Made by a program: the position numbers and the translations under genes | Part shown: one piece after another, positions 1 to 40,834 of the stretch | Position numbering within the stretch: position 1 is the first letter of the stretch | How the letters are laid out: each line of letters begins with the position of its first letter | Notes under the pieces: model-generated | Told to the model about the DNA's origin: nothing | What the model saw: only the letters and a program-made list of their open reading frames with translations | The model's database searches: none | Assembly (NCBI GenBank): GCA_018262575.1 | Contig: JAGSYU010000040.1 | Span: 1 to 40,834 of the forward strand | Length of the DNA stretch: 40,834 bases | Source: Pseudomonadota bacterium | GTDB taxonomy: Bacteria > Pseudomonadota > Alphaproteobacteria > Rhizobiales > Pleomorphomonadaceae | Reading direction: 5' to 3'

Positions 1-540
1 ATCCGGCGAAAGGCGCCCCCTCGCGCGGCAGCGTTCTACGAGGACCTGATGCGCGCCGCGCGGCAGCCGGTGTTCTATGCTGAGCTCGGCGTTGCCGACA
101 GCGTTGAGGGCCGGTTCGAGATGCTGATGCTGCATGTCGGTCTCGCCGTCCATCGCCTGTCCCAGGACGTCACAGGCCGGGAGATGGCGCGCGATCTCAG
201 CGAGCTGTTCATCGAAGACATGGAACGGTCGCTGCGCGAGATCGGTTACGACGACAGCGGCCTCAAGCGCCGCCTCAAGAAGGTGGCCGGCGCCTTTTAT
301 GGCCGGATGGAAGCGATGGCGACGGCGCTCGCTTCCGATCAGCCGCAGGCGCTTGTCGACACGCTCATCCGCAACGTCCATGGCGGCACGGCCGACTCGC
401 GACACGCTGCCCGCCTTGCCGGCTACGTTCGCGACTTGGCGGGGCGCCTTGCCGACATGCCGGTCGCCGAGCTCGCCGCCGGGGCCTTGCCTGTCGGTCC
501 ACTTTTTCTCATCCCTGCCGATCCGGATCTCACGCCATGA
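1..540 (+). CDS. Ubiquinol-cytochrome c chaperone family protein (5' partial)
   Basis: The reading frame is open from the first base, so the start lies upstream of the window. The visible 179 residues include the family hallmark region ARQPVFYAELGV followed by GRFEMLMLHVGL, as in CBP3-type chaperones that help assemble the cytochrome bc1 complex in mitochondria and alphaproteobacteria. The protein is expected to be cytoplasmic or peripherally membrane-bound; no transmembrane segment is seen. Its stop overlaps the ATG of the next gene (ATGA), so the two are translationally coupled, which is the usual arrangement with the YceD/DUF177 gene in Hyphomicrobiales. An in-frame ATG at 49 exists, but the alignable family sequence continues upstream of it, so it is not taken as the start. 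Confidence 0.85.
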   Translation: MRRKAPPRAAAFYEDLMRAARQPVFYAELGVADSVEGRFEMLMLHVGLAVHRLSQDVTGREMARDLSELFIEDMERSLREIGYDDSGLKRRLKKVAGAFYGRMEAMATALASDQPQALVDTLIRNVHGGTADSRHAARLAGYVRDLAGRLADMPVAELAAGALPVGPLFLIPADPDLTP

Positions 541-1079
541 CCGCCAAAGCCCATATCCCCCTTTCCCGCCCCTTCGCCTGGAACCGTGTACAGCCGCGTG
601 GAACGCCCGTCGCTTTCACGGCCAGTCCCTCCGAATGTGAGGCGATGGCCGAGGCGCTCGGCATTCTCAAGGTGGCCAGCGCTTCGGCCGAGTTCGTGGT
701 GTCACCGTTCCGCAAGACCGGTTTCAAGGTGACGGGCGAGGTCTGGGCGGAGGTCGAACAGGCCTGCGTCGTCACTCTCGAGCCGGTGCCCGAGAGCATT
801 CACGAGATGATCGACCTGCGCTTCCTGCCGGAAAGCGAGATTGAACCGGTCGACGACGAGATCGAGGTCGCTGTTGACGCCGAGGATCCGCCGGAGCCGA
901 TTCTCGGCACCACCGTCGACCTCGGTGTGCTGACCACCGAGTTCGTCGCGGTTGGCCTTGACCCCTATCCGCGGGCGCCGGGCGCTGAATTCACGCCGTT
1001 CATCGAAGACGATGGCAGTGAGGACGAGGCGCAGTCGCCGTTCGCCAGCCTCTCTTCGCTGAAAGACAAGCGTCCCTGA
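537..1079 (+). CDS. YceD/DUF177 family protein (23S rRNA accumulation)
   Basis: A 180-residue acidic protein of the DUF177 (YceD) family. Members are needed for normal accumulation of 23S rRNA and, in many bacteria, lie beside rpmF or the plsX-fabH genes. The N-terminal half carries the family pattern with [11 protein letters not shown] near the start, and the C-terminal part contains the conserved [18 protein letters not shown] stretch around residues 128-145. The canonical zinc-binding cysteines of some family members are not evident, as is common in the alphaproteobacterial branch. The start overlaps the preceding stop by four bases, and plsX follows after about 120 nt. Function is assigned from family and context; the biochemical role remains poorly defined. 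Confidence 0.8.
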
Positions 1080-1197
1080 CGGCCGTTGCCGCGCCGCTTC
1101 CGCGGTGGCCGGCGCGCTTTTGGGTATTGTTTCCTGGGGGGGAACGGTTATCTTCCCGCCCGATCAATGGCGGCGGTCGCCGCGTATCCGAGGATTC

Positions 1198-2262
1198 ATG
1201 GCCGAGCCACTCATCATATCTATCGACGTCATGGGCGGCGATTTTGGACCATCGGTGACGCTTGCCGGCGCCGACCTCGAGCTGACGCGGCGCCCCGATC
1301 TTCGTTATGAACTGTTCGGCGACGAGGCGGTGGTGCTGCCGGTGCTGGAGCAGTATCCGAGGGTCAAGGCTGTCTCCCGCTTCCATCATTGCGAAGTCAC
1401 CGTCGCCATGGACGAAAAGCCATCGAGCGCGCTGCGCCACGGCCGCTGGAAGTCGTCCATGTGGCGCGCGATCGAGGCCGTGAAGAAGGGCGAGGCGCAT
1501 TTCGCCGTTTCCGCCGGCAACACCGGCGCGCTGATGGCCATGTCGAAGGTTTGCCTTCGGATGATGGCCAACATCGAGCGGCCGGCGCTGGCGGCACTGT
1601 GGCCGAACGTCAAGTCGGAATCGATCGTCCTCGATGTCGGCGCCTCGATCGGCGCCGACGCCCAGCAACTGATCGGCTTTGCCGTGATGGGCGCCGCGAT
1701 GGCCCGGGCGCTTTTTCACACCGAAGTCGCCTCGGTGGGGCTGCTCAACGTCGGCGTCGAAGAGGTCAAGGGCAACGAGGAGGTGCGGGCGGCCGGCCAG
1801 ATCCTCAAGGAAACGGCGCTGGCTAATCTGAACTATGCGGGATTCGTCGAGGGGGACGATATCGGCCGCGGTCGGGTGGACGTCATCGTGACGGAAGGAT
1901 TCACCGGCAACATCGCCCTCAAGACCGCCGAAGGCACGGCCAAGCAGCTGTTGGGCTATCTGCGTACGGCACTCGGCCGCACCTGGATGACACGCCTCGG
2001 CTATTTCCTGGCGCGCGGCGCCTTCCAGGGGCTCAGGGAGAAGATGGACCCGCGCAAGTACAATGGCGGCGTCTTCCTCGGCCTCAACGGCATCGTCATC
2101 AAGAGCCACGGCGGCACCGACGCCTTTGGCTTCGCGGCCGCTCTCGATCTTGGCTACGACATGGCGCGCAACGGCCTGATGAGCAAGATCGAGACTGACC
2201 TCGCCCATTATTACCGGGAGCAGGCGGCGAGCAGTCTTGCCGCCGGCGAGAAAGGAAACTGA
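1198..2262 (+). CDS. plsX: Phosphate acyltransferase PlsX
   Basis: PlsX converts acyl-ACP and phosphate into acyl-phosphate, the acyl donor for PlsY in phospholipid synthesis. The 354-residue product begins [18 protein letters not shown], the signature N-terminus of the family, and carries [10 protein letters not shown] around residues 100-110 and [16 protein letters not shown] in the C-terminal half. The ATG at 1198 is preferred over an in-frame upstream ATG at 1105, because the family motif begins right after it and a GAGG ribosome-binding site lies about 6 nt upstream. The gene is followed two bases later by fabH, the standard lipid-synthesis pairing; both are probably on one transcript with the YceD gene. 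Peripheral membrane location is expected from the family. Confidence 0.96.
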
Positions 2263-2264
2263 GT

Positions 2265-3236
2265 GTGATCCGAAGCGTCATTCTGGGAACGGGAAGCTAC
2301 CTGCCCGCCAAGGTCCTGACCAACAAAGACCTTGCCGAGCGGGTCGACACTTCAGATGAATGGATTGTTCAGCGTACCGGCATCCGCCAGCGCCATGTTG
2401 CTGCCGACGGCGAGCTGACATCCGACCTCGCTTCCGCCGCCGCCGCCAACGCGTTGGCGGCGGCTGGTGTCAACGCCGACGAGATCGACCTGGTGCTGCT
2501 CGCGACGGCGACACCCGATCGCACCTTCCCATCGTCTGCCGTCGAGGTCCAGCGCAAACTCGGCATCAGCCATGGCTTTGCCTTCGACCTGCAAGCGGTG
2601 TGCTCCGGCTTTCTCTACGCGCTCACCGTTGCCGACAGTCTGATACGCACGGGCATGGCCCGCAAGGCCCTGGTAATCGGTGCCGACACCTTTTCGCGCC
2701 TCCTTGACTGGAACGATCGCACCACGTGCGTGCTGTTCGGCGACGGGGCCGGCGCAGTGGTCCTCGCTGCGGAAGAGGGCAAGGGGACGACTGATGACCG
2801 CGGGTTGCTTGCCGCCAGTCTCAGGGCCGATGGCCGCCACGTTGACAAGCTGTGCACCGATGGCGGTCCGTCGATGACCGGGACCGCGGGCCATGTCCGC
2901 ATGCACGGCCAGGAAGTCTTCAAGTTCGCTGTCGGTGGCGTCGGTGACGTCATCAAGTCGGTGTTCGGGGCGACCGGATTCGACGGCGCCAGCATCGACT
3001 GGTTCATTCCCCATCAGGCCAACCGCCGCATTATCGAAGGTTCGGCGAAGAAGCTCGGCATCCCCTTGGAAAAGGTGATCATCACCGTCGAAGGACACGC
3101 CAACACCTCGGCGGCGACCATTCCGCTTGCGCTCGATTTCGCCGTGCGCTCGGGGAAGGTCAAGCGCGGTGAGGTGGTGCTGTTCGAGGCGGTCGGCGGC
3201 GGCCTTACCTGGGGGGCTGCCATCCTCCGTTGGTAG
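2265..3236 (+). CDS. fabH: Beta-ketoacyl-ACP synthase III (FabH)
   Basis: FabH condenses acetyl-CoA with malonyl-ACP to begin type II fatty acid synthesis. The 323-residue protein shows the thiolase-fold catalytic triad: Cys113 in AVCSGF, the His in IPHQANRRI and the Asn in GHANTSAA. The N-terminus ([15 protein letters not shown], then [15 protein letters not shown]) and the C-terminal VGGGLTWGA are typical, and the length is normal. Translation starts at a GTG immediately after the plsX stop, with AAAGGA about 9 nt upstream, so coupling to plsX is likely. No strong terminator was recognised directly after it; the next gene, ihfA, has its own promoter candidate. Confidence 0.97.
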
Positions 3237-3284
3237 CATGGCTCGGTTTTTTGTTTGTTTGGAACGACTTGCGCGAGAAATGGA

Positions 3285-3313
3285 TTGACCGCATCCGTAT
3301 CTGGCACTACGTT
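3285..3313 (+). promoter_or_regulatory. Candidate sigma-70 promoter for ihfA
   Basis: TTGACC (3285-3290) and TACGTT (3308-3313) are separated by 17 nt, a good housekeeping-sigma arrangement, about 75 nt upstream of the ihfA start. It lies in the 151-nt gap after fabH. Seen by eye only. Confidence 0.5.
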
Positions 3314-3387
3314 CATCGCCTGTGTCTTTGGATCTCGACCGTCGGCCGGGTCCACGGTCGACTGGAACAACGGGGAGCTTGTGATCC

Positions 3388-3708
3388 ATGGGGGGCAAAA
3401 CTGTAACCCGCGCCGATCTTTGCGAGGCCGTGTACCAGAAGGTTGGTCTGTCGAGGAGCGAGTCAGCCGAACTCGTTGAATCGGTGCTCCGCGAGATCGC
3501 CGATTGCCTGGTAACGGGCGAGACCGTGAAGCTCTCGTCTTTCGGTACGTTCTCGGTGCGCTCGAAGACCGAGCGGATTGGTCGCAATCCCAAAACCGGC
3601 GAGGAAGTTCCGATTCTTCCCCGGCGCGTTTTGGTGTTCAAGCCCAGCAACGTGCTGAAGACGGAGATCAACGGCGGCGACGCGTCGTCCGTCGAGGCCG
3701 ACGATTAA
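3388..3708 (+). CDS. ihfA: Integration host factor subunit alpha
   Basis: A 106-residue DNA-bending protein of the HU/IHF family. It has the N-terminal helical dimerisation region ([20 protein letters not shown]), the [10 protein letters not shown] strand, and the beta-arm signature [14 protein letters not shown] ending in the Pro-containing tip, as in IHF alpha rather than HU. A short acidic tail (SSVEADD) follows. IHF alpha pairs with IHF beta (himD), which is not in this window, to shape promoters and recombination or replication complexes. The ATG at 3388 has GGGGAG about 11 nt upstream. Location after plsX-fabH and before a MerR-type gene is the common rhizobial order. Confidence 0.95.
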
Positions 3709-3717
3709 ACGATGGCC

Positions 3718-3736
3718 GGCGGACCATTGGTCCGCC
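3718..3736 (+). terminator. Hairpin after ihfA
   Basis: GGCGGACC and GGTCCGCC pair across an ATT loop, nine bases after the ihfA stop. There is no U-run directly after it, so it may protect the 3' end or act together with the second hairpin at 3768-3808. Confidence 0.5.
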
Positions 3737-3767
3737 AGAAATTCCATGCAAATACAATTTGCTAGCC

Positions 3768-3808
3768 CCCGATCTTCGCGTTGATGCGAGATCGGGCTTG
3801 GCATTTTT
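3768..3808 (+). terminator. Intrinsic terminator-like hairpin after ihfA
   Basis: CCCGATCTTCGC pairs with GCGAGATCGGG (one bulge) around a GTTGAT loop and is followed by CTTGGCATTTTT. It probably ends the plsX-fabH-ihfA transcript. The tail overlaps the -35 element of the next promoter. Confidence 0.6.
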
Positions 3809-3827
3809 GAGGCGTCGCTTCTATAGT
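3798..3827 (+). promoter_or_regulatory. Candidate promoter for the MerR-type gene
   Basis: TTGGCA (3798-3803) and TATAGT (3822-3827) are 18 nt apart and sit 60 nt upstream of the GTG start at 3888. The match to the sigma-70 consensus is good. Confidence 0.6.
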
Positions 3828-3887
3828 AGGGGCGCTTTGCGAGTCCGGTCTTTGAGGACCAAGTAGCGTATCAAGTCGAGCGGCGGC

Positions 3888-4538
3888 GTGGAAAAGGCAA
3901 CGGACGCTTTCAGGACGATCAGCGAGGTTGCGGAGGATCTTGATCTTCCGCAGCATGTGTTGCGTTTCTGGGAGACCAAGTTCAGCCAGATCCGGCCGAT
4001 GAAGCGCGGTGGCGGTCGCCGTTACTATCGTCCCGACGACGTGGAACTGCTGCGCGGCATCCAATATCTTCTTTACGGTGAAGGCTACACCATCAAGGGC
4101 GTCCAGCGCATCCTCAAGGAGCAGGGCGCCCGCTTCGTGATGGAGGTCTGGCGGCATCCCGGCGAGCCGATTCCGACGGCTCCGGGCGGCGATGCGGCGG
4201 AAGAGACCGAGTCCGAGACGTTTGAAGACACGGTCGAGGCTGACGAGCCGGAAGCGGAGATCGCTCCGCCGCCGATGCGGGCCGCGCCGCGCGCCGAGCC
4301 CCGGATGGAGTCGCCGCCCGTCCGCGCGCCGGAGGCCGAGGAGCCGTTGCCGGCCGGCATCCTGCCGGAGGAAAGCGCCAGTCGCGGCGGCTTCCGCTTC
4401 ATGGAGCGTTTCCGCGCCCCGGCCGAGCATTCGGCGACGACCGGCACGGGCGGACTGTCGCGCGAGGACATTCGGCGCCTGCAGTCGACGCTGTTTGAAC
4501 TGCTGGAATGCAAGCGCCTTCTGGACCAGACGCGCTGA
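3888..4538 (+). CDS. MerR family transcriptional regulator
   Basis: A 216-residue protein with an N-terminal MerR winged-helix DNA-binding domain (residues about 10-80: [20 protein letters not shown], then [20 protein letters not shown]). The C-terminal part is long, acidic and Pro/Ala/Glu-rich and probably unstructured, with a short conserved end ([22 protein letters not shown]) that looks like a dimerisation helix. No effector-binding cysteines are present, so it does not look like a metal sensor. The GTG start has a GAGCGG ribosome-binding site. This gene follows ihfA in most Hyphomicrobiales and is conserved, but its targets are not known to me. Confidence 0.88.
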
Positions 4539-4574
4539 GACCGGCCTGTCGCGGTGGGGAGGCGAAATTAGCAC

Positions 4575-4603
4575 TTGTCCCGCCGGATCGAACCGGCTAA
4601 ATC
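4575..4603 (+). promoter_or_regulatory. Candidate promoter for tRNA-Pro
   Basis: TTGTCC (4575-4580) and TAAATC (4598-4603) are separated by 17 nt, about 38 nt upstream of the tRNA. The GGCTAAATC context fits alphaproteobacterial -10 elements. Confidence 0.5.
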
Positions 4604-4640
4604 CCTCCCGTCCGGCGCGTGGCGTTGGACGACAATGGAA

Positions 4641-4718
4641 CGGGCAGTAGCGCAGCCTGGTTAGCGCACGTGTCTGGGGGACACGGGGTCGGAGGTTCAA
4701 ATCCTCTCTGCCCGACCA
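4641..4718 (+). tRNA. tRNA-Pro (anticodon GGG), CCA encoded
   Basis: A full cloverleaf can be drawn: acceptor CGGGCAG/CTGCCCG, D-arm GCGC/GCGC around AGCCTGGTTA, anticodon stem CGTGT/ACACG with loop CTGGGGG (anticodon GGG), T-arm GGAGG/CCTCT with TTCAAAT, discriminator A and an encoded CCA. Length is 78 nt. It decodes CCC/CCU proline codons. The 3' flank shows no integrase or duplicated tRNA end, so no integration at this tRNA is apparent. Confidence 0.95.
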
Positions 4719-4825
4719 TTTCTTTCCCCCACGAGCCACCGGTGATTTTCGGGTGCTGCCGCATCGTTTGCGGCGGTCGACAGCCGTGAAGATGGCTCGT
4801 ATGGGGCTGGTGGAGCGCGAGCTGC

Positions 4826-4841
4826 CGTGTCGGCCGACACG
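4826..4841. repeat. 16-bp perfect palindrome
   Basis: CGTGTCGGCCGACACG is self-complementary over all 16 bases with no loop. That suits a dimeric protein-binding site more than an RNA terminator. No T-run follows on either strand. Confidence 0.6.
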
Positions 4842-4900
4842 CCCCCCAAAAACTCTCTCCTGATTGCATGCCGTGACTGGCGATGCTGGGTCCACTCAAG

Positions 4901-4927
4901 GAGCCCTGAGCCCTGAGCCCTGAGCCC
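4901..4927 (+). repeat. Heptamer tandem repeat (GAGCCCT x3.9)
   Basis: GAGCCCT is repeated three times exactly, and the fourth copy is cut after six bases. It lies in non-coding DNA and could vary in copy number by slippage. Confidence 0.9.
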
Positions 4928-4998
4928 GGATCGGTGCGGACGGGCCATCCTCAGGCCGTCCGATCCCGTCAAACCTGACGAGCGGGTTACTACGTATC

Positions 4999-5015
4999 TT
5001 CCAAACCGGTTCGAA
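4999..5015. promoter_or_regulatory. LacI-type operator O1
   Basis: TTCCAAACCGGTTCGAA with the self-complementary core AACCGGTT. An identical 17-mer occurs at 5110-5126, centred 111 bp away. LacI-family repressors recognise even palindromes with a central CG, and the adjacent gene encodes such a repressor. Confidence 0.75.
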
Positions 5016-5074
5016 TTTATTTATTTCTACATTCAAATTAATCCGCATGGATGTGAGGCGTGACTGCCATTTCG

Positions 5075-5105
5075 TTGGAAAGACATGGTGGTCCCGCTCT
5101 AGATT
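5075..5105 (+). promoter_or_regulatory. Candidate promoter of the lacI-pts locus
   Basis: TTGGAA (5075-5080) and TAGATT (5100-5105) are 19 nt apart. The downstream operator O2 starts five bases after the -10, so a bound repressor would cover the transcription start. Confidence 0.4.
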
Positions 5106-5109
5106 AGAT

Positions 5110-5126
5110 TTCCAAACCGGTTCGAA
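5110..5126. promoter_or_regulatory. LacI-type operator O2
   Basis: Second exact copy of TTCCAAACCGGTTCGAA, overlapping the expected transcription start of the LacI gene and 51 nt before its start codon. The position suggests autorepression. Confidence 0.75.
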
Positions 5127-5177
5127 ACCCTGTCTCTGCAGGGCAAATTGTCCGGCCGTGGTTTCGGAGGGCCATCG

Positions 5178-6197
5178 GTGAATCTGAGAGAGCTAGCGCA
5201 GCACCTGGGATTGTCCAAGACGACCGTCAGCCGGGCTCTCAATGGCTTCTCCGAGGTCAACGAGGAGACGCGCCTGCGTGTGCTCGAGGCGGCACGGCGC
5301 TTCAACTACACACCCAACGTCAGCGCCAAGCGCCTTGCCACCGGCGAATCAGGTGCGTTTGGCGTGGTTCTGCCGGGCGCCTCCGCGGAAATGGCCGATC
5401 CGGTGTTCGGCGAATTCCTGGCCGGGCTTGCCGATGGGGCCGGGCGCTGTGGCCGCGATCTCTACGTCAACGCCACGTTCGACGGCGAAGAAGCTGGCTA
5501 TCTCCGGCTGGCCCGCGCCAAGGCGGTCGATGTGATGATCCTTGCCAATCTCAAGGTCGAGGATCTCCGCATCCGCCTGCTGTCGCATCTCGGCCTGCAG
5601 ACAGTCACCTGCGGCCGCACCGCCGGTTCGCTGGTTTATCCGCACCTCGACATCGATCATGAAGACGGCGTGCGCCGGGCCGTCGATCTGCTGGCCGGCC
5701 TCGGTCACAGGGCGATCGCTCTCGTCAGCGGTCCCGCCGACCTTTCGGCTTCCGAGCAACGTCTGGTCGGCTGGCATGGCGCGCTTGGTCGCCATGGGCT
5801 CGCGTCCGAAGCCGGGCTTGTCGCGGCTGGTCCTGCCACCGAGGGCCACGGTTATCGCGCCACGCGAGCGCTGCTGGCCTCGCCGACGCCGCCCACCGCC
5901 TTCGTCTGCGCGTCCATGTTCCTTGCTTCCGGCTGTTGCCGGGCGATTGCGGACTGCGGCCTCAGGGTTGGCAGCGACGTTTCGGTCATCGCTCATGACG
6001 ACGGTCTTGCGACCGTGAGGCCGGAGGCCTTCGAGCCGGCGCTCACCACCACCTTTTCGTCGATCCGCGCTGCTGGCGTCCGGATCGGTGAACTTGCCGC
6101 CGGTCTGGTCGAGGGTGCCGATCCGGCCGCCCTTTCCGAGGTCTGGGCGGTCGACCTGATCTTTCGCGACAGTGCCCAGGCACCGCCGCGACGATGA
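5178..6197 (+). CDS. LacI family transcriptional repressor of the PTS locus
   Basis: A 339-residue regulator. Residues 1-55 form the LacI helix-turn-helix and hinge (MNLRELAQHLGLSKTTVSRA, then PNVSAKRLATG); the rest is a periplasmic-binding-protein-like effector and dimerisation domain. GTG at 5178 is chosen because GGAGGG lies 6 nt upstream and the HTH begins at once; a TTG start at 5148 would add ten unrelated residues. Two identical operator-like palindromes lie just upstream, so autoregulation is likely. The fused PTS energy-coupling protein and a PtsG-like permease follow, separated by a 108-nt gap, so this is probably a sugar-responsive repressor of sugar uptake. The effector cannot be read from sequence. 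C-terminal residues (AQAPPRR) end shortly after the last helix, giving a normal family length. Confidence 0.9.
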   Translation: MNLRELAQHLGLSKTTVSRALNGFSEVNEETRLRVLEAARRFNYTPNVSAKRLATGESGAFGVVLPGASAEMADPVFGEFLAGLADGAGRCGRDLYVNATFDGEEAGYLRLARAKAVDVMILANLKVEDLRIRLLSHLGLQTVTCGRTAGSLVYPHLDIDHEDGVRRAVDLLAGLGHRAIALVSGPADLSASEQRLVGWHGALGRHGLASEAGLVAAGPATEGHGYRATRALLASPTPPTAFVCASMFLASGCCRAIADCGLRVGSDVSVIAHDDGLATVRPEAFEPALTTTFSSIRAAGVRIGELAAGLVEGADPAALSEVWAVDLIFRDSAQAPPRR

Positions 6198-6255
6198 TCG
6201 GCTGGACCCTTCGTCGGCGGGAGCCGAACGGCATGCATAGGAGTTGAAGTAGACG

Positions 6256-6267
6256 GGCGATATCGCC
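6256..6267. repeat. 12-bp palindrome between the LacI gene and ptsP
   Basis: GGCGATATCGCC is perfectly self-complementary and lies 38 nt before the ptsP start. It does not match the AACCGGTT operators, so it is not assigned to the LacI protein. Role unknown. Confidence 0.4.
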
Positions 6268-6305
6268 GCTTGATGGAGACACCCCGGATCTGACGGAGTT
6301 TTGAC

Positions 6306-8882
6306 GTGGTTGATCATCTGAAAGACGCGTCCGGCGGCGGCAAGCCGCTCGGCGCGAAGGATAAACTTTGCCTGCACGCGCCCATCGGTGGTTGGCTCGT
6401 TTCCATCGCCGACGTTCCCGATCCGGTGTTCAGCGGCCGGATTCTCGGCGATGGCTTTGCCATCGATCCGACGGACGCAACGCTACGGGCGCCTTTTGCC
6501 GGCGTCGTCACCTCGGTCCATCGCGCCCATCATGCCGTGACGCTGCGGGCAGAGGACGGTGCCGAGGTTCTGATGCACATCGGCCTCGACACCGTGGCGC
6601 TCAAGGGCGACGGCTTCACCCCCCATGTCGCGGAAGGCGACCGGGTCAAGACCGGCGATCCGCTGATCAGCTTCGACATGGATGTCATCTCGCAACTGGT
6701 GCGCAGTCTGGTGGTTCCGGTGGTGCTGACCAACGGCGAACGTTTCACGCTCACCGTTCCCGCCGTCGGCCGTGAGATCGCGGCGGGTGACGAGGTGGCT
6801 TCCATCGCCTCGCTGGGCGAGGTGGCACCGTCTCAGGCCGGGACGTCGGCCGGCGAGGCCGTCATTTTCAAGGCGCGCGTTGCCGATCCACATGGCATCC
6901 ACGCCCGCCCGGCCGGTCTCATTGCCGAGGCTGCCAAGTCCGGCGCGGCCGAGGTGGTCATCCGCCTTGGCGATCGCACGGCCAGCGCCGCCAGCCCGGT
7001 GGGGCTGATGCTGCTCGGCGCCCAACATAACGACGAACTGACCATCGAAGCCAAAGGCGCCGACGGTGCCGAGGTGGCCAACCGAATCGCCCTGCTGCTG
7101 GGCGGCCCGGAGGAGGCGGCTCCTGCCGCTCCTCTCGCGACACCGGAGGCGATTGTGTCGCCGGCCACCGAAGCGCCCGCGCTTTGGGGCCTGGGCGTTG
7201 CCCAGACTATCGAGGGGACGACGGCCTCGCCGGGGCTCGCCGTCGGTGTCTCGGTGCGGATTACCTCTGAAGACTTCGAGATTTCCGAAAGTGGCGCTGA
7301 CGTCGAGCAGGAAATAAAGGAGCTGCGCGCCGCTCTCCAGACCGCTGCTGCCGACATCAGCACCAAGATTGCCGCCAGCAAGGGGCAGCAGGCCGAAATT
7401 CTCGCCGCCCACCGCTCCTTCGTCGAGGACCCGGATCTGCGCGACGCCGCCTGGACGCTGATCCGCGACGGCAAGAGCGCCGCTTTCGCCTGGAAGACGG
7501 CCATCGATCGTCAGGTTGCCGCGCTGCGCAAACTCGGCAATCCCGTGCTGGCCGAGCGCGCCTCCGATCTCGAGGACGTTCGCCACCGCGTTCTGGCCAT
7601 TCTGCTCGGTGTGTCCGGTTCGGCAACGGCGCTCCCCGAATACGCGATCATCTTCGCTGCCGACCTCTTGCCATCGCAATTCGCCGATCTCGATGTCAAG
7701 AAGGTCGCCGGCATCGTGCTGGCCCACGCCGGACCGACGGCGCATGTGTCGATCCTCGCGGCGTCGAAGGGCATTCCGGCCGTTGTCGCCGCTGGCGTCG
7801 GCGTGTTGTGCGTGCCCGATGGGCAGCCGGTGGTCCTTGACGCCGACCGGGCGACGGTGCGGATCAATCCGCCGGCCGGCGAGATGACCGACATCCGCGC
7901 CGCCGTGGTCCGCCGCCGCGAGCGCTTTGCCGCCAGCCACGCTGCTGCCCAGGCCGAATGCCGCATGGCCGATGGCAATCGGATCGAGGTGGTGGCCAAC
8001 CTTGGCAGCCCGGCCGATGTCGCGGTGGCGCTTGAGAGCGGTGCCGAGGGCTGTGGCTTGATGCGGTCGGAGTTCCTGTTCCTCAACCGCACGACGGCAC
8101 CGAGCGAAGATGAGCAATACGCCCAATATCAGGCCATCGCCGACGGTCTGAAGGGGCGGCCGCTGATTATCCGCACCCTTGACGCCGGTGCCGACAAGGA
8201 CGTGCCCTACGCCAACCTGCCGAAGGAGGAAAACCCTGCTCTCGGCCTGCGCGGTGTCCGCATGAGCCTGTGGCAGCCGGAGCTGCTCAGGACGCAGATC
8301 CGTGCCCTCCTGCGGGTGAAGCCTTACGGCCAGAGCAAGATTCTGCTGCCGATGATCGCCACGCTTGCCGACCTTCGGGACGTGCGCAAGGTGATTGACG
8401 CGGAGATGACCGCGCTGGGACGCACGGTGCCGATCGAGGTCGGCATCATGGTCGAGGTTCCCTCGGCGGCGCTGATCTCGAAGACGCTGGCGGCCGAAGC
8501 CGACTTCCTGTCGGTGGGCACCAACGATCTGGCGCAATACACGCTGGCCATCGACCGGGTGAACCCCCGCCTCGCCAAGCAGCTCGATCCCTTCCATCCG
8601 GCGGTGCTGCGGCTGATCCAGCTCACGGTCGAGGGGGCGAAGGCGCATGACCGCTGGGTCGGGGTCTGCGGCTCGCTGGCCTCCTTCCCGCTGGCCGCGC
8701 CGGTGCTGATCGGCCTTGGCGTTACCGAACTGTCGGCGACCGCCGGCTCCATCGCCGAGATCAAGGCGATGGTGCGAACGCTCGACATGAACAAGTGCAA
8801 GGCGGTCGCCGAAGCGGCGCTCGCCCTCGAATCCGGCGAGGCGGTGCGCCGAATGCTCGCCCAAGCCTGGCCCGACGCTTAA
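6306..8882 (+). CDS. ptsP: PTS multiphosphoryl transfer protein (EIIA-Glc / HPr / EI fusion)
   Basis: An 858-residue fusion carrying three soluble PTS components in order. The EIIA-Glc-type domain spans residues about 20-165, with phosphorylatable His91 in [10 protein letters not shown]. The HPr domain spans about 180-265, with His199 in [10 protein letters not shown]. Enzyme I spans about 295-850: His480 in [18 protein letters not shown] is the phospho-histidine, and Cys788 in [11 protein letters not shown] lies in the PEP-binding barrel. Phosphate would pass from PEP to EI, HPr and EIIA within one cytoplasmic protein and then to the IIB domain of the adjacent permease. GTG start with GGAG 7 nt upstream. 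It lies 19 nt before ptsG. This is distinct from the nitrogen-PTS EI (PtsP with a GAF domain) of rhizobia, since no GAF domain is seen. Confidence 0.95.
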
Positions 8883-8901
8883 GTCTCAGAGGTATCCAAT
8901 C

Positions 8902-10674
8902 ATGTTCAAATCCGCATTCGGAGTGCTGCAGCAGATCGGCAAGGCGTTGATGCTGCCGGTCGCCGTGCTGCCGGTCGCCGGGCTGCTGCTCGGCATCGGC
9001 GCGTCCAACTTCTCCTTCCTGCCGGAGATCGTGTCGCAGGTGATGGCCAAGGGTGGCGACGCCATCTTCGGCAACCTGCCGATCATCTTCGCGGTCGGTG
9101 TCGCCCTCGGCCTTGCCAAGAATGATGGCGTCGCCGCCATCGCCGCCGTCGTCGGCTATTTCGTGATGACCGCGACGCTCAGCGCCATGGCACTGTTCCT
9201 GGAGGTGCCGGTGCTGGCCGGCAAGACGGTGCCGACCATCGACACCGGCGTGTTCGGCGGCATTATCATCGGCGCCATCGCGGCGGCGCTGTTCAACCGC
9301 TATTTCCGGATCCAGCTGCCGTCCTACCTCGGCTTCTTCGCCGGCAAGCGCTTCGTGCCGATCGTCACCGGCCTCGCAGCGATTGCCGCTGGCGTGGTGC
9401 TGTCCTTCGTCTGGCAGCCCGTTCAGTCCGGCATCGACATCTTTTCGCATTGGGCGGCTGAGAACGATCCCCGCCTTGCCGCAACCGTCTATGGCTTCGT
9501 CGAGCGCCTGCTGATCCCCTTTGGCCTGCACCACATCTGGAACGTGCCGTTCTTCTTCGAAATCGGGTCGTACACCGACGCCGCCGGCAAGGTGGTCCAC
9601 GGCGACATCAACCGCTTCTTCGCGGGCGATTCCACGGCCGGTATCCTGTCGGGCGCCTTCCTGTTCAAGATGTGGGGCCTGCCGGCCGCCGCCATTGCCA
9701 TCGCCCAGACAGCCAAGCCGGAAAATCGCGTCAAGGTCATGGGCATGATGGTCTCGGCCGCCCTGACCTCGTTCCTGACCGGCATCACCGAGCCGATCGA
9801 GTTCTCGTTCCTGTTCGTTGCCCCGGCCCTTTACGCCGTTCATGCCGTGCTTGCCGCCACCACCCAGTTCGTGGCCAGCACGCTCGACATCCACATGGGC
9901 TTTACCTTCTCGCAGGGCGGCATCGACTTCCTGCTGTTCAACGTCTTCGGCCCGAACGCCCATAACTGGTGGATGACGCTGATCCTCGGTCCGATCTATG
10001 CCGCCATCTATTACGGGGTGTTCCGCTTCGCCATTCAGAAGTTCGACCTGAAGACGCCGGGCCGCGAGGATGATGCCGTCGTCACGGTCGAGACCGCCAG
10101 CGAGGCGGTGGACGGCAACGATCGCTTCGCCACCGCTCGCAAGCTGGTCACTGCTTTCGGTGGTGCCGAGAACATCAGCAACCTCGACGCCTGCATCACC
10201 CGTCTGCGCGTCGGTGTCGCCGACATCGCCAAGGTGGATCAGCCGAAGTTCAAGGAGATGGGCGCCGCCGGTGTCATGGTGGTCGGCCAGGGCCTGCAGG
10301 TGATTTTCGGCACGCAGTCCGAGAACATGAAGACCGACATGGAGGAGTACCTGCGCTCCCTGCCGGCCGGGAGTACGGCTCCCGCTGCCGTCACGGCGCC
10401 GGCCGCCACCAAGCTCGCCACCGGTGCGCCGTCGGCTGCTGCCAAACTGAAGGCCGATCAGATGATCGATGCCCTCGGTGGACGCGCCAACATCGTCTCG
10501 GTCGAAGCGGTGTCGGGCACCCGCGTTCGCGTCGAGGTGGCCGATCCCAAGAGGTTCGACCAATCGCTGGCGAAGAAAGCCGGCGTGCGGGCCGTCGCCA
10601 CGCTTGGCGCTGCCAACTATCACCTGATCGTCGGAGACGACGCCAGCGAAGTGGCGCAGGCCCTGTCCGCCTGA
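8902..10674 (+). CDS. ptsG: Glucose-type PTS permease IICB with extra IIB-like domain
   Basis: A 590-residue membrane protein. Residues 1-390 form the IIC transport domain, with many hydrophobic helices and strong resemblance to enterobacterial PtsG ([38 protein letters not shown]). Residues about 405-485 are the IIB domain, with the phosphorylated Cys431 in [11 protein letters not shown]. After an Ala/Pro linker (about 490-510), residues 515-590 repeat the IIB fold pattern ([32 protein letters not shown]), but the cysteine position is Val. The N-terminus and the ITEPIEF region match PtsG better than NagE, so glucose is the likeliest substrate, though this is inference. AGAGG lies 9 nt upstream of the ATG. 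A strong hairpin follows the gene. Confidence 0.92.
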
Positions 10675-10733
10675 TGCCCTGGTCGCTTCCTGGCCTTGTC
10701 GGCGAGTAGGTTTTCGACACGGCGACTCGGTGA

Positions 10734-10768
10734 AACAACGCCGCTTTCCACGGGAAGGCGGCGTTGTT
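10734..10768 (+). terminator. Strong terminator hairpin after ptsG
   Basis: AACAACGCCGCTTTCC pairs with GGAAGGCGGCGTTGTT around an ACG loop: 16 bp with a single G-U pair. The tail is CGTTATT rather than a pure U-run. It closes the PTS operon. Confidence 0.75.
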
Positions 10769-10832
10769 CGTTATTGCCAAAGAGCGTGGCCGACCACCTG
10801 CCGGCACCCTGTCATAGGCGTTCGTACCAATC

Positions 10833-10892
10833 CGAAATTTCGACCTGGCATGATACGAAAGTGAAATCGAACCAAAACGAAGATCAATCGAA
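10833..10892. promoter_or_regulatory. CGAA repeat cluster / palindrome upstream of the flavoprotein operon
   Basis: A perfect CGAAATTTCG palindrome (10833-10842) is followed by four CGAA boxes starting at 10856, 10868, 10878 and 10889, spaced 12, 10 and 11 nt, about one helical turn each. DeoR/GlpR-type repressors use CGAA/TTCG half-sites, so a role as operator of the downstream operon is plausible. No such repressor gene is in the window. Confidence 0.5.
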
Positions 10893-10950
10893 CTTTGTTT
10901 GGTCAGGTTGACGGGATGCGAGTCGGATGGCAACGGGCAGGGAGAGGGGC

Positions 10951-12444
10951 ATGACGGGCAGCTTCGGAGCAGGACCGCTTCCGCCAAGCGCCGATGTCGT
11001 CGTCATTGGCGGCGGCGTGGTGGGATGCGCCATCGCCCGTGAACTGTCGCGCTTTGACCTGTCGGTCGTGCTGATCGAGCGATCGCCGGACGTCGCCACG
11101 GGCACGTCGAAAGCCAATAGCGGCATCCTGCACGCCGGCTTCGACGCCGAGCCGGGCACCTGGAAGGCGCGCCTCAATGTCCGCGGCGCGGCGCTCTATG
11201 CCGAACTCGCCGAGGGTCTCGGCATCCCGCGCAAGGCGACGGGCGCGCTGGTGGTGGCGAAGGACGCCACGCAGATGGAAACCGTCGCCGAACTCCGACA
11301 CCGCGGCATCGACAATGGAGTGGCGGGCCTCGAGATCTGGAACCGCGATCAAGTTGTCGCCCACGAGCCCAATATTTCCCCTGATGTGGCTGGCGCGCTC
11401 TGGGCGCCATCGGGGGCCGTCGTCTGTCCCTTCCTCGCCACCGTCGGCTTTGCCGAGAATGCCATCCGCAACGGCGCGCACATCGTCACGGAATGCGCGG
11501 TGATCGGTCTCGACGTTGCGGATCGACAGATTGTCGCGGTGCGAACGACGCGCGGCCGCCTCGCCACGCGCTTCGTGGTCAACGCCGCCGGCCTGCACTC
11601 CGGCGAGGTGGCGCGCCTAGCCGGCGACGACAGCTTCACGATCACGCCGCGCCGGGGCGAGTACATCCTGTTCGACCGCAGCGTCGGCCAACTGGTCAAC
11701 ACGGTGCTGTTCCCGACGCCCGACAAGGTGTCGAAAGGCATCCTGGTGTCGCCCACCGTGCACGGCAACGTGTTCATCGGCCCCGACGCCATCGACATCG
11801 ACGATCCGGACGACAAGGAAACGACGGCTGGTGGCCTTGCCGGCATCATCGCCGGTGCGCGACGCATCGTTCCGGCGTTGCCGCTCGGCACGGCGATCAC
11901 CGAATTCGCCGGCCTGCGCGCTGCCGCCGGCAAGGATTTCGTCATCGGCCCGTCGCTGGCTGCCCGCGGCCTCGTCCACGCAGCGGGCATCCAGTCGCCA
12001 GGCCTTACCTCGGCGCCGGCCATTGGCGAGGTAATCGTGGAGATGTTGCAAGACGTCGGTTTGAGGCTGAAGCGGAAAGCGGGCTTTGTGCCGGTCAACC
12101 CGGAAAAGCCGCGCTTCCATGAGGTGGATCGCATGACGCAGGCGGAACTGGTGGCGACTGATCCTTTGTTCGGTCGCGTCATCTGCCGCTGCGAGACCAT
12201 AACCGAGGCGGAGATCGTCGCGGCCATCCAATCGCCCTGTGGCGCCCGCACCGTCGATGGCGTCAAGCGGCGGGTGAGGGCTGGTGCCGGTCGCTGCCAG
12301 GGCGGCTTCTGCGGGCCGCGCGTCACGGCGATTCTCGCCCGCGAGCTCGGCATTCCCGTCACCGCCGTCCGCAAGGACTCGGCCGACTCGTGGCTGTTCC
12401 TATCGCGCGCCGAGCTGGAAGCCGGGGAGGGCGCCCATGCGTGA
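10951..12444 (+). CDS. FAD-dependent oxidoreductase, GlpA-like (glycerol-3-phosphate dehydrogenase type)
   Basis: A 497-residue flavoprotein. It has an N-terminal Rossmann FAD-binding motif (VVVIGGGVVGCAIARELS), a DAO-type oxidoreductase domain (GTSKANSGILHAGFD, ITEFAGLRAAAGKDFVIGP) and a C-terminal BFD-like [2Fe-2S] region with four cysteines (CRC near residue 410 and RCQGGFC near 450). The combination matches the GlpA-like subunit found with a second flavoprotein and a DUF1667 protein in Firmicutes, Thermotogae and spirochaetes. ATG 10951 is chosen over ATG 10927 because GGAGAGG lies 3-9 nt upstream. The next gene overlaps it by 8 nt. The substrate is probably glycerol-3-phosphate or a related polyol phosphate, but sequence alone does not prove this. 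Confidence 0.82.
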   Translation: MTGSFGAGPLPPSADVVVIGGGVVGCAIARELSRFDLSVVLIERSPDVATGTSKANSGILHAGFDAEPGTWKARLNVRGAALYAELAEGLGIPRKATGALVVAKDATQMETVAELRHRGIDNGVAGLEIWNRDQVVAHEPNISPDVAGALWAPSGAVVCPFLATVGFAENAIRNGAHIVTECAVIGLDVADRQIVAVRTTRGRLATRFVVNAAGLHSGEVARLAGDDSFTITPRRGEYILFDRSVGQLVNTVLFPTPDKVSKGILVSPTVHGNVFIGPDAIDIDDPDDKETTAGGLAGIIAGARRIVPALPLGTAITEFAGLRAAAGKDFVIGPSLAARGLVHAAGIQSPGLTSAPAIGEVIVEMLQDVGLRLKRKAGFVPVNPEKPRFHEVDRMTQAELVATDPLFGRVICRCETITEAEIVAAIQSPCGARTVDGVKRRVRAGAGRCQGGFCGPRVTAILARELGIPVTAVRKDSADSWLFLSRAELEAGEGAHA

Positions 12445-13741
12445 GTTTTCCTACGACGTGGCGATCATCGGCGGCGGTCCGGCGGGCCTTGCGGCGGCGC
12501 TTGCCGCTCGGGAGGCCGGTGCCGAGCGCGTGTTGATTCTCGAACGCGACCGCGAACTCGGCGGCATCCTGCAGCAGTGCATCCACAACGGCTTCGGCCT
12601 GCGCCGCTTCGAGGAGGAGCTGACCGGGCCGGGCTACGCCCACCGTTATATCGATCTGGTGAAGGCGACGGACATCGACGTCTGGCTCGACACGACGGTG
12701 CTGGCCGCCGAGCCGGGAGGCGTCATCACCTCGGTCAGTCCGCACGCCGGGCTGACGGTCGTCAGGGCAAAGTCGGTGGTCTACGCCATGGGCTGCCGCG
12801 AGCGGACGCGCGGCGCCATCCGCACGCCGGGCAGCCGGCCGGCTGGGGTGTTTACCGCTGGCGCCGCCCAGCGCATGGTCAACATGGAAGGCTATCTGCC
12901 GGGCAGGGAGGTAGTGATCGTCGGCTCCGGCGACATCGGCCTGATCATGGCCCGCCGCATGACGTTCGAAGGCGCCAAGGTGAAGGCCGTCTTCGAGATC
13001 ATGCCGCATTCCAACGGCCTGACGCGCAACATCGTCCAGTGTCTCGAGGATTTCGGCATTCCCCTTTACCTCGGCCATTCGGTGACGGCGATCCACGGCA
13101 AGGACCGGGTGAGCGGCGTCACCGTTTCCAAGGTCAACGACAAGCTGGAGGTGATCGAGGGCACGGCCTTCGATGTCGACTGCGACTGCGTGCTGCTGTC
13201 GGTTGGCCTCATTCCCGAGAACGAGCTCGGCCGGGCGGCCGGCCTTGGTCTCGATCCGATCACCGGTGGCGCGCGGGTCGACCAGTTCCGGCAAACGTCG
13301 ATCCCCGGCTTCTTTGCGGCTGGCAACGTGTTGCACGTCCATGATCTCGTTGATTGGGTGTCCGAGGAAGCGGCGATCGCCGGTCGTTCGGCGGCGCGCC
13401 ATGCCCGCGGCGAACTCGTCGCGTCGGGACGGCAACGGTCGGTCACGGCGGGCGAGGGGCTCCGCACCGTCGTGCCGCAGTGCCTCTCCGCCTTCGAACC
13501 GGGGAAGATGAGCGTCCGCTTCTATTTCCGGGCGGCAAAGCCGATGGGCGCGTCGCTGTTGCAGTTCTGGGCCGATGGCGCGCTCGCCTTCGAGCGCAAG
13601 CTCAGGGTGGTCAAGCCGAGCGAGATGATCGTCGCCGACATTCCCGTTCGCAAGATCGGCGACGCCGCGACCCTGGAATTCCGCGTACTGCCGGCGCCCG
13701 AGAAGATTGACGCCGAAGACGAGATCGAGGAGGAGGCATGA
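12437..13741 (+). CDS. NAD(P)/FAD-dependent oxidoreductase (second flavoprotein of the operon)
   Basis: A 434-residue pyridine-nucleotide-disulfide-type flavoprotein. It has two dinucleotide-binding folds: FAD at the N-terminus (VAIIGGGPAGLAAALAAREAG) and a second at about residue 157 (VVIVGSGDIGLIMARR). The motif GCRERTRGAIRTPGSRPAG and the terminal FFAAGNVLHVHDLVDWV block are characteristic of the partner subunit of GlpA-like proteins that carry DUF1667 companions. It probably passes electrons between the GlpA-like subunit and a nucleotide or quinone acceptor; this is inference. The start overlaps the previous gene by 8 nt with GGGGAGG 6 nt upstream, and its stop overlaps the start of the DUF1667 gene, so the three are translated together. 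An in-frame extension upstream to 12284 lies inside the previous gene and is rejected. Confidence 0.85.
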   Translation: MREFSYDVAIIGGGPAGLAAALAAREAGAERVLILERDRELGGILQQCIHNGFGLRRFEEELTGPGYAHRYIDLVKATDIDVWLDTTVLAAEPGGVITSVSPHAGLTVVRAKSVVYAMGCRERTRGAIRTPGSRPAGVFTAGAAQRMVNMEGYLPGREVVIVGSGDIGLIMARRMTFEGAKVKAVFEIMPHSNGLTRNIVQCLEDFGIPLYLGHSVTAIHGKDRVSGVTVSKVNDKLEVIEGTAFDVDCDCVLLSVGLIPENELGRAAGLGLDPITGGARVDQFRQTSIPGFFAAGNVLHVHDLVDWVSEEAAIAGRSAARHARGELVASGRQRSVTAGEGLRTVVPQCLSAFEPGKMSVRFYFRAAKPMGASLLQFWADGALAFERKLRVVKPSEMIVADIPVRKIGDAATLEFRVLPAPEKIDAEDEIEEEA

Positions 13742-14112
13742 TGGCGCGCGTGGTTCATGCCATCCAGTGCATCGGCTGCCCGATCGGCTGCGGCGGCGAG
13801 GTGGCCGTCGAGGACGGTGTCGTCGCCGAGATGACCGGCTTCACCTGCAACAAGGGGCTCGCCTATGCCGCCGAGGAAGTGGTGGCCCCGAAGCGCATGG
13901 TGACGACGACGGTCAGGGTGTCGGGCGGCGGCCTGCCGCTGTTGCCGGTGGTGTCGGCGACACCGGTGCCGAAGGATCGAATCTTCGACTGTCTCAGGCT
14001 GCTGCGCGGCGTCACGGTCGTGGCGCCGATTGCCGAAGGGGCGATCATCGTCGCCGATGCACTGGGGCTCGGCGTCGATTTTCGCGCCGCCCGCGACATC
14101 GCGTCACTTTAG
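13738..14112 (+). CDS. DUF1667 domain protein (small cysteine-rich subunit)
   Basis: A 124-residue protein of the DUF1667 family. It begins with a cysteine cluster, C-IG-C-PIG-C within residues 10-18, and a fourth cysteine in GFTCNKG near residue 41, which suggests an iron-sulfur cluster or metal site. The C-terminal part carries the family pattern PLLPVVSATPVPKDRIFDCL. It is the regular third member of the GlpA-like/GlpB-like operon in anaerobes and likely an electron-transfer subunit. GAGGAGG precedes the start; a second ATG directly follows the first and either may be used. The stop overlaps by four bases with the stop of the convergent sugar transferase gene. Confidence 0.85.
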   Translation: MMARVVHAIQCIGCPIGCGGEVAVEDGVVAEMTGFTCNKGLAYAAEEVVAPKRMVTTTVRVSGGGLPLLPVVSATPVPKDRIFDCLRLLRGVTVVAPIAEGAIIVADALGLGVDFRAARDIASL

Positions 14113-15587
14113 TAGGCATTTTCCTGGTTGATGATGCGCACCGGCGTCAGCATCAGGATGTAGAGGTCGAACAGCACCGACCAATTCTCGATGTAATAGA
14201 GGTCGTGCTCGACGCGCGCCTGGATCTTGTCGGACGTGTCGACCTCGCCGCGCCAGCCGTTGATCTGCGCCCAGCCGGTGACGCCGGGCTTGACCTTGTG
14301 GCGGGCGAAATAGCCGTCCACCACCTCTTCCCAGAGCTTGTGCTGGGTATGGGCGTTGACGGCGTGCGGACGCGGACCGACCAGCGACAGATCGCCTTTC
14401 AGCACGTTGAACAATTGCGGCAATTCGTCGATCGACGTCTTGCGGATGAACCGGCCGACCGAGGTGACGCGCGGATCGCCACGGGTCACCACCTTGTCGG
14501 CCTTGATGTCCGTCTGGTCGGCGTACATCGAGCGGAACTTCATCACCGAGATGACCTCGTTGTTGAAGCCGTAGCGTGGCTGGCGGAACAGGATGGGGCC
14601 TTTCGAGGTCGCCTTGACGGCGATGGCCGCCCCGAGCATCAGCGGCGACAGCGCCACGATGGCGAGGCCGGCGATGACCACGTCGAACACCCGCTTCGAC
14701 ACCTGCGACCAGCCGGTGATCGGCCGGTCGAACAGGTCGAGGAAGGGCACGCGGCCAATGTAGGAATAAGAGCGGGGCCTGAGGCGCAGCTTGCTCGAAT
14801 GGGCGGACAGACGGATGTCGACCGGGAGCACCCAGAGCTTCTTCAGAAGCTGCAGAATGCGCACCTCGGCCGTCGCCGGCAGAGCGACGATGACGAGGTC
14901 GATGGCGGTGAGGCGGGCGAAATCCACCAAGTCGGATGTGTTCCCGAGTTTGGGAAAGCCGCTCTTGCTCTCGGGGCTGCGGTCGTCGTTGCGGTCGTCG
15001 AAGATGCCGAGGATGGCCAGCTCGTTGCCGCCGGTTTCCTCCAGCGCGGTGATCAGGGACTCGGCCATGGCGCCGCCGCCGAGGATGACGGCCCGCTTCT
15101 GCAACCGGCCGGCGCGGGTGAGTCGGCGCGTCGCCAACGCCGTGGCGGCGGAGGCCAGACCGAGCGTCAGCACGCCGGCCACATACCAGGCCAAAAACCA
15201 CAGGCGGGCAACGTCGGGTATGCCATCGGCGATGACCAGCAGAACCGAGACGAAGCCGAAGACGCTCGACCAGGCGATCAACAGCTTGGCGAAGCGCTGG
15301 GAGTGACGGCGCAGCAGTGACAGGTCGTTGGCGCCGAGGATCTGGGCAACGAGCAGCGTCAGGATGGCGGCGCCGACCGGAATCGCCGCCGTCAGGCCAG
15401 CAAGCGATACCGAGAACAGCGGCAGCAGGCCGAGGCCGACCGCAGACAGGCAGATCCCCTCAAAGGCTGCGGCAAGGCCGCTGACCAGCGAGGGGGCGAT
15501 AGAGGCGTCACGATAGTGCTGAGCGACGTCCGCCGCCGTTGTCGGCAGATGGGGAACAGGCTCGGAGGGAGGCTCAATGACACTCAT
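14109..15587 (-). CDS. Polyprenyl-phosphate sugar-1-phosphate transferase (exopolysaccharide priming)
   Basis: A 492-residue integral membrane enzyme that loads the first sugar phosphate onto undecaprenyl phosphate. The N-terminal third holds four or five hydrophobic helices, followed by a CoA-binding-like nucleotide fold (KRAVILGGGAMAESLITAL, near residue 165). The C-terminal 200 residues are the catalytic bacterial sugar transferase domain, with SKRVFDVVIAGLAIVAL, KFRSMYAD, the Asp-Glu pair in SIDELPQLFNVLKGDLSLVG, and GPRP. The full-length architecture is that of WcaJ/WbaP/HfsE-type enzymes, so glucose or galactose phosphate is likely. The Wza-like gene lies 114 nt upstream on the same strand; the pair probably forms a small exopolysaccharide or adhesin unit. 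The donor sugar is not determined. Confidence 0.92.
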   Translation of the reverse strand: MSVIEPPSEPVPHLPTTAADVAQHYRDASIAPSLVSGLAAAFEGICLSAVGLGLLPLFSVSLAGLTAAIPVGAAILTLLVAQILGANDLSLLRRHSQRFAKLLIAWSSVFGFVSVLLVIADGIPDVARLWFLAWYVAGVLTLGLASAATALATRRLTRAGRLQKRAVILGGGAMAESLITALEETGGNELAILGIFDDRNDDRSPESKSGFPKLGNTSDLVDFARLTAIDLVIVALPATAEVRILQLLKKLWVLPVDIRLSAHSSKLRLRPRSYSYIGRVPFLDLFDRPITGWSQVSKRVFDVVIAGLAIVALSPLMLGAAIAVKATSKGPILFRQPRYGFNNEVISVMKFRSMYADQTDIKADKVVTRGDPRVTSVGRFIRKTSIDELPQLFNVLKGDLSLVGPRPHAVNAHTQHKLWEEVVDGYFARHKVKPGVTGWAQINGWRGEVDTSDKIQARVEHDLYYIENWSVLFDLYILMLTPVRIINQENAY

Positions 15588-15701
15588 CGCAATCCATTTC
15601 GAAGATCAGGGCGAACAATGTTGCCATGATGGGCAGAAAATGACTGAAGTGAAGTAAAATGGCGGGAAATCTGTCCGCTCATCCTTTCGCGATCGTCCTT
15701 G

Positions 15702-16271
15702 TCAGAACAGCCGCTGGGCGATCCGCAGCACGTCGCCGGGGCGAACCAGGGCGTTTGGCGGCAGTGTGCCGGCATAGGCCTTGCCGTTCAGCCGGCGCGA
15801 CACCTCGATGCGGCGCTCGTTGGCGCGCGAGGTGAACCCGCCGGCGATCGCCACCGCCGTCTCGACGGTCATCGTGTTGACGTAGGTATACTGGCCGGGA
15901 TTGCGCACCTCGCCCATGATGAAAAAGGGGCGGTAGGTATCGACCTCGACCGTAACGTCGGGATTGTTCAGGTAGCCTTTCTTGAGGCCACGGATGAGGG
16001 CGCCGGCCAGCTCTTGCGTGGTCAGCCCGCGCGCCGGGACGTTGCCGACCAGCGGATAGGCGATATAGCCCGCCTGATCGATGGAGAAAGTGCCCGATAG
16101 CGCCGTCTGCTCGAAGACGGTGATGCGCAGTTTGTCGCCGCTGTCGAGGTGGTAGGGACCGTCCAACCCATCGGGGACGGCAGACGTAACGCTCGCCGGC
16201 TGCCGCCGGGGCAGGGTCGTGCAAGCGCCGAGGCCGAGCAGGGCCAGACCGAGAAAGGCGCGTCGCTGCAT
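15702..16271 (-). CDS. Polysaccharide export lipoprotein (Wza/OPX family, short form)
   Basis: A 189-residue lipoprotein. It starts MQRRAFLGLALLGLGAC, a signal peptide ending in a lipobox with the lipidated Cys at residue 17. The polysaccharide export domain follows (YHLDSGDKLRITVFEQ to GYLNNPDVTVEVDTYRPFFIMG), then a SLBB-like segment (VRNPGQYTYVNTMTVETAVAIAGGFT). This is the short periplasmic type found with rhizobial exopolysaccharide and polar adhesin loci. ATG at 16271 is preferred over the GTG at 16286 because GGGGA lies just upstream of it and nothing resembling a ribosome-binding site precedes the GTG. It is divergent from the Wzc-like gene across 153 nt, which likely holds both promoters. 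Confidence 0.9.
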   Translation of the reverse strand: MQRRAFLGLALLGLGACTTLPRRQPASVTSAVPDGLDGPYHLDSGDKLRITVFEQTALSGTFSIDQAGYIAYPLVGNVPARGLTTQELAGALIRGLKKGYLNNPDVTVEVDTYRPFFIMGEVRNPGQYTYVNTMTVETAVAIAGGFTSRANERRIEVSRRLNGKAYAGTLPPNALVRPGDVLRIAQRLF

Positions 16272-16424
16272 GCGAAGGGTCCCCACGAAATCAGCGCGAA
16301 TATGGGGAATGACCCTAGCCCGGCATGGTTAAGGAAAGGAAAACGCTGCTTAATGAAGTCTTGACGCGATTGGGAAGTTGTCACCGCCGGTAACATTTTC
16401 GAGAGGCTTAACGGGCTGGTTACC

Positions 16425-17816
16425 ATGGTCGCCGATGCTTTTCGCATGGAACGGCAAGCTCGACTCATGGACGTGTTCGGCGCAGTCCCTGCCAGCGAGG
16501 CGGGCGATGGCCTGCGTCTGGGCGGCGGCTGGTCTACACTGCGTCGTGCGGCCTTGCTGGTGGTGTTGGCGGCCTCTGCCGCGGTGGTGACCCACGGCTT
16601 CCTGTCGGCCCGGCCGCAGGACGCCGAGATTCGCGCAAGCCTGACGATCGATCGCAAGGGTATGGCGGAAAGCGTTGTCGACGCCGCGTTCCTTGACGCG
16701 CAGGCGAAACTCATCGCGTCCCGCGACACGTTGCGCCGGGCGGCGACCGAACTTGGCGTCACCGACGCCGATACATTGGCTAAGCCGCCGCTCCAGCAGC
16801 GTGTGCTGGCGGCATTCGGCATGGGAAGCGCCGGCAAGCTGGTCTCGCCGGAGGAACGGTTGACGGAGGCGCTGGCGGCGCGTTTCTCGGCGGCGCCTTC
16901 GGGGCGCGGACGGGCGATCGACGTGCGCTTCTCGGCCGAGAACCCCGAGTTCGCCGTCCGTTTTGTCGACCGCGTCATCGCCGACTATCTCGCTCTGCAG
17001 GGTACCGACGGCGGTGTCGGCGCGCGACTGGTCTCGCGGGCGACACCGGTGGAGCAGGTGGCTAGCCTGTCGCCGTCGGTGGGAGCCGGACTGGCCGCCC
17101 TGTCGATTCTTGCCCTCGGAGGCGCGGCAACCGGCTTCGGTCAGTGGTACCGCCGCCGCGAGGCAACCGAAGGGCTCGACGAGGCACCGCTTACCGTCGC
17201 TGCCCTCAAACCCCTCGACTTGGCCAATGCCGACAGAGCTCGCCTGCCGGAGGCGGGCGCATCGCGGCCGCCGATCGCTGCCCCCGCACCGTCGGTCATT
17301 CCCGGCGTCGATCTCGCCGGGCGTCGCCGGGTAGCGGTCGCGAGCTTTGGAGAGGGAGGCGAGAATCGCCGCCTTGTCGACGAACTGGCCCGTGATGGTG
17401 GATTCAACGGTGCGCGCATTGTCGTGGTCGATGCGAGCCGTCGCTCCGGCGACCGGCCGGGCCTTGCCGAACTGCTGGCCGGGGAGGCGGATTTCGCCGA
17501 CGTCATCCAGCGCAACGCCACCTCGCGCGCCCACGAGATCGCCGCCGGTCGTCGGCCGCTGACGGCATTCGCCGACGAGACCGACGCAGCGATCCTGCTC
17601 GAAACGCTGGAGCAGACCTACGACCTCGTGCTGATCGATCTTGGCCGGCTGCGGACCGACCCGGCCTTCATGCTGTTTGCCCGGCTTGCCGGCCAACTCA
17701 TGCTGACCGGCGATGCCGATCCCGGCGCCATCGACACACTGCTCGCCGCCCTGGCGCGCCGGGGCGTCACCGGCATCGTGCGCGTCGCCGCGCCAGCCGG
17801 CGATCTTGCCGCCTGA
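16425..17816 (+). CDS. Wzc-like polysaccharide co-polymerase with degenerate kinase domain
   Basis: A 463-residue protein. There is one hydrophobic helix at residues about 40-60 (AALLVVLAASAAVVTHGFL), a periplasmic Wzz-like domain to about 220, and a second helix at about 225-240 (GAGLAALSILALGGAATGFG). A cytoplasmic P-loop-like domain occupies 300-463. In that domain the Walker A position reads ASFGEGGENRRL, lacking the Lys-Ser/Thr of GEGKS/T. Walker A' (VVVDASRRSG) and Walker B (YDLVLIDLGRL) are recognisable, and no tyrosine cluster ends the protein. So it resembles a BY-kinase co-polymerase without ATP hydrolysis. Three nearby ATG codons make the exact start uncertain. It is divergent from the export lipoprotein and convergent with DUF2842. 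Confidence 0.75.
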   Translation: MVADAFRMERQARLMDVFGAVPASEAGDGLRLGGGWSTLRRAALLVVLAASAAVVTHGFLSARPQDAEIRASLTIDRKGMAESVVDAAFLDAQAKLIASRDTLRRAATELGVTDADTLAKPPLQQRVLAAFGMGSAGKLVSPEERLTEALAARFSAAPSGRGRAIDVRFSAENPEFAVRFVDRVIADYLALQGTDGGVGARLVSRATPVEQVASLSPSVGAGLAALSILALGGAATGFGQWYRRREATEGLDEAPLTVAALKPLDLANADRARLPEAGASRPPIAAPAPSVIPGVDLAGRRRVAVASFGEGGENRRLVDELARDGGFNGARIVVVDASRRSGDRPGLAELLAGEADFADVIQRNATSRAHEIAAGRRPLTAFADETDAAILLETLEQTYDLVLIDLGRLRTDPAFMLFARLAGQLMLTGDADPGAIDTLLAALARRGVTGIVRVAAPAGDLAA

Positions 17817-17819
17817 GTC

Positions 17820-18038
17820 CTATCCCTCGACAGGGCGGTCCGGCCTTGCCATCCAGGCGATGAGCAGGCCAGCCGGTGGCACCCAGACCAGCCCGGCCAC
17901 CACGTAATAGACGAGCTGCCACCAGAAATTCACGCCCGGCAGCACCGCCACGGCGATCACCATGGCGATGAGAGCGTAGACCGGCACGGTGATCACCAAG
18001 ATGACGGTGCCGATCAGCTTCCTGAGACTCGAGGACAC
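17820..18038 (-). CDS. DUF2842 small membrane protein
   Basis: A 72-residue protein with two hydrophobic helices (residues about 8-32 and 40-62) separated by PGVNFWWQLVYY. It matches the DUF2842 family, which is widespread in Alphaproteobacteria and of unknown role. GTG start with GGAGG 5 nt upstream, 12 nt after the metY stop, so the two genes are probably co-transcribed. Its stop is only three bases from that of the convergent Wzc-like gene. Confidence 0.82.
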   Translation of the reverse strand: MSSSLRKLIGTVILVITVPVYALIAMVIAVAVLPGVNFWWQLVYYVVAGLVWVPPAGLLIAWMARPDRPVEG

Positions 18039-18050
18039 GGGCGCCTCCGA

Positions 18051-19337
<1,287 letters not shown>

Positions 19338-19385
19338 CTGTCTCTCCCTCAGCGCCTCTGGCGCTTTCGCCGACCCGACTGAAAC

Positions 19386-19417
19386 ATCAGGTTGAGATCA
19401 GACTGAGTCTGCCTGAT
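19386..19417 (-). promoter_or_regulatory. Nested inverted repeats in the metY leader
   Basis: On the plus strand ATCAGG (19386-19391) pairs with CCTGAT (19412-19417), enclosing the 13-base repeat CAGACTGAGTCTG (19399-19411), which is itself palindromic. The element is 49-80 nt upstream of the metY start and could be an operator or an RNA hairpin. Confidence 0.4.
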
Positions 19418-19486
19418 CGGCGGAGCGTTGGTCGGCATTTTGGCCGACACCCTAATCCTTGGACCGGCGGAGAGACAAGGCCGGTG

Positions 19487-20023
19487 TCAGCCCTGGCGTC
19501 CGCCTCCGGCGAACCGGCCGGCGGCCAGTGCCGCAACCGCCAGGAGCGCACAGAGGAGGACGCCGATCAGCGAGGGGTGAGGCCGGCCGACAATGGCGGC
19601 GAGGAGGGCGAGCGGCGGTACGTCGTTTGTGAGGCGCGCCGCGCCGCTCCGGACGGCCGCCGGATCGCCCAGCCAGAAGCGCTCGAGGAAGTAGAGGCGG
19701 GCCTCGCCGATCGGACGACCACCGAATTCCATGCCGACAAGATGCCGCAGGCCGTCCGGTCCGTCGCCAAAGGCGCAGCGAAGCCGGCCGGGCCGGCTGT
19801 CGACGGTGTCATTCACCCGGTAACCGATCTCGAATACACCCGGCAAGTCGTGTGGGCGCGCGAGGCTGCCGACGACGAGGTCGCCGGTTTCCTCAACGGC
19901 GGGCAGGGCATCCAGGCAGACACGGGCGTCGCGATAGCCTTCCGCCAGTGACCAAGCCTCGGCCGTGACAACCGCCGCAACGGCCGCCGCCGCCGCTATC
20001 TTGAGGAGACGGGCGGGCCGCAC
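19487..20023 (-). CDS. Uncharacterised membrane protein coupled to hemB
   Basis: A 178-residue protein that I do not recognise. It has an N-terminal hydrophobic segment (residues about 8-28, Ala/Val-rich), a central soluble part with two cysteines (VCLDALP and LRCAFGDGP) and a C-terminal helix (residues about 148-170, LIGVLLCALLAVAALAAG). The predicted topology is a periplasmic domain anchored at both ends, with a possible disulfide between the two cysteines. The GTG start is one base after the hemB TGA with AAGGG about 7 nt upstream, which strongly suggests translation by re-initiation. Codon usage matches its neighbours. A role in haem synthesis or cofactor insertion can only be guessed from position. 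Confidence 0.65.
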   Translation of the reverse strand: MRPARLLKIAAAAAVAAVVTAEAWSLAEGYRDARVCLDALPAVEETGDLVVGSLARPHDLPGVFEIGYRVNDTVDSRPGRLRCAFGDGPDGLRHLVGMEFGGRPIGEARLYFLERFWLGDPAAVRSGAARLTNDVPPLALLAAIVGRPHPSLIGVLLCALLAVAALAAGRFAGGGRQG

Positions 20024-20024
20024 G

Positions 20025-21146
<1,122 letters not shown>

Positions 21147-21183
21147 TCAAGCGTTCAAAAAAGGCAGCGGAAGAGAGCATCGG

Positions 21184-21618
21184 ATGAGTGGCAACGGCGA
21201 CATGCGGCGTTCCGGAGAGTTCGACACCGGCCTCTGGAGTCGGTTCGACGCTCGTCTGACGCTGGTGATCTACGTCCGTTTGCTGTCGACGGTCTTCCTC
21301 GTCGCCGGTCTTTTGCGCTGGGCGACCATTCTCGGCTTCGGTATTCCGGGGGGCGATTTTCTGGCGCTGTCGTCGCCGGTGATCGTGGCGACACTGTTCT
21401 TTGCCGTTGCCGATCTCGTCGCGGCGGTTGGCCTCTGGCTGCTCGCCTCATGGGGCACGGTGGTGTGGATGATCAGCGCGCTGACCGAGACGGCGCTGTA
21501 CAGCGCCTACAATCCGCAGTTCGGCCACAACTACCCGCTGATGGTCTTCCACATCGGAACTGTGGCGCTCTACGCTGTGCTCTCGGCTTATTACGAGCGA
21601 ACGCGCGATCGTCTGTGA
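21184..21618 (+). CDS. DUF6163 family membrane protein
   Basis: A 144-residue protein with four predicted hydrophobic helices (about residues 26-48, 60-82, 86-106 and 112-132). It has the sequence style of the DUF6163 family, which lies between hemB and ldtR in many Hyphomicrobiales. ATG at 21184 follows GGAAGAGAG at a suitable distance; an in-frame open region continues upstream through the hemB promoter but has no start context. The role is unknown. Conserved linkage to ldtR suggests an envelope function, which is inference. Confidence 0.75.
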   Translation: MSGNGDMRRSGEFDTGLWSRFDARLTLVIYVRLLSTVFLVAGLLRWATILGFGIPGGDFLALSSPVIVATLFFAVADLVAAVGLWLLASWGTVVWMISALTETALYSAYNPQFGHNYPLMVFHIGTVALYAVLSAYYERTRDRL

Positions 21619-21920
21619 CGGTCAACAAAGAGTTATTGCGTAAAATTTGGCAATTCGTCTCAACCGACATTCCTGCTCGGAGTCGGGATGATGAAAACTA
21701 GGTCGAATTTAGCGGAATCTCGCTGAAATTGCTGGGGCGGCTCGTCTTTTGACGGCGTAAAGCCCTGCTTTACCAAAGCGAAGACTCGGGTGGGTTTGGA
21801 AACGCGTTAAACCAATATTCAGCTTGCCCCTTAAGCCGATTTTCAAAGCTGTGGGCTACTGTCGTGATCAAGGCGGACAAAGAGCCGCACCAAAAAAGTA
21901 CGACAGAGAGGCTTTCCACC
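21619..21920 (+). other. 302-nt gap upstream of ldtR
   Basis: AT-richer than its surroundings and without a credible gene. It contains GGTTT/AAACC arms (21794-21798 and 21810-21814) around the palindrome AACGCGTT (21802-21809), a possible binding site for the MarR-type product of the next gene. The sequence around 21640-21665 (TTATTGCGTAAAATTTGGCA) is a likely promoter zone, but no clear -35/-10 pair stands out. Confidence 0.5.
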
Positions 21921-22436
21921 ATGGCCAACGCCAAGCGCGCCTACGATCTTTACGCCACCGAGCCCGAGGAGGAGCAGGGGCTCCAGCCGCTGTATCTCGA
22001 GGCACTTCGCCTCGTCGAGCGTCTGCATCGCCGTCTCCTCGACGTTATCAAGGACGAATTTGACCGCTCGGGTCGCACCGACGTCAATGCCGTCCAGGCG
22101 CTTTTGTTGTTCAACATCGGCGACAGCGAGCTGACGGCCGGCGAACTCAGGACGCGCGGTTACTATCTCGGTTCCAACGTCTCCTACAATCTCAAGAAGC
22201 TGGTGGAGATGGGCTACATCCATCATCAGCGCTCGCGGATGGATCGTCGTTCGGTGCGCGTCAAGCTGACGGAGAAAGGCCAGACGATTGCTGACATCGT
22301 CGGCAAGCTCTACAATCGCCACATCATTTCGATCGAGACGGTCGGCGGTATCAACCGCGACGACTTCAAGGTGCTCAACAAGTCGCTGCAGCGGTTGGAG
22401 CGCTTCTGGACCGACCAGATCCTTTACCGGCTCTGA
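21921..22436 (+). CDS. ldtR: MarR family regulator LdtR
   Basis: A 171-residue winged-helix protein. The MarR core occupies residues about 25-140: VNAVQALLLFNIGDSELTAG, then the recognition region GYYLGSNVSYNLKKLVEMGY and the wing RSRMDRRSVRVKLTEKG. The sequence and its position next to an L,D-transpeptidase gene match LdtR, described in Liberibacter and rhizobia as an activator of ldtP and of stress tolerance, with small-molecule ligands. ATG at 21921 has GAGAGG about 9 nt upstream; an upstream in-frame start at 21864 lacks this. A strong hairpin follows the stop. Confidence 0.9.
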   Translation: MANAKRAYDLYATEPEEEQGLQPLYLEALRLVERLHRRLLDVIKDEFDRSGRTDVNAVQALLLFNIGDSELTAGELRTRGYYLGSNVSYNLKKLVEMGYIHHQRSRMDRRSVRVKLTEKGQTIADIVGKLYNRHIISIETVGGINRDDFKVLNKSLQRLERFWTDQILYRL

Positions 22437-22467
22437 TAGCGTCGTTCTGCTTGGTCATTGTTCGAAA

Positions 22468-22501
22468 AAAGCGGCTACCGTCCTCAAACGGTGGCCGCTT
22501 T
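22468..22501 (+). terminator. Terminator hairpin after ldtR
   Basis: AAAGCGGCTACCGT pairs with ACGGTGGCCGCTTT around CCTCAA: 14 bp with one G-U pair, starting 32 nt after the stop. The T-run is short (CTTT), and A-rich sequence precedes the stem. Confidence 0.75.
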
Positions 22502-22687
22502 GCTATGAGCGAACAAGTGTCGCCCTGTCGTTCCGGGAAAATAAGGGCGCGGAAGATCGATGAAACCGTGGCCCGTCTCGATACCGACCGATCCACTGTC
22601 AAAACTGACAGCGCATTATCAATTCGTCCAGTATCCGCAGAAAAATCACATTGGGGTGAACGCCAATACACTGCTTTTTCTGGCTTG

Positions 22688-22702
22688 TTAACCATTTGTA
22701 AA
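22688..22702. promoter_or_regulatory. CtrA-like box upstream of the candidate small RNA
   Basis: TTAACCATTTGTAAA fits TTAA-N7-TAAA, one base off the full CtrA consensus TTAA-N7-TTAA, and it includes the TTAACCAT half-site common in alphaproteobacteria. It lies 29-43 nt before the inferred RNA start. Confidence 0.5.
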
Positions 22703-22730
22703 TACTTTGCTGTCAAATGTTAATTGTATC

Positions 22731-22847
22731 GAGCATGTCGGTTGGAATGCTTCCTCCCCTTTCCCAACACCGGATGTCTCGACCGTCTCAACTCCTCCCG
22801 AGACGCGCAACTTGGCCCCGAGCGCCCTCATTGCGCTCGGGGTTTTT
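22731..22847 (+). ncRNA. Candidate trans-acting small RNA with two anti-Shine-Dalgarno loops
   Basis: About 117 nt that fold into three stem-loops. SL1 (22731-22780) pairs GAG/CTC, CAT/ATG and GTTGG/CCAAC and exposes GCTTCCTCCCCTTT. SL2 (22784-22805) pairs CGTCTC/GAGACG around AACTCCTCCC. SL3 (22816-22842) is a perfect 10-bp stem CCCCGAGCGC/GCGCTCGGGG followed by five T. CU-rich loops that can cover ribosome-binding sites and a Rho-independent end are features of trans-acting riboregulators in Rhizobiales (EcpR1 and cuckoo-type families are described with such motifs). The 5' end is inferred from SL1 and a weak TTGTAA/TTAATT promoter at 22696-22725. No protein is encoded. Family membership is not proven. 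Confidence 0.7.
22816..22847 (+). terminator. Intrinsic terminator of the candidate small RNA
   Basis: Ten perfectly paired bases (CCCCGAGCGC/GCGCTCGGGG), a 7-nt loop and TTTTT. It stands nearly 280 nt upstream of ldtP and 315 nt after the ldtR terminator, so it must end a separate transcript. Confidence 0.9.
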
Positions 22848-23128
22848 CCCGTTTCGCGCGTTGCCATGCCGTTTGATCGGGTCTGGCCTGCACTGTCGGC
22901 AGGGGTGTTCATAGTCCTCGATTTCGCCATGAATTGGCGCTACACGGCGAACCACTGGCGCTGTGATGCGAGTCCGTCGCAGGCGCCGCATTCGTGCGGG
23001 AATCCGTAGCGAGGGCTCCGTTGGCCGAGGTCCTTTTCATTGGACTGAGGTTTGGCTGCCTTTGCTCGACGTCCCGGCGTTCGAACGGTTCGATCTGGAG
23101 TGCGGTCGTGAAGGGAACATTTTTGTCG

Positions 23129-24391
23129 ATGGCGGCAAGTCGCCGCGGCGTGCTCAAGGCTGGCATCGCCGGAATGACGGCACTGGCGGCTTCTGCCTCG
23201 AAAGCCCAGACGCTGATGGCCCAGACGGAATGGACAGAAGGTTTCGATACGTCCGGTCCCGCCGACCTCACGGCGCAGTCGGCCCGGCCGTCGATCTCCG
23301 GCCAGTCGGGGTTTTATACCGAGCAGGCGATCTCCCAGTATTCCTCCATCGCCACGCAGGGTGGCTGGCCGCAGGTTCCGGCCGGCGGCACGCTCAGGGT
23401 CGGCATGGAAAGCCCGGTCGTGGCCGCGTTGCGGCAGCGGCTGATGATCACCGGCGATCTCGACCAGACCGCTGGTGTGTCCACTGCCTATGACAGCTTC
23501 GTCGACGGCGCCGTCCGCCGCTTCCAGGCCCGCCATGGCATCATCGCCACCGGCGTGGTCGATGACGCGACCCTGCGCCAGCTCAATGTGCCGGTCGAGA
23601 CGCGCATCCAGCAGCTTCAGCTCAATCTCGTCCGCCTGCAGACGCTGCCCAACCCGCTCGGTGGTAGCAGCGACCGCTTTGTGATGGTCAATGTGCCCGG
23701 TGCCGAGATCGAGACCGTTGAGGGCGACACCGTTCACTCGCGCCATCGCGGCGTGGTCGGCAAGATCGACCGCCAGACGCCGCTTCTCAACTCCAAGATC
23801 ACCATTATCCGCTTCTTCCCCTACTGGACGGTTCCCAAGAGCATCATCCTCAAGGATCTGATCCCGCAGATGCAGAAAGATGCGGCCTATCTCGACCGGC
23901 AGAAGATCCATACGTTCGACCCGCGCTCGGGTACCGAGGTGCCCTGGCAGTCGATCGACTGGAAAACCGACCAGGCGGTCAACTACATGTTCCGCCAGGA
24001 GCCCGGTGACCTCAACTCCATGGGGACGGTGAAGATCGACTTCCCATCGCCGGAAGGCGTTTACATGCACGACACGCCCAGCAAGGGTCTGTTCGGCGGC
24101 AACGATCGCTTCCATTCTTCAGGCTGCATTCGTGTTCAGAACGTCCGTGAATACGTCTACTGGATTCTGAAGAACACGCCCGATTGGCCGAAGGATCGCA
24201 TCACCGAGGCGCTGACGTCTGGTGAGCGCATCGACGCGCCGGTGGCCGATCCGGTGCCGCTCTACTTCCAGTACATCACCGCTTGGGCGACGCCGAACAA
24301 CACCGTCGAGTTCCGCGATGACATCTATCAGCGCGACGGCCTCGGCGTGCCGATGTCGCCGGAGGCGGAGAGCCAGGCGCAGGCCGGCTGA
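23129..24391 (+). CDS. ldtP: L,D-transpeptidase LdtP with twin-arginine-like signal
   Basis: A 420-residue periplasmic enzyme that makes 3-3 crosslinks or attaches proteins to peptidoglycan. The N-terminus MAASRRGVLKAGIAGM has the SRRxxLK twin-arginine motif, followed by a hydrophobic stretch and SASKAQ, a probable cleavage region. A peptidoglycan-binding-like domain lies at about residues 95-150 (MESPVVAALRQRLMITGDL, VDGAVRRFQARHGI). The YkuD catalytic domain lies at about 180-350 and ends in HSSGCIRVQNVREYV, containing the nucleophilic Cys. An alternative GTG start at 23108 with GGAG upstream would add seven residues. It is probably controlled by LdtR, encoded upstream. An intrinsic terminator follows. 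Confidence 0.9.
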   Translation: MAASRRGVLKAGIAGMTALAASASKAQTLMAQTEWTEGFDTSGPADLTAQSARPSISGQSGFYTEQAISQYSSIATQGGWPQVPAGGTLRVGMESPVVAALRQRLMITGDLDQTAGVSTAYDSFVDGAVRRFQARHGIIATGVVDDATLRQLNVPVETRIQQLQLNLVRLQTLPNPLGGSSDRFVMVNVPGAEIETVEGDTVHSRHRGVVGKIDRQTPLLNSKITIIRFFPYWTVPKSIILKDLIPQMQKDAAYLDRQKIHTFDPRSGTEVPWQSIDWKTDQAVNYMFRQEPGDLNSMGTVKIDFPSPEGVYMHDTPSKGLFGGNDRFHSSGCIRVQNVREYVYWILKNTPDWPKDRITEALTSGERIDAPVADPVPLYFQYITAWATPNNTVEFRDDIYQRDGLGVPMSPEAESQAQAG

Positions 24392-24418
24392 ATTCCGTTG
24401 CCTTTCATGCTAGCTTCA

Positions 24419-24449
24419 GCCCGTCCGGCGCATCCGGGCGGGCTTTTTT
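24419..24449 (+). terminator. Intrinsic terminator after ldtP
   Basis: GCCCGTCCGG pairs with CCGGGCGGGC (one G-U) around a short CGCAT loop and runs into TTTTTT. It lies 27 nt after the ldtP stop. Confidence 0.9.
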
Positions 24450-24459
24450 GTGGTGCTGC

Positions 24460-24693
24460 ATGATGGGAAACGCGGGAGCGCGCGAGATCTATTTCGAGTT
24501 TGTCGCCCTCGGCAATTCCGTGCGCGTTTCGGCCATCTGTTCGGTCACCGGTGTCGAGGTGCAGGTGATTGGACCGGCCAACGCCGCCCGTCGTGATCTT
24601 GAGCAACTGGCGCTCCGGAAGCTCGAGCGACGACTTGCCGAGACCGAAGCACCGCCGCTACCCGCTGCTGGCCGGGGAGGGTTCACGATCTAG
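24460..24693 (+). CDS. DUF6898-like small protein
   Basis: A 77-residue soluble protein with the core REIYFEFVALGNSVRVSAIC, then TGVEVQVIGPANAARRDLEQ and LALRKLERRLA. It resembles the DUF6898 family of short rhizobial proteins of unknown function. The start is uncertain: ATG at 24460 and 24463 both lack a good ribosome-binding site and sit just after the ldtP terminator. The next gene begins directly after its stop codon (TAGATG), which indicates coupled translation. Confidence 0.65.
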   Translation: MMGNAGAREIYFEFVALGNSVRVSAICSVTGVEVQVIGPANAARRDLEQLALRKLERRLAETEAPPLPAAGRGGFTI

Positions 24694-25155
24694 ATGCTGC
24701 GGAACGACCTCGCTGAAACCCTCGCCTATCTGGACCATCTCACCGAGCGGGCGCACGTCGTGCCGATCTTGTTCGGCACCGCCGTTCTCGAACTTCTGGG
24801 CCTCGGCGATTTCCGCGCCGCCGATCTCGATGCGATCGTCGACATCGAGGGGGCAAGGGCGCTCGCCGCCGCAGCCGGTGTCGACCCTGGAAAGGAGAGC
24901 GGCAACGACAGGTTCCGGTCGCAGCTGCATCTTCATCTCGACGGAGCGCCACTCGTCATCGACGTAATGGCTGACATGAGTATCGGCACACCCGGCGGCT
25001 GGACGCTCTATAAGGTGCGGGAGACGGTTGAGATCGAAGTGAACGGTCGAAGGTTTCTCGCCGCATCACTTGCCGACCTCAGGCGATTCTACCGTCTCGC
25101 GGACCGTGACAAGGACCGCGCGAAGATCGCCGCTCTCGAGGCCGCTTCCGCCTGA
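24694..25155 (+). CDS. Nucleotidyltransferase-fold protein (probable)
   Basis: A 153-residue protein with the layout of small nucleotidyltransferase-fold proteins. It has an FGTAVLELLG segment where a Gly-rich motif is expected, the acidic pair in ADLDAIVD, a third acidic residue in PLVIDVMADM, and the C-terminal RDKDRAKIAALEA helix typical of this fold. The usual GS/GG motif is only partly kept, so catalysis is uncertain. It is immediately downstream of the DUF6898-like gene with no gap; GGGGAGG inside that gene lies 13 nt upstream. Its partner and substrate are unknown. It is upstream of glyA in the same direction. Confidence 0.5.
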   Translation: MLRNDLAETLAYLDHLTERAHVVPILFGTAVLELLGLGDFRAADLDAIVDIEGARALAAAAGVDPGKESGNDRFRSQLHLHLDGAPLVIDVMADMSIGTPGGWTLYKVRETVEIEVNGRRFLAASLADLRRFYRLADRDKDRAKIAALEAASA

Positions 25156-25332
25156 AAGGCCTCGCCTATTCGATTTAGGCTGGTCTGCCGGTCACCCGGC
25201 GGCCGGTCCTCAGGTTGATGGCACCCCCCCGCTCATGGTAAGCGACGGCCGTCACGGGCGCGCGTGGCGCCGGGGCATCTCGTCCCGGTCAGTCCGGCCC
25301 AAGAAACGTCCCTTGACGGAACGGAAACCCAA

Positions 25333-26519
25333 ATGTCCAACACGACCAGCGCAGAGCTTGCCAATTTTTTCCATCGCTCCCTCGCCGAGGCCGATCCTGC
25401 GATCGCCTCCGCCGTGGCGAAGGAGCTCGGTCGTCAGCAGCATGAAATCGAACTGATCGCTTCGATATCGCCGAGAATCTGGCCATCGAGCGTGCCAACG
25501 CGCTGTTCGGCAGCGCGTTCGCCAACGTGCAGCCCAACTCGGGCAGCCAGGCCAACCAGGCTGTCTTCATGGCGCTGGCGCAGCCGGGCGACACCGTGCT
25601 CGGGCTCGATCTCGCCTCGGGCGGACATCTGACGCACGGCGCCAAGCCCAACATGTCGGGCAAGTGGTTCAACGCGATCACCTATGGTGTGCGCGCCCAG
25701 GACCACCGCATCGACATGGACCAGTTGGCGGCTCTGGCCAAGGAGCACAAGCCGAAGATCATCATCGCCGGCGGCTCGGCCTATAGCCGCGTCTGGGATT
25801 TCGCCGCCTTCCGCGCCATCGCCGATGAGGTGGGGGCCTACCTGATGGTGGACATGGCCCATTTTGCCGGTCTCGTGGCGGCCGACGAGCATCCCTCGCC
25901 GTTCCCGCACGCGCATGTCGTCACCACCACCACCCACAAGACGCTGCGTGGACCGCGCGGCGGCATGGTGCTGACCAACGATGAGGGCATCGCCAAGAAG
26001 ATCAACTCGGCGGTGTTCCCCGGCCTGCAGGGCGGCCCGCTGATGCACGTCATCGCCGGCAAGGCGGTGGCGCTGCTTGAGGCGGCGCAGCCGGCCTACA
26101 AGACGTACATCAAGGCGGTGGTGGAGAACGCCCGCGTGCTGTCGGACGAGTTGAAGCGCGGCGGCGTCGACATCGTCTCCGGCGGCACCGACAACCACCT
26201 GATGCTGGTTGATCTCCGTCCGAAGGGTCTGACCGGCAAGCTGGTCGAAGCCGCGCTCGGCCGGGCCGACATCACCTGCAACAAGAACGGCGTGCCGTTC
26301 GATCCGGAGAAGCCGACCATCACCTCCGGTATCCGCCTCGGCTCGCCGGCCGCCACCTCGCGTGGTTTCGGCGCCGGCGAGTTCAAGGAGATCGCCAACC
26401 TGATCCTGCAGGTGCTCGATGGCCTGAAGGTCAACGGCGAGGACAACAACGACGGCGTCGAGGCGGCGGTCAAGCGTCGCGTCAGGGCGCTGACGGACGC
26501 CTTCCCGATCTACGGCTGA
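25333..26519 (+). pseudogene. glyA: Serine hydroxymethyltransferase, frameshifted by an internal deletion
   Basis: The gene for SHMT (serine plus THF to glycine plus methylene-THF) is split. The first 44 codons read normally (MSNTTSAELANFFHRSLAEA to [10 protein letters not shown]). At 25462-25464 the sequence jumps to the family segment [20 protein letters not shown] in another frame and continues normally to the end, including the PLP lysine in [14 protein letters not shown]. By comparison with E. coli GlyA, about 109 nt are missing, including the TNKYAEGYPGKRYYGG region with substrate- and dimer-contacting residues. Both edges carry TCG, a microhomology signature. As it stands, translation from 25333 ends at 25632 after 99 residues. 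It is either a genuine lesion or an assembly error. Confidence 0.88.
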
Positions 26520-26541
26520 TCCGGGCTGCACACCGAATGCC

Positions 26542-26578
26542 AACCGCCGCCGCGTGGGGGAGACCTCGCGCGGCGGTT
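26542..26578 (+). terminator. Terminator hairpin after glyA
   Basis: AACCGCCGC pairs with GCGGCGGTT; the stem can be extended with CGCG/CGCG. It is followed by TTC only, so the U-tract is weak. It lies 23 nt after the glyA stop. Confidence 0.6.
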
Positions 26579-26610
26579 TCGCGTTGGAGGAGGGACTTCT
26601 CGCCGTCGTC

Positions 26611-26619
26611 TGCTATAGT
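26611..26619 (+). promoter_or_regulatory. Candidate extended -10 promoter for pbpC
   Basis: TGCTATAGT combines a TGn extension with TATAGT, 24 nt before the pbpC start. No good -35 is at the right distance, which extended -10 promoters tolerate. Confidence 0.45.
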
Positions 26620-26642
26620 TGCGCCGAGAGGGTCGCCCCGTG

Positions 26643-28715
26643 ATGAAACGCCGGCATCTGCTGATCGCTTCAGCCGCCTTTGTGATTTGTGCCGTGGTGG
26701 CCGGCGCGGTTGCTACGGTGCAGTTCCGCGCCCTCGTCGACGCGACGCCGCCGGTCGATCTCTTCGCTCCCACCTCGCAGGTGGTGACCGCCCGCAACGG
26801 CGACATCTTGCGCGCCTACACGGTGAGCGACGGGCTCTGGCGATTGCCCGTCGATCCGGGCCGGGTCGATCCCGCCTATGTGAGGCTGCTTCTGGCCACC
26901 GAGGACCGGCGTTTCCGCGAGCACGATGGCGTCGATCCGAAGGCGATTCTCCGCGCCGGCTGGCAGCTGCTGACCCACGGCCGCATCGTGTCCGGCGGAT
27001 CGACGCTGACCATGCAGGTGGTGCGGCTTTCCGAGCGCCTGCACACCCGCTCGCCGAGCGGCAAGTTCGGTCAGATCGTCAAGGCGCTGGCGCTGGAGCG
27101 GTTTGCCAGCAAGGACGACATCCTCGCCGCCTACCTCAGTCTCGCGCCCTTCGGCGGCAATCTCGAAGGCGTACGCTCGGCGTCACTCGCCTGGTTCGGC
27201 AAAGAGCCGGCGCACCTGACGCCGGCCGAAGCGGCCTTCCTCGTTGCCCTGCCGCAGGCGCCGGAAGCCCGTCGGCCCGACCGCGATCCCGCCGCCGCCA
27301 AGGCCGCGCGGGACAGACTCCTGATGCGAGCCGTCGATCATGGCGCTCTGTCGCGGGCCGACGCCGAGGCGGCGATCGCCGAGCCGGTGCCGACCCGGCG
27401 GCGCGATTTCCCGCTGCTCGCTCCGCATGCCGCCGACCGGGCGGTGGCGGCGGCTCCAAAGGACGGCGAGATCCGGCTGACGATTGACGGAAAGCTGCAG
27501 GCGTCGCTCGAAGGCTTGGCCGCCGAGCGGGCGAGCGCCATCGGACCAAACGTTTCCGTGGCCATCATGGTGGCCGAGGAGGCGAGCGGCGACGTGCTGG
27601 CGTCGGTCGGGTCGGCGGGGTTGTTCGACACACGGCGGGCCGGCTCCATCGACATGACAAGGGCCGTCCGCTCGCCCGGCTCGACGCTGAAGCCGTTCAT
27701 CTACGGTCTCGCCTTCGAGGCGGGCATTGCCCACCCGGAGACGCTGGTGGAAGATCGGCCGACCACGTTCGCCGGCTACACGCCCAACAACTTCGACAAG
27801 ACCTTTCGCGGTACGGTGACGGTGCGACAGGCGCTGGCCGACAGCCTCAACGTGCCGGCCATCCAGACGTTGGAACTGGTGGGACCGGCGCGGCTCGTGA
27901 CGCGCTTCCGGCGGGGCGGCGTCGAGGCGAAGCTGCCGGACATGGCGCCGGCCAACCTGGCGGTTGGCCTCGGCGGCGTCGGGCTGACGCTGAACGACCT
28001 GACGACGCTTTATATGGCGCTGGCCCGCGGCGGCCGGCCGATCGCCCTGCGTGAGCGGCTTGACGCCGTGGGTGCCGCCGAACCGCCGAAGCCGCTGATG
28101 GACGAGCGGGCGGCGGCCTATGTCACCGACATTCTGGCTGGCCCGCTGGGCGCTGCCAAGGGCGACGTGCGCGTCGCCATCAAGACCGGAACCTCCTATG
28201 GCTACCGCGATGCCTGGGCGATGGGCTACGACGGCCGCTACGTGGTCGGCGTCTGGGTTGGGCGACCGGATGGGGCGCCGCTGCCTGGCCTGATGGGCGT
28301 TGACGTCGCCGTCCCCATCCTTGCCGATGCCTTTGTCCGGGCGGGCGGGACCACCCGACTGCCGTTGGAGCCGCCGGGCCTCATCAAGGCGTCCAACGCC
28401 GAGCTGCCGCCGCCGCTCCAACGACTGCGTGGTGCACGGGCGGCTGTGGCTGCGAGGGACGCCGGGCCGGAGATCGCCTATCCGCCGGCCGGTGCGCGCG
28501 TCGATCTCGGCTTCCGCGTCGGGGCGCCGCAGCCGCTTGCCCTCAAAGTCAGGAATGGCAAAGGGCCGTTTACCTGGCTCGCCGACGGCGCTCCGGTGGC
28601 GCGAGAGCCATGGGCGCGGCAGTTCAGCTATTTCCCGAAGGGGGCAGGCTTTGTGACGCTGTCGGTGATCGACGGCGAGGGCAGGGCCGACAGGGTGACC
28701 GTTTTCGTGGAATGA
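26643..28715 (+). CDS. pbpC: Penicillin-binding protein 1C
   Basis: A 690-residue bifunctional peptidoglycan synthase. After a membrane anchor (residues about 5-25) comes a GT51 glycosyltransferase domain (about 60-220), with the catalytic Glu in ATEDRRFREHDGVDP and the GGSTLTMQVVR motif. A transpeptidase domain (about 295-520) follows, with the SxxK motif STLK in SPGSTLKPFIYG, the SLN motif in ADSLNVPAIQ, and KTGTS. A PBP1C-specific C-terminal domain occupies about 605-690. ATG at 26643 has GAGAGGG 10 nt upstream. The CDF transporter follows after 87 nt. Length and domain order are normal for PbpC. Confidence 0.95.
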   Translation: MKRRHLLIASAAFVICAVVAGAVATVQFRALVDATPPVDLFAPTSQVVTARNGDILRAYTVSDGLWRLPVDPGRVDPAYVRLLLATEDRRFREHDGVDPKAILRAGWQLLTHGRIVSGGSTLTMQVVRLSERLHTRSPSGKFGQIVKALALERFASKDDILAAYLSLAPFGGNLEGVRSASLAWFGKEPAHLTPAEAAFLVALPQAPEARRPDRDPAAAKAARDRLLMRAVDHGALSRADAEAAIAEPVPTRRRDFPLLAPHAADRAVAAAPKDGEIRLTIDGKLQASLEGLAAERASAIGPNVSVAIMVAEEASGDVLASVGSAGLFDTRRAGSIDMTRAVRSPGSTLKPFIYGLAFEAGIAHPETLVEDRPTTFAGYTPNNFDKTFRGTVTVRQALADSLNVPAIQTLELVGPARLVTRFRRGGVEAKLPDMAPANLAVGLGGVGLTLNDLTTLYMALARGGRPIALRERLDAVGAAEPPKPLMDERAAAYVTDILAGPLGAAKGDVRVAIKTGTSYGYRDAWAMGYDGRYVVGVWVGRPDGAPLPGLMGVDVAVPILADAFVRAGGTTRLPLEPPGLIKASNAELPPPLQRLRGARAAVAARDAGPEIAYPPAGARVDLGFRVGAPQPLALKVRNGKGPFTWLADGAPVAREPWARQFSYFPKGAGFVTLSVIDGEGRADRVTVFVE

Positions 28716-28802
28716 CGGTGACGGGTCGGCGGCGGCGCTTGCCTTTTGGCGGGCGGAAGGGCATGCCCGTCTCCCGGCAGTTCACAGAAGGCGAAGGTGG
28801 CA

Positions 28803-30167
28803 ATGACCAGGAAGGAACGGGTGGCGCTGGTGTCGCTGATCGCCAGCCTCAGCCTCACGGTTGCCAAGCTGGCTATCGGCCTGATGATCGGTTCGCTGGC
28901 GCTCATCACCGACGCGCTGCATTCGGGCACCGACGCCATCGCCACGCTGGTCACCTTCCTGGCGGTGCGCTTCGCCGACCGGCCAGCTGACGACGACCAT
29001 CCCTACGGCCACGGCAAATTCGAGGACCTCGCCGCGCTCGGCGAGGGAATGCTGTTGCTGGTGCTGGCGGGCGGCGTCGCCATGGAGGCCTGGAACCGCT
29101 TCATCGAGGCTGCGCCGCCGCCGTCGGTCAATGCCATCGCCTTTGCCGTGCTGGGCGTGGAGATCGTCATCAACGTCTGGCGCGCCCGGGCGCTCCACAA
29201 GGCGGCGGTGGAGACCGGCAGCCGGGCGCTCGCCGCCGATGCCCAGCACTTCCTGTCCGACGTTGCCTCTTCGGTCATCGTCATCGTCGGCTTCATCGCC
29301 ACGATCTTCGGGGCCGACTGGGCCGATCCGGTGACGGCGGTGGCCATCGCCGTGTTCCTCAGCTGGATTGGCCTGCGGATGATTCGCCGGACCGCCGACC
29401 AATTGACCGACCGGGTGTCGCCGAACATTGCGCGCACCCTCGGCCGGCTCCTCGAGGACCTGCCTGGCGTCGTCGCGATCGACCAACTCCGGGTACGCAC
29501 CGTTGGCCCTCGGCATTTCGTCGACATATCGGCGGGCGTGCCGCGCACGTTCAGTTTTGATGAGACGGCGGCCGTCAAGCGGGCGATGGTCGCGACGATT
29601 TCGGCTGAGATCGCCGACGTCGAGGCGACAGTCAGCCTTCGGCCGGTGCCGATCAACGACGAAAGCCTCAGGGAACAGGTCTTCCTTGCCGCCTCGCGCG
29701 AGCGCATTCCCGTCCATCACATCACCATTCAGCATCTCGGCGACCGTTTGTCGGTGTCGCTCGACTGCGAGGTCGATGGAGCCATGCCGCTTGGGGAGGC
29801 GCACGAGGTGGCGAGCCGCCTTGAGGCGGCCATCCGCGCCGAGATCGGCGCCGAGATCGAGGTGGAAACCCATCTCGAGCCGCTCTTCCCCGACCTTATC
29901 CCCGGCGAGCGGCTGCCGGACGATCGGGTGGCGGCCTATGCCGCCGCCCTTCGGGCGGCGGCGGAGCGGTCCGGGGTCAGCGACATTCACAATGTCCGCG
30001 CCAGCGAGATGAGCGAGGGCGTGTTCGTCGCCTTCCACTGCCGATTTCCGTCGGCGCTTCCTGCGGCCGAGGTGCATCGCCGCGCCGACGCGGTGGAGCG
30101 GGCGGCGCGCGCCGCCTTCCCGGAAATCCGCCGCATCGTCAGCCATCCGGAGCCGATACGGCAGTGA
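28803..30167 (+). CDS. Cation diffusion facilitator (CDF) with three cytoplasmic dimerisation repeats
   Basis: A 454-residue inner-membrane metal exporter. The membrane domain (residues about 10-200) has the paired metal-site motifs DALHSGTD in TM2 and DAQHFLSD in TM5, the HxxxD pattern associated with zinc-type CDF proteins. Instead of one C-terminal dimerisation domain there appear to be three: GVVAIDQLRVRTVGPRHFVD (about 223-290), IPVHHITIQHLGDRLSVSLD (about 300-362) and GVSDIHNVRASEMSEGVFVA (about 392-450). ATG at 28803 with AAGGTGG upstream is preferred over an earlier in-frame ATG at 28746. It probably shares a transcript with pbpC. Zinc specificity is inferred only. Confidence 0.85.
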   Translation: MTRKERVALVSLIASLSLTVAKLAIGLMIGSLALITDALHSGTDAIATLVTFLAVRFADRPADDDHPYGHGKFEDLAALGEGMLLLVLAGGVAMEAWNRFIEAAPPPSVNAIAFAVLGVEIVINVWRARALHKAAVETGSRALAADAQHFLSDVASSVIVIVGFIATIFGADWADPVTAVAIAVFLSWIGLRMIRRTADQLTDRVSPNIARTLGRLLEDLPGVVAIDQLRVRTVGPRHFVDISAGVPRTFSFDETAAVKRAMVATISAEIADVEATVSLRPVPINDESLREQVFLAASRERIPVHHITIQHLGDRLSVSLDCEVDGAMPLGEAHEVASRLEAAIRAEIGAEIEVETHLEPLFPDLIPGERLPDDRVAAYAAALRAAAERSGVSDIHNVRASEMSEGVFVAFHCRFPSALPAAEVHRRADAVERAARAAFPEIRRIVSHPEPIRQ

Positions 30168-30171
30168 CGGG

Positions 30172-30214
30172 CTTTTGGGGTGCTCGTCGATCGGCGGGCG
30201 CTAGCCCCGAAAAG
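30172..30214. terminator. Bidirectional terminator between the CDF gene and kdsD
   Basis: CTTTTGGGG (30172-30180) pairs with CCCCGAAAAG (30205-30214) with one bulge. The T-run at one end and A-run at the other would serve both converging genes. The loop is long (24 nt). Confidence 0.5.
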
Positions 30215-30220
30215 GCGCCG

Positions 30221-31228
30221 TCACGCCACGCCGATGCGCAACAGGTCGAGGGTGTGCAGGACGCCGAGCGGCTTGTCGTTTTCGACCACGAACAGCACGG
30301 AAATCTTGCGGTTCTGCAGGAGGTCGAGCGCCTCGGCGGCAAAGATCTGCGGCGCGACGGTGACCGGCTTGCGCGTCATGACGGCGGTGACCGGCGTTTC
30401 CAGCTTGGCGGCGCTCAGCTGCGGGCCGAGGTCGGAATGCACGAAGCGGCGGAGGTCGCCGTCGGTGACGACGCCGACCAGCCGGCGATCGCCGTCGATG
30501 ACGCCGACAACGCCAAAACCGCCGGAGCTGATCGCCAGGATGGCGTCGGTCATCCGGCTGTCGTCGCCGATCAGCGGCAGTCGTTCGGTGTGCATGATTT
30601 CCGAGACGCGCCGGAGCTGCGAGCCGAGCTTGCCGCCCGGATGGAAGATGTGGAAGTCGGTTTCCGAAAAGCCCTTCCTCACCATGACGCCCATGGCGAT
30701 GGCGTCGCCGATGGCCAGCTGCAGCACCGTCGATGTCGTCGGAGCGAGGTTGTGGGGACAGGCTTCCCGCACTCTTGGCAGAATGAGTGCCGCGTCGGCG
30801 GCAGCGGCCAGCGTCGATTCGGCGCCAGCGGTCAGGGCGATCACCGGCACGTTGAAGCGCTTGGCGAAGGCCAGCACCACCACGAGCTCGGTGGTCTCGC
30901 CCGACCAGGACAGCGCCAGGATGACGTCGGTGCTATCGACCATGCCGAGGTCGCCATGGCCGGCCTCGGTGGGGTGAACGTAGTAGGCGGCGGTGCCGGT
31001 TGAAGAGAAGGTGGCGGCGAGCTTGCGGGCGATATGGCCGCTCTTGCCAATGCCGGTGACGATGAGCCGGCCCTTGCCCTCGGCAATGATGCCGATGGCC
31101 TTGTCGATGGCGCTGCCGAGCGGTCCCTCGAGCGCGGCCTCCTCCAGGGCGGTGATGCCCGTCCGAGTGATTTCAATGGCGTGTAGCGCCGCCGCGAGGG
31201 CGGGCTTGGGAAGCTGACTGTCCGTCAT
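30221..31228 (-). CDS. kdsD: Arabinose-5-phosphate isomerase KdsD/KpsF
   Basis: A 335-residue enzyme that interconverts ribulose-5-phosphate and arabinose-5-phosphate, the first step to Kdo of lipopolysaccharide. A SIS domain occupies residues about 45-185 (GRLIVTGIGKSGHIARKLAA, HPTEAGHGDLGMV, ALSWSGETTEL). Two CBS domains follow (about 205-335, including MHTERLPLIGDDSRM and MTRKPVTVAPQ). Start and length are normal for the family. It converges with the CDF gene and is divergent from ntrY across a 175-nt region. Confidence 0.95.
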   Translation of the reverse strand: MTDSQLPKPALAAALHAIEITRTGITALEEAALEGPLGSAIDKAIGIIAEGKGRLIVTGIGKSGHIARKLAATFSSTGTAAYYVHPTEAGHGDLGMVDSTDVILALSWSGETTELVVVLAFAKRFNVPVIALTAGAESTLAAAADAALILPRVREACPHNLAPTTSTVLQLAIGDAIAMGVMVRKGFSETDFHIFHPGGKLGSQLRRVSEIMHTERLPLIGDDSRMTDAILAISSGGFGVVGVIDGDRRLVGVVTDGDLRRFVHSDLGPQLSAAKLETPVTAVMTRKPVTVAPQIFAAEALDLLQNRKISVLFVVENDKPLGVLHTLDLLRIGVA

Positions 31229-31403
31229 GTCGGCATGGACCTGCGATTGTTGATTGGGCGCCTTGTTAGTTTATTGCCGCCAGATGTAAAGCGGGCCTTG
31301 TGGCGGTAGCTGGACAAAATGGGTGAAAATCCGCTTTTGCACATGGCTTTCGTCAAGAAGCCGCAATCGTGATAGACGGCTCAGGGCACAATGGAGAGCG
31401 GCG

Positions 31404-33644
31404 ATGGTGGAACTGTCGGTTGGTCAGGCTGGGGCTGGCGCAAAGCCGATGGCGATGAAAGACGTCTACGCCGAGGGGCGCGGGCGGCGGCTCGCCGGCC
31501 TCGTGCTGGTGGCGATTGCCACACTGTTCTCGCTCGGTACCTTTGCGCTGATCTCCAATCTCCTGCCGGTGCCGCCGACCACCGATCTCATCCGCGGCGC
31601 GCTGGTGATCGACGGCCTGTTGCTCTTCGCCATCGTCTTCATGGTTGGCCAAGAGGTGTGGAAGCTCGGCCGAGCCTGGATAGAGGGCAGGGCGGCGGCT
31701 CGGCTGCACCTGCGCGTGGTGGCGTTGTTCGCTTTCATCGCCGCGCTGCCGGCGGTGATGGTGGCGGTGGCCTTCACCGTCTCACTCAACCAGGGCTTCG
31801 ACCATTGGTTCGAATCGCGGACGCGCCAGGTGGTCGACAATGTGCTGACGGTGGCGAGCGCCTACATGCAAGAGCATGCCCGCGTGCTTCGCGCCGACCT
31901 CATCAGCATCGCCACGTCGCTCGATGCGGCAAAATCGCTCTACGACTACGAGCCGACCCGGTTCGACAACCTGATGCGGCTTCAGGCCTCCCTGCACGGC
32001 CTGCAGAGCGCCTACCTGCTCGACAAGAACGCCAATATCATCCTGCGCACCGACATCGACCCGAACGTCAAGACGGTCATGCCGCCGGTGGCGGCGATCA
32101 ACGAGGCTCGCAAGGAGACGGCGGTGCTCCTGCAGCCTGGGCAGTCCAATCAGGTCGGTGGCCTCCTGAAGCTCAGGACCTATGACGAGACCTATCTCTA
32201 CATTGTCCGTCTGCTCGACAAGCAGGTGCTGGACAACCTGAAGCTCGCCCGCGATAGCGCCATGGAATATCGCGAACTCGAGAACAACCGGTCCGACGTT
32301 CAGATGGGCTTCGCCATGATCTTCGGCGGCATGTCGATCGTCTTCCTGCTTGGTGCCATGTGGGTCGGCCTGTCGTTCGCCAATTACCTCGTGGCGCCCA
32401 TCCGTCACCTGATCAACGCCGCTGATCGGGTGGCGCATGGCGACCTGTCCGCCGCCGTGCCGGTGGGCGTCACCTCGGACGACATTTCCAGCCTTGGTGC
32501 CTCCTTCAACAAGATGACGGTGGAGTTGAGGAGCCAGCGACAGGAGCTGATCTCGGCATCCGACGAGGCAGAGCGGCGGAGCCGCTTCACCGAGGCCGTG
32601 CTATCGGGCGTTTCGGCTGGTGTTGTCGGCATTTCCAACGATGGTCACGTTACCATCGCCAACGCCTCGGCCCTGGACCTGCTTGGCGTCGAACTGTTCG
32701 GCTTCGTTGGCCGCCTGCTGGTCGACGAGGTGCCGGAGCTGGCCCACCTCCTGTCGGCAGCCCTGCGCGACGAAGATGAGGGACGGGCGCATCAGGCGAC
32801 CATTACGCTGGCACGCGGCGGCCGCAAGAGCACGGTGTCGGTCAAGGTGACGCCCGACCGGTCTCTCGACCGCGAGCACGGTTATGTGGTGACCCTCGAC
32901 GACATCTCCGAGCTGGTGTCGGCGCAACGCACGTCAGCCTGGGCCGACGTCGCTCGCCGCATCGCCCATGAGATCAAGAACCCGCTGACGCCGATCCAGC
33001 TCAGCGCCGAGCGCATCCGACGGCGGTTCGGCAAGCTGGTGGCCGACGACGACCGGCGGGTGTTCGATCAGTGCGTCGACACCATCATCCGGCAGGTGGG
33101 AGACATCGGCCGCATGGTCGACGAGTTCTCGCAATTCGCGCGCATGCCCAAGCCGTCCTTCGAGGAGCGCGATCTTGGCGAGTGCGTACGCGAAGCGGTC
33201 TTCCTGCTCGGCGTCAGTCATCCGGAGATCGCTTTCGAATCGCATCTCCCCGAAACGCCGCTCAAGGGCCGTTTCGACCACCGGCTGATCAGCCAGGCGG
33301 TGGCGAACCTCGTCAAGAACGCCGTCGAGGCGATCGAGGGTCTGCCGGAGGACGACAGGACGGACGCGCGGGTCGATGTCTACGGACGTGAGGCCGGCGA
33401 TTTCAACATCGTCGAGGTGGTGGATACCGGCATCGGACTGCCCACCGATGAACGCCACCGGCTGCTGGAGCCCTACATGACGACGCGTGAGAAAGGCACC
33501 GGCCTCGGCCTTGCCATCGTCCGCAAGATCGTCGAGGAGCACGGCGGCAGCATCGATCTTCTGGATTCACCGACGGTGGCCGAGGGCGGGCATGGAGCGA
33601 TGGTCAGGATCAGCCTGCCGATCGATCCGAATAGAACGAGTTGA
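31404..33644 (+). CDS. ntrY: Sensor histidine kinase NtrY
   Basis: A 747-residue membrane kinase of the NtrYX system, which responds to nitrogen, oxygen and redox state in alphaproteobacteria. It has three N-terminal hydrophobic helices (about 29-51, 60-80, 95-115), a large extracytoplasmic region (about 118-295), TM4 and HAMP (about 297-375), and PAS (about 390-480). HisKA carries His522 in ARRIAHEIKNPLTPIQLSAE, and the HATPase domain has NLVKNAVEAIEG and TGLGLAIVRKIVEEHGG. ATG at 31404 has GGAGAG 5 nt upstream; an earlier GTG at 31323 lacks support. ntrX follows after 114 nt. The ntrBC genes usually found just upstream are absent here. Confidence 0.93.
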   Translation: MVELSVGQAGAGAKPMAMKDVYAEGRGRRLAGLVLVAIATLFSLGTFALISNLLPVPPTTDLIRGALVIDGLLLFAIVFMVGQEVWKLGRAWIEGRAAARLHLRVVALFAFIAALPAVMVAVAFTVSLNQGFDHWFESRTRQVVDNVLTVASAYMQEHARVLRADLISIATSLDAAKSLYDYEPTRFDNLMRLQASLHGLQSAYLLDKNANIILRTDIDPNVKTVMPPVAAINEARKETAVLLQPGQSNQVGGLLKLRTYDETYLYIVRLLDKQVLDNLKLARDSAMEYRELENNRSDVQMGFAMIFGGMSIVFLLGAMWVGLSFANYLVAPIRHLINAADRVAHGDLSAAVPVGVTSDDISSLGASFNKMTVELRSQRQELISASDEAERRSRFTEAVLSGVSAGVVGISNDGHVTIANASALDLLGVELFGFVGRLLVDEVPELAHLLSAALRDEDEGRAHQATITLARGGRKSTVSVKVTPDRSLDREHGYVVTLDDISELVSAQRTSAWADVARRIAHEIKNPLTPIQLSAERIRRRFGKLVADDDRRVFDQCVDTIIRQVGDIGRMVDEFSQFARMPKPSFEERDLGECVREAVFLLGVSHPEIAFESHLPETPLKGRFDHRLISQAVANLVKNAVEAIEGLPEDDRTDARVDVYGREAGDFNIVEVVDTGIGLPTDERHRLLEPYMTTREKGTGLGLAIVRKIVEEHGGSIDLLDSPTVAEGGHGAMVRISLPIDPNRTS

Positions 33645-33681
33645 TTGTCGGTCGTTTGCGGACGATAGGGCTTCAGATCGT

Positions 33682-33697
33682 GTGACATTTATGTTAC
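33682..33697. promoter_or_regulatory. Inverted repeat between ntrY and ntrX
   Basis: GTGACAT and ATGTTAC flank TT with one mismatched pair, 61 nt before ntrX. It may be an operator for separate regulation of ntrX. No regulator is assigned. Confidence 0.35.
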
Positions 33698-33758
33698 TGC
33701 CGAAGCGGCCGGGGCATGAGAGCGGCCGCTCGGCGGCGGAACGGATACGCAGGAAACA

Positions 33759-35129
33759 ATGGCGACCGACATTCTGATCGTTGACGACGAAGCCGACATT
33801 CGCGAGCTCGTTGCAGGCATCCTGGAGGACGAGGGCCACGGTACCCGGACGGCCGGCGACTCTGACAAGGCCTTCCAGGCGATTGCCGAGCGACGTCCGC
33901 AGATGATTTTCCTTGATATCTGGCTGCAGGGCAGCCGCATGGACGGCCTGCAGCTGCTCGACGAGATCAAGGCCGGCAATCCGGACGTGCCGGTGGTGAT
34001 GATCTCCGGCCATGGCAATGTCGAGACGGCGGTGTCGGCCATCAAGCGCGGCGCCTATGACTATATCGAGAAGCCGTTCAAGGCCGATCGCCTGGTGCTG
34101 ATCGCCGAAAGGGCGCTGGAATCGTCGCGCCTCAAGCGCGAGATTCGTGAGCTGCAGATCCGCTCCGATCGCCAGGAAGGCATCGTCGGCGGTTCGTCGG
34201 TGGTCAACCAACTCCGCAACACCATCGATCGCGTTGCGCCCACCAACAGCCGCGTGCTGATCTCCGGCCCGTCAGGGTCCGGCAAGGAATCGGTGGCGCG
34301 CGCCATCCATGAGCGCTCGCACCGGGCCGCTGGCCCGTTCGTGGTGTTGAACGCTTCGGCCTTCTCGCCCGACCGCATGGAAATCGAACTGTTCGGCAGC
34401 GAGTCCGACGACGACGGCAAGCGTAAGGTCGGCGCGCTCGAGGAGGCGCACGGCGGCACGCTCTATCTCGACGAGATCGGCGACATGCCGCGCGAGATGC
34501 AGAACCGCATGGTGCGCGTCCTTGTCGACCAGGCCTTCGAGCGGGTGGGCGGCACCCAGAAGGTGCACGTCGACGTGCGTTACGTTTCCTCGACCGCCCG
34601 TGATCTTGAGCGCGAGATCGCCGAGGGCCACTTCCGCGAGGACCTGTTCCACCGCCTCGCCGTCGTGCCGGTGCGTGTGCCGGGTCTGTCGGAGCGACGC
34701 GAGGACATTCCTTTCCTCATCGAACAGATGATGCACCAGATATCCAGGGCCACCGGCCTGCCTGTCCGGCGCATCGGCGAGGACGCCATGGCCGTGCTGC
34801 AATCGCACGACTGGCCGGGCAATCTCCGCCAGCTTCGCAACAACGTCGAGCGGCTGATGATCCTGACGCGCGGCGATCCGGAAGCGGTGATCACCGCCGA
34901 CCTGCTGCCGTCGGAGATCGGCACCTTGCTGCCATCGCTGCCGTCCGGCTCGGGCGGCGAGCACCTGATGGCGCTGCCGCTGAGGGAAGCGCGCGAAATC
35001 TTCGAGCGGGAGTATCTGAAGGCCCAGCTCAACCGTTTCGGCGGCAATATCTCGCGCACCGCCGAGTTCGTCGGCATGGAGCGTTCGGCGCTGCATCGGA
35101 AGCTGAAGAGCCTGGCGATCGCCGGTTGA
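33759..35129 (+). CDS. ntrX: Response regulator NtrX
   Basis: A 456-residue partner of NtrY. Residues 1-120 form the receiver domain with acidic VDDEAD and the phosphorylated Asp53 in MIFLDIWLQG. Residues about 140-370 form an AAA+ domain with Walker A GPSGSGKESVAR and Walker B TLYLDEIGDM. Residues about 415-456 are a Fis-type helix-turn-helix (NRFGGNISRTAEFVGMERSA). The sigma-54-contacting GAFTGA loop is replaced by GSESDDDGKRKVGAL, as described for alphaproteobacterial NtrX, so it is not expected to activate sigma-54 promoters in the classical way. AGGAAAC precedes the ATG. It ends seven bases from the converging DUF930 gene. Confidence 0.95.
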   Translation: MATDILIVDDEADIRELVAGILEDEGHGTRTAGDSDKAFQAIAERRPQMIFLDIWLQGSRMDGLQLLDEIKAGNPDVPVVMISGHGNVETAVSAIKRGAYDYIEKPFKADRLVLIAERALESSRLKREIRELQIRSDRQEGIVGGSSVVNQLRNTIDRVAPTNSRVLISGPSGSGKESVARAIHERSHRAAGPFVVLNASAFSPDRMEIELFGSESDDDGKRKVGALEEAHGGTLYLDEIGDMPREMQNRMVRVLVDQAFERVGGTQKVHVDVRYVSSTARDLEREIAEGHFREDLFHRLAVVPVRVPGLSERREDIPFLIEQMMHQISRATGLPVRRIGEDAMAVLQSHDWPGNLRQLRNNVERLMILTRGDPEAVITADLLPSEIGTLLPSLPSGSGGEHLMALPLREAREIFEREYLKAQLNRFGGNISRTAEFVGMERSALHRKLKSLAIAG

Positions 35130-35136
35130 GGTGACG

Positions 35137-35829
35137 TCAGTCGGTGGGGTCGCCGTCGACCTGTTCGGGCAGGGAATCCTGCTCCCATTCCTCTTTGGGA
35201 ATAAGCTGGCCGAGCTTGAAAGCGAAGGCCGCGATGCGGCTGAGGTCGGGCTGCGAGGCGCAACTGAACGATAGCCGATACCACCTCCCTCCGGCGTGGA
35301 CGGCGGCACCCGGCGCTTCGATTGACGTTGCCGTCAGCGACGGATCGGCCGTCGCATAGGCGACGACGTGATCGGCAACGAAGCCGGCCCTCCACCGCTT
35401 CAGCTGCTCCAGTGCTTCAATGTTGCAGAGCTGGATCAGCCGTTCATCGCTGCCGAGCGAGGAGAGCGTTTCGCGGGTTTTTCGATTGCGAGGATCGTCG
35501 AGCACGGCGGCGGCAAAATACTCCGTGGCCGTGACGCGTGCGCTTGAGGACGGGCGGGCTCTTCGGACGGGTGACCGGTCGGCGGTCTCCGACGGGGCGG
35601 TGGTGGGTGGAACGGCCCCGGCATCAGGTGTCGGCCGGACCGTCGACGGAGCGGTCATCACCACCTCGATTGCCGAGAGCAGCGGCGGCGCCACGGATAG
35701 ATGGCGAGGCGCTTCCAGAGCGAGGAGCGCAAGAAGCGCAGCGTGGCCGAGCACGGACAACGCCGTCGCGGGCCGCGGCCATGGCTGCACTGTCTCCCCC
35801 TCCGGATTGCCTGTCTCACCGGCATCCAT
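35137..35829 (-). CDS. DUF930 domain protein
   Basis: A 230-residue protein with one hydrophobic segment near the N-terminus (ALSVLGHAALLALLALEA), a Pro/Thr/Ser-rich linker and a C-terminal DUF930 domain with LGSDERLIQLCNIEALEQL, FVADHVVAYATAD and WYRLSFSCAS. The layout is TonB-like: a short cytoplasmic start, one helix, then a periplasmic domain; two cysteines could form a disulfide. ATG at 35829 is chosen because GAAGG lies 6 nt upstream; a GTG at 35892 would add 21 basic residues without a ribosome-binding site. DUF930 proteins are common in Hyphomicrobiales and uncharacterised. Confidence 0.78.
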   Translation of the reverse strand: MDAGETGNPEGETVQPWPRPATALSVLGHAALLALLALEAPRHLSVAPPLLSAIEVVMTAPSTVRPTPDAGAVPPTTAPSETADRSPVRRARPSSSARVTATEYFAAAVLDDPRNRKTRETLSSLGSDERLIQLCNIEALEQLKRWRAGFVADHVVAYATADPSLTATSIEAPGAAVHAGGRWYRLSFSCASQPDLSRIAAFAFKLGQLIPKEEWEQDSLPEQVDGDPTD

Positions 35830-36069
35830 CGCCGGCCTTCGTGGCGGTTTGGCGACCTGACCCGCCCGTTTCGCCGGTTGTCGACCGGACACGATGTCGT
35901 GATCGACGGGCCGAAGCGGCCGGCTGCCACCTTTGACCTATTGCGCGATTTCCGAGACTCATTTCGCAGCAGTGAAGGGCAGGCTGTTCACCCTCCTTTT
36001 ACCACGTTGGTCCAGACTCGCCGCTGAGGGAACAGGACGTTTCCGCTGCCTTGCGTGAGTTTGTTGCGT

Positions 36070-36408
36070 ATGATCACCCGCCAGTATCGCCCGTCTTGGC
36101 TCCGCCGCCTGATCCTTCCCGCCGTGACCGCCGTTTTCCTTGGCTATTTCGGCTATCACGCCGTCAATGGCGAATATGGCATGGTCGGCCGCGCCCGCTT
36201 CGAGAGCCGCACCCAGGAGCTCAACGCCGAACTGGCCCGCCTCACGGCCGAGAAGGTGGCGCTGGAAGCGCATGTCAGGCTGCTGCGCCCGTCCAGCCTC
36301 GACCAGGATATGGTCGACGAGCGAGCGCGTGTCCAGCTGTCCGTGGTCAACCCCAATGAAGTGGTGATCATGGATTTTGACAAGCTCGCGCAGGCTAAAA
36401 GCAATTGA
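36070..36408 (+). CDS. ftsB: Septum formation initiator family protein (FtsB/DivIC-like)
   Basis: A 112-residue bitopic membrane protein: a short basic N-terminus (MITRQYRPSWLRRL), one helix at about 14-32 (ILPAVTAVFLGYFGYHAV), then a coiled coil at about 42-75 (RTQELNAELARLTAEKVALE) and a short tail. This is the FtsB/DivIC pattern; FtsB links FtsL and FtsQ in the divisome. Its position directly before pdhA is conserved in rhizobia. A GTG at 36055 is an alternative start with equally weak ribosome-binding context. Confidence 0.85.
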   Translation: MITRQYRPSWLRRLILPAVTAVFLGYFGYHAVNGEYGMVGRARFESRTQELNAELARLTAEKVALEAHVRLLRPSSLDQDMVDERARVQLSVVNPNEVVIMDFDKLAQAKSN

Positions 36409-36428
36409 GATGTCTTCATTTTTTCTGA

Positions 36429-36449
36429 ATTAACTTGATTTCAGTTAAT
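36429..36449. promoter_or_regulatory. ATTAACT inverted repeat upstream of pdhA
   Basis: ATTAACT (36429-36435) and AGTTAAT (36443-36449) are exact inverted arms with a 7-nt spacer, in an AT-rich island 32 nt upstream of the pdhA -35 candidate. It could be an activator or repressor site. Confidence 0.45.
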
Positions 36450-36480
36450 CTGATCGTCCAGCGATGCGGCTTTCGCATGA

Positions 36481-36509
36481 TTGACATGCGGCCAAAACCT
36501 TGACTTGCT
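36481..36509 (+). promoter_or_regulatory. Candidate pdh operon promoter
   Basis: TTGACA (36481-36486) is a perfect -35. CTTGCT (36504-36509) at 17 nt is a weak -10. Transcription from here would begin close to the leader hairpins. Confidence 0.4.
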
Positions 36510-36522
36510 CCCGGGAAAGGGG

Positions 36523-36565
36523 TTCCGTCGGTTCCTCTACGGAATAATCCCGATATGGGAGGAAC
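36523..36565 (+). promoter_or_regulatory. pdhA leader with alternative hairpins over the ribosome-binding site
   Basis: GTTCCTC (36531-36537) is the exact complement of GAGGAAC (36559-36565), which contains the pdhA Shine-Dalgarno. The alternative pair TTCCGT (36523-36528)/ACGGAA (36539-36544) would place GTTCCTC in a loop and free the ribosome-binding site. It is a possible translational switch; no known riboswitch class is matched. Confidence 0.4.
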
Positions 36566-36570
36566 GATCA

Positions 36571-37641
36571 ATGGCTGTACGACCGGCGACAGAGAAGCGC
36601 AGCCGCGCTTCGTCCGCGCCCTCCAGGACGCAGAAGTCCGGCAAGACCTCCAACCCGACCGTCAACTATCAGGTCGCCGAATTCGACAAGGACGACGAGT
36701 TCAAAGCCTACCGCGACATGCTGCTGATCCGGCGCTTCGAAGAGAAGGCCGGCCAGCTCTATGGCATGGGGCTGATCGGTGGCTTCTGTCATCTCTACAT
36801 CGGCCAGGAAGCGGTGGTCATCGGCATCCAGAAGGCGCTGCGCACCGGCGAGGATCAGATTACCACCTCCTACCGTGACCATGGCCACATGCTGGCCTGC
36901 GGCATGGACCCCAAGGGTGTCATGGCCGAACTGACCGGCCGCCGCGGCGGCTATTCGCGCGGCAAGGGCGGCTCGATGCACATGTTCAGCCGCGAGAAGC
37001 AGTTCTTCGGCGGCCACGGTATCGTCGGCGCCCAGGTGCCGATCGGCGCCGGCCTGGCCTTCGCCGACAAGTATCGCGGCACGGATAATGTGTCGGTGGT
37101 CTATTTCGGCGACGGCGCCGCCAACCAGGGTCAGGTCTACGAGACCTTCAACATGGCGCAGCTGTGGAAGCTGCCGGTGATCTTCGTCATCGAGAACAAC
37201 CGGTACGCCATGGGCACCTCGGTCAGCCGTTCGTCGGCGCAGACCGATTTTGCCAAGCGCGGCGAGAGCTTCAACATTCCCGGCGAGCAGGTGGACGGCA
37301 TGGACGTCCGCGCCGTCAAGGCGGCGGCCGACCGGGCCGTCGAATGGGCGCGGGCCGGCAATGGCCCTTATATCCTTGAAATGCAGACCTACCGCTATCG
37401 TGGACACTCGATGTCCGACCCGGCCAAGTACCGCACCAAGGACGAAGTGCAGAAGATGCGCGACGAGCGCGATCCGATCGAGCAGGTCAGGAAGCGACTG
37501 GTCGAGAAGGGCTGGGCCAGCGAGGACGATCTCAAGGAGATCGACAAGACTGTGCGCGCCGTGGTGACGGAAGCGGCTGACTTCGCCTCCGCCGATGCCG
37601 AGCCGGATCCGTCCGAGCTTTGGACCGACATTCTTCGCTGA
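36571..37641 (+). CDS. pdhA: Pyruvate dehydrogenase E1 component, alpha subunit
   Basis: The 356-residue alpha chain of the heterotetrameric E1 that decarboxylates pyruvate. Thiamine-diphosphate binding is shown by the GDGAANQGQVYETFNMAQLW motif and the following NNRYAMGTS. The phosphorylation-loop region reads YRYRGHSMSDPAKYR. The N-terminal 30 residues are Ser/Lys-rich and low in complexity. GGGAGGAAC precedes the ATG and may be sequestered by an upstream hairpin. pdhB follows after 21 nt, in the order typical of alphaproteobacteria with alpha/beta-type E1. Confidence 0.97.
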   Translation: MAVRPATEKRSRASSAPSRTQKSGKTSNPTVNYQVAEFDKDDEFKAYRDMLLIRRFEEKAGQLYGMGLIGGFCHLYIGQEAVVIGIQKALRTGEDQITTSYRDHGHMLACGMDPKGVMAELTGRRGGYSRGKGGSMHMFSREKQFFGGHGIVGAQVPIGAGLAFADKYRGTDNVSVVYFGDGAANQGQVYETFNMAQLWKLPVIFVIENNRYAMGTSVSRSSAQTDFAKRGESFNIPGEQVDGMDVRAVKAAADRAVEWARAGNGPYILEMQTYRYRGHSMSDPAKYRTKDEVQKMRDERDPIEQVRKRLVEKGWASEDDLKEIDKTVRAVVTEAADFASADAEPDPSELWTDILR

Positions 37642-37662
37642 CAGCGCCGAGAGGTTTTGAAA

Positions 37663-39048
37663 ATGGCAATCGATATCCTGATGCCGGCGCTGTCGCCGAC
37701 CATGGAAGAAGGCACGCTCACCAAATGGCTGAAGAAGGTGGGCGATACCGTGAAGTCCGGCGATGTGATCGCCGAGATCGAGACCGATAAGGCGACCATG
37801 GAGATCGAAGCCGTCGACGAGGGCAAGCTCCTCGAAATCCTGGTCGCCGATGGCACCGAGGGTGTGAAGGTCAACGCGGTGATTGCCCGCGTCGGCGAGG
37901 AAGGCGAAACGGTTGCCGCGAAACCGGAAGCGGGCGAAGCGCCGAAGCCGGCTGCTCAAGCGGCCCCTGCCGAAAAGTCGCAGCCGATGGCACAGGCCTC
38001 AAGCACGGTGCCGGCGGCACCTGCCGTCAAGGCGGAAGCCGATCCCGATATCCCCTCGGGCACGCAGTTCGAGAGCAAGACGGTGCGCGAGGCGCTGCGC
38101 GAGGCGATGGCCGAGGAGATGCGGCGCGACGGCGACGTGTTCCTGATGGGTGAGGAGGTCGCCGAGTATCAGGGCGCCTACAAGATCTCGCAGGGGCTGC
38201 TGGACGAGTTCGGCGCTAGGCGCGTCATCGATACGCCGATCACCGAGCACGGCTTTGCCGGCATCGGTGTTGGTGCCGCCTTTGCCGGTCTGAAGCCGAT
38301 CGTCGAGTTCATGACCTTCAATTTCGCCATGCAGGCGATCGACCAGATCATCAACTCGGCAGCCAAGACGCTGTACATGTCCGGCGGCCAGATGGGTTGC
38401 CCGATCGTCTTCCGCGGCCCCAACGGCGCCGCCGCCCGCGTCGGCGCCCAGCACAGCCAGGACTATTCCGCCTGGTATGGCATGATCCCCGGCCTCAAGG
38501 TGGTGATGCCGTATTCAGCCGCCGACGCCAAGGGCCTGCTCAAGGCGGCGATCCGCGATCCCAACCCGGTAATCTTCCTTGAGAACGAGGTGCTCTACGG
38601 CCATCATTTCGATGTGCCGAAGCTCGACGACTACGTGCTGCCGATCGGCAAGGCGCGCATCCACAAGGCCGGCAAGGACGTCACCATCGTCTCCTTCGGC
38701 ATGGGCATGTCCTATGCGATCAAGGCGGCGGAAGAGCTGGCCGGCCTCGGCATCGACGCCGAGGTGATCGACCTCAGGACCATCCGTCCGATGGACGTCG
38801 AGACGGTGGTCAACTCGGTCAAGAAGACCGGCCGCTGCGTGACCGTCGAGGAAGGCTGGCCGCAGGGTTCGGTGGGCTCCGAACTCGCCTACCAGATCCA
38901 GGCCAATGTCTTCGATTATCTCGACGCGCCGGTTGGCCGGGTCACCGGCAAGGACGTGCCGATGCCCTACGCGGCCAACCTCGAGAAGCTCGCCCTGCCG
39001 ACCATAGGCGACGTGATCGAGGCCGTGCGCGCCGTCACCTATCGCTGA
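37663..39048 (+). CDS. pdhB: Pyruvate dehydrogenase E1 beta subunit with N-terminal lipoyl domain
   Basis: A 461-residue beta chain. Residues 1-80 are a lipoyl domain ([20 protein letters not shown], with the lipoylated Lys in [13 protein letters not shown]), joined by an Ala/Pro-rich linker (about 85-130) to the transketolase-like beta domain (about 137-455, [37 protein letters not shown]). A lipoyl domain on E1 beta is a known alphaproteobacterial (rhizobial) trait and suggests extra swinging arms in the complex. ATG at 37663 has GAGAGG upstream; the TTG two codons earlier is less likely. pdhC follows after 11 nt. Confidence 0.96.
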
Positions 39049-39059
39049 GGAGAGATAAA

Positions 39060-40391
39060 ATGCCGATCAAGATCCTGATGCCGGCGCTCTCTCCCACCAT
39101 GGAGACGGGCAACCTGACCAAGTGGAACGTCAAGGTGGGCGATGCCGTGAAATCCGGCACGGTGCTCGCCGAGATCGAGACCGACAAGGCGACCATGGAG
39201 GTCGAGGCGGTCGACGAGGGTATCGTCGCCAAGCTGGTGGTGGCTGAGGGCGCGGCCGACGTGCCGGTCAACGCGGTGATCGCCATCCTTGCTGAAGAGG
39301 GCGAGGATGTCGCCGCTGCCGCGGCAACCGCCGAGGGGGCGGCTCCGGTTGAGGCCAAGGCGGAAACGCCGAAAGCCGAAGTTCAGACACCGGAAGCGCC
39401 CAAGGCAGAGGTTCCCAAGCAAGAGGCTCCGAAGGCGGTAGCCGCCACGGCGGCAGAGGGCGTGCGCGTCTTCGCTTCGCCGCTGGCGCGTCGGGTCGCC
39501 AAGGAGAAGGGGCTCGACCTCAAGTCCGTCAAGGGCTCGGGGCCGAAGGGTCGCATCATTCTGCGCGATGTCGAAGCGGTCGAGGCCGCGCCGAAGCCGG
39601 TGGCTCCGCAGGCATCAGCCCCGGCCGCTGCACCGGCCCCGAAACCGGCCGGTGCCAGCGACGAGATGACGCTGAAGCTGTTCGATCCCAACAGCTACGA
39701 GCTGATCCCGCACGACGGCATGCGCAAGACCATCGCCCGCCGCCTCACTGAGTCCAAGCAGACGGTGCCGCACTTCTACGTCACCGTCGACGTCGAGCTC
39801 GACGCGCTGCTCGCCCTGCGCAAGGACATCAACGATGCGGCGCCGACCAGCGATGGCAAGCCGGCCTACAAGGTGTCGGTCAACGACATGGTGATCAAGG
39901 CCTATGCGCTGGCGCTGAAGGCGGTGCCGGACGCCCATGTCTCGTGGACCGACGGCGGCATGCTGAAGCATCGCCACGCTGACGTCGGTGTCGCCGTGTC
40001 GATCCCCGGCGGCCTGATCACGCCGATCGTCCGCAAGGCCGACGAGAAGAGCCTGTCCACCATCTCCAACGAGGTGAAGGATCTGGCTCGCCGCGCCAAG
40101 GATCGCAAGCTGAAGCCGGAAGAATACCAGGGCGGCACCACCTCGGTGTCCAACCTCGGCATGTTCGGCGTCAAGGACTTTGCGGCCGTCATCAACCCGC
40201 CGCATGCCACCATCCTGGCGGTGGGGGCCGGAGAGCAGCGGGCGGTGGTGAAGAACGGCGCGCTTGCCGTCGCCACCGTGATGAGCGTCACGCTCTCCAC
40301 CGATCACCGCGCCGTCGATGGCGCGCTCGGTGCGGAACTGCTCAGGGCGTTCAGGGGCTTCATCGAGAAGCCGATGTCGATGCTGGTGTGA
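39060..40391 (+). CDS. pdhC: Dihydrolipoamide acetyltransferase (E2) of pyruvate dehydrogenase
   Basis: The 443-residue E2 core enzyme that transfers the acetyl group to CoA. It has one lipoyl domain (1-80, [13 protein letters not shown]), a Lys/Ala/Pro-rich linker, a peripheral subunit-binding domain (about 137-180, ASPLARRVAKEKGLDLKSVK and GPKGRIILRDVE) and the catalytic domain (about 215-443), ending with the active-site motif STDHRAVDGALGAELL. The first 70 residues closely resemble the lipoyl domain of pdhB, which points to duplication within the operon. AGGAGAG precedes the ATG. Confidence 0.97.
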   Translation: MPIKILMPALSPTMETGNLTKWNVKVGDAVKSGTVLAEIETDKATMEVEAVDEGIVAKLVVAEGAADVPVNAVIAILAEEGEDVAAAAATAEGAAPVEAKAETPKAEVQTPEAPKAEVPKQEAPKAVAATAAEGVRVFASPLARRVAKEKGLDLKSVKGSGPKGRIILRDVEAVEAAPKPVAPQASAPAAAPAPKPAGASDEMTLKLFDPNSYELIPHDGMRKTIARRLTESKQTVPHFYVTVDVELDALLALRKDINDAAPTSDGKPAYKVSVNDMVIKAYALALKAVPDAHVSWTDGGMLKHRHADVGVAVSIPGGLITPIVRKADEKSLSTISNEVKDLARRAKDRKLKPEEYQGGTTSVSNLGMFGVKDFAAVINPPHATILAVGAGEQRAVVKNGALAVATVMSVTLSTDHRAVDGALGAELLRAFRGFIEKPMSMLV

Positions 40392-40501
40392 CGGAGTTCT
40401 TCCGTCGTCCGTTTCGGGAGGCGGTTGCCGGCAGAACCGGCGCCGCCTGCTTCCGGCGCGAGGCTTGTCCCGCGCCGCACCCAGATTGAAGGCATAGACC
40501 T

Positions 40502-40834
40502 ATGTCCCAGTATGACATCCTGATTATCGGCTCCGGACCGGGCGGCTATGTCGCCGCCATCCGGGCCGCCCAGCTCGGCCTCAAGGTCGGCGTCGTCGAA
40601 CGCGCCTATGTCGGCGGCATCTGCCCCAATTGGGGCTGCATCCCCGCCAAGGCCCTGCTGCGCTCGGCTGAGATCTTCCACTATATCGAGCACGCCGCCG
40701 ACTATGGCCTCAAGGCCGAGAAGCCGGGCGCCGACGTCGCCGCCATCGTCAAGCGGTCGCGCGGCATCGCCCAGCAGATGAGCCAGGGCGTCGGCTTCCT
40801 CTTGAAGAAGAACAAGGTCGACCTGATCTGGGGC
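40502..40834 (+). CDS. lpdA: Dihydrolipoyl dehydrogenase (E3), 3' partial
   Basis: The first 111 codons of the flavoprotein that reoxidises dihydrolipoamide. The FAD motif ILIIGSGPGGYVAAIRAAQL and the redox-active disulfide region GGICPNWGCIPAKALLRSAE (Cys-x4-Cys) are present. The sequence runs to the window edge without a stop. GAAGG lies about 10 nt upstream of the ATG. The 110-nt gap after pdhC contains a GCCGG/CCGGC hairpin but no strong terminator, so it is likely part of the pdh operon. Confidence 0.95.
   Translation, partial: MSQYDILIIGSGPGGYVAAIRAAQLGLKVGVVERAYVGGICPNWGCIPAKALLRSAEIFHYIEHAADYGLKAEKPGADVAAIVKRSRGIAQQMSQGVGFLLKKNKVDLIWG

Follow-up and report, generated by a model that had tools for sequence, protein, structure and literature searches.

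We describe a stretch of DNA that is very probably a small RNA gene of Pleomorphomonas-type bacteria, a poorly studied branch within the Hyphomicrobiales. As judged from the sequence, the gene (22729..22847, plus strand, with a predicted 5' end) would encode an independent, trans-acting small RNA of ~119 nt. The loops of its first two hairpins, SL1 and SL2, with the core UCCUCCC, would pair with purine-rich Shine-Dalgarno (SD) sequences of the form GGGAGGAR and in this way block translation initiation of target mRNAs. Messenger RNAs with sites of this form are the likely targets; in the relative that we examined (G008), genes for sugar uptake and sugar kinases are prominent among them. CtrA, bound at a box centred ~36 nt before the predicted start, probably sets transcription, and the repression would then depend on the phase of the cell cycle. 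We regard this reading, a CtrA-phased anti-SD RNA that occludes the SD sites of nutrient-uptake mRNAs, as somewhat probable. A more specific version, in which a family-specific anti-SD RNA was born or captured beside the gene ldtP, is transcribed by means of CtrA and represses sugar-uptake and catabolic mRNAs at one phase of the cell cycle, is possible but tentative.

The comparison of genomes supports, at the level of sequence, a conserved RNA with paired stems, a constant SL2, a place beside ldtP and a conserved box. Binding and activation by CtrA, the action of the loops on ribosome-binding sites and the choice of mRNAs are what we infer. The design of the RNA is ordinary; the family and its probable control are new. 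The anti-SD mechanism is credible, and the CtrA promoter is suggestive. RNAs of the ar14 kind, with anti-SD hairpins, have been described as regulators in stress and nitrogen control. If our reading is true, an anti-SD RNA under cell-cycle control would directly link the cell cycle to nutrient uptake. The genus name Pleomorphomonas was absent from the papers listed by one literature query.

Fold and conservation of the RNA

The RNA lies in the window, i.e., the whole 40,834-nt stretch analysed, which is a part of a 4.40-Mb assembly that is 86% complete (G000). Both neighbours are on the plus strand and were assigned with Pfam. Upstream is ldtR (21921..22436, stop codon 22434-22436), encoding a MarR-family regulator that is 98% identical to LdtR of a Proteobacteria bacterium MAG and 96% identical to LdtR of an uncultured Pleomorphomonas. 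Downstream is ldtP (23108..24391, with the start at GTG 23108 or ATG 23129), encoding a YkuD L,D-transpeptidase with a PG_binding_1 domain. By sequence reading, 692 nt separate the ldtR stop from ATG 23129.

An earlier note on this DNA had described in this gap an intrinsic terminator with a 10-bp stem and T5, preceded by two stem-loops with anti-SD loops, and had taken the whole for an independent RNA gene. Reading of the sequence agrees on the terminator (22814..22847, plus strand): the stem CCCCGAGCGC/GCGCTCGGGG joins 22816-22825 with 22833-22842 in ten strict pairs, the loop is CCTCATT in the window, and TTTTT follows at 22843-22847. Folded alone, it reaches -23.8 kcal/mol (z -5.4). A simple terminator scan did not report it, probably because the scan allows G-U pairs and so lengthens the stem into the run of T. 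For the whole 117 nt, the predicted fold consists of SL1, SL2 and the terminator and has an energy of -43.7 kcal/mol (z -3.5, with 1 of 200 shuffles equally good). The loop CTTCCTCCCC (22750-22759) of SL1 (22729..22782, plus strand) and the loop CTCCTCCC (22792-22799) of SL2 (22784..22805, plus strand; CGTCTCAACTCCTCCCGAGACG) are unpaired in both the MFE and the centroid folds, as the note had it. SL2 alone has z -3.0; SL1 alone is moderate only (z -1.4, 19 of 200 shuffles as good). In RNA letters, the loops of the window are CUUCCUCCCC, CUCCUCCC and CCUCAUU. The terminator loop contains CCUCCC at 7 of 14 loci, the window not among them.

The RNA is as conserved as ldtR and ldtP, and the flanking stretches are less conserved. 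The mean identity to the window over 10 relatives of the same genus is 0.896 for the RNA, 0.898 for ldtR and 0.881 for ldtP, compared with 0.435 for 22437-22640, 0.750 for 22641-22730 and 0.744 for 22848-23104. Conservation of stems and loops together with the flanking genes, which the note had expected, thus holds within the genus; beyond it SL1 is changed and partly weak.

In the genus, SL1 and SL2 have stems that are nearly constant and for this reason show hardly any covariation; one compensatory pair is found in the terminator. Alignment A3 of 14 loci (13 distinct rows) adds the diverged genus members G011 and G018 and a member of a second genus, G006. A3 was fitted to the model structure and so favours that structure; the paired share of its cells is 97.0%, and both sides have changed in 11 pairs, compared with 3.0 in shuffles (0 of 500 reach this number) and at most 2 in slid controls. 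Six of these pairs are in the terminator and five in SL1, one of the two hairpins in which the note had proposed to look for compensatory changes. SL2 has none: its stem is identical in 14/14 loci, and so covariation gives no test of it. G018, aligned to the model structure rather than by its own best fold, supplies most of the SL1 changes, since the larger part of SL1 in G011 and G006 has no place in A3. The SL1 stretch of each of these three genomes contains a predicted hairpin with a CU-rich loop; in G018 and G006 this hairpin is of other sequence. By itself, the SL1 stretch is little better than shuffles in G018 (z -1.0) and no better in G011 (z +0.9, the latter stretch being cut inside SL2); SL1 and SL2 of G006 folded together have z -3.2. 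Conservation, fold and covariation taken together back the independent RNA gene.

Distribution and relation to known RNA families

A blastn search with the stretch matched 12 of 20 genomes of the family (its own included), all from one genus. The covariance model R1, built from 11 genus sequences, matched 16 of these 20 genomes at E 0.1. We kept 14 of them, namely 13 of the 14 genus members and G006; the scores were 45.9 bits in G011, 34.1 in G018 and 27.8 in G006. The matches in G015 and G004 were weak and were dropped, with no CTCCTCC on the matched strand in the stretch read; the one in G004 adjoins the 3' end of ldtP. In G015, the genus member without the RNA, ldtR and ldtP were also not found at the thresholds used. 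With stricter filters and E 0.01, R1 matched 11 of 297 genomes of the order: seven genus members, G006 and three others. The match in G121 is a true ar14 RNA (90.7 bits). Those in G225 and G136, like a match at a second place in G006, are weak, have no CTCCTCC on the matched strand in the stretch read, and were dropped.

The SL2 block, CGTCTC-N(0-4)-TCCTCCCGAGACG, is a sharply defined marker: of 397 genomes of the order, 14 have exactly one copy and the other 383 have none, and the reversed-pattern control gave 0 matches. Within these searches the RNA is limited to one bacterial family. In a survey of 80 loci for the RNA 3' of ldtR in other families, CTCCTCC was found within 1.5 kb of ldtR at six (two of the 80 loci had less than 1.5 kb), and R1 confirmed only L002 among these, which is the same contig stretch as L095; the presence of the RNA at this place in other families was rejected. 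The ldtP loci of G001-G005 have no CTCCTCC in the 1.0-1.4 kb upstream.

The search of Rfam suggested by the note found no family at the gathering score at the site in the window. The ar14 model (RF02344, cut-off 58.8) gave 31.0 bits for the window and 29.0-32.2 for three relatives, and it had no match at E 0.1 in G011, G018 and G006. Other models were below their cut-offs as well: CcsR1 (RF02791) with 25.6 bits in the window and 28.5 in G011 (cut-off 65.3), sX13 (RF02232) with 22.6-34.9 bits (cut-off 50), which in G008 exceeds ar14 (34.9 vs 32.2), and Atu_C7 (RF02501) with 24.6 bits (cut-off 45).

The likeness to known rhizobial riboregulators that the note had proposed stands for the architecture of ar14 and cuckoo RNAs. 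Like ar14 (NfeR1/SmelC397) and the cuckoo RNAs SmelA075/SmelA099, the RNA is intergenic and has serial anti-SD hairpins with the terminator last. According to excerpts of PMC3927594, PMC7143759 and PMC10746234, the ar14/cuckoo group is defined by three hairpins with CCUCCUCCC unpaired in each and by hypervariable stems, and its loops act redundantly on translation initiation regions. The RNA of the window also has three hairpins but, unlike ar14, no exact CCUCCUCCC loop, a single SL2 block per genome and a CtrA-type box upstream. Its stems also differ from the hypervariable stems of ar14/cuckoo RNAs, since SL1 and the terminator vary between genera whereas the SL2 stem is constant. Score, motif and stem conservation thus rule out membership in ar14.

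The likeness to EcpR1 (SmelC291) did not stand. Both are Hyphomicrobiales small RNAs of ~100 nt with a terminator and with a cell-cycle role, which for our RNA is a proposal. However, the active loop of EcpR1 is UCCGCCGCAUCU and its locus is downstream of divK-pleD (excerpts of PMC4414408), while UCCGCCGCAUCU is absent from our RNA and the locus is ldtR-ldtP; homology is rejected. The closest parallel for a CtrA box combined with a C-rich loop is CcnA of Caulobacter, which differs in being 182 nt long, in lying at the replication origin and in its proposed effect on ctrA, which is activation.

G000 has a separate ar14-like locus (L082, C8:17135-17220) near a contig end; it scores 53.1 bits, below the cut-off, and carries two CTCCTCCC sites. 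The ar14 search of G000, in which 150 of 216 first-look candidates were scored, did not report the locus in the window. In the whole of G000, CTCCTCCC occurs 91 times, compared with 202 for the reversed control, i.e., about half as frequently.

Linkage to ldtP, the upstream box and alternative readings

The RNA of G006 directly precedes ldtP, which occupies C6:1049638-1050849, whereas ldtR occupies C6:314508-315017; the RNA and ldtP are thus ~0.73 Mb from ldtR. On the evidence of this one genome, the RNA travels with ldtP and not with ldtR. In G011 and G018 the RNA and ldtP are on one contig near its start, and ldtR is on another. (An apparent tandem repeat of the 3' end of ldtR occupies positions 1-190 of L110, at the start of a G018 contig.) The predicted duplex of the RNA with the leader of ldtR has -14.0 kcal/mol and that with the leader of ldtP -13.1 kcal/mol, against a background of 500 random stretches of the window with a median of -11.4 and the best 5% at or below -18.2. 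Both duplexes beat the median and fall outside the best 5%, and so ldtR and ldtP were rejected as cis targets. Together with the arrangement in G006, this leaves a link to ldtR without support.

The CtrA-type box of the window is TTAACCATTTGTAAA (22688..22702). The form TTAA-N7-TTAA is exact in 12 of 14 loci, three strongly diverged loci included; the window and G009 have TTAA-N7-TAAA, with one base different. The box precedes the SL2 core by 104-111 nt (window, G011, G018, G006) and the SL1 core by 63-65 nt (window, G011, G018). The simulated chance of such a box in 100-120 nt is 0.0002-0.005 at each of four loci, for stretches chosen with the presence of the box already known. The consensus of CtrA in S. 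meliloti is TAA-N7-TTAAC (excerpts of PMC3616915).

In G000 we found 12 distinct sites of TTAA-N7-TTAAC (18 matches) vs 4 control matches; the box of the window is not one of the 12. Eight proteins beside seven of these sites were tested by domain scan. The neighbours are hemE (uroporphyrinogen decarboxylase), a flagellar rod protein, FliO, an Hpt domain protein, whose frame begins ~425 nt from its site, a murein endopeptidase, a GGDEF protein, an epimerase and a CTP_transf_like protein. Several neighbours of such kinds are expected in a CtrA regulon; the epimerase and the CTP_transf_like protein are not telling in this respect.

CtrA may bind and activate at the box of the small RNA. A putative -10 region and start (22703..22730, plus strand) follow, and the distance from the box relies on this predicted start. 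A scan of the region gave no sigma-70 consensus site. Further upstream is a perfect inverted repeat, CTGTCA-N4-TGACAG (22596..22611), a possible operator; its inner part, TGTCA-N4-TGACA, is kept in 11/11 aligned genus genomes, within a gap that is otherwise poorly conserved. The note had suggested a role in envelope or cell-cycle control. The box favours the cell-cycle part, and the envelope part did not find support, as the best SD sites in a relative belong to sugar-uptake genes.

The same loops could belong to a small RNA under other control, by stress or nutrient regulators as in the case of NfeR1, the TTAA box being due to chance or a general feature of AT-rich promoters. LsrB drives and NtrC represses NfeR1, which is the best studied of the RNAs with a related design (excerpts of PMC10746234), the box of the window is degenerate, and the palindrome at 22596-22611 is conserved, all of which would suit such control. 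The exact 7-nt spacing in most loci, including the strongly diverged ones, and the low simulated chance make it rather unlikely in our view. A small protein in place of a regulatory RNA is extremely unlikely: 11/11 close genomes have a plus-strand frame free of stops over 22701-22850, but inside the RNA of the window this frame lacks ATG and GTG, and TTG at 22812 is its sole start codon. In addition, it stops just after SL2 in G018 and G011 (in G018 all three forward frames have stops), and it is shifted by indels in the loop of the terminator.

The element could also be a transcribed leader of ldtP, with the terminator as an attenuator of read-through into ldtP and the hairpins as a sensor. 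In the window, G018 and G006, the last from the genus in which ldtR is elsewhere, the element precedes the start of ldtP by ~270-310 nt, and the region between the terminator and ldtP is moderately conserved (0.744). However, the distance grows to ~435 nt in G011, and the conserved block CTCGATTTCGCCA(C/T)GAA (22917-22933), found by alignment, could be a promoter or operator of ldtP itself. Compare the Liberibacter LdtR site: according to excerpts of PMC3999280, LdtR protects a site within -118 to -74 of ldtP, and the published site is ATATTCCTTGTATTTTAA. We consider a leader improbable and prefer a separate RNA under CtrA. The block at 22917-22933 is recognisable, in altered form, in G018, G011 and G006. 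At 23020-23026, also upstream of ldtP, 10 relatives have GTTAACC, a CtrA half-site, where the window has GTTGGCC.

Loop complements and candidate targets

In G000, GGGAGGAR-N(3-10)-ATG has 56 matches vs 11 for the control, and thus the complement of the loops is a real SD type. Over seven genomes, GGGAGGAR before ATG occurs 47-65 times per genome and the controls 3-11 times. Many mRNAs are therefore possible partners, too many for the loop by itself to single out a target. Any anti-SD RNA could use sites of this form, the second one in G000 among them.

For G008 we fetched 51 sites and scanned the 45 that had frames of at least 40 codons. Among the matches listed, which cover 25 of 43 families, some of them not sugar-specific, there are four FGGY sugar kinases, three Peripla_BP_4, three ABC ATPases, two SBP_bac_1 and one each of RhaA, DctP and ThuA. 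Thus ~15 of 45 belong to families of solute uptake or sugar catabolism, if no member is counted twice. For the control motif, the number is 2 of 17 scanned, in a small set (33 sites, 30 loci) that probably includes false genes. NCBIfam gave glycerol kinase, xylulokinase, rhamnulokinase, rhamnose isomerase and RhaS as the best matches for five of ten G008 proteins, from partial sequences and below the full-length cut-offs.

The lean of the G008 matches towards sugar uptake weakly recalls, by analogy and with no force of proof, the action of AbcR and NfeR1. The loops of NfeR1 act on transport mRNAs and ntrB (excerpts of PMC10746234 and PMC7143759). Sites with like letters gave nine pairs for a comparison of G008 with either G009 or G006. 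Six pairs are not orthologous, including all three with G006 (0/3). The three orthologous pairs, all with G009, are glpK, xylB and rhaS, which are 94-97% identical.
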